Below are positions 1-64,000 of a DNA stretch of 64,000 nt, piece after piece. Numbering within the stretch: position 1 is the stretch's first letter; every line of letters starts with the position of its first letter. Under the pieces are notes generated by a model, which saw nothing but the letters and a program-made list of their open reading frames with translations, was not told the DNA's origin and made no database searches. A program made the translations under genes and the position numbers. This DNA comes from an uncultured Sphingomonadaceae bacterium. GTDB taxonomy: Bacteria; Pseudomonadota; Alphaproteobacteria; Sphingomonadales; Sphingomonadaceae. The stretch is taken from contig CANMVC010000002.1 of the NCBI GenBank assembly GCA_947501325.1, forward strand, positions 558,001 through 622,000, given 5' to 3'.

Positions 1-1
1 T

Positions 2-703
2 TCGCTCAGCTATTTGCGATCCGCCCCGTTCGACAAGATCAAGGTCGACAAGAGTTTCGTCGATTCCTGTACGCAGAAAGACAAGAACAGCGCCAAGATT
101 ATCGCGGCTATTGTCAGTTTGTCCGAAGCGCTCGGGATGGAAACAACGGTTGAGGGTGTCGAGGCCTTCGACCAGTTCGACCTCGTCTGCTCGAAAGGCG
201 CGCGCTACATTCAGGGATGGATCTATTCAAAAGCGCTCAGACTCGAAGAAATCAAAGAAAATTTGGGAAGTGGTGTATTTAAAATTGAACCCGATGGGCC
301 CGACCTTTATCGACCGGACCGGCGTACGGTGTTTCGCCGTATCGGTGCTATTCATGAAGACCATCGCTATGAGGTTGTCATGCGCGATCTTTCCAAAACC
401 GGGGCCCGATTTGAAGGCATGCTTGGTGTTCCGCTTGGAACCCAGCTAGTCCTCGACCTCGGCGGCGGGCAACTAGTCATCAGTACTGTGATCCGGGTCA
501 AAGAAGCGATGGTCGCCGCTGAGTTTGAAACACCGCTGGTTAGCGATGGCGCTGGCGGCCTGTGCACGCGCCATCGAGTGTCCCCCTATGACCTTGCTTC
601 CGCGGGCATGCCGCTCGCGGCCTTGCCACCAGGCAATTATCCGCTGGCGCAAAGTGCTTCTGACCAGGCGAGTAAACCGAAGTTTATGCAGGTCACCATC
701 TGA
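2..703 (+). CDS. EAL-PilZ cyclic-di-GMP protein, C-terminal part
   Basis: The reading frame is open to the window edge; the track's TTG start lies inside the EAL domain, so the gene begins upstream. Visible are the end of an EAL phosphodiesterase domain (DKIKVDKSFV, TTVEGVE, GARYIQGW) and then a PilZ domain with both c-di-GMP-binding motifs, RTVFR (RxxxR) and DLSKTG (DxSxxG). The EAL motifs I can see look intact, which suggests a c-di-GMP phosphodiesterase with a c-di-GMP-sensing tail. The upstream half, where GGDEF or sensory domains often sit, is not in the window. The last 50 residues are low-complexity. It converges on the dehydrogenase gene across a gap of about 30 bases. Confidence 0.85.
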   Translation, partial: SLSYLRSAPFDKIKVDKSFVDSCTQKDKNSAKIIAAIVSLSEALGMETTVEGVEAFDQFDLVCSKGARYIQGWIYSKALRLEEIKENLGSGVFKIEPDGPDLYRPDRRTVFRRIGAIHEDHRYEVVMRDLSKTGARFEGMLGVPLGTQLVLDLGGGQLVISTVIRVKEAMVAAEFETPLVSDGAGGLCTRHRVSPYDLASAGMPLAALPPGNYPLAQSASDQASKPKFMQVTI

Positions 704-736
704 CCACTTCCGTCAGATAGTGAAACGGGAAGCCCT

Positions 737-1786
737 TTAGCGTCCAATAAGGGCCCGCGCCATATTGTCGGCTACTTCAGCCGACGGCAATTTACTCGAC
801 GCGCTTTCTTTCCAAATTTCGGTCAGGCGCGCCGGAATCTTGGCAATTCTGTGGTTCACTTCGTCAACATTGCTGTCGCCAAGATATTCCAAACCAACAT
901 TTATGATCCCACCCGAGTTGATCACATAGTCGGGCGCAAAAAGAATGTTGCGGTCGAAAATCCGCTGACCATCTTCTGGAGTCGCCAGCTGATTATTCGC
1001 GCCACCGGCAACGATCGGTACGTTGAGATGGGCAATTGAAACTTTATCCAATATTGCGCCTAAAGCGTTGGGACTAAACACATCTGCTTCCAAACGCATC
1101 ACGTCGTCGAGGCCGACCATGCTTGCGCCAATCTCTGCCGCCAACTGGGTTGCATGATCCTTGTTAATGTCGGCTATGCTAAGCCGTGCGCCATCTTTGG
1201 CGAGTAAGCGGGCTAATCCCCCGCCAACGCTGCCAACTCCTTGAATCGCAACATGGACATCTTCCATGCTGTCACGGCCCAATTTGTGCTTCACCGCAGC
1301 TTTGACACCAAGATATACACCCATGGCGGTAAACGGCCCAGGATCGCCGCCAGCATCACCATCGTCGCTAACCGGCAGACCCGAGACATATTTTGTCTGT
1401 TTGGACACCTCTACCATATCGGCGGTACTGATGCCGACGTCTTCGGCTGTCACGTAGCGTCCGCCAAGCGAATCAATCATGCGTCCGAAAGCCGCCAACA
1501 TTTCAGGAGACTTTGCCCGGCTGCGATCGGCCAATATAACAGCCTTACCGCCACCAAGGGGCAATCCAGCCATAGCATTTTTGAAACTCATCCCACGGGA
1601 CAAGCGCAGCGCGTCCGTTACCGCTGTTTCGCGATTTTCATAGTGCCAGAAGCGTGTACCGCCTGCGCCGGGGCCCAAATGGGTGGAATGAAGAGCGATA
1701 ATCGCACTGAGACCCGTTTCGACATCGTGGAAGAAATGAACAGCTTCATGGCCATCAAAATCTGGCAGATCCCACATTATCGACAT
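737..1786 (-). CDS. Leucine/valine-type amino-acid dehydrogenase (Glu/Leu/Phe/Val family)
   Basis: NAD-dependent oxidative deamination of a branched-chain or aromatic amino acid is expected. From the ATG at 1786 the protein has 349 residues, the usual length for leucine dehydrogenase. It has the substrate site LGPGAGGTRFW, the two active-site lysines in SFKNAMAGLPLGGGK (K69, K81) and a Rossmann motif GVGSVGG. I prefer this start over the track's 1816 because AAGGGA lies 9 bases upstream and the extra 10 residues match nothing expected. Two palindromes lie just upstream and may be operators. The family is clear; leucine, valine and phenylalanine cannot be told apart here. Confidence 0.88.
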   Translation of the reverse strand: MSIMWDLPDFDGHEAVHFFHDVETGLSAIIALHSTHLGPGAGGTRFWHYENRETAVTDALRLSRGMSFKNAMAGLPLGGGKAVILADRSRAKSPEMLAAFGRMIDSLGGRYVTAEDVGISTADMVEVSKQTKYVSGLPVSDDGDAGGDPGPFTAMGVYLGVKAAVKHKLGRDSMEDVHVAIQGVGSVGGGLARLLAKDGARLSIADINKDHATQLAAEIGASMVGLDDVMRLEADVFSPNALGAILDKVSIAHLNVPIVAGGANNQLATPEDGQRIFDRNILFAPDYVINSGGIINVGLEYLGDSNVDEVNHRIAKIPARLTEIWKESASSKLPSAEVADNMARALIGR

Positions 1787-1829
1787 TTGGAAAATCCCTT
1801 GCTCACTGAGTAACATAATTTGGTGAAGC

Positions 1830-1856
1830 TGTAATAATATTACAAAACGCTTTTGT
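1830..1856. promoter_or_regulatory. Two overlapping palindromes upstream of the amino-acid dehydrogenase
   Basis: TGTAATAATATTACA (1830-1844) is a perfect palindrome with 7-base arms. It overlaps ACAAAACGCTTTTGT (1842-1856), another perfect palindrome with 6-base arms. They sit 44-70 bases ahead of the dehydrogenase start, where a repressor or activator would bind. The regulator is not recognisable from the site. Confidence 0.45.
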
Positions 1857-1918
1857 CACCCCGAGATATTCCAGGAACCCCTAACAGTTTGAATATCTTG
1901 AAAATGTGGTTTTAAAAA

Positions 1919-1996
1919 TGGGGCGACCGAGGGGTCTCGAACCCCCGACCTCCGGTACCACAAACCGGCGCTCTAACCAACTGAGCTACGATCGCC
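1919..1996 (-). tRNA. tRNA-His (anticodon GTG)
   Basis: The minus strand folds into a cloverleaf: an 8-base-pair acceptor stem that includes the extra G-1:C73 pair typical of tRNA-His, D arm GCTC...GAGC, anticodon stem CCGGT/ACCGG around loop TTGTGGT (anticodon GTG), T arm GGGGGTTCGAGACCCC, and an encoded CCA end. It lies alone between the dehydrogenase and gspK. An inverted repeat (1864-1871 with 1891-1898) follows its 3' end but has no T-run. Confidence 0.96.
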
Positions 1997-2099
1997 ATAA
2001 TCGAACAACATACAAACATGCCTGCTGCGCCGCGCTGCATAGGGACGCTTAGGGGCAGCCGTCAAGTATTTAGCGCACCGAAAAGCGGTGAATCAACTA

Positions 2100-3089
2100 T
2101 CAGAGTGCATCGCCCCGCTGGCGGTGGACCAACCGGGCCGGTTGGCGCGCGGCATCGACCAGCGCGCGCTCCTCCACCAAAGCACTTTGCATCTCCACCG
2201 CCATATCGAGCCGGAACCAACGCGTCGTTAATTTCACCTGGCTTTGTACTTGCGACGGGGCCAAAAAACTGGCTGGAAACGGCTCTGCCCAGAAATCATT
2301 CAGGCTTCCATAACCGGTTTCGAGCCGCCGTCCTAGAAACTGGCGAGACTGCACAATATCAGGATCATTGGAGAGCATTGCCAGCAAGACCGCCTGCTCC
2401 GGCCGCAACGTATTGATGTTGATAGGCGAGAGGTCAGTGGTTGGGAGCGCGCAAAGCCATGGCACGATCCGGGCATAAATATCGCTGGTGACGCCTTTAA
2501 CCGTGCGCAGCTCGCTAATATCAACCATGATCGCATTGGCGGTGCGATAGGGGCTTTCCAGTTGGACATAATATTCATCCTCCGCGCCGTGCGGTGACGG
2601 AATCGTGTCGCTATCAATCCAGTCGGTAACCGATTCTGCGATATCCGTGGCCTCCCCTTGCGGGATGTCCAGCAAGTTCATCAACCGGACAAATTGGATT
2701 TGTCCGTCGGGCCGTGCCGACAACAAGGCATCATTCTGGCTCACCAGACTGTTAACGTTGAAACAATTCCCGCCATCCCTCAACGCTGCTGTAATCAAGC
2801 CGCCAGGAACGGGAAAACGGCGCTCCTGACCGTTCCAGCCGCCGACATTGGTGGTGCGCCCGGGTGACAGGCTGACAATCTGTTCCGCCGATTGCATGCC
2901 GATAGACTCGGCCGCGATCAGATAGGCCTTGGCCTGACTGAGTTCACGAGCATTGGACGCCAGCTTGGTGGCCCCCGCCAGCCGGTCAATTCCGTGCGCC
3001 GCCAACACGGCGATGACCGCCACGAGCAGCAAAACGGTCAACAGAGCCGCCCCGCGTTCCCCTTTTGTGACGAGTGGTGACCGCTTCAT
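2100..3089 (-). CDS. gspK: Type II secretion minor pseudopilin GspK
   Basis: GspK is the large minor pseudopilin capping the tip of the type II secretion pseudopilus with GspI and GspJ. The protein has 329 residues, normal for GspK. It opens with a prepilin leader and hydrophobic helix (ERGAALLTVLLLVAVIAVLA); position +5 after the cleavage glycine is not Glu, as is usual for GspK. The internal GspK domain has SVTDWIDSD and the INTLRPEQAVLLAML helix-hairpin part. Its start overlaps the end of gspJ by 4 bases (ATGA). No other gsp genes are in the window, so the machinery must be encoded elsewhere. Confidence 0.9.
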   Translation of the reverse strand: MKRSPLVTKGERGAALLTVLLLVAVIAVLAAHGIDRLAGATKLASNARELSQAKAYLIAAESIGMQSAEQIVSLSPGRTTNVGGWNGQERRFPVPGGLITAALRDGGNCFNVNSLVSQNDALLSARPDGQIQFVRLMNLLDIPQGEATDIAESVTDWIDSDTIPSPHGAEDEYYVQLESPYRTANAIMVDISELRTVKGVTSDIYARIVPWLCALPTTDLSPININTLRPEQAVLLAMLSNDPDIVQSRQFLGRRLETGYGSLNDFWAEPFPASFLAPSQVQSQVKLTTRWFRLDMAVEMQSALVEERALVDAARQPARLVHRQRGDAL

Positions 3090-3712
3090 AGATATCCCGT
3101 CCCGACGAGGAAAACATGGCGATAGTTACGGCCATTTTGTTCAAATTGCAGTTCGATCGCCCGCGGCAAATCGTTCAGCCGCTCCGTCTGCCAGCTGCTG
3201 AGCCACTGCCCCCTTTTATCCCGAAAACGCAGTTCCAGATTGTTTATACCCTCAAGCAACACGGCTGGCTCACTGATTGCCCCTCCATCGGTCGTTTCAT
3301 ATTGCAGTCGTTCGAGCCGGCCATCGTTCAATTGATAGGACACACGCTGCATATTGGAGCGTGGTTTGTTGTTGATATTGCTCTGTCCGCCCCGGGTGAA
3401 AGACAGGAACCCGCGCCCGCTGCTGTCGGTCTCGCTCACAAACGCAGCCACTCTGTCCCCTTGCTGGTCGCGATGGGGCCGAGGGAGCGCTTGACTCAAA
3501 TCCGCTTCCATCAGGGACACCAGGCGCTGCATATGCGCCATGTCGCTGAGCTTGGCATCTGTCACCTCGTTGCTGGTGACCGCACCACGCAGCAGGGCAA
3601 CACCAGCGACTGACAATAATGAAAAGATGAATAGTGCTACCATCATCTCGACCAGCGTGAACCCGCTTTGCTTCGTGCTGCTATCGCCGCGATTTATATT
3701 TCCGCCGGTCAT
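3086..3712 (-). CDS. gspJ: Type II secretion minor pseudopilin GspJ
   Basis: From ATG 3712 the protein has 208 residues, with a short leader ending in G|FTLVEMMVALFIFSLLSVAG: prepilin peptidase site, N-methylated Phe and the +5 Glu are all present. This start has AAAAGGG about 6 bases upstream and gives a leader of normal length; the track's 3778 start adds 22 unsupported residues. The C-terminal part (LELRFRDKRGQW) fits GspJ. Transcription begins here, in the 109-base gap shared with the divergent oxygenase gene, and runs into gspK. GspI, which normally precedes gspJ, is missing. Confidence 0.88.
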   Translation of the reverse strand: MTGGNINRGDSSTKQSGFTLVEMMVALFIFSLLSVAGVALLRGAVTSNEVTDAKLSDMAHMQRLVSLMEADLSQALPRPHRDQQGDRVAAFVSETDSSGRGFLSFTRGGQSNINNKPRSNMQRVSYQLNDGRLERLQYETTDGGAISEPAVLLEGINNLELRFRDKRGQWLSSWQTERLNDLPRAIELQFEQNGRNYRHVFLVGTGYL

Positions 3713-3821
3713 AATGCCCTTTTCTATATCTCCATAATCGCAGACCGCAAAGAGCGGTTGCGGCCTAAAGATTTTCATCTAATCTAATGGCCCGACATTA
3801 GGAGTGATATCGGACCATTTG

Positions 3822-4463
3822 ATGACAGATCAGAACACCACTACCGCAGATTATCTGGTCGCTCTGGGCCAAGTGCAGCGCTATCCCAGCAAGAATATAG
3901 AGCTGTGCATGCTGAAAAACTTCCTGAGGGCCGATGAGTGTGAACAGCTTATTCAACGTATTGATAAAGAACGCCGCCCGTCGACCATAGCGGACGCCAA
4001 TGGTGACGATTATTTTCGCACCAGTGAAACCTGCGATCTCGATCATGATGATCCTTTTGTCGCAGAAATTGACACCAAAATTTGCAACTTTGCTAATATT
4101 GCTCCGAAATTTGGCGAACCGCTTCAAGGGCAACGTTATGCCGAAGGGCAAGAATTCAAAGCCCATATCGATTTTTTCGATCCCAATGGCGAAGATTTCA
4201 AGAAGTTCTGCTCAATCTCTGGCCAGCGCACATGGACATTCATGATCTATTTGAACGAACCAGATGCTGGCGGCGCCACCCGCTTTGTGAAACTGAACAA
4301 GAAATTCGTGCCAAAGACAGGCAATATTTTATGCTGGAATAATGTACAGCCGGATGGCGCAATCAATAATCTGACGCTCCATCACGGCATGAAGGTACGC
4401 AGCGGCACGAAATATGTCATCACAAAATGGTTCAGAGAACGTGCTTGGCCGTGGCCAGAATAG
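3822..4463 (+). CDS. 2-oxoglutarate/Fe(II) oxygenase, prolyl 4-hydroxylase type
   Basis: A 213-residue enzyme of the P4Hc fold. The iron ligands are H115 and D117 (AHIDFF) and H187 or H188 (LTLHHGM), and K197 (GTKYVITKWF) would hold the 2-oxoglutarate carboxylate. The strand ending NEPDAGGATRF is typical of bacterial prolyl hydroxylases. I chose ATG 3822; a GTG at 3804 would have the AGGA too close. The substrate is unknown; bacterial members hydroxylate proline in proteins or free amino acids. The next gene is 33 bases downstream on the same strand, so co-transcription with the 5-oxoprolinase operon is possible but not shown. Confidence 0.85.
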   Translation: MTDQNTTTADYLVALGQVQRYPSKNIELCMLKNFLRADECEQLIQRIDKERRPSTIADANGDDYFRTSETCDLDHDDPFVAEIDTKICNFANIAPKFGEPLQGQRYAEGQEFKAHIDFFDPNGEDFKKFCSISGQRTWTFMIYLNEPDAGGATRFVKLNKKFVPKTGNILCWNNVQPDGAINNLTLHHGMKVRSGTKYVITKWFRERAWPWPE

Positions 4464-4496
4464 ATTTGCAGGGATAGTCATATTGCAGCAGCTTCG

Positions 4497-5717
4497 ATGA
4501 AAATAACGCGCTATCGGCCCGGCCCAGGCATTATGGTTTCAGCGGCCTTTATAGGCCCCGGTACCGTTACCGCCTGCACCCTTGCCGGCGCCAATTTTGG
4601 TTTTGCGCTCATCTGGGCCCTTGTATTTGCAACCGTTACAACGATTATTCTGCAATCCGTTGCAGTCCGGGTAGCGTTGGTCTCACGGCTGGGTCTGGCA
4701 GAGGCGATGATGCAGACCATCTCCTCCCCGCCGCTCAGATGGATGGCGGCTTTGTTGCTCATCGCAGCTTTGGCGCTTGGCAATGCCGCCTATGAGGCTG
4801 GAAATATCTCGGGTGCCGTTTTGGGTTTGGAGGCGTTCAGCGCTGAACTTGCTGGCAGCAGAGCTCTGGTCATATGCGGAATCGCTCTTTTGGCTGGGGC
4901 GTTGATATTATTGTCCAAACCAAGCTGGGTTGAACGGATATTGATCGCAATGGTGCTGTTGATGTGCCTGTCATTCCTGGCGACTTTCCTGATTACCAAA
5001 CCCGATTTTGGTGCCATCTTCAGTGGCGTCATACCTAGCATACCAGAGGGAGGGCTTTTGACCGCCATTGCTTTGATCGGTACAACCATTGTGCCCTACA
5101 ATCTGTTTTTGCATGCGGCGAGCGCGCGCGAGCGATGGACAGAAGAAAGCGGCTTGGCGGAAGCACAAACAGATAGCGCAATTTCCATAGGGCTCGGCGG
5201 ACTCATCTCGATTACAATATTGTCCACAGCTGCCGCCAGTTTATTTGGAAGCAACCGGGAAATTACCAGCGCCGTTGATATGGCTGAACAACTCAATCCC
5301 CTCTTCGGATCATTTGCGAGCGCGACATTGGGCGCAGGTTTTTCTGCCGCTGGCCTAACCTCAGCAATCACCGCTCCACTCGCCACCGGCTATATCGTCC
5401 AGGAAATATTTGGCGGCCGAGGAAAACAATCGTCGCGGATGCCGTTCAAAATCGGTGTCATTCTGGTCATTTTGTCCGGCACCTTTGGTGCACTGCTCAA
5501 CTACAAGCCCGTTGAAATCATTTTTGTAGCTCAGATTGCCAACGGGCTATTGCTACCGGTCATCGCTTTTTTCCTCATTAAGCTGGCCAATGATAGCGCC
5601 CTGCTGGGGCATCATGTTAATGGATGGCGGGGAAATGTTGCGGGAGCGGCTATATTGCTTGTGACGAGCTTACTCGGTATTCGGCTCATTGCGCGGGCCT
5701 TGGGATGGTGGCCATGA
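4497..5717 (+). CDS. Nramp-fold transporter lacking the metal-binding motifs (YcsG-like)
   Basis: A 406-residue, roughly 11-helix inner-membrane protein of the Nramp family. In true Nramp metal importers, helix 1 carries DPGN and helix 6 carries MPH, which coordinate the metal. Here the same places read GPGT (FIGPGTVTACTLAG) and VPYN (TIVPYNLFLHA), so neither site is kept. The stop overlaps the pxpA start by 4 bases. In Bacillus subtilis the Nramp-like ycsG is likewise next to ycsF and kipI-kipA, the pxpABC equivalents. I infer a non-metal substrate, with 5-oxoproline the obvious candidate. Family confident; substrate is inference. Confidence 0.8.
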   Translation: MKITRYRPGPGIMVSAAFIGPGTVTACTLAGANFGFALIWALVFATVTTIILQSVAVRVALVSRLGLAEAMMQTISSPPLRWMAALLLIAALALGNAAYEAGNISGAVLGLEAFSAELAGSRALVICGIALLAGALILLSKPSWVERILIAMVLLMCLSFLATFLITKPDFGAIFSGVIPSIPEGGLLTAIALIGTTIVPYNLFLHAASARERWTEESGLAEAQTDSAISIGLGGLISITILSTAAASLFGSNREITSAVDMAEQLNPLFGSFASATLGAGFSAAGLTSAITAPLATGYIVQEIFGGRGKQSSRMPFKIGVILVILSGTFGALLNYKPVEIIFVAQIANGLLLPVIAFFLIKLANDSALLGHHVNGWRGNVAGAAILLVTSLLGIRLIARALGWWP

Positions 5718-6472
5718 ACCGGTTTATTGATCTCAACGCTGATTTGGGTGAAGATGACAGCCTGGCTGGGATGGCTCGGGATATAGCGATTATGGATGTC
5801 GTTTCCAGCTGCAACATCGCCTGTGGCGGTCATGCGGGTTCACCAGACACGATGCGGGCCATGTTAGAGGCTGCAAAAGCCAAAAATGTTTCTGCGGGCG
5901 CACATCCCTCCTACCCTGATCGCGATAATTTTGGGCGGGTCAGCATGACCATTGATCCCATGGACTTGAAAGGCAATTTGCTCGGACAAGTCCGAACCAT
6001 CAAAACGATCGCAGCGGAAGTAGCAACGAGAATCACCCATCTGAAACCACATGGAGCGCTCTATAATGATGCGCAAGATAACGAAACGCTGGCCGACATA
6101 CTGATCGAGATAGCGAATATGGAACAATTGGCATTAGTCGGCATGGCAGGTTCTGCCGTCGATAAGAGGGCAAGAGAAAATGGCATTCGCATCATCGCCG
6201 AAGCCTTCATTGATCGGCGGTACACACCCCACTGTCGCCTAACGCCCCGCACTGAAAAAGGGGCTGTCATCACGGATGATGCCGAGCGGATAAAACAAGG
6301 CCTGGCCCTCGCACGAGGCAATCCGATATCCACGTCCCACAATCAGTCAAAAATCATTCAAGCCGAAACCCTTTGCCTTCATTCGGATAGCGATGGAGCC
6401 GTTGTCACAGCAAGGGCCATGCGCAACGCGTTGGAAAATGAGGGCATAGCAGTTGTGGCACCAGCCTTATGA
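5714..6472 (+). CDS. pxpA: 5-oxoprolinase subunit A (LamB/YcsF family)
   Basis: With PxpB and PxpC this forms the bacterial ATP-dependent 5-oxoprolinase, which opens pyroglutamate to glutamate. The 252-residue protein starts with the family signature DLNADLGE and has ACGGHAGSP, AHPSYPD and LKPHGALYND, all typical of YcsF. The start at 5714 overlaps the transporter stop as ATGA and has the signature at its proper N-terminal position; the track's 5624 start only extends into the upstream gene in another frame. It overlaps pxpB by 4 bases, so subunits A, B and C are translationally coupled. Confidence 0.93.
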   Translation: MNRFIDLNADLGEDDSLAGMARDIAIMDVVSSCNIACGGHAGSPDTMRAMLEAAKAKNVSAGAHPSYPDRDNFGRVSMTIDPMDLKGNLLGQVRTIKTIAAEVATRITHLKPHGALYNDAQDNETLADILIEIANMEQLALVGMAGSAVDKRARENGIRIIAEAFIDRRYTPHCRLTPRTEKGAVITDDAERIKQGLALARGNPISTSHNQSKIIQAETLCLHSDSDGAVVTARAMRNALENEGIAVVAPAL

Positions 6473-7134
6473 CCATCGCAGATATTCATGCTTGCGATGA
6501 CTGGCTTTCTTGCCGTCTCGAGAGTCTTGACGCGGTCCATGCTGCCAGTGCCGTTATACGAAGCCAAAAGACATGGCAGGAGGTGGTACCAGGGCTGGAT
6601 AGTATTGCTGTGCAATTTGATCCCGCCCAAACCACTCCAAAGCAAGCTATAGATTTGCTCCATAAGCAGTTGCTGCGACCAACCGCCGCGGCAGAGGCAC
6701 AAACAGATCCCATCACCATCCCGGTTTGTTATGATGAAATTTTCGCGCCTGACCGGGATTGGATAGCCGGGAAAATGGGCATTTCGACCGAAGCTTTGAT
6801 GGAATGGCATAGTAGCTTGCAATTTACGGTGACCATGCTGGGGTTCATGCCCGGCTTTGCCTATTTGCAATGCTGCGACGACATAGTGGAATTCGGGAGA
6901 CTGTCCAAACCCCGACAAAATATCGCTGCGGGTTCTATCGGCATTATTGGCGACCAGAGTTGCATCTATTCCTTCAACAGCCCGGGTGGCTGGCCCATAA
7001 TTGGGCGCACGCCAATTCAGCTATTTGACCCTGGGAAGGATCAACCAGCGCTACTCTCCGCCAATCAGCTTTTATCTTTCCGCCCAATTAGTAGAGTTGA
7101 ATTTGACAATCTCGCTGGAAAACAAGGCGAGTGA
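6469..7134 (+). CDS. pxpB: 5-oxoprolinase subunit B (KipI family)
   Basis: A 221-residue protein of the KipI/allophanate hydrolase subunit 1 family. The core is clear: PVCYD, LGFMPGFAYL, LSKPRQNIAAGSIGI and NSPGGWPIIGRT. PxpB works with PxpC to cleave the activated 5-oxoproline. Kinase-inhibitor activity is known only for the B. subtilis relative and is not implied here. Its start lies in the ATGA overlap with pxpA, and its stop overlaps the pxpC start. Confidence 0.93.
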   Translation: MTIADIHACDDWLSCRLESLDAVHAASAVIRSQKTWQEVVPGLDSIAVQFDPAQTTPKQAIDLLHKQLLRPTAAAEAQTDPITIPVCYDEIFAPDRDWIAGKMGISTEALMEWHSSLQFTVTMLGFMPGFAYLQCCDDIVEFGRLSKPRQNIAAGSIGIIGDQSCIYSFNSPGGWPIIGRTPIQLFDPGKDQPALLSANQLLSFRPISRVEFDNLAGKQGE

Positions 7135-8078
7135 TGCTGACAGTTGTTAAACCCGGCTTACAGACAACCTTACAAGGCGCCCCGTTTTCCGGTCATCGAT
7201 ATCTCGGCATGCCTGCTGCCGGCGCTGCTGATTGCTTGTCGCTTGCCTTGGCCAATCGTCTGGTCGGCAATATGCGTCACGCAACTGCTGTAGAGATTAC
7301 GTTGGATGAGGCAAAATTTACTGTCGAACGTCCCGGTATTCTAGCACTTACCGGTGCCGCCGGGTTTCTTCGGGTCGATGGTAGAAACCGCTCCTTACAT
7401 GAAGGCGTATCTGTAAAACCCGGAAATCAAATCCATATCGGTCCAGCTACTCAAGGCTGCCGCTCCTATCTGGCTGTTGCGGGCAGAATAGAAGCACGAT
7501 CCCTTTTGGGTGGGCAATCCACTTATCTTGGCGGAGGTCTCGGCGGGTTTCAGGGGCGCGCGTTAAGAGCCCGCGATAGGATTAAGTCAACGAACGGCTC
7601 CAGCTCTCCCCCAGCACAGAGAGAGACGCCCGAAACCCTGCACCCCAAAATATCCAATAATTTTATCCTGCGTATTAACACAGGCCCCGAGATTTCTATT
7701 TTAACCCCCTCTTCTCAAACGATACTATTTGAGAAGACCTATCAGGTAGGAGCGAGGACTAATCGCATGGGGTCAAGCCTAAAAGGCCCAACGCTGGAAC
7801 AGCAATGCCTGGCGCAGATGAATAGTGCGGCAGTCTTCCCTGGTACCGTTCAATGCCCACCAGATGGCGAACCGTTCCTGCTTGGGCCAGATGCACAAAC
7901 AACCGGCGGTTACCCGAGGATAGCGCAGGTGATTCGGGCAGATCGGCACTTGATCGGGCAAATTCGCACGGGATCCGTCATTCAGTTCGTGAAAGTATCC
8001 AACGAACGGGCGACAGAAATATATCGTAAGAAGCTATCACTTCTAACGCCTTGGCTGGGAGCCGTAAGCCTGTGGTGA
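7134..8078 (+). CDS. pxpC: 5-oxoprolinase subunit C (KipA/biotin-dependent carboxyltransferase-like)
   Basis: A 314-residue protein of the KipA/allophanate hydrolase subunit 2 family and the last subunit of 5-oxoprolinase. Recognisable blocks are MPAAGAADCLSLALANRLVG, LTGAAG, YLAVAGRI and the late QTTGGYPRIAQVI. The ATG at 7134 follows the pxpB stop as TGATG; a GTG at 7131 is an alternative. A short hairpin after the stop (GCGAAGG...CCTTCGC, 8083-8097) has no T-run. The cluster has no recognisable regulator of its own. Confidence 0.92.
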   Translation: MLTVVKPGLQTTLQGAPFSGHRYLGMPAAGAADCLSLALANRLVGNMRHATAVEITLDEAKFTVERPGILALTGAAGFLRVDGRNRSLHEGVSVKPGNQIHIGPATQGCRSYLAVAGRIEARSLLGGQSTYLGGGLGGFQGRALRARDRIKSTNGSSSPPAQRETPETLHPKISNNFILRINTGPEISILTPSSQTILFEKTYQVGARTNRMGSSLKGPTLEQQCLAQMNSAAVFPGTVQCPPDGEPFLLGPDAQTTGGYPRIAQVIRADRHLIGQIRTGSVIQFVKVSNERATEIYRKKLSLLTPWLGAVSLW

Positions 8079-8108
8079 GCGAAGGCGTTAAACCTTCGCC
8101 GACACAGC

Positions 8109-8339
8109 TTAGTTTTTCTTGAGTGACAAACCGCCGAAACGCTTGTTGAAGCGTGCGACCTGGCCGCCAGCATCAAGAAGGCGTTGGTTGCCGCCGGTCC
8201 ATGCCGGATGCGATGTCGGATCAATGTCGAGCTGTAGCGTGTCGCCCTCTTTACCCCAGGTGGAGCGGGTTTCAAACACGGTGCCATCAGTCATTTGGAC
8301 CTTGATCACATGATAGTCGGGATGCGTATCTTTTTTCAT
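8109..8339 (-). CDS. rpmE: 50S ribosomal protein L31
   Basis: A 76-residue protein starting [10 protein letters not shown] and ending [14 protein letters not shown], both standard for L31. The four zinc cysteines of E. coli-type L31 are absent, so this is the zinc-independent form. The start at 8339 is fixed by GGAG 7 bases upstream; the track's longer ORF adds 29 residues. The gene is 120 bases behind fabZ on the same strand and may have its own promoter. Confidence 0.95.
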
Positions 8340-8459
8340 TCTGTGCTCCAAAACGGGCTGGTTTCCGACCAGATCCCTAAGCGTATAATAGTCTGCGAAG
8401 CGGCGCATTAACTGTCGCCGTCGCAAAGTGCAAGATTCTTTTATCGTTTCGTCGGTCGA

Positions 8460-8918
8460 TTATGCGCCGGGCGGATCGGCTATCATTGCAGTGAAACTGG
8501 CCTCGGCAGCCAATTTCTCACCAATCATCGCTTTTCCGTAGAATTTGCAGACCCGTGCGCGCTTCTGGACGAATTCGACATTAAGCGACAGTAAGCAGCC
8601 CGGCTCTACCGGATTACGGAATTTCGCTCCGTCAATAGCCATGAAATAAACCAACTTGCCAGAACCGACTAAACCAAAGCTTTCCATTGCCAATACGCCG
8701 GCAGCCTGCGCCAACGCTTCGACAATCATAACCCCAGGCATGATGGGACGTCCGGGGAAATGGCCCTGAAAAAATCCTTCGTTCATCGTCACGGCCTTCA
8801 CCGCACGAATGGATTCATCCTTGACCAATTCTTCCACCCGGTCGACCAGCAACATGGGATAGCGATGCGGCAAAACCGCCATCACTTTGGTGACGTCGTA
8901 ATCTAACGGCTCAGACAT
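8460..8918 (-). CDS. fabZ: 3-hydroxyacyl-[ACP] dehydratase FabZ
   Basis: Dehydrates 3-hydroxyacyl-ACP in fatty-acid elongation. The 152-residue hot-dog protein has [13 protein letters not shown], the active-site His in [13 protein letters not shown], the catalytic Glu in MIVEALAQ, and the late ARVCKFYG region. It starts 7 bases after skp and is clearly in the bamA operon. In most Gram-negatives lpxD lies between skp and fabZ and lpxA follows; neither is here. Confidence 0.95.
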
Positions 8919-8925
8919 CGGTCTA

Positions 8926-9579
8926 TTAACGACCGGAAGGCTGTTCTGTCGCAGCTGGCTGCTGTGCCTGCTGCTGCGCTTGACCTGGCTTCCAACCTGC
9001 TGGCGGCGTAATTGATGCAGAAGGAACCAGTTTGTTCAATTCGGCAACAATAGCGTCCGTAATATCCACATAAGGCTCGCGCGCGACAACCGACTGCGGC
9101 TGAAGCACAAGGTCAACCTTTTGAGCCTTCATTGTGGCCCGTATGGCATCGTTCAATTTCATTCCAACCTGCTCTTCCACGTAGGCTGTCGCCAATGTGA
9201 CACGCTGTTGCAAACGTGCCAGGTCTTGCTGGCCGGACTGCCGCTTTGCTTGCAACGCTTGCGCCTGAGGCTGGACCGTCTGCGCGGTGGCGCCAGGCTG
9301 TTGAACAGCGGCATTATATGCGTCCACCAAAGGTTTAATTTCAGTCTGCAATGCCGCAGCGCGTGCATTGGTGCGATCGATATCGTCCTTGTAAGTCGTT
9401 TTCATTTGCGCAACGGCATTTTGATAAGCTTGTGACTTTACAACCGCCGCCTCGTAATTTGCGACGGCGATTCCGGTTTTGGACTGAGCTGCTGCCGGCG
9501 ATGCCACGATCGCCGGAACGGATAGAGTGGCAAGGGCCAAGGCCGCTGATTTCAAAAGTGTCTTGGTTGAGATAGTCAT
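8926..9579 (-). CDS. OmpH/Skp-type periplasmic chaperone
   Basis: A 217-residue secreted protein. The signal peptide ends at about ASPAAAQ, followed by the long coiled-coil helices typical of Skp (Gln/Ala-rich, about residues 45-145) and the [12 protein letters not shown] region near the C-terminal end. Skp trimers hold unfolded outer-membrane proteins on the way to BamA, and the gene follows bamA directly: the bamA stop and skp start share one base (TAATG). The Gln/Pro-rich tail ([16 protein letters not shown]) is disordered. Confidence 0.88.
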
Positions 9580-12269
9580 TAGAATTGTGTTCCTACATTG
9601 AAAGTGAATAGCTTGGTATCATCACCAGGCTCTTTTAACAGAGCGCGTGCTACATCGATCCTAAACGGACCGAATGGAGAGTTCCAGTTGACACCAATGC
9701 CAACGGAAAGGCGGGGACTGGCGGTATCGCCAAGGAATTGTTCAACAAAGCTGCCAGTAACCAAATCAGGCTCATTGGCAACACCATTAGCGTCAACAGC
9801 GTCGGTAGTTGAAATAATACCACCATCATCATTGACAGAGATGAACAAGGGATCGCCATCTGCATTTACAGCTTGAATTCGGTTGTCGATTAATAGCGGC
9901 TGGGTAACATTAAATACGGCTCCGGCATCGACAAATATGGATGGGCGGAGACCCAATTCGCGAGCACCACTGCCCAGTGGTATCTCCAGCTCAGCTCGAG
10001 CGAGATAATAGGCCCTGCCGCCAATCGCATCATCGGTGACACTGTCCCGGTTAGTTCTGAAATCCACGATGCTATTTACAGCACGGCCATCTACAACCTC
10101 TTCAAAAACACCAGACCGGATCACGCGGGGTCCAACACCACGAATATCGAAACCGCGAATTTGAGGCTCACCCAAAAAAAAGCGGTCTGTCAAACGGACG
10201 TCATCAATCCCATCTGCCGCGCTACCGCGATTTTCCAGTGGATGAATATAGCCCCCTTCACCGCTCACAGAGAAAATGAAATTCCCGAGCACTCTCCAAT
10301 ATTTAGCTGCGTTCAGGCGCGCTTTAACATATTTGACGCTGCCGCCGAGGCCGGCAAAATCCAAACTACCGACTACGGTTTGTCCGCGCGTTGGTCGAAC
10401 CCGGTTATCGCGGTCATCGTAAATTAGAGAAGCGCCGAGAGACGATGTTGTTCGCTTGCCCAATGCATCGCAGAGAAAACGTCCCGCCCGAAGTGGATCG
10501 CATGTATCCTCAGGACTATCACCTAGGAAACCATCTCCATCAAAGTCGGTAAAAAACAAATCCCTGTCCAGCGTCACATCATCAAAACTGAGACCGTAGC
10601 GAAGCGATGCCGACAGATATTCTGTTATCGGCACACCCGCTCGAACCTGAAAACCTGTAGTCAGCTGTTCAAAAGTCGTTTCCCGGTCATCGCCAACAAA
10701 ATTAAAACTATTCAAATCACGGCGGAAGAGATCCACACCAACGGCCACATTCCGGTCAAACAGATAGGGTTCGGTAAAACCAAGCTCAATCGACTGTGAG
10801 AAGCTGGAATAGCTAACGCTCGCCCGGAGTTCTTGTCCCTTACCGCGGAAGTTGCGTTGGCGCACAGAGGCTTGCAGAATGAAGTTCTCAACACTCGAGA
10901 AGCCGGCGGAGAGCTGCAATTCGCCCGTCGCGCGTTCTTCGACGTTGGCTTCTAGAATGATGCGATCCGGAGCGCTGCCCTGTTTCTGTTCGATTTCCAG
11001 TTCATCCTGGAAAAAGCCCAGCGACTTGATCCGGTTGGCGGAACGCTTGACCTGAAAGCTGTTAAAGGCATCGCCTTCGTTCAAACGAAATTCGCGGCGG
11101 ACGACCTTGTCGACCGTCAGCGTATTACCGTTAATATCGATCCGCTCAACATAAACGCGATCACTTTCCGCCACCTTGAACGTAATGCCCATGGTCAGCG
11201 TTTCTTTGTCGCGATTAAACTCAGGACGTACATCCGCGAAGGCATAGCCAAACAGACCGGCTGTTTCCGAAAGGCTTTCTACCGTATCCTCAACCTGCTT
11301 CGCGTTATAAAAGTCGCCCTCTTTCATCGGCAGCAGCGGTGTAAGGGTTTCAGCTGTAAAGTCGCGAATCTCACTCTCAACCGTTACATCACCAAACTTA
11401 TAACGTTGGCCCTCTTCCACCACATAGGTGATGATGAAATCTTTCTTGTCTGGCGTAAGCTCCGCAACCGCCGAGATAACCCGGAAATCAGCATAGCCCT
11501 CGGTCAGGTAGAATTGACGTAGCTTCTGTTGGTCAAAGGCCAGTCTGTCGGGATCATATGTAGCGCCGGAGCTGAAAAAACGATAGAAGCGCGCCTGCTT
11601 TGTCGCCATTTCACCGCGCAATTTACCGTCAGAAAAAACCTCGTTGCCGATAATATTTATCTGCTGGACTTTTGATTTCGGGCCTTCATTTACCTCGAAA
11701 ACAATATCCACACGGTTCTGGTCCAATTGAACCATTTTTGGCTCTACGCTGGCAGCAAAGCGGCCCTTGCGCTTATAAAGCTCGACAATACGAGCCACAT
11801 CGGCGCGCACTTTGGAACGGGTAAATATCTGGCGAGGAGCCAAGCGGATTTCGGGACGGATTTTATCTTCTTTGATCCGTTTATTGCCTTCCAGCAAAAT
11901 CCGGTTGATGACAGGATTTTCTACAACATCGATAACCACCGCGCCAGCATTGTTGCGGATACTGACATCCTTAAACAATTCCGTTTCAAAAAGATCTTTA
12001 AGCGCCTGGTCAGCAGACTCCTGCGTATAGGTCTGCCCCACACGCAGTCTCATGTAGGATAATACCGTATCCGACTCCAGCCGCTGTGAGCCATTGACCA
12101 CGATCGACCGGATCGTGTCATTCGCAGTTGCGTTGGGTTGAGCTGCAGGGGCCTGGGCCACCGGAGCATCCTGCGCATAGACCGGCACCGCGATGCCTGC
12201 CAGAATTGTACCACTCATCAAAATGGGCAGGAGCCGTTTTTTATGCTTCACAGACAAACTCGCTTTCAC
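9579..12269 (-). CDS. bamA: Outer-membrane protein assembly factor BamA
   Basis: Central Omp85 protein that folds and inserts beta-barrels in the outer membrane. The 896-residue protein has a signal peptide ending near VPVYAQ, five POTRA domains (about residues 50-460, with VVNGSQRLESDTVLSYM opening the first) and a C-terminal 16-strand barrel. The barrel carries the lid-loop motif QIRGFDIRGVGPR, and the last residue is Phe (NVGTQF). It lies 90 bases downstream of rseP and is followed immediately by skp. Confidence 0.97.
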   Translation of the reverse strand: MKASLSVKHKKRLLPILMSGTILAGIAVPVYAQDAPVAQAPAAQPNATANDTIRSIVVNGSQRLESDTVLSYMRLRVGQTYTQESADQALKDLFETELFKDVSIRNNAGAVVIDVVENPVINRILLEGNKRIKEDKIRPEIRLAPRQIFTRSKVRADVARIVELYKRKGRFAASVEPKMVQLDQNRVDIVFEVNEGPKSKVQQINIIGNEVFSDGKLRGEMATKQARFYRFFSSGATYDPDRLAFDQQKLRQFYLTEGYADFRVISAVAELTPDKKDFIITYVVEEGQRYKFGDVTVESEIRDFTAETLTPLLPMKEGDFYNAKQVEDTVESLSETAGLFGYAFADVRPEFNRDKETLTMGITFKVAESDRVYVERIDINGNTLTVDKVVRREFRLNEGDAFNSFQVKRSANRIKSLGFFQDELEIEQKQGSAPDRIILEANVEERATGELQLSAGFSSVENFILQASVRQRNFRGKGQELRASVSYSSFSQSIELGFTEPYLFDRNVAVGVDLFRRDLNSFNFVGDDRETTFEQLTTGFQVRAGVPITEYLSASLRYGLSFDDVTLDRDLFFTDFDGDGFLGDSPEDTCDPLRAGRFLCDALGKRTTSSLGASLIYDDRDNRVRPTRGQTVVGSLDFAGLGGSVKYVKARLNAAKYWRVLGNFIFSVSGEGGYIHPLENRGSAADGIDDVRLTDRFFLGEPQIRGFDIRGVGPRVIRSGVFEEVVDGRAVNSIVDFRTNRDSVTDDAIGGRAYYLARAELEIPLGSGARELGLRPSIFVDAGAVFNVTQPLLIDNRIQAVNADGDPLFISVNDDGGIISTTDAVDANGVANEPDLVTGSFVEQFLGDTASPRLSVGIGVNWNSPFGPFRIDVARALLKEPGDDTKLFTFNVGTQF

Positions 12270-12359
12270 GCCTTAAACTCAAAAATACTAACCAGTGCAA
12301 AAAATGCATCGGGTTTTGCGAACCCCCTGCCCCAACCGGACCTATCAATCAATGGGCAA

Positions 12360-13484
12360 TCAGCCCGAGAACACCTTGAATAGTCCAAAAGAGGCCAAAT
12401 CGTTAAACGTTACGACCAACATGAACACCACAACCAGTGCAAAACCCGACTGGAATGCCCATTGTTGCACCATAGGATTAGCAGGCTTTCGCCGAACCGC
12501 CTCTATGGCATAGAACATCAAATGCCCTCCATCGAGCATGGGGATTGGCAGGAGATTGATGAACCCTAAGTTAATTGAGATTAACGCTACAAAGAATATG
12601 AACTGGTTCAGCCCGGCAACAAATTGCTCTCCAGAAACTTGCGCGATTTTGAGAGGTCCGCCGAGTTCTTTTACCGATCTTCTGCCGCTGATAACTTGCC
12701 CCAAAGTCGTTACAATCAAATCGACTATCTCCACCGTTTGGCGCGTCGCGACCACTGGCGCCTCCCAAAGCGAGACATCGCGGCGCTCTATGCTACCAGG
12801 AGAAATCCCTAAAAGGCCGATTTTATATTGGTTGCCAAAACGGTCTTCTTCCATGCGAACACCAATCGTTGCGTTTTGCGTAATAATGGTGCCATCCCGT
12901 TCAAATCTAATCTCAACTTCTTCTTCCGGAATGATTGAAATTTCACGCGACAAATCGGAAAAACGAGTGATGCTGTCACCATCGATTTCAAGAATTTTAT
13001 CGCCCTCCTGCAGCCCAATCGACTCAGCTGTTGAGTTTTCAGCGACGGTCCCAACGACCGGAGACGTGACACTTTCACCATATGCCAGAGCAAAACCCGC
13101 CAAAATCAATATCGCAAAGAGGAAATTAATCGCCGGTCCGGCAAAAACGATGGCCGCGCGCTTCCAAAGCGACTTGGATTGGAAGGTCCTATCGCGTTCC
13201 TCCGGTGGCAGGTTCAGCCACTCTTCACTGGTCGAACTGGATGGATCCATGTCACCGGCAAATTGCACATAACCACCTAGTGGCAGCGCGCATATTTTCC
13301 ATCGCGTGCCGCGCTTGTCATTCCAGCCAAAAAGCTCTTTGCCAAAGCCGATTGAGAATTTGTCTGCTTTGACGCCGCACCAGCGGCCGACCAAATAATG
13401 ACCCATTTCGTGTATGAAAACGAGCACCCCAATAGTGATCAGAAAAGCAAATAGGGTTATTAATATCCCAGGATTCTCGGTCAA
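12360..13484 (-). CDS. rseP: RIP metalloprotease RseP
   Basis: Site-2 intramembrane zinc protease that releases anti-sigma factors and clears signal peptides. The 374-residue protein has the zinc motif HEMGH (H25, H29) in the first helix, one PDZ domain (about residues 125-205) and the third ligand motif PIPMLDGGHL near residue 315. E. coli RseP has two PDZ domains; the single-PDZ short form is common in alphaproteobacteria. The start overlaps the dxr stop by 4 bases (ATGA). Confidence 0.94.
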   Translation of the reverse strand: MTENPGILITLFAFLITIGVLVFIHEMGHYLVGRWCGVKADKFSIGFGKELFGWNDKRGTRWKICALPLGGYVQFAGDMDPSSSTSEEWLNLPPEERDRTFQSKSLWKRAAIVFAGPAINFLFAILILAGFALAYGESVTSPVVGTVAENSTAESIGLQEGDKILEIDGDSITRFSDLSREISIIPEEEVEIRFERDGTIITQNATIGVRMEEDRFGNQYKIGLLGISPGSIERRDVSLWEAPVVATRQTVEIVDLIVTTLGQVISGRRSVKELGGPLKIAQVSGEQFVAGLNQFIFFVALISINLGFINLLPIPMLDGGHLMFYAIEAVRRKPANPMVQQWAFQSGFALVVVFMLVVTFNDLASFGLFKVFSG

Positions 13485-14653
13485 ACTTTAACATCCTCAA
13501 TCATAGCCACAGCTCGCTTGCGCGCTTCTTTATCAATAGCAAAAATATCCGCAAGATCCGTCGGTTCGGGCGGGCTATAGCTGTCAACGATCCGGGATAC
13601 AATATTGGTGATTTCTAGGAACTGAACGCCGCCCTTCAGAAAGGCAGCAACAGCAATTTCATTCGCAGCATTTAATATCCCCGGAACCCCGCCGCCCGCC
13701 ACAATCGCTCCGCGAGCGAGTTTTATCGCCGGAAAGCGATCATCATCGGGCGCTTCAAAATCGAGCTTGCCAATTCTGGCCAAATCAAGCGGTACGCAAT
13801 CGGTGTGCATGCGCTCGGGCCATGCCAAGGCGCTGGCAATTGGTATGCGCATGTCCGGCGACCCCAGCTGCGCGAGCGTTGAACGGTCATGATACTCGAC
13901 CATCGAATGGATAACAGATTGGGGATGCACCAATATATCAATATTCTCTAGCCCCACAGGGAAGAGATAATGTGCCTCAATCAGTTCCAACCCTTTGTTC
14001 ATCATCGTCGCGCTATCAACCGAAATCTTGGCACCCATATCCCAATTGGGGTGCGCCACAGCTTGCGCCGGCGTAACCGACGCCATCTGTTCTTTGGACC
14101 ATGATCGAAATGGTCCACCGCTGGCCGTTAACGTGATTTTGCGAACCTGATCAACCTTGCCGCCCTGAAGGCACTGAAAGATCGCATTATGCTCTGAATC
14201 GACCGGCAATAGTGTCGCCCCAGCTTCTCGCGCCTGCGCCATCATCAACGCGCCGGCAGAAACAAGTGCCTCTTTATTGGCAAGTGCTACTGTTTTCCCA
14301 CATTTCAGCGCCGCGAGCGTTGGTGGCAATCCCGCACAACCGACAATTGCTGCCATCGTCCAATCCGCGCCCAATGCCGCAGCGGCGATTAACTGATCAG
14401 GGCCGGCCGCTGCTTCGGTTTTCGAACCGGCCAGCAATTGCTGCAACAGCGCATATTGTTCCTCGTCAGCAACAACTGCGACTTCCGCCTCAAATTCCTT
14501 TGCCAGTTTTGCCAAATCGGCGGCGTTGCTATGGGCGGTCAAAGCAACGACACGATATTTTTCGCGGTCCAATCGGATCAGGTCGAGCGTCGATGTGCCC
14601 ACCGATCCCGTGGCTCCGAATATGGAAATAGTTTTGGTGTTCGCGTCTTTCAT
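13481..14653 (-). CDS. dxr: 1-deoxy-D-xylulose 5-phosphate reductoisomerase
   Basis: Second step of the MEP isoprenoid pathway, supplying undecaprenyl phosphate and carotenoids. The 390-residue protein has the NADPH motif GATGSVGTSTLDLI, ALANKEALV, the metal-site PVDSEHNAIFQCL and the active-site loop with KGLELIEAHYLF. It overlaps both cdsA upstream and rseP downstream by 4 bases, so translation of these genes is coupled. Confidence 0.97.
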   Translation of the reverse strand: MKDANTKTISIFGATGSVGTSTLDLIRLDREKYRVVALTAHSNAADLAKLAKEFEAEVAVVADEEQYALLQQLLAGSKTEAAAGPDQLIAAAALGADWTMAAIVGCAGLPPTLAALKCGKTVALANKEALVSAGALMMAQAREAGATLLPVDSEHNAIFQCLQGGKVDQVRKITLTASGGPFRSWSKEQMASVTPAQAVAHPNWDMGAKISVDSATMMNKGLELIEAHYLFPVGLENIDILVHPQSVIHSMVEYHDRSTLAQLGSPDMRIPIASALAWPERMHTDCVPLDLARIGKLDFEAPDDDRFPAIKLARGAIVAGGGVPGILNAANEIAVAAFLKGGVQFLEITNIVSRIVDSYSPPEPTDLADIFAIDKEARKRAVAMIEDVKV

Positions 14654-15456
14654 AGACTATCAAATAGCATAATAATCGCGACCACGGGGGCTACTGGGAT
14701 CAAACCGTCCAATCGATCCATAACTCCGCCATGGCCGGGAAATACAGTTCCACTATCTTTAACCCCCGCCCGGCGTTTCATCTGACTCTCGAATAGATCG
14801 CCCATTTGAGCCAGAACCGCAAGCGGAAGACTGAGCAAGACAAGCTTGAAGGGGAGTTGAAAATAGATATGCAGGGCGAAGCTGAAAAGGCCGGTAACGA
14901 TCACACCGCCAATTAGTCCCGCCCAGGTTTTATTCGGACTGAAAGTTGGCGCCAACTTGGGACCGCCTATCGCTCGTCCTGAAAAATAGGCACCGATATC
15001 GGTCGCCCAAACAAGCGCTAACGTCCAGAATACAATCAATAAACCATTATCTATTCCGCGAAGATAGAGAATGGCTAGAGCCGGTAATCCAGCATATAAG
15101 ATACCAAATGCAAGCTTATAAGAACGATCGAAAGCTGCAATGAACATCGCTGCGCCAAGTATCAGGCCAAGGGCGAGAAAAGATGGACCAGCTGCCAGGT
15201 AAGACATGATCGCCAAGGGAACGGACAGTGCGTATAATGCCAGTCGCTTGTTCTCCAAACGTCCCGTTAAACCGGCCCATTCTGACAATATTCCCAATGA
15301 CATAAGCACCACCAGCAACCATAATGCATGGCGGCCAAGATCATGATCACCTACAATCAGCGTGGTGACAGTTGTAGCAACCAGCGCAACGCCAACAATG
15401 ATTCGCGTTATCAGCTCATTCGGAGGCTGCTTTGCAGGGCTGGTCGGATCAGTCAT
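14650..15456 (-). CDS. cdsA: Phosphatidate cytidylyltransferase
   Basis: Makes CDP-diacylglycerol, the precursor used by PssA (also in this window). The 268-residue inner-membrane protein has about eight helices and the family signature KDSGTVFPGHGGVMDRLDG near the C-terminus, with ATDIGAYFSGRAIGG before it. It lies 3 bases after uppS and overlaps dxr. Confidence 0.95.
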   Translation of the reverse strand: MTDPTSPAKQPPNELITRIIVGVALVATTVTTLIVGDHDLGRHALWLLVVLMSLGILSEWAGLTGRLENKRLALYALSVPLAIMSYLAAGPSFLALGLILGAAMFIAAFDRSYKLAFGILYAGLPALAILYLRGIDNGLLIVFWTLALVWATDIGAYFSGRAIGGPKLAPTFSPNKTWAGLIGGVIVTGLFSFALHIYFQLPFKLVLLSLPLAVLAQMGDLFESQMKRRAGVKDSGTVFPGHGGVMDRLDGLIPVAPVVAIIMLFDSL

Positions 15457-15459
15457 GAC

Positions 15460-16227
15460 TTAACGGCCACCGAAACGGCGATCCCGGTCACCAAATGATT
15501 GTAATGCGCGTTGCAATTCCCGCTTATCGAAATCAGGCCATAGTGCATCAGTAAAATACAGCTCGGAATAGGCCGCTTGCCACAGGAGAAAATTGGACAA
15601 TCGAAGCTCGCCAGACGTGCGTATCAGCAAATCAAGCGGCGGCATCCCTGCGGTATCCAGAGCGCCAGACACATGATCTACCCCAATGTCCTGCGGATCG
15701 ACTTCTCCTCTCTTAGCGGCTTCAGCGATAGTTCTCACCGCACGCAGCATTTCATCTTGCGCGCCATAGTTTAGTGCAATGGCCAGAGTCATCTTGTCGT
15801 TATTCGCTGTTCGATCCAGCGCGCCGTCTATTAGCTGCACGATATCACTATCGAGGGCCTTGTAATTGCCGATCACTTTTAACTGGATGCCATTTTCATC
15901 AAATTCATCAATGTCCGATTGGATATACTGCCGCAGTAAACCCATCAGATCGGCCACCTCATCTGCTGGCCTGCTCCAGTTTTCCGATGAAAAAGCATAA
16001 AGGGTCAGCGCCTTGATGCCCATTTCCCCCGCCACGCGAACAATGTCACGTACCGTTTCAACACCTTTTTTGTGGCCAAGCGCTCGCGGCAAATGCTTCT
16101 GTTTCGCCCAACGCCCGTTGCCATCCATGATGATTGCGATGTGGCGAGCGCCGTGCGTAGGATCAGCCATCTGCCCCATATCGGTATCAGAGTCTGGCGA
16201 CCCTTTTTTGATCGGCATCAGCCTCAC
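15460..16227 (-). CDS. uppS: Undecaprenyl diphosphate synthase
   Basis: Condenses isoprenyl diphosphates to the C55 carrier for peptidoglycan and polysaccharide. Key motifs are IIMDGNGRWAKQ (catalytic Asp and Asn), LTLYAFSSENWSRP and RTSGELRLSNFLLWQ. The track start at 16227 is a GTG in a GTGA overlap with the frr stop, giving 255 residues; an ATG three codons later is an alternative. The roughly 25-residue N-terminal extension before HIAIIMDG is not conserved. Confidence 0.95.
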   Translation of the reverse strand: MRLMPIKKGSPDSDTDMGQMADPTHGARHIAIIMDGNGRWAKQKHLPRALGHKKGVETVRDIVRVAGEMGIKALTLYAFSSENWSRPADEVADLMGLLRQYIQSDIDEFDENGIQLKVIGNYKALDSDIVQLIDGALDRTANNDKMTLAIALNYGAQDEMLRAVRTIAEAAKRGEVDPQDIGVDHVSGALDTAGMPPLDLLIRTSGELRLSNFLLWQAAYSELYFTDALWPDFDKRELQRALQSFGDRDRRFGGR

Positions 16228-16781
16228 TGTGTAAGGATTTCCTGTTCCTTGGCAGAGGACAGCTTGTCTGCTTCCTCGATCATCATATCGGTCAGTTTCT
16301 GAACTTCTGTTTCCAACCGTTTTTTGTCGTCTTCACCGATTTCTTTTTTATTCTCGTCTGCCTTGATATCATCCATGCCATCGCGACGGACATTGCGGAT
16401 TGCAATTCTTGCTTTTTCGGCAAACTGGCCGGTAATCTTGGCAAGTTCCTTACGGCGCTCTTCGGTCAAATCGGGAATGGGCAAACGAATATTGGGGCCG
16501 TCAATCATCGGGTTGAGACCCAAACCGGCAGACCGCACCGCTTTTTCCACTGGTTGGATATTACCCTTGTCCCACACCTGGATAGACAGCATGCGCGGTT
16601 CCGGAACAGATACAGTAGCGACCTGATTCAGAGGCATTTTCGCGCCATAGACTTCGACCGTAATATTATCGAGCAAAGCTGTGTTAGCGCGACCCGTGCG
16701 CAAACCACTCAGGTCATGCTTTAACGCTTCGATTGAAGCCTTCATGCGCTTCTCGAGTTCGCTTTTATTATATTTCGCCAT
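16224..16781 (-). CDS. frr: Ribosome recycling factor
   Basis: Splits post-termination ribosomes with EF-G. The 185-residue length is standard. Visible are LSGLRTGRAN, PLNQVATVSVPEPRML and LPIPDLTEERRKELAK, and the C-terminal helix with KKRLETEVQKLTDMMI. It is preceded by pyrH 20 bases upstream, the classical pyrH-frr pair. Confidence 0.97.
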   Translation of the reverse strand: MAKYNKSELEKRMKASIEALKHDLSGLRTGRANTALLDNITVEVYGAKMPLNQVATVSVPEPRMLSIQVWDKGNIQPVEKAVRSAGLGLNPMIDGPNIRLPIPDLTEERRKELAKITGQFAEKARIAIRNVRRDGMDDIKADENKKEIGEDDKKRLETEVQKLTDMMIEEADKLSSAKEQEILTQ

Positions 16782-16801
16782 GGCTCAATTCTCCAAAATA
16801 T

Positions 16802-17524
16802 CTAATCTGTTGCGCCGACTATCGTCGCGGTTCCACCGCCGCCTAGAACAGTTGCGAGATTGCCTTTCTCACGGATCGTGAAGACCACAATCGGTATGTT
16901 GTTTTCCCGGCACAGCGCAACCGCGCTGGCATCCATCACTTGCAGGTTGTCGGTCAGCACCTGATCAAAGCTCAAAGCTTCATACCGCACCGCGTCGGGA
17001 TTGGTTTTCGGGTCAGCATTATATACCCCGTCGACACTGGTTCCCTTGAAAAGCGCCTCGCAACCCATTTCAGCGGCGCGTAAGGCTGCTGCCGTATCAG
17101 TCGTAAAATAGGGATTGCCGGTTCCTGCCGCGAAAATAACGATCCGGCCCTTGTCCAGATGGCGGACGGCTTTGCGGCGAATATAGGGTTCGCAAACGCT
17201 GGCCATCGGAATTGCAGACAGAACGCGGGTATCACAGCCCATTTGCTCCAGAGCATTTTGTACCGCCAAAGCATTCATCACGGTCGCCAGCATACCCATA
17301 TAGTCGGCGCTGGTCCGGTCAAAACCTTTTGCCGCTGCGGCCAAGCCCCGGAATATGTTGCCACCGCCAACGACAAGACATAGCTCATAACCCGCTTCTT
17401 TCGCGGACTTCACTTCGGCCGCGATCCGATTCACGGTTTCCGGATCGATTCCGAATTCACCCGAACCCATCAAAGCTTCACCTGAAAGTTTGAGCAAAAT
17501 GCGCTTAAACGCTGGTCTTTTCAT
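16802..17524 (-). CDS. pyrH: Uridylate kinase
   Basis: Phosphorylates UMP to UDP. The 240-residue amino-acid-kinase-fold protein has [21 protein letters not shown], the [14 protein letters not shown] block and [20 protein letters not shown]. It begins the frr-uppS-cdsA-dxr-rseP-bamA run and is separated from tsf by about 137 bases that hold a hairpin. Confidence 0.97.
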
Positions 17525-17580
17525 GCAAAATCCATCCCACTAACTATAACGCGTCAGCGTCTGATTAGCCCCAAATATAA

Positions 17581-17614
17581 CAATGGCGCAGACCATAGAT
17601 AGTCCGCGCCATTG
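17581..17614 (-). terminator. Hairpin between tsf and pyrH
   Basis: CAATGGCGC and GCGCCATTG pair perfectly; after one mismatch GAC/GTC extends the stem around an 8-base loop. On the minus strand it follows the tsf end and is followed by TTATATTTGG, a poor U-run. It may partly terminate rpsB-tsf before the pyrH operon, or process the mRNA. Confidence 0.5.
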
Positions 17615-17661
17615 CGCCAAGTGTTAATGCGCCAAACCGAAATTTGGCTGCAAATCTGTTT

Positions 17662-18585
17662 TTAGTTTCCGAGCGTTGCAGCTACTTCTGCTGCAAAATC
17701 TTCCTCTTTTTTCTCGATGCCTTCACCGAGCTGGAAGCGAACATATTCGGTCAGCTTGATTTCAGCGCCAGCGTCTTTGCCAGCCTGCTCAACGACCTGA
17801 GCGATAGGTGTTTTGTTATCCATCACGAAAATCTGGCTCAACAATGCGTTTTCCTTGGCAAATTTCGCCATCGCGCCATCAACCATTTTCTCAACGATAT
17901 TCGCTGGCTTGCCGGATTCAGCCGCTTTCTCAGCAGCAATCGCGCGCTCACGCTCCATCGTGTCCTGATCAAGGCCATCTGCGTTCAAGGCCAATGGGAA
18001 GGCCGCCGCAATATGCATCGCGATCTGCTTGCCAAGTGGTTCCAGAACATCTGCGCCAGCGGTGCTTTCAAGAGCAACCAAGACGCCGATTTTGCCCATC
18101 GTGGGTGTAACCGCATTATGAACATAAGGGACAACCATGCCGCTGCTAACCGCTACGGTTTTCATCCGGCGAATAGCCTGATTCTCGCCGATGGTTGCGA
18201 TATTGTTGGTCAATGTTTCCTGAACAGTGCCGCCAGCAGGATAATCAGCCGCAGCCAAGGCTTCGACATCGTCGCTACCCAGACCAAGAGCCACATCGGT
18301 GACGCCGCTTACAAAAGCCTGAAACTGTTCGTTCTTGGCAACAAAGTCGGTTTCGCTGTTCACTTCGACAGCAACGCCTTTGGTGCCCGATACGGCCACG
18401 CCAACAAGGCCTTCAGCGGCCGTCCGGCTTGATTTTTTCTGAGCGGCAGCAAGGCCTTTGGTGCGCAGCAAGTCAACCGCTGCTTCCACGTCGCCATTTG
18501 TTTCGCTCAATGCTTTTTTGCAATCCATCATGCCAGCGCCGGTGCGCTCGCGCAGTTCTTTCACTGCTGCTGCGGTAATAGCCAT
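17662..18585 (-). CDS. tsf: Translation elongation factor Ts
   Basis: Nucleotide exchange factor for EF-Tu. The 307-residue protein has the N-terminal UBA-like domain ([19 protein letters not shown]), [13 protein letters not shown] and the closing [20 protein letters not shown], all in normal order. It is 125 bases downstream of rpsB in the usual rpsB-tsf arrangement. Confidence 0.97.
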
Positions 18586-18710
18586 TTTTTAAGTTCCTCA
18601 ATTTTCATATGCGGGAATTTGGTATTTTTGATAAAATGAAGGGGCAGCACCGATGCCGCCCCGCCAATTTCTTATGCGGTCAATATATGACCGAACGAAG
18701 ACGCTTCAAG

Positions 18711-19736
18711 TTAAGCCTTTTCGTCGGCTTTCTTTTCGTCGGCTTTCTTTTCGTCGTCTTTCTTGGCAGCAGCTTTCTTGGCTGGAGCCTTTTTTGCAGC
18801 CGCTTTTTTCGCCGGTGCTTTTTTGGCAGCTGGCTTTTCGGCTGGTGCTTCCGCTTCAGCAGGCTTTGCTTCTTCAGCAGCCTTAGGGGCTTCTGCAGCA
18901 GGCGCTTCCGCAGCTGGAGCCGCTTCAACAATCTCTGCAACCGCAGCAGCTTCACCAGCAGCCATCGCGCTGGCATTGGCTTCGCTGGAAACAATCGCTT
19001 CCACTGGAGGCGCTATTTCTGCGCCGAGATCTTTGCCTGATGCGACAGCCGCTTCCTGGCCGCCCTTCGTTGCCGCAGCAGCCACGGATTCGCAATATAG
19101 GCGAATGGCACGCGCCGCATCGTCATTGCCCGGAACCGGGAATGCGATGTTGCTGGGATCAACGTTGGAATCGAGGATCGCAACGACTGGAATACCCAGA
19201 ACATTGGCTTCCTTAATCGCAAGCTCTTCCTTGTTGGCGTCGATAACAAACATCACGTCAGGAATGCCGCCCATGTCGCGGATGCCGCCAAGAGACAGTT
19301 CCAGCTTATCACGCTCACGCGTCATCTGCAGGGCTTCTTTCTTGGTGAAACCCGCCATGTCACCGGAAAGCTGCTCTTCAAGCGTCTTCATCCGGCGAAT
19401 CGAGTTGGAAATGGTTTTCCAGTTGGTCAGCATGCCGCCGAGCCAACGGTGGTTTACAAAATGCTGGCCGCTGGCGCGGGCTGCTTCAGCGATAGGCTCT
19501 TGCGCCTGACGCTTGGTGCCAACGAACAGGACCTTGCCGCCAGAGGACACCGCGTTTGCGATGAAATCAAGCGCGCGAGCAAACAAAGGCACGCTCTGCG
19601 ACAGATCAAGAATATGGACGCCGTTGCGGGCTCCAAAGATGTATGGTTTCATCTTCGGGTTCCAGCGGTGGGTTTGGTGGCCGAAATGAACTCCGGCTTC
19701 AATTAATTGCTGTAGGGTGACGACAGGGGCCGCCAT
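18711..19736 (-). CDS. rpsB: 30S ribosomal protein S2 with long Ala/Lys-rich tail
   Basis: The core S2 fold (about residues 1-230) is normal: [29 protein letters not shown] and [14 protein letters not shown]. The start at 19736 is fixed by AAGGAG 8 bases upstream; the track's 19829 start adds 31 unlikely residues. At 341 residues it is about 100 longer than E. coli S2. The extra part is Ala/Glu/Pro-rich, then a repetitive lysine stretch of AAKKAPAKK-like units ending in [12 protein letters not shown], resembling histone H1 tails. Extended S2 tails occur in alphaproteobacteria; the function is unknown. Confidence 0.96.
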
Positions 19737-19937
19737 AATAGTTCTCCTTATCCGGTTATGCCTCTGGAAAGCTGAGAACCTGGGGAGATCTGAAAGGTCG
19801 CCTTTGGCACCGGTATGAGTGCTTTCCATGTGGAATGAGCGTGCCGTTAAAGCGGAGCGGCGGGAAATGCAACCCCAAACTGGCTGCTATCGCAAAATTG
19901 GAACATCAAAAGAGCAAAAAACATCTGCCCCGCTCAA

Positions 19938-20828
19938 TCAGAAGCCGAAGATCAAAGTTGCACGGGACAAGGTGTCCGTCTTTTTCAAGCCAACCGGTGG
20001 ATCGGTTTCGTAATCGACTTGATAGGAAAGCCGGGCCGTCAGTTTATCATTTAGCTTTGCGTTAAATGCCGAGAGCGAATTATAGCTGCTATTGCCTGAC
20101 TGGACATAGGCGGACAAGTCTTGATTGAAAGTAATCGCTGGTGAGATTTTCCAGGCGTAATTTACGGCCGCCAATCTAGCAATGCTGGAATCTGAGCCCC
20201 CACCGACAAGATTGGTTTTGCGCCATGCGGGGCCCGCTTTGAGATCCAATTGCATGGAGTCATTCTTGACGACCTGATATCCCAAGCCGCCAGATAATGT
20301 GTAGCGTGACGAGAATCCCTGGAACCGGTCGCGTTCATATTGCGCCAAACCAAAAGCATAGAGGCGTTCGTTAAATTTGTAATTGGGCTCCAGTGTAACA
20401 ACGCCCTGCTCTCTCACGGTCGTGCCATTGGTGCGCTGATAATCGGCCAAGGCGTTAAATTTAAAGCGCCAATGCTCGGTTTCCTTGGCCAACTTCACAC
20501 CTGCAGTCACGCCAACGGAGCTTGTATTGCCACCGGATTGAAACGCCCCCAGCTCTCCGGTACCTTCCCAGTTAGAGAAAAAACCGCCCGCATTTTTCTC
20601 GGCAATTTCTGCTGCTTCTTTTGCTGCCAAATTGGCCTTGTAAATATCCACTTTAGCCGTGATCGCTTCGCTATTGGCGTATTTCGCAATCGCATCAACG
20701 GCAGCCGTGTCGCCATTTGCTATAGCGGCGTCCAGAATCGCTTCTACCGATTGCGGTTCTTGCGCGAGGCAAGTGGATGAGATCATGCTGGCGCCCAGTA
20801 TTAGCGCTACGACAGTTTGTTTTTTCAT
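19938..20828 (-). CDS. DUF481 outer-membrane protein with signal peptide
   Basis: A 296-residue protein. The signal peptide ends near STCLAQ, then comes a helical, Ala-rich segment (about residues 25-85) and a C-terminal beta-rich domain of the DUF481/YdiY type (GELGAFQSGGNTSS, ending in aromatic ATLIFGF). The alternating strands and final Phe suggest a small outer-membrane barrel. It stands alone, divergent from the DUF1304 gene. The role of the family is poorly known. Confidence 0.8.
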   Translation of the reverse strand: MKKQTVVALILGASMISSTCLAQEPQSVEAILDAAIANGDTAAVDAIAKYANSEAITAKVDIYKANLAAKEAAEIAEKNAGGFFSNWEGTGELGAFQSGGNTSSVGVTAGVKLAKETEHWRFKFNALADYQRTNGTTVREQGVVTLEPNYKFNERLYAFGLAQYERDRFQGFSSRYTLSGGLGYQVVKNDSMQLDLKAGPAWRKTNLVGGGSDSSIARLAAVNYAWKISPAITFNQDLSAYVQSGNSSYNSLSAFNAKLNDKLTARLSYQVDYETDPPVGLKKTDTLSRATLIFGF

Positions 20829-21043
20829 TGTGATCCTTGGAGTGCATGAATTGAGCGGCGTCTTTTAGGACGCTTTGCAACGGCGGTGCGCTATCATGAA
20901 GAGTGCGGCATTTACTCGCAAATTCGCTTAAGTTTGCAAGAGTTTACCACAATGATTACTGGCAGGCACAGCTCTTTAGCTCCACTTCGGTCAAGATGAA
21001 ACCTCCAAAGCGCCTGTATATGTTGCAAGCGCTAATGGTCGGA

Positions 21044-21071
21044 TTGCACATTATTGTAAGCGGCCTATAGT
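21044..21071 (+). promoter_or_regulatory. Sigma-70-type promoter of the DUF1304 gene
   Basis: TTGCAC and TATAGT are separated by 16 bases and lie about 30 bases ahead of the start codon. Both boxes are close to consensus. Confidence 0.55.
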
Positions 21072-21098
21072 TGGGCAATAATGGTGGAGGAACAATCA

Positions 21099-21479
21099 AT
21101 GTCCAAATTCGCAGCTATCATAATCGGTGCGATCGCCGTTTTGCACAGCTATATCGCCTGGTTTGAAATATTTGCGTGGACCAGCGTGGGACCCAAAGTT
21201 TTCTCAAATTTTGCACCCGAACTGTTTGAGCCTACAAAGACGATTGCCGCCAATCAAGGGATCTACAATGCGTTTCTTGCAGCCGGTTTGTTCTGGTCCC
21301 TTTTCATTCGGGACATCCAATGGCAAAAACGTATCGCGACATGCTTTTTGTTATTTGTAGCCATTGCCGGAATTTTCGGCGCAATGACCGTGTCCCCGCG
21401 CATTGCACTGGTGCAGACAGCGCCCGCTGCCATTGCAATGGCGTTGTTGCTGCTGAAGCAAAAAACGCCAGCCAGATAA
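21099..21479 (+). CDS. DUF1304 small membrane protein
   Basis: A 126-residue protein with four predicted membrane helices. The start at ATG 21099 has GGAGG 8 bases upstream. Typical DUF1304 blocks are IAVLHSYIAWFEIFAW, the ANQGIYNAFLAAGLFW centre and the final helix IALVQTAPAAIAMALLLL. The family has no established function. It lies 134 bases ahead of the small SOS-box gene but the two probably have separate promoters. Confidence 0.85.
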   Translation: MSKFAAIIIGAIAVLHSYIAWFEIFAWTSVGPKVFSNFAPELFEPTKTIAANQGIYNAFLAAGLFWSLFIRDIQWQKRIATCFLLFVAIAGIFGAMTVSPRIALVQTAPAAIAMALLLLKQKTPAR

Positions 21480-21552
21480 ACATCTGCTGTCTGGGCGATA
21501 ATGTAACCTTTTCACCTCCCAGTGCGTATCTCGACCATGAACCATTTAATGT

Positions 21553-21598
21553 TTGACATGAGAACATATTTAGAACATTAAAGGTTCATAGAAAGAAC
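21553..21598 (+). promoter_or_regulatory. Promoter with four-half-site LexA-like operator
   Basis: Half-sites GAAC (21562), GAAC (21573), GTTC (21584) and GAAC (21595) are each separated by exactly 7 bases, giving an 11-base period. The first two form GAAC-N7-GAAC, the alphaproteobacterial LexA box read on its other strand, as also seen at recA in this window. A consensus -35 TTGACA lies at 21553-21558, and the first box fills the -35/-10 spacer before an AT-rich -10 (near CATTAA), the place where a repressor blocks polymerase. A degenerate GTTT at 21551 continues the period upstream. Confidence 0.7.
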
Positions 21599-21613
21599 AT
21601 ACTGGATTTTAAC

Positions 21614-21856
21614 ATGCTAACTATCGCTATTTCTTCCCTTTTTGCGCTTGCGCTCGGTGGAGCGCTTTTCATTATTGGGATGATGTTTCATGCCTATCAA
21701 GGGAAAATCAAGGCTGTGATTTTGGCTGAGCTTGGCGATACGAGCGTTACTAAAACAGTGGTCTCGCAACGCAATCACAGCTTGGTCGCAAAACCCTATC
21801 GGACTAAAGTGCGCCGCCACTCTTTTCAGCAAGTGCCATTGCGCGCTGCCGCTTAA
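21614..21856 (+). CDS. Small single-pass membrane protein, likely SOS-controlled
   Basis: An 80-residue ORF: one hydrophobic helix at about residues 3-26 (ISSLFALALGGALFIIGMMF) followed by a basic cytoplasmic-type tail (RTKVRRHSFQQVP). I do not recognise a family. Support for it being real is the TTGACA promoter and multi-site LexA-like operator 15-60 bases upstream; the ribosome site (GGA, 8-9 bases before ATG) is weak. Its last 53 bases overlap the 3' end of pssA on the other strand. Small SOS-induced membrane proteins such as Caulobacter SidA inhibit division; a similar role here is inference only. Confidence 0.6.
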   Translation: MLTIAISSLFALALGGALFIIGMMFHAYQGKIKAVILAELGDTSVTKTVVSQRNHSLVAKPYRTKVRRHSFQQVPLRAAA

Positions 21857-22598
21857 CCTTGGCGTAGCTTCGAATGCTAAACGGGATCAAAATAATATAG
21901 GCGATGCTTATAGCGCTGAGAGTAATCCACGGATTATTGATAAGCGCGACACCAAGCAACGCAAAACCTGCCAGCGCCTCCAGACGGATGTTTTTGCGCA
22001 GACGAAGCGATGACCAGCTATATGTGGCGGTGTTGGATATCATCAAAAATGCAATCAAGACTATCCATGGTCCGACAACAAAATAATGTCGGAATAGTTC
22101 CTGTTCCGTGATGACCCAGAGATAAAGTGGCAACATGACCAGCCCGGCTGCCACCGGTGCGGGTATACCGGTCAGGAAGCCGGCGGACTTATGCGGCTGA
22201 TCCTCATCATCAATATGGGCATTAAACCGCGCGAGACGCAGAGCACAGCCAACCGCCATGGTCAATGAGAGGACCCAGCCAAATTGGGGCATATATTGCA
22301 ACGACCAGAAAAACATCACCACAGCAGGCGTGACGCCGAAAGCGATCACATCAGAGAGCGAGTCCAGCTCGGCACCAAAACGACTTTGAGCATTGAGCAA
22401 TCGCGCGATACGACCATCAAGCCCGTCCAATATACCTGCTAAAACAATCGCAGCAGCAGCCAGCACCCAATTTTCCATGAAGGCAAAACGCACGCCGCTC
22501 AGGCCTACACATAAAGCCAGCGCTGTAACGGCATTGGGGGCAAATGCCCGCAAGGGGATGCCACGCTCTGGTCTTTGGATAGGCTTTTTATCTGCCAT
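21804..22598 (-). CDS. pssA: CDP-diacylglycerol-serine O-phosphatidyltransferase
   Basis: Makes phosphatidylserine from CDP-diacylglycerol and serine. The 264-residue inner-membrane protein has the CDP-alcohol phosphotransferase signature DGLDGRIAR...FGAELDSLSD, with all four metal-binding Asp, and about eight hydrophobic segments. It follows psd by 37 bases, so phosphatidylserine made here is decarboxylated by the neighbour. Confidence 0.95.
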   Translation of the reverse strand: MADKKPIQRPERGIPLRAFAPNAVTALALCVGLSGVRFAFMENWVLAAAAIVLAGILDGLDGRIARLLNAQSRFGAELDSLSDVIAFGVTPAVVMFFWSLQYMPQFGWVLSLTMAVGCALRLARFNAHIDDEDQPHKSAGFLTGIPAPVAAGLVMLPLYLWVITEQELFRHYFVVGPWIVLIAFLMISNTATYSWSSLRLRKNIRLEALAGFALLGVALINNPWITLSAISIAYIILIPFSIRSYAKVKRQRAMALAEKSGGAL

Positions 22599-22635
22599 TA
22601 GTTGAAATATTTATCCTGAATTGCTGATATCGGCT

Positions 22636-23370
22636 TCATTGACCGATGCCTTCAATTTCCTTCGTTTCGCCGATTTCGGCAATAATGGTTTCACCGGCAA
22701 TGGTTCGTTGACCCAATACGACTCTGGGCGTTGTTCCTTTTGGCAGATAAACATCCACCCGGCTGCCGAAGCGAATAAGCCCGATACGCTGCCCAACGGC
22801 GACGAAGTCGCCTTCTTTGACAAAGGACATGATCCGCCGTGCTACCAGTCCGGCGATTTGAGTGAACCCGACCTTCAAACCGTCATTTCGCTCAACCATA
22901 AAATGCTGGCGTTCATTTTCTTCGCTGGCTTTATCAAGGTCGGCGCTTAAGAATTTACCGGATATATAGGCTTGGCGCTTGACCGTGCCCTCAATCGGTG
23001 TCCGGTTAATATGCACGTCAAAGACACTCATGAACATCGAGACCCGGATTAGCTCTTCATCACCAAGACCGCCCTCGCCTTGCAATTCAACCGGAGGCAC
23101 GACTGGCATAATTAAATTTACCAGCCCGTCTGCCGGCGCCACGATATATTTGTCGTCCAGCGGCGTGACCCGCTTGGGATCCCGAAAAAAGGCCAGAACC
23201 CAGATCGTGATTCCGGCCATCGGCCAAGCCAGTGTCTCCCATGCAAAAAAAGCAAAGACAGCGGTAATTGCCGCCGCAATAACCGCGAATTTGCGGCCTT
23301 CGGGGTGGATCGGTGGAAAGGACCATTTGGCTTCGCCAAGGCCTTTGTTTGAATATTTTTCTATCGCCAT
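22636..23370 (-). CDS. psd: Phosphatidylserine decarboxylase proenzyme
   Basis: Converts phosphatidylserine to phosphatidylethanolamine. The 244-residue protein is the short bacterial form (PSD-A type) with an N-terminal pair of hydrophobic helices ([15 protein letters not shown]), [10 protein letters not shown], and the self-cleavage and pyruvoyl site FGSR near residue 207. It is the first gene of psd-pssA and diverges from icd. Confidence 0.95.
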
Positions 23371-23551
23371 AAGTGATCCTTAGGACCAGTGTCCTGTTCT
23401 GACAATACTGCTGGTTCAGTTTTGCAGGATCAATAGCGAGAGTTTTGAACAGATGGTTGAACATATTGGGATCTTTGCTAAGAGATCATCATCTTAGATT
23501 CCTCCCACTGAGTACTTTGATTGAAACTGCTTGCAGGAAAGAAAAATTTCT

Positions 23552-24772
23552 ATGTCTAAAATTAAGGTCAAAAACCCGGTCGTCGAACTAGATGGCGATG
23601 AAATGACTCGCATCATCTGGCAATGGATACGCGAGCGACTGATCGAGCCTTATCTGGATATAGATCTGCATTATTACGATCTAGCTATCGAAGTGCGTGA
23701 TGATACAAATGACAAAATTACCGTTGATGCCGCAAATGCGATCAACAAACATGGCGTAGGCGTCAAATGTGCAACAATCACGCCCGACGAAGCGCGCGTC
23801 GAAGAATTTGGCCTGAAGCGTATGTGGAAGTCGCCAAATGGAACGATCCGCAACATCCTGGGCGGCGTGGTGTTTCGTGAGCCGATCGTAATCGATAATG
23901 TGCCGCGCCTGGTTCCAGGCTGGACGGATCCCATCGTCGTTGGCCGCCATGCTTTTGGTGACCAATATCGTGCGACGGATTTCAAGGTTCCGGGACCCGG
24001 CAAGCTTCGCTTGATCTTTGACGGTGACGATGGCACCAAGATTGATGAAGAAGTCTTCCAATTCCCGTCACCCGGCGTTGCCATGGCAATGTACAATCTC
24101 GATGATTCGATCCGCGATTTTGCCCGAGCGTCCATGAATTACGGTCTCAACCGCAATTGGCCGGTCTATCTTTCCACCAAGAACACAATCATGAAGGCCT
24201 ATGACGGTCGCTTCAAAGATTTGTTTGAGGAAGTGTTCGAGGCGGAATTCAAGGACAAATTTGAAAAAGCCGGCATTCTTTACGAACATCGTCTGATCGA
24301 TGACATGGTGGCATCAGCCATGAAATGGAGCGGCAAGTTCGTTTGGGCCTGCAAAAACTATGACGGTGATGTCCAGTCCGATACCGTCGCGCAGGGCTTT
24401 GGTTCACTAGGCCTCATGACGTCAGTTTTGATGACGCCAACCGGCAACACGGTCGAAGCCGAAGCCGCACATGGCACGGTTACGCGGCACTATCGCCAAC
24501 ATCAGGAAGGCAAAGCAACTTCAACCAACCCGATTGCTTCCATCTTCGCGTGGACCCGCGGCCTAATTTATCGAGGCCAATTCGACGGTACGCCAGATGT
24601 AACACGCTTTGCTGAGACACTGGAAAGAGTCTGTATCCAGACCGTCGAGAACGGCGACATGACCAAGGATCTTGCGATCCTTATTGGGCCCGATCAGAGC
24701 TGGATGACAACCGAACAGTTTTTTGAAGCGGTCCGGTCTAATCTCGAAACGGAAATGGAAAACTGGAAATAA
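23552..24772 (+). CDS. icd: NADP-dependent isocitrate dehydrogenase
   Basis: TCA-cycle enzyme giving 2-oxoglutarate and NADPH. The 406-residue protein is of the eukaryote-like homodimeric type usual in alphaproteobacteria: [13 protein letters not shown] near the N-terminus, [13 protein letters not shown], and [10 protein letters not shown] late. The start at 23552 is preceded by AGGAAAG; the track adds 7 residues. The 181-base gap to psd must hold both promoters. Confidence 0.96.
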
Positions 24773-24828
24773 GCGCTCTTTCGTTTTGAAATACTGACAA
24801 AAGGAATGTTTCGCGTATAGGTGTTTTC

Positions 24829-26637
24829 ATGAACACACCTCTCGATAATCCAGCATTTATTGACGCAATCGTTATATTGGGGGCAGCGGGGATAGTTATT
24901 CCCGCTTTCGCTCGCTTCAGGATAACGCCTATCATCGGCTTCATACTGGTTGGTGTGTTATTGGGTCCCTCTGGGCTTGGGTCCTTATCTGGTCAATATG
25001 ATTGGCTTCAATTCGTTACGATCAGTGATCGAGAGGCGATAGAGCCTTTTGCCGAATTCGGCATCATCTTGCTGCTTTTTTCCATTGGCCTTGAGCTCTC
25101 TTTCAAACGCCTCTGGTCGATGCGGAGACTGGTATTCGGAGTAGGCGCCGCCGAGCTCACAATTTCGGGGCTCATCATCGGGTTCGTTCTATATTTAATT
25201 GGCCAAAACCCTGCGGGTGCTCTTGGCCTTGGTCTAGCCCTTGCGCTTTCATCAACCGCCCTCGTTTTACCGATGTCTGGCACCAAAAGTCCGGTGGGGA
25301 AAGCGGCGCTTGCCATGCTGCTTTTCGAAGATGTCGCAATTGTACCGATTATTTTCTTGCTTGGCGCGCTCGCGCCCTCGTATGCCAGCGGTTCTACATG
25401 GGAAGAACTCGTCAATACTCTCATAATCGGCGGTGCCGTTGTGATTGGGATGTTGGTTTTAGGCCGCTTAATATTGCCTCGCATTTTCGCCCAGGCCGCT
25501 CGCACAAAAAGTCCAGAACTATTCTTATCTGTCAGCCTGCTTGTTATCATTCTTGCAAGTCTCGCAACCGCCGCAACCGGCCTCTCGCCAATTGTAGGCG
25601 CTTTACTCGCAGGCCTGCTGATCGCTGAAACAGAATATCATGGTGAAGTAGAAGTTATTACAGAGCCGTTCAAAGGACTTGCACTCGGGGTATTCCTGAT
25701 CACCGTGGGCATGCAGATTGATATCCGAGTCATTCTGGAAAATTGGGCTAGCCTAATCACAGCCGTGGTCGGCGTTGTGCTTGTCAAAGCGGTCGTTACA
25801 GGCGGCCTACTTAGATTCGCTGGCGCGCGACCTGGCACGGCGACAGAGGCAGGCGTCTTAATGGCAAGCCCGTCGGAAACCACCTTGATTGTTCTAGCAG
25901 CAGCAGCGCAAGCGCAATTGATTCAGCCTCAAACGGCTGCTTTCTGGCAGATCGTAACTGCAATTGGCCTTACAATCACCCCGCTATTGGCACGATTTGG
26001 TCATGATATGGCCCGGCGAATTGAATTGCGAGGCGAGAATATTCAGGCGACCGATGATCAGGTGATTGATGCCGAAAAAACTATCATCATAGGATTTGGC
26101 CGGGTTGGTCGATTGGTCGCAGATATGATGAAGACGCATGATCAAAACTACCTCGCGATTGAGTCGAATATTGACGTGGTGGCAAGCGCTCGGCGGGAAG
26201 GATATCCCATTCTCTTTGGAAACGTTGCCCGCAATGAGATGCTCGATCGCCTGAGACTTGGTCATGCCAAGGCACTTGTTTTGACTATGGATGAGCCCGT
26301 TCTTTCCGTTCAAATCGTCAAACGAGTTCGGGCATGGGTCCCGGATCTGCCCATCATCGTCCGTGCGCGCGATACGGATCATGCAGCAGAGCTCTACCAG
26401 GCCGGTGCCACCAATGCCGTGCCCGAAGCATTGGAAGGGTCACTGCAATTATCGGAAGCCATATTGGTCGAAAACGGCGTTGCGATGGGTCCGGTCATCG
26501 CGTCCATACACGAGAAAAGAGACCAGATCCGTCATCAGATTCAAAAAGACGGAAACCTCGCTGTCGAACCGAAACTTAAGTCATCCGAGCTCGACAAAAC
26601 CCTCACGGCGACCGATAATCTCAGCCCGCAAGAATAG
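24829..26637 (+). CDS. Kef-type cation/proton antiporter with TrkA-N domain
   Basis: A 602-residue monovalent cation:proton antiporter-2 protein: about 12 membrane helices over residues 1-385 (including [11 protein letters not shown] and [11 protein letters not shown]), then a cytosolic NAD-binding RCK domain starting [15 protein letters not shown] at about residue 423. This is the KefB/KefC/YbaL layout, used for potassium efflux coupled to proton entry. No KefF/KefG partner is nearby. Its 3' end overlaps alaS, which converges, by 17 bases. Confidence 0.9.
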
Positions 26638-29269
26638 CTTTGATTGCTGCAATCGCCTCATCGGCCTTGCCACCATCCGGACCGCCACCTTGTGCCATGT
26701 CAGGTCGCCCGCCGCCGCCTTTACCGCCTACTGAAGCAACGGCTGATTGCACCAGGTCGACAGCACTATAGCTGTCGGCGAGATCATCAGTAACACCAAC
26801 CGCTACTGTCGCCCGGCCATCATTCACAGCGATTAAAGCGCTGACGCCGCTTCCCATTTTTTTCTTTGCTTCGTCGATCAGACCACGCAATTCTTTTGGG
26901 TTAAGGCCGTTAATGACCTGCCCGCTAAAAGAGATATCGCCAATAGTCTCAACGTCACTCGTCGCAGCTCCACCGCCATCACCCGCCAAAGCCAAGGCTT
27001 TTTTCGCTTCCGTTAGTTCCCGGTCGAGTTTTTTTCGCTCTTCAACCAGAGCTGACACACGTTCGGCCGCCTCGTCCGGCGAGGCTTTGAGCGCACCAGC
27101 AATTGCCTTCAATTTTGTATCGCGGTCGGTCAGCCACAGCCGGGCCGCTTCGCCGGTCAAAGCCTCGATGCGGCGAACACCGCTCGATACGGCTGACTCG
27201 GAAATAATCACCATCAGGCCAATATCGCCCAATGCGTTGACATGAGTGCCGCCACAAAGTTCAACCGAATAGTCGGTGTCTTCCTCCAAGCCCATTGACA
27301 GAACGCGAACTTCGTCACCATATTTCTCGCCGAATAGTGCCAGCGCACCTGCGGCAACTGCATCATCGGGACTCATTAGACGCGTCACAACAGCGCTATT
27401 TCCGCGTATCTGCGCATTTACGTCAGCTTCAACAGCCTTGATCTCTGCTTCACTCATTGCCGACTGATGGGAGAAATCAAACCGCAAGCGATCCGGTGCA
27501 ACCAAGCTACCCTTTTGGGTCACATGATCACCAAGATGATGGCGCAATGCCTTGTGCAGCAAATGTGTCGCGCTGTGATTGGCGCGGAGTTGCGTGCGAC
27601 GCGTCGCATCAACGATCAAATGCACCGTGTCACCGACGGAAACAGACCCTTTGTCTATTGTCAGGTGATGGGCATGGAGCCGACCCAGCGGCTTGCTCGT
27701 GTCGACAACGCGGGCGACAAAACCGTCCTGGCTTGTCACCAAACCACTATCGCCCATCTGGCCGCCACTTTCACCGTAAAAGGGCGTCTGATTGGTCAGT
27801 AATATAACCGCTTCACCAGCTTTGGCGGACTGGATTTCCTTGCCATCCTTCACCAGTGCAACGACCATACCATCGCCTTCTTCAGCGCTATATCCGGTAA
27901 ACTCTGTCCCGCCTTCACGTTCGGCTATATCAAACCAGACAGTTTCTGATGCCTGATCACCAGAACCTTTCCAGGCAGCACGCGCGGCCGCTTTTTGTTC
28001 TGCCATGGCAGCGTCAAAACCTTCGCGGTCCACGCGAAGCGATTTAGCCCGCAACGCATCTTCGGTTAGATCATAGGGGAAACCGAAAGTATCATATAGC
28101 TTGAAAGCCGTCGCACCGGGCAAAGTGTCACCTTCTTGCATATCGCCAATTTCGGCGTCGAGCAATTTCAGGCCTTTGTCCAGTGTCCGGCGGAAGTTCG
28201 TTTCTTCCCTAAACAAAGTTTCCTCGATCAGGGGTTTGGCGCGGATCAGCTCAGGGAAGGCGTTGCCCATCTCTCCTGTCAGGGCCCCGACCATCCGATG
28301 CATGAGTGGATCTTGAGCACCCAACAAATGCGCGTGGCGCATGGCCCTACGCATGATACGCCGGAGGACATAACCGCGGCCTTCATTAGCGGGCAGAACA
28401 CCATCCGCGACCAGAAAAGATGAGGCGCGCAGATGATCAGCGATCACGCGATGGCTGGCTTGATTATCACCAGTCGTTTCCGTGCCCGTCAGTGTTCCGG
28501 ACTGCGCGATCAATGCTTTGAAAAGATCAATCTCGTAATTATCATGCGTGCCCTGCATTACGGCTGCTACCCGTTCCAGTCCCATCCCGGTATCTATCGA
28601 TGGTTTTGGCAGGTCTACCCGATTGCCGTCTGCATGCTGTTCATATTGCATGAACACGAGATTCCAGATTTCAACGAACCGGTCACCGTCTTCATCTGGA
28701 CTGCCAGGAGGGCCGCCGAAAATATGATCGCCATGGTCGTAGAATATCTCGCTGCAAGGACCGCAAGGACCGGTATCTCCCATTGACCAAAAATTATCAT
28801 TGGTTGCGATGCGAATGATGCGCTCTTCCGGTAAACCGGAAATCTTGCGCCATAGATCAAAGGCTTCGTCATCCGTATGATAAACAGTCACCGTCAGGCG
28901 GTCGGCCGAAATGCCCCACGTCTTGGTGATCAATTCCCAGGCATTGTGGATCGCCTGTTCCTTGAAATAGTCACCAAAGGAGAAGTTGCCGAGCATTTCG
29001 AAGAACGTATGGTGCCTAGCCGTATAGCCGACATTATCGAGATCATTATGCTTCCCACCCGCGCGGACGCATTTCTGGCTGGACGTCGCCGTTGGGAATT
29101 TGCTCTTTTCAGCGCCCGTGAAAATATTCTTGAACGGAACCATGCCCGCATTGATGAACATCAATGTCGGGTCATTATGTGGAATAAGCGGAGATGACGG
29201 AACAATCTCATGTCCCTGGTCCGCAAAATATTCCAGAAAAGAGCGTCTTATATCGTTGGTCGTAATCAT
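26621..29269 (-). CDS. alaS: Alanyl-tRNA synthetase
   Basis: The 882-residue enzyme is complete: class II aminoacylation core ([30 protein letters not shown]), editing domain with [16 protein letters not shown] and the zinc-site [13 protein letters not shown], and the C-Ala domain ending [14 protein letters not shown]. It stands between the convergent antiporter and the GST gene, both probably transcribed separately. Confidence 0.98.
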
Positions 29270-29342
29270 GGGTTCGACTTAGGCGAGGCTTGCCCGGTTT
29301 ACAATCCCGTCAATCGCGCGATGATCAAATTCCAAAGCACTC

Positions 29343-29969
29343 TCACGCATAGGCATAAGGACCGCCTTTTTCGAGGGCCGTCTGATATTGCGGCCGGTCG
29401 TGAATCCGTTGGAGCCAAGCTTGCAAATTGGGGAACCGATCATCCAAGCCAGCCCGTGCCTGACTGGCTTCCAGCGGGAAGCTCATCATGACATCTGCCG
29501 CCGTAAGTTGGCTGCCTGCAAAATAGGCTCGGGATGCGAGTTCAGTGTCCAGCCAGGCCAAAAGATCCTCTACCATACCCATTATCGGCTTCTTTGCCGG
29601 CCAACCCAGAAAGCCCAAACGGTTGATGACGAGAGTACCAAATAGAGGTGGCATCATCGATCCTTCGGCGAAATGAAGATATTGGGTATAAAGTTGAGCG
29701 CCTCTTTTGTCCTCTGGAGCGCCCAATGTTCCCCCTGCTTTGGTGACCAGATATTCGACAATAGCGGCCGTCTCGATAATCACTTGTCCCTCATCTTCTA
29801 TCATCGGCGATTTTCCGAGCGGATGGATGGCCTTCAAACTGTCAGGCGCCCGCTGGGTTTTGGGATTACGTTCATAACGCTTGATCTCATATGGCAGCGC
29901 CAGTTCTTCGAGAAGCCAGAGGATCCGCTGTGATCGGCTATTTTCGAGATGATGGACGATAATGGTCAT
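29343..29969 (-). CDS. Glutathione S-transferase family protein
   Basis: A 208-residue two-domain GST: thioredoxin-like N-terminal domain (residues 1-80, ENSRSQRILWLLEEL, the cis-Pro in PLGKSPMIED) and an all-helical C-terminal domain (FAEGSMMPPLFGTLV, LTAADVMMSFPLEA). The catalytic residue is probably Ser in the SRSQR stretch. AGAGGGG lies 5 bases before the ATG. The substrate is unknown. Confidence 0.9.
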   Translation of the reverse strand: MTIIVHHLENSRSQRILWLLEELALPYEIKRYERNPKTQRAPDSLKAIHPLGKSPMIEDEGQVIIETAAIVEYLVTKAGGTLGAPEDKRGAQLYTQYLHFAEGSMMPPLFGTLVINRLGFLGWPAKKPIMGMVEDLLAWLDTELASRAYFAGSQLTAADVMMSFPLEASQARAGLDDRFPNLQAWLQRIHDRPQYQTALEKGGPYAYA

Positions 29970-30080
29970 AATACCCCTCTTTGAATGTCTGAAATTTGAC
30001 GATTCAGATTTTTAAACACGCCCAAAGTTCACACAGATCACATGCCTTTTCGAGCTTTTGCCAAGAAATTACCGGATAGC

Positions 30081-30168
30081 AAACGAAAAGGGGCCGTCCT
30101 AACTATCGGGGGACAGAAGGACGGCCCGGATGCCAAGGTCCGCCTCGGGGGAAACGGACCGGCAAAGC
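30081..30168 (-). ncRNA. Candidate two-hairpin small RNA downstream of recA
   Basis: Read on the minus strand, GGTCCG/CGGACC closes a loop containing TTTCCCCCGAGG, and GGGCCGTCCT/AGGACGGCCC (10 perfect pairs) closes a 17-base loop containing TCCCCCGA. The octamer TCCCCCGA is thus shown in both loops. The second stem is followed by CTTTTCGTTT, a terminator tail. A possible own promoter, TTGACC-N17-TCAAAA, lies at 30174-30202 just after the recA stop. It could be an independent sRNA, a recA 3'-UTR product, or only the recA terminator. Confidence 0.6.
30091..30127 (-). terminator. Rho-independent terminator of recA / candidate sRNA
   Basis: A 10-base-pair GC-rich perfect stem with a 17-base loop, followed on the minus strand by CTTTTCGTTT. 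It is the only strong terminator behind recA. Confidence 0.8.
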
Positions 30169-30221
30169 CAAGTTTTTGATGAAGGAAGCAGAAGAAGGTC
30201 AAGCCTGTTTCTGCACCCTTT

Positions 30222-31319
30222 TTATTCGCTATCCTCGGAAATCTCGTTATCGCCAGCACTGCCGACGGGGCCGGTCATCATTTCCTCGGCAATTTCCTCT
30301 TCATTGCCGCGAATCTGACTTTCCAGTTTCGCCATCATTTCAGGATTTTCGAGCAGGAAGCGTTTTGAATTTTCGCGTCCCTGACCAATACGAACCGAGT
30401 CATAGGAGAACCACGCGCCGGATTTCTCGACCACACCGGCTTTGACACCCAAATCGATAATCTCGCCGACTTTGGAAATGCCCTGCCCGTACATAATGTC
30501 AAACTCGACCTGTTTGAACGGCGGAGCGACCTTGTTCTTGACCACTTTCACACGAGTCGAGTTACCGACAATATCGTCCCGTTCCTTGATCTGACCGGTA
30601 CGACGAATGTCGAGACGGACCGATGCATAGAATTTCAGCGCATTGCCGCCTGATGTGGTTTCAGGATTGCCGTACATCACGCCAATTTTCATCCGCACCT
30701 GATTGATGAAGATAACCATACATTTGGAACGACTGATGGAGCCGGTCAGCTTGCGGAGCGCCTGGCTCATCAAACGGGCCTGAAGTCCCACATGGGTATC
30801 GCCCATCTCGCCCTCAATTTCAGCGCGCGGAACCAAAGCTGCAACCGAATCAACCACCAGAACATCGATGGCGTTGGAGCGTACCAACGTATCGGTAATC
30901 TCGAGCGCTTGCTCGCCGGTATCGGGCTGGGATATAATGAGTTCGTCAATATCTACGCCCAGTGCATTGGCATAGACCGGATCAAGCGCATGCTCGGCAT
31001 CGACAAATGCTGCCGTACCACCGGCTTTTTGAGCCTCAGCGATGACATGCAATGCCAAAGTGGTTTTACCCGAGCTTTCCGGACCATAAATTTCGACGAC
31101 ACGACCTTTTGGCAATCCCCCGATGCCAAGCGCAATATCCAGTCCCAAAGAACCGGTAGAGATCGATTCGACCTCCATTGCTTTGCGGGAGCCCAGCTTC
31201 ATGGCCGAGCCTTTGCCAAAGGCACGATCAATCTGTGCCAATGCGGCGTCGAGCGCCTTTTGTCTGTCTGATGAGTTCAATTGAGTATCCGATTCTACGA
31301 CTTTTAAATTGCCGGCCAT
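30222..31319 (-). CDS. recA: Recombinase RecA
   Basis: Strand-exchange ATPase and co-protease for LexA. The 365-residue protein starts at ATG 31319 (GGGGACAGG upstream) and is of usual length: Walker [10 protein letters not shown], the HALDPVYA region and the [19 protein letters not shown] loop. The acidic C-terminal tail (EEEIAEEMM...EISEDSE) is normal. A LexA-type box lies 75-90 bases upstream. Confidence 0.98.
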
Positions 31320-31383
31320 TTGCCTGTCCCCTTCGCTAAATGCTTGTACGTTATCAATCAATGATGGATATGATGTACCGCAT

Positions 31384-31409
31384 TTGTTCTACTAGAACAA
31401 GAGTGGAAC
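31384..31409 (-). promoter_or_regulatory. LexA box and palindrome in the recA promoter
   Basis: On the minus strand GTTCCACTCTTGTTC (31395-31409) is a perfect GTTC-N7-GTTC alphaproteobacterial SOS box. It overlaps the 17-base perfect palindrome TTGTTCTACTAGAACAA (31384-31400). The TTGTTC may serve as -35, with an -10 near TACATC 17 bases on. Autoregulated SOS control of recA follows from known LexA biology. Confidence 0.8.
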
Positions 31410-31471
31410 AGAATTTTTTCTGAATTCAATTAAATTTCTATATTACAATGCACTAGCGCGCATTTTAAAGG

Positions 31472-33910
31472 CTACTTGGCATGTTCGGCCAAAATTTCTC
31501 CGACGGCCTCTGCAATTTGCGCGACGGAAAATGGCTTGGGCAGGAACGCGACATTGTCGAGATCAATGGATTTACGCAGTTGTTCCTCTGCATAGCCGGA
31601 CATGAAAAGAATCGGCATATCGGGATATTGTTCGCGCACCTGCTTGGCCATGGCGGGGCCGTCCATATTGGGCATGACGACGTCCGACACGATCATATCG
31701 AATATTTCTTCGCTTTCGGCCAGGGCTTCCAGATGCTGCAACCCTTCTTCACCATCGCTAGCGGTAACAACCGTATATCCTTGTCGCGTCAGCGCCCGCT
31801 CGGCCACGGCGCGAACCATATCCTCATCTTCCACAAGCAATATGTGCCCGCTGCCCCATAGCTCTTTCTTGGCGACAGCCTTGAGTGGCTCCATGGTCTG
31901 CGCTGTTTCCTGTGCGGACATTGTGTGAACCGGGAAATAGATCGAGAAAGTGGCGCCCTCACCGGGCTTGGAATCGGCAAATATATAGCCGCCGGATTGT
32001 TTGACGATACCGTAGACAGTCGACAGCCCCAGACCCGTACCTTTACCGACTTCCTTGGTCGTGAAAAACGGCTCGAAAATCTTACCGATCAACTCCGGCG
32101 CTATGCCTTTGCCCGTATCCGTAACGAACAGGGCGGTATAGTCTCCGACCGGCAGGATATCGCTTTTCAAAGCGCGTACATCGGACGCCCCGATCATCTG
32201 CGTGGTAATCGAAATCTTGCCGCCATTGGTGCCGCTGGATTTGATCGCATCGCGCGCGTTCACGCCCAGATTGATGATGACTTGCTCCAACTGGCCCGGA
32301 TCAGCACGTACCAGTCCCAAGTTGCGGCCATGTTTCACTTCCAGCTCGATACTGTCATCGAGCAAGCGTTTGAGCAGGTTTGAGACATCCGCCACGACAT
32401 CGGGCAGCTGCAATATCTGCGGGCGCAGGGTTTGCTGGCGCGAGAAGGCCAGCAATTGGCGAGTCAGGCCAGCCGCGCGATTGCTGTTATTCTTGACCTG
32501 TTGAATATCATCATAGTCGCTGTCGCCCGGTGCATGCCGCAGCAGCATCAGATCGCAATGGCCGATAATGGCGGTCAGGATATTGTTAAAATCATGGGCG
32601 ACACCACCAGCCAATTGCCCAACAGCTTGCATCTTGGTCGCTTGCGCAACCTGGCTCTTCAACTTGGCCTCTTCGCTGTTATCCTTGATCGAAAGCAAAA
32701 CCGCAGCATCACCCAATCCGCGGATTCCGGCAATACCCAGCGCTACAGGATCTTCTCCGCCCGCGCGCAATCGCACCGCAAGATCGCCGGACAAGGAGGG
32801 CCCGCTCGCATAACGCCGGACCGCATCGGCCACCACCGACTTGTCGTCCCGAATCATCAGATCGCCAGGATAAAGCGGTTTTTCGCCTTCGCTCACGCCC
32901 GCAACTCGGCCAAAAGCGTCGTTGAAAAACAGAAACCGGCCATCCCGGTCCGTCAGGGCAAGACCCAGCGGCAGCAAGGAGAGCATCGACTCAACCTGTT
33001 CCAGCGCCTTCCCGCGTTCAACCATGCCGCCATCATCGTCGATCAGGAGGATCAGCGCCGGACCCTTTTCCTGCGCCCGGTCAAGCGGGATATGAAACAG
33101 CCGCACCGGCGTGCCGTGTCGGCCATCGCGTTCAAAGAATATCGTGCCCTTGTCATCGGAGCGCATGAAATTGATGAAATTGCGGCCGGATATATTGGCT
33201 TCTTCCCGCCCAGTCGCTCTCAGCGCAAAGCCCTGGTTAGACCCTCGGATCCTCCCTTCACCACCAATTACAGCGGCCAGCACACCGGCTTCGGAGAGCG
33301 CACGACCAGTCGCGCCACCGACCATCCGGATCGTGTCTTCCAGGATATCGCTGGGCCGTTGCGGCTTGAATTGCCACAACAGATATTCATCACCCTGCCC
33401 AGCCCGCGTTACCTTTGCGTTATATTCGGCGACGCCGCGTTTCAGACCCTCGGCATAGCCACGGCCATCGCGCCAAGCATTGCGTCCAGCAGTTGCGAGC
33501 AGTTCATTACCGCCCTCTTGAAGCGGCAATTGCGGAGGAATAGCGGCGCCATTAAACCATTTTGTGAACAGTTCATTGGCGCAAACCAGCCGCCCTGCCC
33601 GATCGGTAATCGCCAGCCCCAACTCGGATTGATCGGCAACCAGGCGGGTTACAGCCCAATCAGCCAAGACCGATGTTTCTTCATCCGCACCAGCGCTTTG
33701 AGGGCGCAGAAAATATACAATCGCACCGGTGGTCGCAGCCAGCGCCAAAAAGGCAAATAACAGGGCAACATTCTGTACCTGCCAATAGAGCAGCCCCAAA
33801 GACCCCGCTATCGCAAGCACCAACAACAACACGCGTAGACGCGTGTCATTAGCCGTCTTTTGCGTGCTTTGGTTTAGTAACCCGATATTGTCCCGTGCTT
33901 CACTCGCCAT
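31472..33910 (-). CDS. cckA: Cell-cycle hybrid histidine kinase CckA
   Basis: CckA phosphorylates ChpT and through it CtrA and CpdR, setting the alphaproteobacterial cell cycle. From ATG 33910 the protein has 812 residues: two membrane helices near residues 25-68 (LLLVLAIAGSLGLLYW), PAS domains, the phospho-acceptor H box VAHDFNNILTAIIGHC, the ATPase G boxes (DTGKGIAPEL, GTGLGLSTVYGIV) and a C-terminal receiver with SDVVMPNMDGPAM. The start overlaps the DUF2062 stop by 11 bases. No chpT is in the window. Confidence 0.92.
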   Translation of the reverse strand: MASEARDNIGLLNQSTQKTANDTRLRVLLLVLAIAGSLGLLYWQVQNVALLFAFLALAATTGAIVYFLRPQSAGADEETSVLADWAVTRLVADQSELGLAITDRAGRLVCANELFTKWFNGAAIPPQLPLQEGGNELLATAGRNAWRDGRGYAEGLKRGVAEYNAKVTRAGQGDEYLLWQFKPQRPSDILEDTIRMVGGATGRALSEAGVLAAVIGGEGRIRGSNQGFALRATGREEANISGRNFINFMRSDDKGTIFFERDGRHGTPVRLFHIPLDRAQEKGPALILLIDDDGGMVERGKALEQVESMLSLLPLGLALTDRDGRFLFFNDAFGRVAGVSEGEKPLYPGDLMIRDDKSVVADAVRRYASGPSLSGDLAVRLRAGGEDPVALGIAGIRGLGDAAVLLSIKDNSEEAKLKSQVAQATKMQAVGQLAGGVAHDFNNILTAIIGHCDLMLLRHAPGDSDYDDIQQVKNNSNRAAGLTRQLLAFSRQQTLRPQILQLPDVVADVSNLLKRLLDDSIELEVKHGRNLGLVRADPGQLEQVIINLGVNARDAIKSSGTNGGKISITTQMIGASDVRALKSDILPVGDYTALFVTDTGKGIAPELIGKIFEPFFTTKEVGKGTGLGLSTVYGIVKQSGGYIFADSKPGEGATFSIYFPVHTMSAQETAQTMEPLKAVAKKELWGSGHILLVEDEDMVRAVAERALTRQGYTVVTASDGEEGLQHLEALAESEEIFDMIVSDVVMPNMDGPAMAKQVREQYPDMPILFMSGYAEEQLRKSIDLDNVAFLPKPFSVAQIAEAVGEILAEHAK

Positions 33911-34523
33911 CAATTTTACTATCTAAATCCAATTTTCTAATCCGCCGCTGCCACTTTCTAGCTGTCCACCAACGCCAACCGAAAGAGCTAATGAGATACC
34001 CTAATGAGGAAAACACGATACCAAGCAATAAAAAGCCAAAGGCGGTTACCCCTGCTTCCCTCACAAACCAGCTCAGCCAAATGCCAAATTCGCCGCGGAT
34101 CTGATTATTGATCGGCTGGCCGTAGGTCATGGCGTCGATGCGAAGCGCAAATTTCCCGATCTGATTAGCGATCGCAATCCAGAACGGATAGGTAAAAGGA
34201 TTAGTTATAAAGGTTGTGAGCGCCGCAATCGGCACGTTGGCGCGAATCGGTAACGCCAGAAACACGGCTCCGAAAATCTGACCGACCGGGATAAGAAAGG
34301 CCGCCAACATACCCAAAGCAACACCCCGCGGTACGGACCGGCGGGTGAAACGCCACAAGTCGGAGCGCAAAAAACGGTGTGCAATCGGTTTCAGATAGCG
34401 GTTTTCAGACATGCCCTTGCGGGTCGGCATCTTTTCCTGAAGCCAGCGAAAAACATGCGCAATTGTCCGCGCGCCCCAGTCCTTATTCGGGGATTTCGGG
34501 CCTGAGGAATTGGGATCAGCCAT
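33900..34523 (-). CDS. DUF2062 membrane protein
   Basis: A 207-residue protein starting at ATG 34523 (overlaps the smpB stop by 8 bases); the longer track ORF lies mostly inside smpB. It has a basic N-terminal part, [21 protein letters not shown] and two or three further membrane helices with [15 protein letters not shown], all typical of DUF2062. Function unknown; in alphaproteobacteria it often sits with smpB or cckA as here. Confidence 0.85.
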
Positions 34524-34998
34524 GTTCGCGTAACAGGCGCCCCTGCTGGCGTTTCCAATCGCGGTCCTTTTCAGTCGCACGTTTGTCAGGGGCTTTTTTG
34601 CCCTTGGCCAAAGCCAGTTCGATTTTGGCCCTGCCCTTGCTGTTAAAGTAGATGGACAGCGGCACGATGGTCATGCCCTTGCGCATCACCGCCCCATAGA
34701 ATTTGTTAATCTGGCGGCGGTTCAGCAACAATTTCCGGGGTCGTTTCGGTTCGTGATTGTGGCGGTTGCCATGGCTCCATTCCGGGATATTGGCGTTGAT
34801 GAGCCAAACCTCGTCATCCTTTACCTCAGCGTAGCTTTCGGCAATTGTCCCCGATCCGAACCGCAAGGATTTCACCTCGGTTCCGGTCAGCATGATGCCA
34901 GCCTCAAACTTCTCGTCGATATGATAGTCATAGCGCGCGCGCCGATTCTCGGCGACGACCTTTTGTTTATCATATTCTATGGGACGAGGTTTAGCCAT
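34516..34998 (-). CDS. smpB: SsrA-binding protein SmpB
   Basis: Binds tmRNA and brings it to stalled ribosomes. The 160-residue protein starts at ATG 34998 after GGAAG; it has [29 protein letters not shown] and a basic tail ending [15 protein letters not shown]. The tmRNA gene is not in the adjacent 70 bases or elsewhere that I could see. Confidence 0.96.
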
Positions 34999-35019
34999 TA
35001 TCTTCCATACCTGATGAGT

Positions 35020-35043
35020 TTGTGCCCCTGCACAGGAGCACAA
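35020..35043 (-). promoter_or_regulatory. Strong hairpin in the smpB 5' leader
   Basis: TTGTGC and GCACAA pair, extended by one G-T and two G-C pairs, forming a 9-pair stem in the 74-base gap between dapA and smpB. No U-run follows on either strand except AT-rich sequence on the dapA side. It could be a dapA 3' end, a leader element of smpB, or both. Confidence 0.4.
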
Positions 35044-35071
35044 TATAATATAATATCAAATATACTCAGCA

Positions 35072-35947
35072 TCAGATCAGGCCAGCTCCTTCCAGAGCCG
35101 CATCGACAGCCTCACGCGCTGCATCCGACGGTGGTGTCATGGGCAGGCGCAAATCAGTTGGAAAACCTTCGACAACCCGCGACAAAGCATATTTTACCGG
35201 TCCAGGAGAGGCATCGGCGAACATCGCTTTGTGGAGCGGATAGAGCTTGTCGTTCAGTTCCCGCGCTTTGGCATAATCACCCGCAGCGCAAGCCGCCTGA
35301 AATTCAGCGCATAGTTTCGGGGCCACATTGGCTGTGACGGAAATACATCCCGCTCCACCAGACGCGTTGAAGGCAAGCGAGAGTTCGTCCACACCCGACA
35401 ACAGACAGAATTCGTCATCACAGGCAAGCCGGTGATCGGTGACCCGGTCAATTTCGCCGCTGGCGTCCTTGATCGCGATAACAGTTGGCAATCTGGAAAG
35501 AGCCGCGACGGTTTCGGGCAGAATATCGGTAACGGTTCGCGCAGGCACATTATAAAGAACGAGCGGCAGGTCATTGCCTTTAGTGAGCGTCTCAAAATGC
35601 GCGTAAATACCCTCCTGATTGGGGCGATTATAATAGGGCGCAACCACCAATCCGGCTGTCGCGCCGCATTTCTTCGAAAAATTCAAATGGAGCAATGCGT
35701 TGGTCGTATCGTTGGAGCCGCATCCTGCGATGACAGGAACGCGTCCCGCCGCCTGTTCGACACAGATTTCGATGACACGGTGGTGCTCGGCATTGGACAA
35801 AGTGGAAGATTCGCCGGTGGTTCCACAGGGGACCAACCCGCTGCTGCCTTGTTCAATTTGCCAGTCTACCAAAGCCCGAAATTCACCTTCCGCAAACGAT
35901 CCGTCGCGAAAGGGAGTCACCAGGGCCGGAATTGAGCCGGAAAACAT
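35072..35947 (-). CDS. dapA: 4-hydroxy-tetrahydrodipicolinate synthase
   Basis: First committed step to lysine and diaminopimelate for peptidoglycan. The 291-residue TIM barrel has GTTGESSTLS, the catalytic Tyr in LYNVPARTV and the Schiff-base Lys in VIAIKDASGE. It diverges from the lytic transglycosylase gene across 103 bases. Confidence 0.96.
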   Translation of the reverse strand: MFSGSIPALVTPFRDGSFAEGEFRALVDWQIEQGSSGLVPCGTTGESSTLSNAEHHRVIEICVEQAAGRVPVIAGCGSNDTTNALLHLNFSKKCGATAGLVVAPYYNRPNQEGIYAHFETLTKGNDLPLVLYNVPARTVTDILPETVAALSRLPTVIAIKDASGEIDRVTDHRLACDDEFCLLSGVDELSLAFNASGGAGCISVTANVAPKLCAEFQAACAAGDYAKARELNDKLYPLHKAMFADASPGPVKYALSRVVEGFPTDLRLPMTPPSDAAREAVDAALEGAGLI

Positions 35948-36050
35948 GCAAATACTCCTTTATATTTGGCAAGGAACTTGCCAAAGCTTGCCTAAGATTA
36001 ACAATGATATAGTTCGCTGTTCAGCGCCTGATAAGGAGCCTACCCCCAAA

Positions 36051-38027
36051 ATGTCCAGTATGGTATCAAGAATAATTCTCGCAAGCTTACTTTTAACGCC
36101 GGTAACCTGTATCGCGGCCGAACAAAGTGGTGGGGCGACACTCTCCGATCCGACCGGCGGAAATGCCGTACTCGGCCTGCAACGCTGGCGCGTCCTGAGC
36201 CAATCTGACAACTACTCCTTCGATGATTATGCCGGCTTTCTGGTCACCTATCCCGGCTGGCCAGATGACACGCGGATGCGACGCAACGCGGAACAGGCGA
36301 TTAATATCAACAGCTTTTCCGCCGGTCGTGTCATTGCCTTTTTCAATCAGTTCCCTCCCATTACCAATGCCGGAGCCGCGAAATATGCCGTAGCCCTGCA
36401 ATCGCGAGGCGAGACGCTGAAAGCAGACGCCATGGCGAAACAGGCTTGGCGGGGTGGTACTTTAACCAGCGAGGACGAAGCAGCCTTGCTCAGCCGGTTC
36501 AGTTCCGCGCTGACAGTCGACGATCATGATGCACGGATGGATGCGCTGCTTTGGGCGCGGGCGACACGGGATGCTGCCCGGCAACTGAGTTTTTCTTCCT
36601 CTGGACGCCGGGCCGTTTTTGAAGCGCGACTGGCTCAACTCACCGAGGCTCCTGATGCCGATGCCAAAGCGAGCGCCGTTAACAGTCTGGCGCAATATGA
36701 CGCTGGCTATATCGCCGACCGTGCCCGCTATTTGCGTAACAAGGGACAGAGCTACAACGCCCGCCAGCTGATGGCGAACCGCCCTGTATTGCGTATTCGT
36801 CCGACCAGCGATTCTCAGATCGCGACCTGGTATGAAGCCAATCTCATCAACGCCAAGGCGGCGGCAAACGACCGCCAGTGGACGGTCGCCTATAATATCG
36901 CGTCCAAAGTCGATGACGCTTATGCTGGCCCTACCGACATTGCCGGCGAAACTAGCCGTATCCGCGACAAATATTCCGACCTGACCTGGCTTGCGGGGAA
37001 TGCCGCCCTTTGGGGTCAGCGCAATCCGGCCAAAGCGGTCGGTATGTTTGATCGTTACGCGCGATCCTATAACAGTCCCAATATACGCTCCAAGGGCTAT
37101 TATTGGGCCGGTCGCGCCGCTGCGGAAGCCGGTCAAAGGGCCGAAGCGACAGCCTATTTTGAAAAAGCGGCCGCCTTTCCCGCCTATTTCTATGGGCAGC
37201 TAGCGCACGAACGGCTCGGCCGCGCCTTGCCCCCATTTAACCGCAAACCAGCCGTCGAAATCACCGATGCGGATCGGCGTGCTTTTGATCAGGATCCGAT
37301 GGTCATAGCCGTCAAAGCCTCTGCACGGACCGGCCCATGGAAAGAGCAGATCCGATTCTATCGGGCGCTGTCCTATAACGCTCAGACGGATAAGGACTAT
37401 GCCCTGATCAGCGACCTATCCACTCGGATCGGTCAGCGTGACCTGGGCGTTATTTCAGGCATCAGTGCGCAGGGACAAAAATTGACGGCCACTGACGCTA
37501 CCTTGTTTCCGACGCTGGCAGTGCCAACCGGCTATGAGAATAACTGGACCAGCATTCATGCCATTACCCGTCAGGAAAGCCAGTTCGCCCAGGGCGCGAT
37601 CAGTCATGCCGGTGCGCGTGGCCTGATGCAGCTGATGCCCGGCACGGCACGCGAGCAATCAGGCAAGATCGGGTTGTCCTACAACATGGCATCACTTACC
37701 GGCGACCCGGAATATAATATCCGGCTCGGCAGCGGCTATTTCGAACGTATGCTGCGCTACTATGGCGGTTCCCGTCCGCTAGCGGTCGCCGCCTATAATG
37801 CCGGCCCGGGCAACGTGAACAAATGGCTGCGGAGCAATGGTGACCCTCGCCAAGGAGGCATCGATTGGCTCAAATGGATTGAAGACATTCCGATTTCCGA
37901 AACCCGCAACTATGTGAAACGTGTGCTGGAAAACGCCGTGGTTTATGACACGCTAAATCCGCGTGGACCAAAGCTGAAAAGCGATACGCCGTTGACCCGC
38001 TATATTGGGAAAAATTATAAGGGTTAA
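36051..38027 (+). CDS. Soluble lytic murein transglycosylase (Slt70-like)
   Basis: Cleaves peptidoglycan glycan strands to anhydro-muropeptides in the periplasm. From ATG 36051 (AAGGAG upstream) the protein has 658 residues: a signal peptide ending near CIAAEQ, a long alpha-helical superhelix (about 60-470), and a C-terminal SLT domain with catalytic Glu in TRQESQF and then SHAGARGLMQLMPGTA and AVAAYNAGPGNVNKW. The track's 35700 start runs back into dapA in antisense and is not used. Confidence 0.93.
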   Translation: MSSMVSRIILASLLLTPVTCIAAEQSGGATLSDPTGGNAVLGLQRWRVLSQSDNYSFDDYAGFLVTYPGWPDDTRMRRNAEQAININSFSAGRVIAFFNQFPPITNAGAAKYAVALQSRGETLKADAMAKQAWRGGTLTSEDEAALLSRFSSALTVDDHDARMDALLWARATRDAARQLSFSSSGRRAVFEARLAQLTEAPDADAKASAVNSLAQYDAGYIADRARYLRNKGQSYNARQLMANRPVLRIRPTSDSQIATWYEANLINAKAAANDRQWTVAYNIASKVDDAYAGPTDIAGETSRIRDKYSDLTWLAGNAALWGQRNPAKAVGMFDRYARSYNSPNIRSKGYYWAGRAAAEAGQRAEATAYFEKAAAFPAYFYGQLAHERLGRALPPFNRKPAVEITDADRRAFDQDPMVIAVKASARTGPWKEQIRFYRALSYNAQTDKDYALISDLSTRIGQRDLGVISGISAQGQKLTATDATLFPTLAVPTGYENNWTSIHAITRQESQFAQGAISHAGARGLMQLMPGTAREQSGKIGLSYNMASLTGDPEYNIRLGSGYFERMLRYYGGSRPLAVAAYNAGPGNVNKWLRSNGDPRQGGIDWLKWIEDIPISETRNYVKRVLENAVVYDTLNPRGPKLKSDTPLTRYIGKNYKG

Positions 38028-38054
38028 GCCCACAACCATCCGACAAATAAAAAA

Positions 38055-38083
38055 CCCGCCGAGTATTCTCGGCGGGTTTTTTT
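38055..38083. terminator. Bidirectional rho-independent terminator
   Basis: CCCGCCGAG and CTCGGCGGG form a perfect 9-pair stem with a TATT loop, flanked by A-run on the left and seven T on the right. It serves the transglycosylase gene and the convergent 91-residue gene. Confidence 0.93.
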
Positions 38084-38102
38084 AAGATATAGCAGGGCTG
38101 AT

Positions 38103-38378
38103 CTAGTTTACTGCACTGTCTTTCAGTGCAGCGCTACCCAAACCCGCTTGGCTGGATGGTGATTCCACACCGTTGCGGTCTGTTGCGTTTGCGTCGGTCA
38201 CATCGTCATTTTTATATTTCTGCCAACCTTTGAAAGCGGCAAAGCCGACAGCGGCTGTTCCCAATACCGGGCCCAAAAACCGTAAGGCCGTTGTTGCTGC
38301 TTTTCCAGCGATCGCACCTTTTACAGCAGAACCTCCGGTTTGACGGCCGACGACTGCGCCAATTAATGATGATAACAT
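38103..38378 (-). CDS. Small glycine-rich hypothetical protein
   Basis: A 91-residue protein whose first 55 residues are Gly/Ala-rich with a GxxxG-like pattern (SSLIGAVVGRQTGG, GPVLGTAAVGFAAF), suggesting a membrane-associated or glycine-zipper segment, followed by a polar tail (DATDRNG, SSQAGLGS). AAGGAG lies 8 bases before ATG, and the bidirectional terminator follows, so it is a real gene. I do not recognise its family. Confidence 0.75.
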   Translation of the reverse strand: MLSSLIGAVVGRQTGGSAVKGAIAGKAATTALRFLGPVLGTAAVGFAAFKGWQKYKNDDVTDANATDRNGVESPSSQAGLGSAALKDSAVN

Positions 38379-38473
38379 AAGCTAGCTCCTTTAGATTGCG
38401 TTTGACCTATCAACGCAGCAAAGGCGCTTTTGGTTCCGCCATCGGAAGCGAAGCCGGCATTGCAACAATGGTT

Positions 38474-39262
38474 TTACCGCGACTTATACCCGAAAGCCTT
38501 CTCTGCCAGCCTGACCAGTTCGGGATCCGCTTCCGGCAAATCATCCGGCAACGCGGCTTCCAGCTGTTCCGCCACATAAGTCATCGCGGCGATCCGCGCG
38601 GCTTTCTTATTATTCCCGTCAATCACCTTCCAGGGGGCCCAGCGCGTGTCGGTCTGTTTGAACATGTCTTCCATCGCTTCGAGATATTCAGCGCGTTTGG
38701 AACGGTTCCGGAAATCCTCAGCGGTTATTTTCCAATGCTTGTGTGGTATATCCAATCGCCGAGCAAAACGCTTATCCTGTTCTTCCTGGGTCACGTGGAA
38801 AAACAGTTTAATCAGATGAATCCCGCTATCAATGCGTTGTGCTTCAAATTCGTTGATTTCATCATATGCGCGCTTCCACTCGGCTTTGCTGCAAAAGCCC
38901 TCAACCCGCTCCACCAGCACACGGCCATACCAGCTGCGATCAAATACCGTAATATTGCGCTTCGCCGGCAATCTCAGCCAGAAGCGCCAAAGGAAATGAT
39001 GGTCTTTTTCGACTTGTGTCGGCGCGCTAATCGGACAGACTTCAAAATAGCGCGGATCCCACTCGGATGTCATCCGGCGGATCGAGCCGCCCTTTCCTGC
39101 TGCGTCCCAGCCTTCGAATACGATCATCGAGCGACTACCGTGGATAATGTGCTCAAAATGAACCTGCGCAAGCCGTTCCTGAACCTTTTTTAGATCGTTA
39201 TCGTAATCCCCGTCATAATCCTTGCCCGATTCATAGTCCGATAGTTTGATAGTCTTGCTCAT
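38474..39262 (-). CDS. ppk2: Polyphosphate kinase 2 family protein
   Basis: PPK2 enzymes use polyphosphate to phosphorylate nucleoside di- or monophosphates. The 262-residue protein has Walker A WDAAGKGGSIRRM, the lid motif FDRSWYGRVLVERVEGF and the late HKHWKITAEDFRNR. This single-domain size fits class I-III PPK2; the acceptor nucleotide cannot be read from sequence by eye. Start at ATG 39262 after GAGGCG. Complements ppk1 and ppx 6-9 kb away. Confidence 0.88.
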   Translation of the reverse strand: MSKTIKLSDYESGKDYDGDYDNDLKKVQERLAQVHFEHIIHGSRSMIVFEGWDAAGKGGSIRRMTSEWDPRYFEVCPISAPTQVEKDHHFLWRFWLRLPAKRNITVFDRSWYGRVLVERVEGFCSKAEWKRAYDEINEFEAQRIDSGIHLIKLFFHVTQEEQDKRFARRLDIPHKHWKITAEDFRNRSKRAEYLEAMEDMFKQTDTRWAPWKVIDGNNKKAARIAAMTYVAEQLEAALPDDLPEADPELVRLAEKAFGYKSR

Positions 39263-39355
39263 GCTTCGCCTCAAAATGTCCGTCTGCCCGCTCGGGCGGA
39301 CGTGCCGATATAGTATAGGACGACAGAAAGAACGAATCGGTTAACCCTATTGCGG

Positions 39356-40333
39356 TCAATCGACCGAAGCAGCCGCAACAGTGTCACCCGTCCGCTCTGC
39401 ATTGACATAGCGGATATCCCAATCGTCCATGGCGCGTTGGCGATCTTCCACCCGGCGAATGGCTTGAACAAGCTCTGTTTTGCCAGCCGATAATTGACGA
39501 GCCTCCAGATAGTGAGTCATTGCCTCGTCTAGTGCGCCTTCCTGTTCTGCACAAAGGCCGCGATTAAAAGCGATGGAAATATGCGGCGCGCTATTGGCCG
39601 CCGCTTGATCCCACATCCGGCACGCCTCCCGCTCGTCCGTCTTGGTCATCTTAACCGCTGCCTTGAAAAGACTGGCAGTCGCCTTGTCCATAGCTTTGCG
39701 GCTTTCCAGCACCCGGATATTTTCCCGCCGTTCTATCGGTGCAAGATCACGGCGCACGGAATTAGCAGCGCTTTGAATCATTCCGCGAATGATGCCTTCA
39801 CTGCTCGCAAAGCTTTCCTTGCGACCGCAAACGGTCTGTTCATTGCCATTGGATTTGCGATCAGAATAGACGGTTTGGCCGTCGCTAAAACGGGAAAGTC
39901 GAATTTGCGCCTGAAAATCAATGACGCGTTTCAGGCAATCCACTTCAACACTTTTGCGCTTCAGGCACTTATCCTTGTCATCGCGCTTTATACAGCGGTC
40001 ACGATATTCGGTCGTTGGATATTCTTCGATCCCCGCCGTTGCCGTTCCGGAGAGCGTCCCCTCCGGTTCTATCGCTGAGCGGCCCGTCATGATTTTGAAA
40101 TAGCGCACCCCGTCAATCCTGATGTCGCTGAGCCGATCTTCTATTTCAAAAGCCAGGGCAGTGCCGTCTCTGCCGCCAAAGCGATCAATTGCGATGGATT
40201 TGATCTCGGCGATATTATCGGCACGCGCCGGATAAAGGCCCTCTATCCGAAGTGTTTCCGCCTGCGCTGTGGCGGCTAGACAAAGCGCCCCCAAACCAGC
40301 CAAGCCCACTTTCGAAAAAGGTAGAACTTTCAT
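39356..40333 (-). CDS. Secreted hypothetical protein with TPR-like C-terminus
   Basis: A 325-residue protein with signal peptide ending near ATAQAET. The N-terminal half is beta-rich with a cysteine-rich stretch (RDRCIKRDDKDKCLKRK) and a further CLKR. The C-terminal third is helical with TPR-like units (AAANSAPHISIAFNRGLCAEQEG, LDEAMTHYLEARQL). GAGGGG precedes the two adjacent ATG codons; the second has better spacing. I do not recognise a named family and give no function. Confidence 0.75.
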   Translation of the reverse strand: MKVLPFSKVGLAGLGALCLAATAQAETLRIEGLYPARADNIAEIKSIAIDRFGGRDGTALAFEIEDRLSDIRIDGVRYFKIMTGRSAIEPEGTLSGTATAGIEEYPTTEYRDRCIKRDDKDKCLKRKSVEVDCLKRVIDFQAQIRLSRFSDGQTVYSDRKSNGNEQTVCGRKESFASSEGIIRGMIQSAANSVRRDLAPIERRENIRVLESRKAMDKATASLFKAAVKMTKTDEREACRMWDQAAANSAPHISIAFNRGLCAEQEGALDEAMTHYLEARQLSAGKTELVQAIRRVEDRQRAMDDWDIRYVNAERTGDTVAAASVD

Positions 40334-40421
40334 CATATTGCCCCTCTAAGCCATTCACCTAAAGGGCTTATCGCAGCGCAGCTGAACCCATAATTACACG
40401 CTCGTTCATAGACCGCTATCG

Positions 40422-41312
40422 TCAAATATCCGGATCGAGCCCATTAGCAATATAGCCTGCAATCCGCGCAGGATCCTGCATCGGCATGAAATGGGACAGC
40501 TCCGGAATATGCAGTTCCTGCGCATTGGGAAAAACATCTACAAGACCGGGCCATGTCGGACTGTTGGCAAAATCCCGCACCGATTCGACATCCCCGCCAG
40601 CCATCTGCGCGCGCAGGATAGTGACCGGCAATGCCATGCGTTTCACGATCGGATAGGGATCCACCGACCGAAAACCCTCATAGACTGAAGCCTCCAGATA
40701 GGGCGGACAAGCCAAGACAAAGCCTTCGCCATTATCGGCCGGCAGTAATCCAAATTCACAATAGTCCCTCAAAACATCCGGCTGCCAAAGACTGAAAGGA
40801 TGGCGATCCTTGAAGGCGGTAAACATGGCTTCGGGCGATTCCCAGCTATTGCGTCGACGCGACACGGGGTTCTGGGTCGGATCGAGGTCGGCCAGCTCGG
40901 GGGGACTTGCATAGGCTTCCGGCTCGGTAATGGTGGGATCGACGAGTACCAGACGCTCAAATCGCTCGGGCATCACATCGGCAACCTGCACCAGCGCATG
41001 CGCGCCCATGCTGTGACCAACGCCGATTATGTTGTTGTAATCCAGCCCGGCTACCAACGCACCAACGGTTCGGCCCATCAAGGTCCAGTCACCTAGACTG
41101 TCAGGCTTGCCGCTACGGCCATGGCCACACTGATCGACGGCAACGACATGATAGCCGGAAGGAAGCGCTGCTATGGTTTTGTCCCAGCAACGGGAATGGA
41201 AGCCCGTCGCATGGACCATCAGGATCGTTGGGTCGGCCGGATTGCCCCACTCAAAGTAACAAAGATCTGTATCGCCCTGTTGAAAACGCTTTTGTGCTAA
41301 GTCAGTTGACAA
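40422..41312 (-). CDS. Alpha/beta hydrolase
   Basis: A 296-residue alpha/beta-hydrolase fold: oxyanion HATGFHSRCW, nucleophile elbow GHSMGAHAL and catalytic His in PELSHFMPMQDP near the C-terminus. The substrate is unknown. A dispersed REP-like element separates it from aspS. Confidence 0.88.
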   Translation of the reverse strand: MSTDLAQKRFQQGDTDLCYFEWGNPADPTILMVHATGFHSRCWDKTIAALPSGYHVVAVDQCGHGRSGKPDSLGDWTLMGRTVGALVAGLDYNNIIGVGHSMGAHALVQVADVMPERFERLVLVDPTITEPEAYASPPELADLDPTQNPVSRRRNSWESPEAMFTAFKDRHPFSLWQPDVLRDYCEFGLLPADNGEGFVLACPPYLEASVYEGFRSVDPYPIVKRMALPVTILRAQMAGGDVESVRDFANSPTWPGLVDVFPNAQELHIPELSHFMPMQDPARIAGYIANGLDPDI

Positions 41313-41320
41313 TATCTACT

Positions 41321-41389
41321 CCGTTCGTTGTTGACTTGTCGCAGCACGTCTTGCCGAGACAAGCCCTTTGATCGGCTCAGGGCGAACGG
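41321..41389. repeat. Degenerate REP-like intergenic repeat
   Basis: A 69-base element with inverted ends CCGTTCG/CGAACGG and the internal stretch AAGCCCTTTGATCGGCTCAG GGCGAACGG. It matches, with changes, the short palindromic repeat reading GTTCGTCCTGAGCCTGTCGAAGG that is scattered between genes in many sphingomonads. It fills the gap between aspS and the hydrolase gene. Only one copy was seen in the window. Confidence 0.6.
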
Positions 41390-41401
41390 TGCCAGAGATC
41401 A

Positions 41402-43186
41402 TCATCCTTCTTTTGGCGGCTCCACCACACGGATATGCAGTTCCCGCAATTGCTTGTGCGACACACCGCTTGGTGCACTCATCATCAAGTCTTCCGCTTT
41501 CTGGTTCATGGGGAACAGCACGACTTCACGGATATTGGGCTCATCGGCTAGCAACATCACGATCCGGTCCACGCCAGGTGCAGATCCACCATGTGGCGGT
41601 GCACCATATTTAAGCGCGTTGATCATACCGGAAAATTCGCTGTCCACGGCCGCTTTGTCATAACCAGCCAGTTCAAAGGCTTTATACATGATATCCGGGC
41701 GATGGTTACGGATGGCACCGGATGACAGCTCGATCCCATTACAGACAATATCATATTGCCAGGCGAGAATATCGAGCGGATCTTTATTTTCGAGCGCATC
41801 CATCTCGCCCTGAGGCATGGAGAAGGGGTTATGTGAGAAGTCGAGCTTCTTCAATTCCTCGTCATATTCGTACATCGGATAGTCGACGACCCAGCAGAAC
41901 TTAAACTCGTCATCGCTGATCAGATCGAGCTTTTCGGCTGCCCGGGTCCGCGCAACACCGGCCAGTTTCGCCGCTTCCGCTTCCTTGCCAGCGGCAAAGA
42001 AAACACCGTCGTCCGGACCACAGCTAAGGTCAGCCAGCAGTTTCGCCGTACCCTCTTCACCATGGTTTTTTGCAATCGGACCGCCAGCAGCGCCCTCTTT
42101 CATGTTGATGTAGCCCAGACCCGCAAAGCCTTCGCCGCGTGCCCAATTATTCATATCATCGAAAAACTTACGGCTATTCTTACCGGCGCCCGGAGCGACG
42201 AAGGCGCGCACAGTGCCACCGGATGATGTAATTTTGTCAAACAAACCAAAGCCGGAGCCTTTGAAATGCTCAGATACGTCCTGAATAATGATCGGATTGC
42301 GAAGATCAGGCTTGTCCGACCCGTATTTCAACATCGACTCCTTGTAAGGAATGCGAGGAAATTCACCGGCAGGCGTAACGCTTTTACCATTTGCAAATTC
42401 TTCAAAAACGCCCGCAAGGACGGGTTCAAGCGCTTGAAACACATCTTCTTGAGTCACAAAGCTCATTTCCAGGTCAAGCTGATAAAATTCACCAGGAGAA
42501 CGATCCGCCCGCGCATCTTCATCGCGGAAACAAGGCGCTATCTGGAAATAACGGTCAAAACCCGCCACCATCAGCATCTGTTTAAACATCTGCGGTGCCT
42601 GCGGCAGAGCATAGAATTTACCGGGATGGACACGGCTCGGTACGAGATAATCGCGCGCGCCTTCAGGCGAGGATGCCGTCAAAATCGGTGTCTGAAATTC
42701 AGTGAAGCCCTGCTCGGTCATGCGGTTACGCAAGGATGCGATAACCTTTGATCGCAGCATCATATTCGCATGTACTTTTTCGCGCCGCAGGTCGAGGAAA
42801 CGATAGCGCAGACGGATATCTTCCGGATATTCCTGCTCACCAAAGACCGGCATGGGCAGCTCTTCCGCTGGCCCCTGCATTTCAACCGTATCTGCCACCA
42901 GTTCAACTTCGCCAGTCGGCAGGTTGGCATTTACTGTTTCTGTTGACCGCGCCGCCACTTTACCGGTGACTGTGATGACCGACTCTTTACGGGCAGAATC
43001 GAGCATCTTGAACGCCTCACTGCCTTCTTCGCTAACAATCTGGGTCAGGCCGAAATGATCACGCAGGTCAACGAACATCAGATTACCATGATCACGGATG
43101 TTGTGGATCCAGCCCGACAGACGGACTTCTTCGCCAACATCGGCTTTGCGAAGCTGAGAACAGTTATGGGAACGATATGCGTGCAT
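41402..43186 (-). CDS. aspS: Aspartyl-tRNA synthetase
   Basis: A 594-residue class II synthetase from ATG 43186 (AAAGG upstream): anticodon-binding OB domain ([23 protein letters not shown]), catalytic motifs [19 protein letters not shown] and the final [15 protein letters not shown], with a GAD insert. The size fits the bacterial type, which in alphaproteobacteria often also charges tRNA-Asn. The track start adds 24 residues in the leader. Confidence 0.97.
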
Positions 43187-43386
43187 GGTGAACCTTTGAT
43201 ATTTGAAATGTTTCTGATGGCGAAACTTATGAGGGCGTAACACAGGCCGAAAGGACATTTGTCAAGGAGGAAGCTTTTAATCTATAAAACTTATCGCACG
43301 GCCCAAGTCGGGACAAAATCGGCTAACCATAGAAATTGTCTATCAGAAATGTTTGCGAGCTTTGGCGTAGCTTGTATAGAACATGC

Positions 43387-44577
43387 ATGAAAATTCATCC
43401 TTTACTGACTGACAATCAGGATATTGCCGATATTTGCGAACGCTTTTCGACCGCCGACTTTGTCGCGGTCGACACGGAATTCATGCGCGAAAACACCTAT
43501 TGGCCCATCCTCTGCCTGATCCAGATTTCTGACGGCAAAGAAGCCGCTGCCATTGATCCACTGGCCAAAGGCGTTGATCTGAAGCCACTGATGGACCTGC
43601 TGGTTGAAAATGAAGATGTTCTCAAAATCTTTCACGCCGGCGGTCAGGATGTCGAAATCATCCACAATATCACTGGGAAGACACCGCACCCGATATTCGA
43701 TACGCAAGTGGCTGCGATGGCCTTGGGGCCGAGCGAACAAATTGGTTACGCCAATCTGGTCGACAGTTGGCTCGGTATCACGCTGGACAAGGGCGCGCGC
43801 TTTACCGACTGGTCGCGACGGCCCTTGAATGCCAGACAGATTGAATATGCCATTGGTGATGTCACGCATTTGTCCGAAATTTTCTCCATGATGCTGGAAA
43901 AACTAATCGAAACCGGTCGCGGCATGTGGATCAATGCCGAGATGGAAAAACTTGCTGATCCCAATAATTATGTGAACGATCCCGAAAATTCCTGGCGCCG
44001 CATCAAGTTTCAGGGCCGTAATCTGGAAGCGCTCGGCCGTTTGAAAGCACTCGCTGCCTGGCGCGAAAAGGAAGCCCAGTCCAAGGATATGCCGCGCGGC
44101 CGGATCATGCGCGATGAGACTTTGGCCGATGTCGCCGCCCATCCGCCCAAGGATCAGCACAAATTGTCACAGGTGCGCGGTCTCTCGGCTGGCTGGAAAA
44201 ATAATGACATCGGAGAACGGTTGATGGAGGCGCTTGCGAATGCGAAGCCACTGTCGAAAGACGAGCTACCCGATCGCAGTGGACGGCGTCCGAAATTCAG
44301 CAAAGAAAATGCTTTGGTCGCTGACTTGTTGAAATTGCTACTGAAAATCCGGTCGACGGAAATGAATGTCGCTTCAAAACTGCTCGCCCGTGCGGATGAC
44401 CTGGAGCGCATTGTCGGCGGAGAACGCGAAGGCGTCGCTTTGCTGGAAGGCTGGCGCTACGACGAATTTGGGCGCGACGCAATTGACCTGATCGAAGGAC
44501 GCATGAGTTTCACGGTAAAGGATGGAAAACTACAGATGACCCATCAGCCGGAAACAGAAGGCGAAGACGCGGAATGA
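43387..44577 (+). CDS. rnd: Ribonuclease D
   Basis: 3'-5' exonuclease for tRNA 3' maturation. The 396-residue protein (ATG 43387) has DEDDy motifs FVAVDTEFMRENTYWP, FHAGGQDVEII and YAIGDVTHL, then HRDC domains. The stop overlaps the start of the I78 gene by 4 bases (ATGA). It diverges from aspS over 200 bases. Confidence 0.95.
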   Translation: MKIHPLLTDNQDIADICERFSTADFVAVDTEFMRENTYWPILCLIQISDGKEAAAIDPLAKGVDLKPLMDLLVENEDVLKIFHAGGQDVEIIHNITGKTPHPIFDTQVAAMALGPSEQIGYANLVDSWLGITLDKGARFTDWSRRPLNARQIEYAIGDVTHLSEIFSMMLEKLIETGRGMWINAEMEKLADPNNYVNDPENSWRRIKFQGRNLEALGRLKALAAWREKEAQSKDMPRGRIMRDETLADVAAHPPKDQHKLSQVRGLSAGWKNNDIGERLMEALANAKPLSKDELPDRSGRRPKFSKENALVADLLKLLLKIRSTEMNVASKLLARADDLERIVGGEREGVALLEGWRYDEFGRDAIDLIEGRMSFTVKDGKLQMTHQPETEGEDAE

Positions 44578-44882
44578 GGGTTCAGCTGTTGCTCACGACA
44601 ATCTTCTGTGCTGCACTTATGGCATGTTCGAACTCTGTAATGAAACAAGACATACCCGAACGTGGCGTGACACCGGGATATATATGCCAGACCGATGGTC
44701 TCGACACATTTGTTGGACGAAAAGCCAATAGTGAAACCGGAGGCCGCGCGCTCAAACAATCTGGCGCAAAAAGCCTGCGCTGGATTCCACCGCGTAGCTC
44801 GGTAACGATGGACTATCGTCAGGATCGTTTGAACATAGAATATAATGAAAAAATGGAAATCCAGCGCGTCAATTGCGGCTAA
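44574..44882 (+). CDS. I78-family peptidase inhibitor lipoprotein
   Basis: A 102-residue protein with a lipoprotein signal (lipobox LMACS, Cys18) and an I78 inhibitor domain: conserved Cys in ICQTDGLDTFVGR, WIPPRSSVTMDYRQDRLNI and the closing VNCG. The two Cys fit the disulfide of the family. I78 members inhibit serine peptidases and probably act in the periplasm. Coupled to rnd by the ATGA overlap. Confidence 0.85.
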   Translation: MRVQLLLTTIFCAALMACSNSVMKQDIPERGVTPGYICQTDGLDTFVGRKANSETGGRALKQSGAKSLRWIPPRSSVTMDYRQDRLNIEYNEKMEIQRVNCG

Positions 44883-44889
44883 GCAGCGC

Positions 44890-46395
44890 TTATTCGGTCA
44901 CCAATACCGGTTCCAACTCCAGCATATTGGCAAGCTGCATATGCCGCTTGGCCACTGCGTCACCGTAAAGCGGCTTCAAATCTTCGGCCATGACGATCTC
45001 CAGCCGTCCATCAATCTTGCGCAATTGAGTTTGCTCCAACGGATTGCGTGTACCACCGCTCAACCGCTGCCCCAACCGCATAGCCAGACCCCAACAAATT
45101 GCACGCTGCGTGGCTTTTTCGCTCGCAAGCTTGCCGCCGCCCGGGAAAATATTATTGCCGCCGCCGAAACTGGTAAATAGGGCCTGCCCCAGCTGTTCCC
45201 GCTCTGCTCCCGTGATGCCGACCCAGTTGCCATGTAGCCCCATCACGAGGCCCCGTTCTGCACGAAAGTTGGGATTGGCTCGCCAAGCTACATCACCCAG
45301 ATTGCAAGCGGCTTGCCTTATACGCTGCCAGTCCGGCGGATCATCGGCAAAGACGGGACTAATCCATTCGCCAAGAAGCTTACTATTTGCCGGAAAACGT
45401 GCCTGTGCGGCCCCGGAATCCTCAGTCGCCAGCAACAAGGGGTCGCGCTTGCTCTCAGGCTTGCTGACGTTTTGAAACAGCAAGCCCTCGCGCGCGCCGT
45501 AGGCCGATACAATCATGGTGCTACTACCGAGATAGCGCACAACAAAGGAAAGTAGCCATGCGGCATCGTCCAATGTCGGAATCCGGGATGTTGAAAGGCC
45601 CGGCACCGCTTTGAGCTTGGCTTTATCCATCCGTGCCAACTGGCTGACCAAACGACGAGCCCGTTGCGGTTGCATTTCATAATGATGGATCACTGGCAGC
45701 GGATAGCCGCTGTCAAACATATCCAGCCGCGCGAGTGAGCGCCAAGAACCGCCGACCAGATAAAAAGGCAAGTCTTGCGCGTTTTGATCCCACCCGGTCT
45801 TTTTAAGCATCTTACGCACTTGCCGTTTAAGCTTGTCCTTACCCTTCGCGCGCAGATCGGCAACCCGCAGGACACCAAGCGGGAAGCTATACCGCTCCAG
45901 CACTTTCCCTTTGTCGATCAGGGCCAGCTCCAGACTGCCGCCGCCAAGGTCACCAACAATACCCCGTGCCTGCGGTATAGCCGAAAGCACGCCCAACCCC
46001 GCCAGCTCGGCTTCTTCTTCCCCCAGCAAAACCTGTGTTTCGAAACCGATTTTTGCAGCGGCTTTAAGCAGGTCTTTTCCGTTAGTGGCATCGCGGACAG
46101 CGGCGGTGGCGAAACTCTCAATCGAATCGACGTCCATTTCCGTACAAAGCCGGTAAAAACGCTCCAGCGCCTGAACGGCCAGCATCATCGAATCTTCAGC
46201 AATGGCCCCTGTCGTCGCCAGTTCCTTACCCAGACCAGCCATGACTTTTTCGTTGAATAAGATAGCTGGAACGCGGGCGGAACCTTGATAAACAACTAAT
46301 CGGATAGAGTTGGACCCAATATCAACAATGGCCGTCCGGCGGTTGATCCGCGGCGATTTTCTCTTTCTGGTTATTTGCAATCCCCCAACCTGCAT
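44890..46395 (-). CDS. ppx: Exopolyphosphatase / GppA-type phosphatase
   Basis: A 501-residue sugar-kinase-fold hydrolase: phosphate-binding AIVDIGSNSIRLVVY, GDLGGGSLELALID and a C-terminal HD-like domain. It removes terminal phosphate from polyphosphate, and may act on pppGpp. It lies 13 bases behind ppk1, so synthesis and breakdown of polyphosphate share a transcript. Confidence 0.94.
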   Translation of the reverse strand: MQVGGLQITRKRKSPRINRRTAIVDIGSNSIRLVVYQGSARVPAILFNEKVMAGLGKELATTGAIAEDSMMLAVQALERFYRLCTEMDVDSIESFATAAVRDATNGKDLLKAAAKIGFETQVLLGEEEAELAGLGVLSAIPQARGIVGDLGGGSLELALIDKGKVLERYSFPLGVLRVADLRAKGKDKLKRQVRKMLKKTGWDQNAQDLPFYLVGGSWRSLARLDMFDSGYPLPVIHHYEMQPQRARRLVSQLARMDKAKLKAVPGLSTSRIPTLDDAAWLLSFVVRYLGSSTMIVSAYGAREGLLFQNVSKPESKRDPLLLATEDSGAAQARFPANSKLLGEWISPVFADDPPDWQRIRQAACNLGDVAWRANPNFRAERGLVMGLHGNWVGITGAEREQLGQALFTSFGGGNNIFPGGGKLASEKATQRAICWGLAMRLGQRLSGGTRNPLEQTQLRKIDGRLEIVMAEDLKPLYGDAVAKRHMQLANMLELEPVLVTE

Positions 46396-46408
46396 CCGGC
46401 AATCGCAA

Positions 46409-48592
46409 TCAGGCTTTTTTCTTGCGGCGACGTAAAGACAGTCGTGGCACTGCAGTGCTTTTGGTCAAGGATTTACCACGTCCCGATAGTGATGGGTTTG
46501 TCATAAAATAGCGATGCAGATTGAATGGCTTATCCGACGGCTTGACCCTTGTGTAGCTGCCATCCGGATTAAGCTCCCAGCTCTGTTCATCGTCAATCAG
46601 GTTCGCGACCATGACCTGGTCTAATATCTGGTCATGGACCGTCGCATTCGTAATCGGCATCATATATTCCACCCGGCGATCAAGGTTACGCGGCATCCAG
46701 TCGGCTGAGCTTATGTAGAGAGCGGCTTCATTGTTGGGAAGATCGCTGCCATTACCAAAAGCCCATATCCGGCTATGTTCCAAAAAGCGGCCGACCACGG
46801 ATTTAACCCGGATATGGTCGGACATCCCGGGAACTCCGGGGCGCAAGCAACAGATGCCGCGAATGACCAGATCAATTTCAACACCAGCATTGCTTGCCGC
46901 ATAGAGCTTTTCAATAAGTGCCGGATCAACCAGAGAATTCATCTTCGCCCAGATCATCCCAGGTTTACCGGCCCGTTCATTGGCAATTTCGCGATCAATC
47001 AAATCCATCAAGTCATTGCGCATATAGCGCGGAGACATCGAGATCATTTCCAGTTTTTCAGGTTCCACATAACCGGTAATATAATTAAACAATTGTGCTG
47101 CATCGCGCGCAGCCTTCGGATCAGCGGTGAAAAAGCTCAAATCGGTATAAATTTTCGCGGTTACCGGATGGTAGTTACCTGTGCCAAAGTGACAATAAGT
47201 CCGGTACCCTTCCTGCTCTTTGCGTACGACCAGAGAAATCTTGGCATGAGTTTTCCACTCGATAAAGCCATAAACCACCTGCACCCCGGCGCGTTCAAGC
47301 GCGCTGGCCCAGAGCAGATTTTGTTCCTCGTCAAACCGGGCTTTGAGTTCCACGACTGCAGTAACCGATTTACCCGCTTCCGCAGCATCGATCAGCGCAC
47401 GGATCACAGCTGATTGCTTACCTGCGCGATAGAGCGTCTGCTTAATCGCGACCACATCAGGATCCGCAGCGGCTTGCCGCAGAAATTCGATCACTACCTC
47501 AAACGATTCATAAGGATGGTGGACCAATATATCCTTATCCCGGATCGCCGCAAAACAATCTCCACCATGGTCACGAATGCGTTCGGGAAAACGCGGACTA
47601 TACGGTGTGAATTTGAGATCCGGACGATCTTCTTCGACCAGCAGGTCAAGATCCCCTATACCAACCAAGCCATCAATACGGCTTTCAGTAGCGCCTTCGG
47701 TCAATAGATTTTCACGCAACATCGCAACCACTGGCTCAGATAGATCCGAACTCATTTCAAGGCGAATGACATCACCCCGGCGCCGACGTTTGATGGCGCT
47801 GCGAAAATAGCGAACAAGGTCTTCCGCCTCCTCTTCCACCTCGATATCACTGTCACGAATGATCCGGAAAAGACCGCTATTTGTCACGTCATAACCCGGG
47901 AAAATTTGATCGGAATAGCATTGGATGACGGATTCAACGGAAACATAGGTTGCTGTCTTACCGGGCATCCGGACGAACCGCGGCAGTCCCGACGGGATCA
48001 TAACCAACTCCCGTATCCGTTGGCGATCAGATTTACGGACTAAATCAAATACTAAGCTCAAGCCCTTGTTGGGAATGAAAGGAAAGGGATGAGCCGGGTC
48101 CAGCGCTTGTGGGGTCAGGACGGGAAATATCTGATCCAGAAAATGCTTCTTGAGCCATGTATCATTTGCCTCATCCAACTCGGAGGCCGACAGAACATAG
48201 ATATCCTGTTCAGCCAACGCACTGGAGAGTTGATCCCATACCTTTTGCTGATTGGCGGTCAAAATGTTGCTCTGCTTGGCGATAGCCAATAGCTGTTGGC
48301 TTGCAGTCAAACCGTCCGCTGATCGTTCTTCAATATTCTGACGAAACTGACCCACTAGTCCGGCAAAACGAACCATGAAAAATTCATCGAGATTATTGCC
48401 GGAAATGGACAGGAAGCGAAGCCGTTCGAGTAGCGGATGCGAGCTGTTCTGCGCTTCCTCGATAACCCGTTCATTAAAGCCCAGCCAGCTGATTTCACGA
48501 TTGAAATAGCGCTCTAATCCGCCTTCCTCAACATAGGCGAGGCTCTGATTCTCACTATCGGATTCTGGCGTCTGGGGGACAAGACTATCCAT
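46409..48592 (-). CDS. ppk1: Polyphosphate kinase 1
   Basis: Polymerises phosphate from ATP. The 727-residue protein has the four PPK domains: N-terminal helices (FNREISWLGFNERVIEEA), head, and the two PLD-like domains with LYRAGKQSAVIRALIDAA, the phospho-His block TYCHFGTGNYHPVTAKIYTD and ISSADWMPRNLDRRVE. It starts directly after the hdaA stop (TGAATG). Confidence 0.96.
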   Translation of the reverse strand: MDSLVPQTPESDSENQSLAYVEEGGLERYFNREISWLGFNERVIEEAQNSSHPLLERLRFLSISGNNLDEFFMVRFAGLVGQFRQNIEERSADGLTASQQLLAIAKQSNILTANQQKVWDQLSSALAEQDIYVLSASELDEANDTWLKKHFLDQIFPVLTPQALDPAHPFPFIPNKGLSLVFDLVRKSDRQRIRELVMIPSGLPRFVRMPGKTATYVSVESVIQCYSDQIFPGYDVTNSGLFRIIRDSDIEVEEEAEDLVRYFRSAIKRRRRGDVIRLEMSSDLSEPVVAMLRENLLTEGATESRIDGLVGIGDLDLLVEEDRPDLKFTPYSPRFPERIRDHGGDCFAAIRDKDILVHHPYESFEVVIEFLRQAAADPDVVAIKQTLYRAGKQSAVIRALIDAAEAGKSVTAVVELKARFDEEQNLLWASALERAGVQVVYGFIEWKTHAKISLVVRKEQEGYRTYCHFGTGNYHPVTAKIYTDLSFFTADPKAARDAAQLFNYITGYVEPEKLEMISMSPRYMRNDLMDLIDREIANERAGKPGMIWAKMNSLVDPALIEKLYAASNAGVEIDLVIRGICCLRPGVPGMSDHIRVKSVVGRFLEHSRIWAFGNGSDLPNNEAALYISSADWMPRNLDRRVEYMMPITNATVHDQILDQVMVANLIDDEQSWELNPDGSYTRVKPSDKPFNLHRYFMTNPSLSGRGKSLTKSTAVPRLSLRRRKKKA

Positions 48593-49243
48593 TCAACCTT
48601 CCTCAATATTCGTCGCTGTTTCCGGCTCTTTGCCAGACTTCTTCAAAGTCAACTCGTGCTGCGACAATGCTTCCATAGCTATAGCACGGGTGATCGGCTT
48701 CTTTTTTTCTATAGCAAGATTATCCATTCGTTGCGCCAAAAGCTGAACATTCCGATAACTGCGTTCCATTCTCTTGCGCAGAAACGACAAGGCATCTTCG
48801 GAAATGGAAAGTCCGCGCTGTGCATAATATTTCTGCAGCAGACCTTCGATCATCGATTCATCCGGTGAGCCTATTTCGATGAGTAAGGAAGCGGCCAATC
48901 GCGATTCTAGATCCGGTAACTGCACGCCCCATTCTGAAACCGGTTTTCCAGACGTTAGCAGCAGCGGTTTGCCTTCTTCCTTCGCGCGATTCCAGAGATG
49001 AAATAAATCCGCATTGGCCATCATCTCAGCATTATCGACTATATGACCGCTGCTATCTTGTTCAAACTGGCGCGCCATAGCGGATTTTCCAGATGCAGGA
49101 CCGCCTACCAATATGGCCGTAAGATTAGGCCAGCTTCGCCAGTTTTTCAGATATTCATGCACCTGAGCGTTGGCATCCGTGACAATATAACCATCATCTT
49201 TTGCAGACAACGCGGTGTCCAAAGGAAGTGCGATTTGGGTCAC
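48593..49243 (-). CDS. hdaA: DnaA-related replication regulator HdaA
   Basis: A 216-residue AAA+ protein resembling DnaA domain III without the DNA-binding domain. It has Walker A GGPASGKSAMA, and a DnaA-like lid (LAQRMDNLAIEKK). Hda/HdaA with the sliding clamp stimulates DnaA-ATP hydrolysis and prevents re-initiation. The GTG start overlaps the upstream stop as GTGA. The ppx-ppk1-hdaA-DUF2066 / purM order is common in alphaproteobacteria. Confidence 0.9.
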   Translation of the reverse strand: MTQIALPLDTALSAKDDGYIVTDANAQVHEYLKNWRSWPNLTAILVGGPASGKSAMARQFEQDSSGHIVDNAEMMANADLFHLWNRAKEEGKPLLLTSGKPVSEWGVQLPDLESRLAASLLIEIGSPDESMIEGLLQKYYAQRGLSISEDALSFLRKRMERSYRNVQLLAQRMDNLAIEKKKPITRAIAMEALSQHELTLKKSGKEPETATNIEEG

Positions 49244-50562
49244 TGTTCCTGCTCGTCACTCCCGGCATCTTCTGTTTGTGCCGCAGGGGTCCCCCCTCCA
49301 CGACTGATCCGCAACGCTCCAGAACCTTGCTGAACCTGCCAACCTTTAGAACGAAGCGCTGAAGCCAGATCTGATAGATTGCCGTTAAAAGATACCCGCA
49401 TGACCGAAACACCGCCCAATGCCAGACTGGATGTCGAGGCAGAAGAAACCCCGGGGACAGAGCGGACAGAAGATTCGCCACGACCGACCGCGCCTACATC
49501 AGGGGTATCGAACTGAATTGTGACAGTTATTGCCGGACCCACCGGAGTCAGCGCAGCGCCGCTCTCGCCGGTACCATCGCTTTCACTGCTCGTTGATTCG
49601 ATAGTACTGCCGGTTTCAGACGCCAATTCGGCCTCTATTTCTTTCTCCAGCGCTTCGAGATCAAACCCTTCATCTTCAATGATCAGCGATTTGTCGGTCC
49701 GTAAAACCCCGCGCGACAAGGCACTGGTATATATGCTGTCGAGACGTTTTATCGCTTGATCCAGCATCGCCGGAATACCGTCGCTTGAGTTTGCATTCAG
49801 AGTGAAGCTCTCGATATATTTGTTGTCTGGTCCATAGCGGGCGCTAAATCGTCCCGTTACGGGCCCACCCGGATATTCATAGTGCATCCGGACAATTGGA
49901 ATAATCACATCAGCAGCACCGAATTGATCCAATATCATCCGCCACCAGCGACGATCATGACGATCCGCCTGCCCTGCTGTCAGCATTAGCGATTCGCTGT
50001 CGGACCCATAGGGGCGGACATAGTCAATCGCGCTATCACCCGCACGGAACCGGGCCCAAGCTTTTTGCCATTCGGTTTTATTTTCAAATACCTGCGGCGA
50101 TCCTTCGCTCCACATGATCGGCAGGACAAGCAAAGGTGGTGATCTCAACCGTCTGCCGCCGACGCCCAAAATCTGGCCGGCGCGCGCGCGATCGAACATG
50201 ACACCTAATCTCGCGATATAGCGGGTCGGGCCGATTTGCTCTTCCTCAACAATGATTGCAGAGACGATATTATTCAACGCGCCATCCGACAGCCCAGCAG
50301 TCTTGCCCCCCTGCGTGCGGGCATAAAGCATGGCCCATGCTTTTCTTTGCGCTTCTTCCCAGCCCTTTTTGCGCGCTTCAAATGCATTTTTTCCACGAGT
50401 GTCTACTTCAACGCCGAGCACTTCAAAATCACCGCTGCTGGCGAGCGGGGCTACACCGCGTTCCGTGCCTTCAAGCTGCGCATAAACTAGCCCGGCAGTA
50501 GCCAGTCCAATCAACGCAAACAGGACACCAAATCGGTATTTAAAACTAGTGAAAAATCTCAT
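49240..50562 (-). CDS. DUF2066-type exported protein upstream of hdaA
   Basis: A 440-residue protein from ATG 50562; signal peptide or anchor YRFGVLFALIGLATAGLVYA at about residues 8-27. The body has an N-terminal region with EARKKGWEEAQRKAWAM and SAIIVEEEQIGPTRYIARLGV (DUF2066-like), a Ser/Glu-rich linker (TIESTSSESDGTGESG) and a final 90 residues with a small alpha/beta fold. Comparable genes sit between purM and hda in gammaproteobacteria. Function unknown. Confidence 0.8.
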   Translation of the reverse strand: MRFFTSFKYRFGVLFALIGLATAGLVYAQLEGTERGVAPLASSGDFEVLGVEVDTRGKNAFEARKKGWEEAQRKAWAMLYARTQGGKTAGLSDGALNNIVSAIIVEEEQIGPTRYIARLGVMFDRARAGQILGVGGRRLRSPPLLVLPIMWSEGSPQVFENKTEWQKAWARFRAGDSAIDYVRPYGSDSESLMLTAGQADRHDRRWWRMILDQFGAADVIIPIVRMHYEYPGGPVTGRFSARYGPDNKYIESFTLNANSSDGIPAMLDQAIKRLDSIYTSALSRGVLRTDKSLIIEDEGFDLEALEKEIEAELASETGSTIESTSSESDGTGESGAALTPVGPAITVTIQFDTPDVGAVGRGESSVRSVPGVSSASTSSLALGGVSVMRVSFNGNLSDLASALRSKGWQVQQGSGALRISRGGGTPAAQTEDAGSDEQEQ

Positions 50563-50624
50563 TTCCGCTCTTTTGACGATTATGACGTGGAAATCCACCC
50601 ACGACTTGTCTAATCGCCTAATTT

Positions 50625-51731
50625 ATGAGTGACAAACGAAATGAACCGGAATCTTACACTTATGCGAAAGCCGGTGTATCGATTGAGGCAGGAAACGCGC
50701 TAGTCAAGGCTATCGCCCCGCTTGCCAAAGCAACCGCACGTGCAGGTGCCAACGCCGAACTAGGCGGCTTTGGGGGATTTTTCGACCTCAAGGCGGCGGG
50801 CTATGATGACCCGTTGCTGGTTGCCGCCAATGACGGTGTGGGCACCAAGCTGAAATTGGCAATTGACCATGACTGTCATGACACGGTCGGTATTGATCTG
50901 GTCGCCATGTGCGTGAATGACCTGATCGTACAGGGCGCAGAACCGCTATTTTTCCTGGATTATTTTGCGACAGGGAAACTGGAAAACGGAGTCGCCGAAC
51001 GGGTTGTCGCTGGCATTGCCGAAGGCTGCAAAATGTCCGGCTGTGCCTTGATTGGTGGCGAGACCGCGGAAATGCCGGGCATGTATGCGGAAGGCGACTA
51101 TGACCTGGCAGGCTTTTGTGTCGGTGCCGTCGAACGCGAGAAGGCTTTGACAGGCGCGCAATTGGCCGACGGCGATCTATTACTGGGCCTTGCCTCCTCC
51201 GGCATACATTCCAATGGCTATTCCTTAGTGCGCCGGCTGGCGGAGGACAAAGGCTGGAAATTGGATCGACCGGCACTGTTCGACCCCGACGTGCTGTTGA
51301 TTGAAGCTTTGATTGCGCCGACCCGAATTTATGTGAAATCCTTGCTACCGCTCATGCAATCAGGTCGAATCAAGGCGCTGGCCCATATTACCGGTGGTGG
51401 ACTGCTGGAAAATATTCCGCGCGTATTGCCGGATGACATGCATGCCCATGTCGATGCCGACAGCTGGTATCAGCCACGCCTAATGGCTTTTCTGCAAGCG
51501 CAGGGCAATATCGAGCCGGAAGAAATGGCACGGACCTTCAATTGCGGGATCGGTATGATATTGGCCGTATCTCCCGATGACGTGGCTTCGGTGGTTACTG
51601 ATCTGCAAACCGCTGGAGAGACTGTGCATCAGGTCGGCGTTATCAAATCTGGCAGCAAAGGCTGCACAGTGACAGGTGCAGCAGGGACATGGTCGGCCTT
51701 AGGCGATTGGATCGCAACTCATGATGGCTGA
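50625..51731 (+). CDS. purM: Phosphoribosylformylglycinamidine cyclo-ligase
   Basis: Purine pathway, AIR synthase. The 368-residue protein has [40 protein letters not shown] and [15 protein letters not shown]. It diverges from DUF2066 and is 6 bases upstream of purN. Confidence 0.97.
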
Positions 51732-51737
51732 TGCCAG

Positions 51738-52703
51738 ATGAAAGAGCGGGCCAAAGTCGCCGTCTTGATTTCGGGTCGTGGGTCCAACATGGCTGCATTG
51801 GTTTACGCGGCAAAGGCGGATGATTGTCCTTATGAAATCATACTCGTTGCTTCCAATGACCCGGCAGCGCCCGGCCTTCAGCTTGCGGAGGCAGAAGGTA
51901 TTGATACGTTCGCTCATCCTCATAAGGGACTGAACCGCGCAGAGCTTGACCAGATCATGCATGAGGCGGTGACCAAGACAGGTGCTGAATATATCGCGTT
52001 GGCAGGCTACATGCGGATATTGAGCGATGAATTCGTCAGCAAATGGCAAGATCATATGCTGAACATCCACCCCAGCCTTTTACCGAAATATAAGGGTCTG
52101 AACACTTATCAACGCGCTTTGGATAGCGGCGACACCCAGGCCGGATGCAGCGTGCATCTGGTAACTCCAGAGCTTGATGATGGACCGGTGCTTGCACAAA
52201 CCGCTGTCGCGATATTGTCCGATGACACTGCCGATCTTTTGGCCGAACGTGTGTTAATCGCCGAACATCAGCTTTATTCCACAACACTGGCAAAATATGT
52301 CACGCGCGAGATGGATCCCAACTGGATATTAGCTGAAGTGCGAAAGCGGGCCCTGGCGTTGGAAGAAACATATGAACGCCCCAGTTTCGGAGCGCCAGGC
52401 TGGCGTGTTGGAAGTGAAAAAACCGGAAAATATTTCGCCTATTTTTCTCACCGGCACTTTGGCGAGACCGGCACGTCTCTGTTCGTCAAAACTAGCGGAC
52501 TGGACGAACAAAGCGCTTTGCTTGACGCCGATCCGGACCTCTATTTTGCACCCAAATTTTACGGAAAATCGGGATGGATCGCTATCCGTCTTGACACTGG
52601 CCGAACCGACTGGGGGCATATTGCCGATTGTTTAAAGAAAAGCTGGCGCATGGTCGCACCAAGGCGTCTGACCAGGATGCTGGATATCGCGGACGAATTT
52701 TAG
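51738..52703 (+). CDS. purN: Glycinamide ribonucleotide formyltransferase fused to MmcQ/YjbR-like domain
   Basis: A 321-residue protein. Residues 1-200 are a complete PurN: VLISGRGSNMAAL, the NIHPSLLPKYKG active site with the catalytic Asn and His, and the Asp in LDDGPVL. Normal PurN ends near residue 190-215. Here about 110 more residues follow, RPSFGAPGWRVGSEKTGKY, LYFAPKFYGKSGWIAIRL and DCLKKSWRMVAPRRL, which look like an MmcQ/YjbR (CyaY-like) domain. The stop is followed by an inverted repeat. I cannot say whether the extra domain binds DNA or cofactors. Confidence 0.9.
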   Translation: MKERAKVAVLISGRGSNMAALVYAAKADDCPYEIILVASNDPAAPGLQLAEAEGIDTFAHPHKGLNRAELDQIMHEAVTKTGAEYIALAGYMRILSDEFVSKWQDHMLNIHPSLLPKYKGLNTYQRALDSGDTQAGCSVHLVTPELDDGPVLAQTAVAILSDDTADLLAERVLIAEHQLYSTTLAKYVTREMDPNWILAEVRKRALALEETYERPSFGAPGWRVGSEKTGKYFAYFSHRHFGETGTSLFVKTSGLDEQSALLDADPDLYFAPKFYGKSGWIAIRLDTGRTDWGHIADCLKKSWRMVAPRRLTRMLDIADEF

Positions 52704-52711
52704 GGGAATTC

Positions 52712-52806
52712 GCATCGCGGGATGAAACATAAATCTTTGATGGCAAGGAGGAGGGAGGATTCGCCGCCAAAAATTCTTTTCTGGGATGACGTTTCATCCG
52801 CGATGC
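52712..52806. repeat. Long imperfect inverted repeat between purN and the LOV-HTH gene
   Basis: GCATCGCGGGATGAAAC (52712-52728) and GTTTCATCCGCGATGC (52791-52806) pair with one bulged base across a 62-base interior. A second hairpin, GGATGA-CGTT-TCATCC (52784-52799), competes for the right arm. No U-run follows. It lies where two convergent genes meet. Confidence 0.6.
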
Positions 52807-52871
52807 TTAACTATTGACTAGCGATCATCTCCATAAATACCGATACGGCATTAGGACCGTAGTGGCTCTAC

Positions 52872-53528
52872 TCACATTCCCGCTTCAACTGCCAGTCGAA
52901 CCATGTCGGCTGCGCTGGGAACATCCAGCCGCTTCATCAGGATAGCGCGATGCATCTTGATCGTACGCTCACTTAAATTGAGTTCATGCGCAATCTGCTT
53001 GTTTAACAAACCCTTGGCAATAAAATTTAAGACTTCTCTTTGCCTATTTGAGAGATCTTTGACGATCTCGGTCGCGCGCATCCGCCTTGCCTTGGCCAGA
53101 CTCGGTCCATCCGCATCTATCTCTACCTGAGATCCCAGAAAATATTCGAGTTCGCCGTCCTTATCAAACAGAGGCGCAACGAGAACCGCATTTTGAAAAG
53201 CCGTTCCGTCCTTCTTGTAGTTAAGAATCTCGACAAGCACCGGTTTGCGTTCCCGCACACCGCGCCTGATTTCTTCCGTCAGCCATGGCTCCGTTGCCGG
53301 TCCGGCAAGAAAGCGGCAGTTCCGTCCAATGATAAAATCGGGCGTATATCCGGTCAGGTCAGAAAAGGCCTGATTAGACGCCACAATAGGGTTGTCGGGA
53401 AGGCGCGGATTGCTGATCACCGAAGCAATCGGGCTGTTGTCGATCAACGCTGTTACAGTGGTTTTGGGCAAATCAACCTTCGGGACTGATTGCCGCTCTA
53501 CTTTGTTATTCCCATCCTCTGCGTTCAT
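52872..53528 (-). CDS. LOV-HTH light-responsive transcription factor (EL222-like)
   Basis: A 218-residue protein. Residues 30-140 are a LOV-type PAS with the flavin-binding signature [10 protein letters not shown]71 being the photo-adduct cysteine, followed by [20 protein letters not shown]. Residues 150-210 are a LuxR-type HTH ([25 protein letters not shown]). The layout and size match EL222 of Erythrobacter, where blue light exposes the HTH and allows DNA binding. Target genes are unknown. Confidence 0.9.
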
Positions 53529-53587
53529 AAATCAAACTTAGTCCATCTCAGCCCGCTATGGCAAGCAGAATGCCCCGATATTCAAAG

Positions 53588-53737
53588 CTATTTTGATCCG
53601 CCCTTGCAGCGCTTCGAGCAATATTTCACCTCATCCCAAACATCTTTCCATTTCCTCCGCCAAGTAAACGGACGACCGCAGGTCACGCAGATTTTCTCTG
53701 GTAGATTCTCTTTTTTGATTTGTTTTTTTGCTGGCAT
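53588..53737 (-). CDS. DUF2256 zinc-ribbon-like small protein
   Basis: Too short for the ORF track. The minus strand encodes 49 residues starting MPAKKQIKKENLPEKICVTC and continuing to CSKRCKGGSK. The paired CxxC-type cysteines (ICVTC and YCSKRC) and GRPFTWRRKW are exactly DUF2256, often found next to photolyase or cryptochrome genes. Function unknown; a zinc site is likely. No strong ribosome site is visible. Confidence 0.85.
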   Translation of the reverse strand: MPAKKQIKKENLPEKICVTCGRPFTWRRKWKDVWDEVKYCSKRCKGGSK

Positions 53738-53750
53738 TTCAAGCGCGTTA

Positions 53751-54524
53751 CTATGGAACAACACCCTCTACTACCGATTTTGCATTATCGACCCTAATGG
53801 CCGCGCCGTTGATAAATTTGGATTCGTCCGATGCTAGAAACAATATCGTGTTGGCAATGTCATCTGGCTCTCCCAGAGCACTGGCCGCTGGCCCTTCACT
53901 GGCGGGCCGCAGATCGTCTCTGCCCATCATCTTGGGTCCGATCTCTTCAACCATAGGTGTCAAGATTCCTGCGGGATGAACACTGTTGCAGCGAACATTA
54001 TAACCGTTATTGGCGCAATGCACGGCGATGCTGCGGGTCAAGCTTTCAACTGCGCCTTTGGCAGCGGCATAAGCCGCAACAACCGGCTCTCCCTGAATCG
54101 AGGCAATGGACGCCATATTGATGATCGATCCGCCACCGGATGCCTTCATCGCTGGCACCGCATATTTGCATCCGAAAAAGGTTCCGTCAGCGCTGACCGC
54201 CATCACGAACCGCCATTCCTCCGCGGTCTGGGTCTCGATGGTTCCCGGCTCCACGACGCCGGCATTGTTGACAAGTATATCGAGCTTACCATGCCGCGAT
54301 ACGACATCAGCGATCAGATCTTCCCAAGCCGATTCGTCGCGAACATCCTGAACGTGAAATTCGGCGGCACTCCCAATTTCGGAGGCGACTCTTTGACCAT
54401 TTTCCTGATCCATATCTGTCAGAATGACCTTCGCGCCTTCTCGCGCGAACATACGGGCGTCGGCCTCTCCAAGCCCCTTTGCTGCGCCAGTAATGATCGC
54501 GATTTTGCCTTCAAGTCTGCCCAT
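53751..54524 (-). CDS. Short-chain dehydrogenase/reductase
   Basis: A 257-residue classical SDR. NAD-binding TGAAKGLGEADARMF, the DM after ILTD suggesting NAD over NADP, NNAGVVEPG and the catalytic YAAAKG. ATG 54524 has AGAGGA upstream; the track start adds 8 residues. Divergent from a SnoaL-like protein; such pairs are common in catabolic clusters of sphingomonads. Substrate unknown. Confidence 0.88.
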   Translation of the reverse strand: MGRLEGKIAIITGAAKGLGEADARMFAREGAKVILTDMDQENGQRVASEIGSAAEFHVQDVRDESAWEDLIADVVSRHGKLDILVNNAGVVEPGTIETQTAEEWRFVMAVSADGTFFGCKYAVPAMKASGGGSIINMASIASIQGEPVVAAYAAAKGAVESLTRSIAVHCANNGYNVRCNSVHPAGILTPMVEEIGPKMMGRDDLRPASEGPAASALGEPDDIANTILFLASDESKFINGAAIRVDNAKSVVEGVVP

Positions 54525-54608
54525 CGTCCATCCTCTCTTTTTTGCCAACTATCCTTTGATTAGCAGCACATGCTACGCACTGGCCCTAACAATATGAGGG
54601 AGAGCGGG

Positions 54609-55082
54609 ATGGATAAAGTGGAACAGCTATTAGCGCGGGAAGAAATTCGCGACATCCTGCACTGCTATTGCAAGGGCATTGATCGCCGCGACTGGAAACT
54701 GGTGCGCTCATGCTTCGCGGATGACCATATTCACAAGCATGCTGAATATACCGGCCCGCCCGACGAATTTATAGCGTTTGCCAGTCAGATATTGGAAAAA
54801 GTGCCTGACACGCATCATTCCATTTCAAATGTTCATATCAATTTCAGCAGCGACGGAAACAGCGCTTCAACAGAAGCCAATTTCGTAGCCTATCATTACA
54901 TTCAGGAAGGCACGCCTGAATTCACACCCGTCCCAACCGGCGGCAAAGCCACCGACTGGATTGTGGCCGGTCGATATTGCGACAAGTTTGAAAAGCGCGA
55001 CGGAAAATGGATTATCGTCCGGCGCGAAGCGTTCCACGATTGGGAGCGTTACGAAGAGGCTAGTCCCAGGCCCGACTCATAA
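54609..55082 (+). CDS. SnoaL/NTF2-like protein
   Basis: A 157-residue protein of the nuclear transport factor 2 / SnoaL-like fold: LLAREEIRDILHCYCKGIDRRDW at the N-terminus and the long sheet with KRDGKWIIVRREAFHDWERY at the C-terminus. ATG 54609 follows GAGGGAGAGCGGG. Members include isomerases, dehydratases and aromatic-ring dioxygenase beta-like subunits; which this is cannot be told. Divergent from the SDR gene over 84 bases. Confidence 0.85.
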   Translation: MDKVEQLLAREEIRDILHCYCKGIDRRDWKLVRSCFADDHIHKHAEYTGPPDEFIAFASQILEKVPDTHHSISNVHINFSSDGNSASTEANFVAYHYIQEGTPEFTPVPTGGKATDWIVAGRYCDKFEKRDGKWIIVRREAFHDWERYEEASPRPDS

Positions 55083-55296
55083 CCATCCTGCCAATTCCGG
55101 TTCATGCGAGAGCCAGTTGCATTTTTCTCAAGTTTACAAAGTTTACTAAGTCCTTTTGGGGAATTTTCAGCGCCTCACAGCGCCCGCTAACTATTTCAAA
55201 AATTGCAAAAGCCACACCTAAATAGGCGCCTCTAGGCTGTTGCGAGATATTCAAAATTGAGAAAGAGCCGCAATTGTTACTATCACACCAGCGCCT
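55083..55296. other. Gene-free stretch, no clear element
   Basis: AT-rich non-coding sequence after the SnoaL-like gene. An AAGTTTAC direct repeat (55130 and 55139) and an AGGCGCCT palindrome near 55226 are the only structures seen; neither is diagnostic. Confidence 0.5.
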
Positions 55297-55458
55297 TTAT
55301 AGGAAAGACAGCCCGCAATAAGCTTGCCAAGCCGTCGGTGCCGCCCCTTGGGCGCCAGCCGGAGAACATGTCGCGGCATTCGCCCTGCCGCTGCCAAAAG
55401 CAAAAGCGGTCAAGGAAAAGGTCATAAGCAACCTGAAATGCTTGATGATATTTTGCAC
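55297..55458 (-). pseudogene. Short secreted protein or 5' remnant of a secreted protein
   Basis: Not in the ORF track. GTG 55458, with AAGGAG 4 bases upstream, opens 53 residues that read as a complete signal peptide: basic n-region (KHFR), hydrophobic LLMTFSLTAFAFGSG, and ANA|ATC cleavage. The mature start ATCSPAGAQGAAPTAWQAYC, ending in GLSFL and a stop, looks like the beginning of a longer surface-protein family known in sphingomonads. I take it as a truncated gene, since the sequence after the stop shows no continuation. A real 25-residue secreted peptide is the alternative. Confidence 0.4.
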
Positions 55459-55592
55459 TGGTCTCCTTCCCACAATTTTGACCGCCTGGCGCTGGCTTCC
55501 CCACTCCAGCGCCGACGATCAAATTGTGGTCGGACAGACCATGCTTAGGATCCCGCAAAAGCCTTATAAAACTGAGACTTATGCAAAAACTC

Positions 55593-56015
55593 CTATCCTA
55601 CGATTTCATCTTCGTTGAAGAAATAGGCGATTTCGATCGCTGCATTCTCATCGCTGTCAGAACCATGAACCGTATTAGCTTCAATGCTCTCGGCCAACTC
55701 TTTGCGAATTGTACCGGGTGCTGCGTCCGCTGGGTTAGTCGCGCCCATGATGTCGCGATTGCGCTGCATGGCGTTTTCGCCTTCCAGAACCTGAACAACA
55801 ACGGGTCCGCTGATCATGAAGTCTACCAGTTCGCCAAAGAAAGGACGTTCTTTATGAACAGCGTAGAAACCTTCTGCCTGCTCGCGGGTCATGTGGATGC
55901 GCTTGGAAGCGACAACGCGCAGACCAGCTTCTTCCAGCATTTTGGTGACCGCACCGGTCAGATTACGCTTGGTAGCGTCGGGTTTGATTATCGAGAATGT
56001 CCGTGTACCGGCCAT
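55593..56015 (-). CDS. ndk: Nucleoside-diphosphate kinase
   Basis: Equilibrates nucleoside di- and triphosphates. The 140-residue protein has [12 protein letters not shown] and the catalytic His in [16 protein letters not shown]. Normal length. Downstream of holC with about 97 bases between. Confidence 0.97.
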
Positions 56016-56112
56016 GATTTTGCTCCGTAAAAATAGTAAGAAGAGAGGGTGAATCTAAAGTTGCGCCGCCCTTAGCCGCTGCACTGCAACATGGCAAGTA
56101 TTGAGACGATGC

Positions 56113-56556
56113 CTAAGGCCCTTCGACCCAGCGACCGCCATCCTGCTTCCAATAGCGTGGCGTAACATCGTCCTTTGCGGATAAGGCACGCCAGGCTGTT
56201 CTTGCATTATCAATCTGCTCTGCTGTGAACAAATAGAACGCGCGATCAAAAGCCAAGGCATCATCGCGCCATTCGCCGTCGGTAAGGGCCACAAACCGGG
56301 CGCCATTAGTAGCCTCACATTGAGCGGAGATGAGAATAGGTTGCGCATCGTCCTGCTCACCGCCCGCCAGCCCGTGCGCAAGAAAACTCTCGGGAGCAGC
56401 CTGCCACAGCGCCTTGCTGAGTTTCTCCAGTTGGCCAACAAAGCTCGACACCAGCAACATTCTCTGCCCGCCATCCAGTGTTTTCTGGGCCAGCACCGGC
56501 ACCAGCTTTTCTGCAGGATCGCGGGTCAGATGATAGAAGTCGACCTGCACAGTCAA
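56113..56556 (-). CDS. holC: DNA polymerase III subunit chi
   Basis: The clamp-loader accessory protein linking polymerase III to SSB. The 147-residue protein has YHLTRDPAEKLVPVLAQKTL, FLAHGLAGGEQDDAQPILIS and a Trp-containing tail (YWKQDGGRW). It is 18 bases behind pepA, the usual pepA-holC pair. Confidence 0.9.
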   Translation of the reverse strand: MTVQVDFYHLTRDPAEKLVPVLAQKTLDGGQRMLLVSSFVGQLEKLSKALWQAAPESFLAHGLAGGEQDDAQPILISAQCEATNGARFVALTDGEWRDDALAFDRAFYLFTAEQIDNARTAWRALSAKDDVTPRYWKQDGGRWVEGP

Positions 56557-56574
56557 ATAATCCTGGCCGTCAGC

Positions 56575-58032
56575 CTATTGTTCAAAATTTTCGGCAACAT
56601 ATTGATCCAGCAAACGCACACCAAAGCCGGTCGCTCCCTTGTCCCAGACTGCACCGGGTTTGTCTGCCCAAACCATGCCAGCAATATCCAGATGCGCCCA
56701 TTTGACGCCATCTTTGATAAATCTTTTCAGGAATTGTGCCGCTGTAATCGATCCTGCGCCCTTACCACCGACATTTTTCATGTCAGCAATAGGGGAGTTG
56801 ATTTGCTTGTCATAAGCAGCGGTCAGCGGAAAACGCCAGAGCGGATCACCGGCCGTCTTGCCAGCGGCGAGCAGCTTGTCCGACAAGTCGTCATCATTGC
56901 TGAAACAGCCAGCATGTTCATTGCCCAGCGAAACAATGATCGCGCCAGTGAGCGTCGCCAGATTGACGACGACTTCGGGCTCAAATGTTTCCTGAGTCCA
57001 ATGCAAGGCATCGCAAAGGACCAAACGCCCTTCGGCATCGGTGTTGATAACCTCGATCGTCTGACCACTCATGCTGGTTACCACGTCACCGGGACGTTGG
57101 GCGTTGCCATCGGGCATATTCTCGACCAGTCCGCAAACACCAATTACATGGGCTTTGGCTTTGCGCCCTGCTAGGGCCTTCATTGTCCCCGCGACCGCGC
57201 CTGCACCGCCCATATCCCATTTCATGTCTTCCATGCCGCCAGGTGGTTTCAGCGAGATACCGCCAGTATCAAAGGTCACACCTTTACCGACCAGCGCGAG
57301 TGGTTTTTTCTGCGCGCCATTGGTTCCGTCCCAACGCATGGCAAGCATCCGCGGCGGGCGAATGGAACCCTGGGACACACCCAGCAGCGCGCCCATGCCG
57401 AGCTCTTCCATTTCTTTCTGGCCGAGCACGGTAAATTCGACGCCCATATCCTGAAGCTCTTCACAGCGCGCCACGAAGCTTTCCGGATAGATCACATTGG
57501 CAGGTTCCGAAACCAGCTCACGGGTCAGCGCGACACCATCAGCGACAGCCGAGAGATCCTGCCAAACTTGCGATGATCCCATATCAATGTCGAGCACTGT
57601 GATAGCCTCAAGCGTTTGCTTGGCGTTTTCCGGCATGGTGGTACGATATTTGTCGATTCTCCAGCTGCGCAGCTTCGCACCGAATAGCAGACGCGCCAAC
57701 TGGTCCTGCTCGAGCCCGGCGCCGTTGATCGCCAGGTGTTTCACTCCCGATGCAATCAACTTAGCAACAATCGCAGCGCCAGCTGCTTCACAGTCTTTGC
57801 GTTCACCCTTGCCGATACCGGTCAGGATGATCTGAATAACCGCATCGCCCTCCGTCACAAAAGTCTGAAATGTTTGCCCGGTCTTTCCTTTAAACCGTCC
57901 CGCTTTCGCCGCAGCCCGGACCATGTCCGCCTGTTCTAACGATATTTCCGCGCTATCCAATCCATCTTTACCGATAGCAAAACCGATGGCGTCGGGCGTG
58001 GAAGAAGGGCTGGCGGCAAAGGTGAATTTCAT
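56575..58032 (-). CDS. pepA: Leucyl aminopeptidase
   Basis: M17 family di-zinc aminopeptidase releasing N-terminal residues from peptides. The 485-residue protein has GKGVTFDTGGISLKP, the metal signature NTDAEGRLVLCDAL and GSITAAQFLKRFI. In some bacteria PepA also binds DNA in recombination. It diverges from lptD across 263 bases. Confidence 0.95.
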   Translation of the reverse strand: MKFTFAASPSSTPDAIGFAIGKDGLDSAEISLEQADMVRAAAKAGRFKGKTGQTFQTFVTEGDAVIQIILTGIGKGERKDCEAAGAAIVAKLIASGVKHLAINGAGLEQDQLARLLFGAKLRSWRIDKYRTTMPENAKQTLEAITVLDIDMGSSQVWQDLSAVADGVALTRELVSEPANVIYPESFVARCEELQDMGVEFTVLGQKEMEELGMGALLGVSQGSIRPPRMLAMRWDGTNGAQKKPLALVGKGVTFDTGGISLKPPGGMEDMKWDMGGAGAVAGTMKALAGRKAKAHVIGVCGLVENMPDGNAQRPGDVVTSMSGQTIEVINTDAEGRLVLCDALHWTQETFEPEVVVNLATLTGAIIVSLGNEHAGCFSNDDDLSDKLLAAGKTAGDPLWRFPLTAAYDKQINSPIADMKNVGGKGAGSITAAQFLKRFIKDGVKWAHLDIAGMVWADKPGAVWDKGATGFGVRLLDQYVAENFEQ

Positions 58033-58295
58033 GGGTCAAGCGTCCTTATCAATCGATTAATCGCCGTGGTATCACGGATATTTGATGTTCTGTTCAGGGT
58101 GGATCAATGAAAGATTGGCACTGTCTTTGCAATCATCATTTCACACTGGTTACCGATCAAATTGGGTCATTGCTAAAAATCTGCAACAGAAAATTTGCAG
58201 CAAACGCAATCTGGTGCAATAGGGCGGTGGTCGGGTTGGCGACATCGTTTAGATCGCCGATAACTCATTGGGCCAAAGGTAGGTTAATCTCGTCG

Positions 58296-60521
58296 ATGAA
58301 ATCTTCAATCGCACTGATTGCTCTGACTCTTCCCTTTGCTCACGCACAAATTGCGGTGGCGCAAACGGCCGCAGACACACCCGAAACAGTTGCCGAAAAG
58401 GCCCCGGAAAAATCAGATGAAATAGAGTTTAGCGCGGATGCAATCGACTATGATTTTGAGAATGACATCGTCACCGCCAAAGGCAACGTTCTTCTCAACC
58501 GCGACGGATACAAGCTACGCTCTGACACAGTAACGTGGAACCGCAAGACTGGCGTCGTCGAAGCTACTGGCAATATCCGCTCTATCAGCCCGGATGGCGA
58601 TACCGCCTACGGCGACAGCATCGTACTTACCGACAGCTTGCGAGATGGCATTGTCGACAACTTGTTGCTGGTGCTGGAAGATGGCAGCCGATTGGCAGCA
58701 CGTCAGGGAGAACGCTTCGGTGATGGCTCGGTCATTCTAGACAATGCCGCTTACACAGCGTGCGCTGTTACAACCGAAGATGGTTGCCCCAAAAATCCAA
58801 GCTGGCAGATCAAGGCGGTGAAGGTCCGCTATGACCCGATCAAAAAGCGGGTAAGCTATGACGGTGCAAGGATAGAGATATTTGGGCTACCGGTCCTGCC
58901 ACTTCCCGGTCTGTCTCACCCGGTCAGCTTTGAAAATCGCAGCGGGCTGCTCGTCCCAAACCTGCGAATAGATTCAACTAACGGCGTTGCAGTGTCGGTG
59001 CCCTATTATTTCAGCATCGCACCCAATCAGGACGCGACGGTTACGACGCAGGTTTTTACCGAGGTAGCCCCTCTCATCAGCGGCACGTTTCGCAATTTGG
59101 ATGAGAAAGGTGCATTTCAAATGACGGGCTATGCGACCTATAGTTCGCGAATTCCAACTGGTTCGGCTGGTGGCTTGTCGGAATCCGAAAAAGATTTTCG
59201 CGGATATTTTGAAACAAGCGGTCGGTTCGTACTCGACGATAAATGGACGATTTCACAATCGGCTCGGATCGCTTCTGACCGCACTTTCCTGCGCCGTTAT
59301 GACATTAGCGATGATGACAGCCTTCGCTCGACTATAAATGTCGAGCGCATAGATGACAGCAGCTATTTTTCGCTAGCGGGTTGGGCATTTCAAACATTGC
59401 GCGCTGGCGATCCCCAAAACCGCGTTCCGATTGCGCTGCCCGTCGTCGACTATCGTAAGCGTTTCGCGGACCCTGTTTTGGGTGGAAATGCCCAGATTCA
59501 ACTTAATAGTCTGGCAATTGGACGAACCGAAGGGCAAGATACACAGCGCGCTTTTGCGTCCGCACGCTGGGATCTGCGTACACTGACAACTATGGGTCAG
59601 GAAATTACTCTCACCGGCTTTGCACGCGGGGACGTCTATAATAGCGAGGATAACGCGCTCAACGAAACCGCGATTTATCGGGGCGATTCAGGGTGGCAAA
59701 CCCGCGGCATTGTGACTGCGGCAATAGATGTGAAATGGCCGTTTATCGGTCAAGCCTTTGGCGGAACCCAAACCCTGACGCCCCGTTTGCAAGTGGTCGC
59801 AACGCCGGCTATTTCAAATTTGTCATTACCAAATGAAGATTCTCGTTCCGTTGATCTGGAAGACACCAATCTTTTTGCGTTGAACCGCTTCCCGGGCTAT
59901 GATCGATACGAGGATGATGTCCGTGCGACCTATGGGTTGGAATGGAATCTCACCCGACCCAATTTGAGAGTCGATGCCATTGTTGGCCAAAGTTACCGGT
60001 TAGCCAATAATAGCAATATTGTGCCTGACGGAACCGGCTTGTCCGAACGATTTTCCGATATTGTTGGCCGCACAGAGGTTCGGTTCAAGGATATTGTGAA
60101 ATTTACCCACCGATACCGGCTGGATAAAGAGAGCATTGCCGTCAGACGCAATGAGATTGATGCCACGGTGGGATCGAAAAACACATATGCACAAATAGGC
60201 TATTTACGGCTGAACCGGAATATTGGAGCTGGCGTCGAAGATCTCAGCGATCGCGAAGAAGTGCGCGTCGGTGGGCGTTTTCAGATTGATAAATACTGGT
60301 CTGTGTTTGGTTCTGCCATCATTGATCTCACTGATGCTCAGGAAGATCCGACTTCCTCGGCGGACGGATTTGAACCGGTTCGACACCGGATCGGTGTGGC
60401 ATATGATGACGGCTGCTTGTCTCTTGGTGTAACCTGGCGCTACGATTACGAAGATACTGGCGATGACCAACGCGGTAGCACTTTCCTGTTCCGACTGGCC
60501 TTACGCAATTTGGGTGTGTAA
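58296..60521 (+). CDS. lptD: LPS-assembly protein LptD
   Basis: Outer-membrane barrel that inserts LPS at the cell surface with LptE. From ATG 58296 the protein has 741 residues: signal peptide ending near AQIAVAQ, an N-terminal OstA beta-jellyroll (EIEFSADAIDYDFENDIVTA, KLRSDTVTWNRKTG) and a large barrel. The track's 58107 start has 63 residues with no signal character. It begins the lptD-surA-pdxA-rsmA row. Confidence 0.93.
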   Translation: MKSSIALIALTLPFAHAQIAVAQTAADTPETVAEKAPEKSDEIEFSADAIDYDFENDIVTAKGNVLLNRDGYKLRSDTVTWNRKTGVVEATGNIRSISPDGDTAYGDSIVLTDSLRDGIVDNLLLVLEDGSRLAARQGERFGDGSVILDNAAYTACAVTTEDGCPKNPSWQIKAVKVRYDPIKKRVSYDGARIEIFGLPVLPLPGLSHPVSFENRSGLLVPNLRIDSTNGVAVSVPYYFSIAPNQDATVTTQVFTEVAPLISGTFRNLDEKGAFQMTGYATYSSRIPTGSAGGLSESEKDFRGYFETSGRFVLDDKWTISQSARIASDRTFLRRYDISDDDSLRSTINVERIDDSSYFSLAGWAFQTLRAGDPQNRVPIALPVVDYRKRFADPVLGGNAQIQLNSLAIGRTEGQDTQRAFASARWDLRTLTTMGQEITLTGFARGDVYNSEDNALNETAIYRGDSGWQTRGIVTAAIDVKWPFIGQAFGGTQTLTPRLQVVATPAISNLSLPNEDSRSVDLEDTNLFALNRFPGYDRYEDDVRATYGLEWNLTRPNLRVDAIVGQSYRLANNSNIVPDGTGLSERFSDIVGRTEVRFKDIVKFTHRYRLDKESIAVRRNEIDATVGSKNTYAQIGYLRLNRNIGAGVEDLSDREEVRVGGRFQIDKYWSVFGSAIIDLTDAQEDPTSSADGFEPVRHRIGVAYDDGCLSLGVTWRYDYEDTGDDQRGSTFLFRLALRNLGV

Positions 60522-60620
60522 GGCGTTTGGTAATGATAAAGGACTGCTCATATTAGGTTCAGCCGAATTTTGATATTTGTTGGTTTCAAAATGTCCTTAG
60601 AGTTTGAAAAGAAACGAAAA

Positions 60621-61985
60621 ATGAATTTTATGCGTACCAAAATGTCGAGTAAAGGCACCAAATTTGCGATTGCAATGTCAGCTGTTTTACTGGCAGCAAC
60701 ACCTTCCGCAAGCCAGACAGTTTCAGACGGCAGCGTCCCGCAAGCGGGTCTGGATATTCCCGAAGAACTGACCATTTTTGGTCAAAATGATCCCAACGTT
60801 CGTCGGGCTACCGCGCTCGTCAACGGCGATATTATCACAGGCACTGATGTTGATCACCGCCTTGCCCTGATTGTCGCGGCCAATGGCGGTGAAGTATCGG
60901 ATGAAGAGCGGGAAAGGCTACGTCTTCAGGTTCTACGGAACCTGATTGATGAAACACTGCAGATTCAAGAAGCAGAAGCCAATGAGATCACGATTTCCAA
61001 TGGAGAAATCGAACAGACTTTCAATCAAGTTGCCCAACAGAATTTCAAACAAGACGTGAGTGCCTTCGATGCTTTTTTGCGTACGAAAGGTTCCTCGACC
61101 AATACCTTAAAGCGCCAAATAAAGGGCGAACTGGCCTGGAGCCGTTTGCTTCGCAGAAATATCCAGCCCTTTATCAATGTTGGCGATGACGAGGTAAATT
61201 CAATCATCGAACGACTCAACGCATCCAAAGGCAGTACGGAATATCGCATTGGCGAAATCTATATGTCGGCAGCGCCCGAAGCGGCGGAACAGGTCGCCGT
61301 CAATATGCGCAAGATATTGGATCAAATCCGTCAAGGCGGCTCATTTGTAGCCTATGCGCGGCAATTTTCAGAAGCTTCGACCGCTGCAACCGGGGGCGAC
61401 CTGGGCTGGGTCCGTCCAGCGCAATTGCCCCAATCACTCGCCGAGGCAGCGACTCAAATGCAAGTCGGCCAGGTTGTCGGACCTATTGAAGTGCCAGGCG
61501 GGTTCTCGATCCTGTACCTCATCGATCAGCGACAGATTTTGACGGCCGACCCGCGCAACGCTCTTTTGAGTTTGAAACAGTTGTCCATCACTTTCCCGCC
61601 GGGAACAACCGAGGCACAGGCAACGACACAGGCCGCTCAATTTGCAACAGCCACACAAAATATCAAAGGCTGTGGCGCAGCGAATGAAGTCGCTACCCAG
61701 ATAGGCGCACAAGTTGTCGACAATGACCAAGTCCGGCTGAGAGATCTCCCTGGACCGCTGCAAAATACAGTTGCCAAATTGCCCATCGGACAAGCCAGCC
61801 AGCCTTTTGGCTCGGTGGCTGATGGTGTGCGTGTCTTGATACTGTGCGGCCGGGATGACCCTCAATCTGCTGCCGCGCCGTCGTTCGATCAAATCATGTC
61901 GCAACTGGAAAATGAGCGTGTAAACAAAAGGGCACAAATCTATCTGCGCGACCTTCGTCGTGACGCCATCATCGAATATAACTGA
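60621..61985 (+). CDS. surA: SurA-like periplasmic peptidyl-prolyl isomerase
   Basis: Chaperone for outer-membrane proteins on their way to BamA. From ATG 60621 it has 454 residues: signal peptide ending near TPSASQ, SurA N-terminal domain (TALVNGDIITGTDVDHRL, LIDETLQIQEAEANEI) and one parvulin domain with the GGDLGWVRPAQLPQSLAEA centre. E. coli SurA has two parvulin domains. Other ATG codons at 60630 and 60642 are possible. Confidence 0.88.
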   Translation: MNFMRTKMSSKGTKFAIAMSAVLLAATPSASQTVSDGSVPQAGLDIPEELTIFGQNDPNVRRATALVNGDIITGTDVDHRLALIVAANGGEVSDEERERLRLQVLRNLIDETLQIQEAEANEITISNGEIEQTFNQVAQQNFKQDVSAFDAFLRTKGSSTNTLKRQIKGELAWSRLLRRNIQPFINVGDDEVNSIIERLNASKGSTEYRIGEIYMSAAPEAAEQVAVNMRKILDQIRQGGSFVAYARQFSEASTAATGGDLGWVRPAQLPQSLAEAATQMQVGQVVGPIEVPGGFSILYLIDQRQILTADPRNALLSLKQLSITFPPGTTEAQATTQAAQFATATQNIKGCGAANEVATQIGAQVVDNDQVRLRDLPGPLQNTVAKLPIGQASQPFGSVADGVRVLILCGRDDPQSAAAPSFDQIMSQLENERVNKRAQIYLRDLRRDAIIEYN

Positions 61986-61988
61986 TAC

Positions 61989-62993
61989 ATGGTGAGGGGA
62001 AGCAAACCCTTTGTAATTTCATGTGGCGATCCAGCAGGGGTAGGGCCTGAAATTATCAGCAAAACCTGGCTGGCGCGCGAAAGCTTCGATCCTCCGCCCT
62101 TTTTCGTCGCCGGGAATTTCGCCGATTTCGAAGGACGCTATAATATTCCTGTTGTGAAAATTTCTGAGCCTGTGGAAGCAAGTCTCAAATTTGATGACGC
62201 CCTGCCCGTTTTACATATTTATGATGGTGAAATGACTCACCCGGGCAAACCGACGCTGGACGGGGCCCAATGTGCGTTACATGCCTTGGAAATCGCCTGC
62301 GGTTTGGCCCGCTCGGGGGACGCGGGAGCCGTAATCACCGCCCCGGTTTCCAAGTCACAGCTCTATCAAGTCGGCTTTCGTTATCCGGGACAAACCGAGT
62401 TTGTTTCTGAAAGATGCGGCATTGCGCGTGAGAATGCGGTGATGATGCTGGCAGGACCATCACTTCGCGTCATACCGATGACAACGCATATCCCGCTAAA
62501 AGAAGTTTCGAGCCAACTCACCCATGGCTTGATCGTCGCTCGCATCAAGTCCGCTGCCAAGGCGATGACACGGAATTTCGGTATTGAAAATCCCCGTATC
62601 GCCATTGCCGGTATTAACCCCCATGCCGGCGAAAATGGCAATTTGGGTGAAGAAGAAAAACTGGTGATGCAACCGGCAATTGATGAGCTTCGCGAACTAG
62701 GTCTGGATATAAGGGGCCCGCTCCCGGCCGACACAATGTTCCATGAAGAAGCCCGCGCAAAATATGATATCGCTCTGTGCCCTTATCATGATCAAGCTCT
62801 AGTGCCGTTGAAAACACTACATTTTTTTGACGGTGTAAACATGACACTGGGTCTTCCCATCGTCCGGACATCGCCCGATCACGGCACGGCATTTGATATT
62901 GCCGGTCAAGATATCGCTGACCCGCGGTCGATGATTGCAGCAATCGAAATGGCAGCGACCGCCGTGTCCCACCGTGAAAAATACGACAATTGA
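61989..62993 (+). CDS. pdxA: 4-hydroxythreonine-4-phosphate dehydrogenase
   Basis: Vitamin B6 (pyridoxal phosphate) synthesis. The 334-residue protein has [13 protein letters not shown] near the start, [13 protein letters not shown], the metal His in [10 protein letters not shown], and [13 protein letters not shown] and [15 protein letters not shown] later. Starts 3 bases after surA stops and its stop overlaps rsmA. Confidence 0.96.
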
Positions 62994-63820
62994 AAGACCG
63001 ACCGCCCCTGCCTCCGCTAAGAGAGGTGATTAAGAAACATGGCCTGACCGCCAATAAGGCACTAGGTCAGAATTTCTTGCTAGATACCCAATTGCTATCA
63101 CGGATTGCAGCCGTTCCGGGCGATTTGACTGGCGCTTCGGTTTTCGAAGTTGGTCCCGGCCCTGGCGGGCTGACGCAAGCTTTGCTGCAAGCGGGCGCAC
63201 AGGTGACGGCGGTGGAACGAGATGAGCGCTGCTTGCCTGCCCTCCAAGACCTGTCCGATCATTTCCCTGGAAAACTGACGGTCATCAACGAAGACGCCTT
63301 AAAAATTGACCTGACACAATTGTTCGATATGCCTTTTCATATCGTTTCAAATCTGCCTTATAATGTCGGGTCCGCCTTACTGATCAAATGGCTATCAGGT
63401 GCAGATTGGCAACCTGCATGGCAATCCCTGACGCTAATGTTTCAACGGGAAGTGGCAGAGCGGATTGTCGCCAAGGAAGGCTCAAGCGCTTACGGGCGGC
63501 TGTCAATATTGGCGCAATGGCGTTGTGATACGAAACTCGCCATGTCCGTTCATCGTTCAGCTTTTACGCCCCCACCGAAAGTCATGTCGGCAATCGTACA
63601 TCTGACCCCGAAACCGCAGCCAGATGGCGTCGATCCCGAGATGCTCGCCAAACTCACCCAGACCGCCTTTAGCCAGCGCCGCAAGATGCTGCGCCAGAGC
63701 CTCAAAAGTCTGACGGGTGGGCTCGATGCTTTAGACGCCGCACAAATTGATAGCGCGCGGCGTCCCGAAACGATGAGCGTCGATGAATTTGTCGCGCTAG
63801 CGCGTTTCTTATCCGCTTAA
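62990..63820 (+). CDS. rsmA: 16S rRNA (adenine(1518)-N6/adenine(1519)-N6)-dimethyltransferase
   Basis: Methylates the two adenines in helix 45. The 276-residue protein has LGQNFLLD, the SAM motif [14 protein letters not shown] and [14 protein letters not shown]. The start is TTG at 62990, in a TTGA overlap with the pdxA stop; no ATG or GTG in frame precedes the conserved GQNFL. Ends 4 bases inside the convergent malate synthase gene. Confidence 0.95.
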
Positions 63821-64000
63821 CTAGCTGCCTTTAATTTTCGGCGGTAAGCGTGCAACAGCGGCTCTGTATAACCGCTGGGTTGCTCGACACCCTTAAACAC
63901 CAAATCCCGCGCGGCCTGAAACGCCAGGCTGTTCGCCGGGTCATTCGCCATCGGTCGATATAAAGGGTCGTCGGCATTCTGTCCGTCCACCTTGGCTGCC
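63817..64000 (-). CDS. glcB: Malate synthase G, C-terminal 60 residues (gene continues beyond window)
   Basis: The minus strand from 63999 reads [20 protein letters not shown] through [20 protein letters not shown] and [16 protein letters not shown] before TAA. This is the typical end of malate synthase G, which makes malate from glyoxylate and acetyl-CoA in the glyoxylate shunt. The ORF track does not list it because the start is outside the window. The stop overlaps rsmA by 4 bases. Confidence 0.9.

Follow-up and report, generated by a model that had tools for sequence, protein, structure and literature searches.

Metal transport is the role attributed to the Nramp fold, and RefSeq names the proteins described here divalent metal transporters. 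Three relatives encoded in operons with pxpA and PxpB/PxpC-type genes have been described, YcsG/MntG of B. subtilis, PxpT of C. glutamicum and MumT of A. baumannii, and the literature on this operon-linked family is split between manganese (B. subtilis YcsG, 2023, PMC10448178) and 5-oxoproline (C. glutamicum PxpT, 2026, PMC13274462). We infer that YcsG itself belongs to this family from 9a52 and from a B. badius locus that carries the same genes; PxpT would join it, being 50% identical to YcsG according to its publication. The members of this YcsG/MumT family carry the motifs GPGF and GGTVGGY, and their operons often include a YcsI-type putative hydro-lyase and a biotin carboxylase.

The locus described here lies in a window of 64,000 nucleotides of DNA from an uncultured Sphingomonadaceae bacterium. 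It shares with the above systems a PF01566 transporter gene followed by pxpA, pxpB and pxpC (Table 1), whereas genes for the hydro-lyase and the biotin carboxylase are absent. The four genes are joined end to end by 4-bp overlaps (ATGA at 5714-5717, ATGA at 6469-6472 and GTGA at 7131-7134), as originally predicted. All three 5-oxoprolinase subunits are full-length and pass their Pfam cut-offs. With the more specific models, PxpB scores 137.3 bits against TIGR00370, slightly below the cut-off of 145.6, and PxpC remains under the equivalog cut-off of NF045499.

Table 1. Features of the transporter-pxpABC locus, in window coordinates.
Feature	Position	Strand	Basis
2OG-Fe(II) oxygenase (P4H-like)	3804..4463	+	PF13640
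Nramp-fold transporter, 406 aa, GPGT/VPYN family, pxpT-like, no ortholog of YcsG/MumT	4497..5717	+	PF01566, tree, identity, structure model
G20-P21-G22-T23 codons, TM1 unwound segment, in place of DPGN	4554..4565	+	alignment with DraNramp
G95-N103 codons, TM3; N103 at the position of the conserved Glu (E134) of canonical Nramps	4779..4805	+	alignment and profile alignment, same register
V199-P200-Y201-N202 codons, TM6 break, in place of MPH	5091..5102	+	alignment with DraNramp
pxpA, 5-oxoprolinase subunit A (LamB/YcsF)	5714..6472	+	PF03746 E 5.5e-75; NCBIfam NF003814 above cut-off
pxpB, 5-oxoprolinase subunit B	6469..7134	+	PF02682 E 2.3e-53; TIGR00370 E 4e-40
pxpC, 5-oxoprolinase subunit C	7131..8078	+	PF02626 E 1.6e-74; NF045499 E 5e-67

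The original prediction also held that fold and length of the transporter are those of Nramp while its metal motifs are lost, and each of these points was borne out. The protein is a full-length member of the fold, matched by PF01566 over residues 25-376 (E 7.9e-75), and its structure was predicted with a pLDDT of 92.9. In Foldseek comparisons the model gave TM-scores of about 0.81-0.84 to DraNramp and EleNRMT; a viral structure library returned distant amino-acid transporters only. Like canonical Nramp/SLC11 proteins (MntH, DraNramp, BfraNramp) it has the breaks in TM1 and TM6, but identity to these is only about 22-25% and their DPGN, MPH and TM3 glutamate are all replaced. In TM1 the window sequence F-I-G20-P21-G22-T23 aligns with D56-P-G-N59 of DraNramp, and in TM6 T-T-I-V199-P200-Y201-N202 aligns with A-T-V-M230-P-H232. 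E134 of TM3 corresponds to Asn103 in the MAFFT and hhalign registers alike, and hhalign confirmed the register for D56 as well. One acid of TM3, E100, is retained. It would take the place of the conserved glutamate if the register were moved by roughly one turn, as Cellier's papers imply. NRMT-type Mg2+ carriers are represented by EleNRMT, which is among the nearest solved structures (27% identity) and has the TM10 motif NGLxLP in common with the window protein. They differ in retaining acids at D56 and E134 and in having TIAPW in TM6, none of which is found here.

These replacements characterize a whole family, with the signature GPGT (TM1), GNxxYExGN (TM3) and TTxVPYNLFLH (TM6). GPGT, N103 and V-x-Y-N are each present in 66 out of 66 homologues, P200 being glycine in 5. 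In our trees, which are unrooted, the GPGT/VPYN family forms one side of a branch against other Nramps (support 86 with 98 rows, 96 with 54 rows). A literature search found no experimentally studied member. The window protein does show the motifs that define the Slc11 'orphan outgroup' of Cellier (PMC10606218), i.e. V-Y with a preceding Thr in h6 and Y-x3-N in h3, here T196, V199, Y201, Y99 and N103. Function and gene context are not part of that definition as given there, whereas the present family is tied to 5-oxoprolinase-type enzymes.

The YcsG/MumT proteins equally have Gly at D56, Asn at E134 and Tyr at H232. The first two exchanges occur in all GPGT/VPYN members compared (23/23) and in all YcsG/MumT relatives (9/9), and these positions are acidic in the canonical, NRMT-like and DPSG groups. 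Despite this likeness and the pxpA operon, which is common to both, the two families occupy separate branches (support 96 and 100). The window protein has neither GPGF nor GGTVGGY, and at 17-21% identity the YcsG/MumT proteins are no closer to it than canonical Nramps are. Orthology with YcsG was rejected because the YcsG/MumT proteins are a family apart and because Foldseek places the window protein at 17% identity to YcsG as present in 9a52; a sequence search of the PDB sequence file did not recover YcsG. The C. glutamicum precedent, PxpT, belongs to this different and remote family. Hence, the comparison with B. subtilis ycsG made in the original prediction reduces to an analogy, and the pxp-linked members, expected there as a single clade, fall into two (support for their union 7). 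Its derivation of the transporter from Nramp is likewise unsupported; in a published rooted phylogeny, canonical Nramps arise from within the Nramp-related proteins, which are thereby paraphyletic (PMC12873925).

Linkage to 5-oxoprolinase-type genes was examined across genomes. Among 301 genomes of the Sphingomonadales, such a neighbour lies within 1.2 kb of 15 out of 19 GPGT/VPYN genes versus 1 out of 67 other Nramp genes (Fisher p 2.7e-12, with rows that are not independent). Of 80 named homologues, 51 adjoin pxpA, one of them at a contig end, and 9 adjoin a fused hydantoinase A/B protein. These OPLAH-like partners are HyuA-HyuB fusions of about 1,200 aa (PF05378, PF01968, PF02538) in three sublineages, of which two share 49% and 40% identity with the main one. 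They are assigned by size and domain composition, and may instead act as hydantoinases or other lactamases. Split HyuA/HyuB genes are the partner at 4/5 haloarchaeal and 5/13 actinobacterial loci examined. Along the tree the partner enzyme switches four times or more between PxpABC, the fused OPLAH-like protein and split hydantoinase A/B; the PxpABC and OPLAH-like enzymes are predicted here from their genes. A literature search for hydantoinase together with Nramp gave no match. For the 20 unlinked homologues, pxpA is located elsewhere in 15 genomes and an OPLAH-like gene in 2 more; no partner gene shared by them was found. Neither pxpA nor an OPLAH-like protein was found in the genomes of L120, L122, L160 and G235, in which the transporter is present. 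Three relatives (L075, L081, L083) have no H206 and no adjoining oxoprolinase.

Judged from sequence and gene context, the window transporter is likely to be an importer of 5-oxoproline, and family members in some branches may take up related cyclic amides. This is favoured because the residues that hold the metal are lost in a protein co-made with 5-oxoproline-degrading enzymes, and because its relatives adjoin three different kinds of ring-compound enzyme. The importer originally proposed is therefore strengthened by the repeated pairing within one transporter family, substrate, inward direction and mechanism being the inferential part. These may be pictured as follows. A secondary transporter of LeuT fold would take up 5-oxo-L-proline (pyroglutamate), and PxpA-PxpB-PxpC, translationally coupled to it, would open the ring with ATP to yield glutamate as a carbon and nitrogen source. 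The breaks of TM1 and TM6, with the invariant T23, Y201, N202 and N103 and lacking the two metal-site acids, could bind lactam and carboxylate. The driving force of uptake would be a cation gradient, possibly of H+, in which case E100 or H206 may take part.

Some APC-superfamily relatives are exchangers, and the transporter might conversely export 5-oxoproline, or swap it for glutamate, to relieve its spontaneous build-up. The compound does arise in all cells by cyclisation of glutamate or glutamine (PMC13274462). We regard this as very improbable, since there is little need for export where a 5-oxoprolinase is present, and the studied analogue, C. glutamicum PxpT, works in uptake (PMC13274462).

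The fold and the RefSeq label of the homologues checked, 'divalent metal transporter', would suggest instead a divalent-metal importer (Mn2+ or Mg2+) whose site has been altered, supplying the pathway with metal in the manner ascribed to YcsG/MntG and MumT. Overexpression of YcsG raised cellular Mn (PMC10448178) and MumT was reported to aid Mn accumulation (PMC5050338). Searches of the genome carrying the window revealed no canonical or other Nramp, no ZnuA-type binding protein and no ZIP, so that redundancy provides no argument against a manganese role; across the order, 145 out of 301 genomes lack any Nramp match. However, both site acids and the Met/His pair are replaced in every member compared, while the acids are still present in Mg carriers of the NRMT type and in DPSG relatives. 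Linkage to three kinds of amide-ring hydrolase also speaks against metal, and the Mn evidence stems from the remote YcsG/MumT family. The YcsG authors argued that a polar effect could account for the 5-oxoproline phenotype described earlier for ycsG (PMC10448178), but C. glutamicum pxpT, which is required for growth on 5-oxoproline, was complemented in trans (PMC13274462). We consider metal import quite unlikely, and the RefSeq name is probably wrong.

More tentatively, and at somewhat less than even chances, the GPGT/VPYN and YcsG/MumT families may be two deeply separate families of dedicated importers of 5-oxoproline and further cyclic amides, not metals, with the lack of the two site acids marking organic-substrate carriers across PF01566. 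If this is true, many genes annotated as metal transporters, as well as the Mn roles of YcsG and MumT, need re-examination. The GPGT/VPYN family is the second to show this site chemistry; with its three alternative partners of the 5-oxoprolinase type it offers an independent route to settle manganese versus 5-oxoproline, and bears on the division between ions and organic substrates within an APC-superfamily fold. 5-Oxoproline import would also fill a missing uptake step in many Alphaproteobacteria, Bacteroidota and haloarchaea.

Alternatively, the transporter might import some other substrate of the neighbouring enzymes, either a cyclic amide or an amino-acid derivative; candidates are a hydantoin, D-5-oxoproline, 5-oxoproline with a hydroxyl group or an N-substituent, and further lactams. 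At some loci an Asp/Glu-racemase family gene accompanies split HyuA/HyuB, as in hydantoin pathways, and HyuA/HyuB families include hydantoinases and caprolactamase; in such lineages the substrate may indeed be another cyclic amide. For the window protein we find this unlikely, its partner being PxpABC with the established substrate 5-oxo-L-proline (PMC13274462). A further hint of another substrate could be seen in the 2OG oxygenase gene, which ends 33 bp upstream of the transporter gene and holds this position at about a dozen sphingomonad loci. It is, however, common in the order (222 out of 301 genomes), and a part in the pathway is unsupported. It is probably a resident gene next to which the operon sits, its membership of the operon being uncertain.

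Gene calls and domain matches bore out the original prediction of an Nramp-fold transporter gene followed by pxpA, pxpB and pxpC, each gene overlapping the next by four bases (see table). A genome search showed that pxpA is present in the window's own genome and found no OPLAH-like (fused HyuA-HyuB) gene there. The oxygenase gene 5' of the operon also neighbours about a dozen sphingomonad pxp loci and is common in the order without pxp. At the same genomic position in another genome (G235), judged by eye from the surrounding general secretion pseudopilin genes, fabZ and bamA, the transporter is present without pxpABC (L074); pxpA was not found in G235.

Coordinates of the operon and its upstream neighbour in the window
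Feature	Position	Strand	Detail
P4H-like 2OG-Fe(II) oxygenase gene	3804-4463		immediately 5' of operon
Four-gene operon	4497-8078		transporter, pxpA, pxpB, pxpC
Transporter gene	4497-5717	+	406 aa; PF01566, E 7.9e-75
Overlap transporter/pxpA	5714-5717		ATGA
Overlap pxpA/pxpB	6469-6472		ATGA
Overlap pxpB/pxpC	7131-7134		GTGA

The structure prediction proposed earlier gave a confident Nramp-fold model (AlphaFold2, pLDDT 92.9) with TM1 and TM6 broken. The top solved structures returned by Foldseek were DraNramp, EleNRMT and BfraNramp (TM ~0.8), and the amino-acid carriers ApcT, AdiC and LAT1 ranked well below them. In the alignment with DraNramp, D56, N59, A227, M230 and H232 are replaced by G20, T23, T196, V199 and Y201, respectively; T23, Y99, N103, T196, T197, V199, Y201, N202, S289, Q346 and N349 are invariant in 66 homologues. 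The D56 and E134 positions are acidic in canonical, NRMT-like and DPSG proteins and are Gly and Asn in the window family. A profile-profile alignment gave the same TM3 register as the sequence alignment. Cellier's papers (among them PMC10606218) appear to place TM3 about one turn off, which would make E100 the ancestral Glu; under either register this residue, replaced by Gln in 9 of the 66 homologues, is an acid close to the site. With fewer acids, such a site would be expected to favour an anion, for example 5-oxoproline, over a divalent cation.

PF01566 proteins from 301 genomes of the order were sorted by motif into canonical DPGN/MPH, DPSG/ISPY, GTGS, GPGT/VPY and a few rare classes. A 5-oxoprolinase-type gene adjoins 15 of 19 GPGT/VPY genes versus 1 of 67 other Nramps, this one (L090) being of YcsG/MumT type; all 15 are retained within the nearest 1.2 kb. 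These counts are phylogenetically non-independent, so that the number of partner changes along the tree is the more reliable guide. Eight of the 15 lie in pxpABC operons; the other seven directly adjoin a protein of ~1,210 aa with Hydant_A_N, Hydantoinase_A and Hydantoinase_B in one chain, as in eukaryotic OPLAH-type 5-oxoprolinase. Their closest solved relative being an N-methylhydantoinase (1,288 residues), 5-oxoprolinase activity is likely rather than established. PxpA is scarce in the order (14/301 genomes) and OPLAH-like proteins are frequent (188/301).

Among the other classes, the DPSG/ISPYLFFWQ proteins (L037, L038, L044 and others), one of the order's two commonest Nramp-related classes, have acids at D56 and E134, Gly for N59 and Ser for M230, and are possibly NRMT-like. 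The Nramp-related IGTGS class (L076, L078, L079, L080, L082) contains neither site acid, and no oxoprolinase gene neighbours these five. Three GPGT/VPYN relatives with His206 replaced by Gly (L075, L081, L083) have no oxoprolinase gene nearby; by eye, endonuclease III and guaA apparently adjoin all three.

In two quick, unrooted trees a single branch set the GPGT class apart from all other rows (support 86 in the 98-row tree, 96 in the second), and within it the partner enzyme switches at least four times (98-row tree). Beyond the order, genomes of 84,980 species were scanned. The best 80 homologues, named ones coming from Alpha- and Gammaproteobacteria, Bacteroidota, an acidobacterial bin and Streptomyces, neighbour pxpA in 51 cases, an OPLAH-like gene in nine and neither in 20; of these 20 genomes, 15 encode pxpA elsewhere and two more an OPLAH-like gene. 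Searches for these two genes drew a blank in four transporter-bearing genomes, G235 among them. A split HyuA/HyuB pair occurs at 5 of 13 actinobacterial loci, and pxpA lies in the stretch at four. On haloarchaeal plasmids, separate hydantoinase A and B genes lie 3' of the homologue (GPGT/VGYN) at four of five loci, two of which also have an Asp/Glu racemase family gene. These four loci (L174, L175, L176, L177), several with a CopG-family gene upstream, look like a cyclic-amide utilisation operon. The RefSeq name of the homologues checked is 'Nramp family divalent metal transporter', and we found no paper in the open-access collection searched tying the GPGT/VPYN family to 5-oxoprolinases or hydantoinases.

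That the partner has repeatedly given way to other enzymes for 5-oxoproline or similar rings points to a substrate shared by the enzymes and the transporter. For the window protein, we infer that this substrate is quite probably 5-oxoproline.

The original prediction had regarded B. subtilis YcsG as the counterpart. The model is only 17% identical to the YcsG chain (9a52, Foldseek) and YcsG/MumT-type sequences form their own branch (support 100), so orthology was rejected and the families are treated as separate. The YcsG/MumT set (Lactiplantibacillus plantarum, Klebsiella, Moraxella, Deinococcus, Paracoccus, B. badius, A. baumannii, L090 and a Fusobacterium relative) shows 17-21% identity to the window protein; all its members have GPGF in TM1 and GGTVGGY in TM6, versus GPGT and VPYN, but likewise Gly at D56 and Asn at E134. 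In the seven named taxa other than Fusobacterium, pxpA adjoins the Nramp gene; the B. badius locus carries the same genes as that of B. subtilis (pxpA, transporter, putative hydro-lyase, pxpB, a pxpC-type gene and an IclR regulator). 5-Oxoprolinase genes are thus linked with two Nramp-related families that are remote from each other. The proposed phylogeny gave two clades of pxp-linked Nramps instead of one; their union as sisters received a support of only 7 (second tree, unrooted).

In C. glutamicum, growth on 5-oxoproline needs pxpT, which has 50% identity to YcsG and can be complemented in trans (PMC13274462). Overexpression and genetic data led to YcsG being renamed MntG, as an Mn importer (PMC10448178); for MumT, a role as Mn transporter adjoining a urea carboxylase was described (PMC5050338). 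A 2026 preprint (PMC12873925) treats the Nramp-related proteins as a paraphyletic group with MntG in its 'G-motif 3', derives canonical Nramps from inside this group, and terms the groups besides G-motif 3 and NRMT uncharacterised.

The A. baumannii locus (L208, 3453-10914) has the published mum gene order (PMC5050338): LysR-type regulator, MumT, PxpA homologue (MumL), YcsI-like putative hydro-lyase (MumU), fused PxpB-PxpC homologue (MumH) and biotin carboxylase (MumC). Given these homologies, the substrate of the published 'urea' operon may be a cyclic amide instead of, or besides, urea. YcsI-type genes recurrently adjoin pxpA (L208, L210, L215 and L216), once together with a glutamate cyclase domain protein, and may belong to D-5-oxoproline or D-glutamate metabolism.
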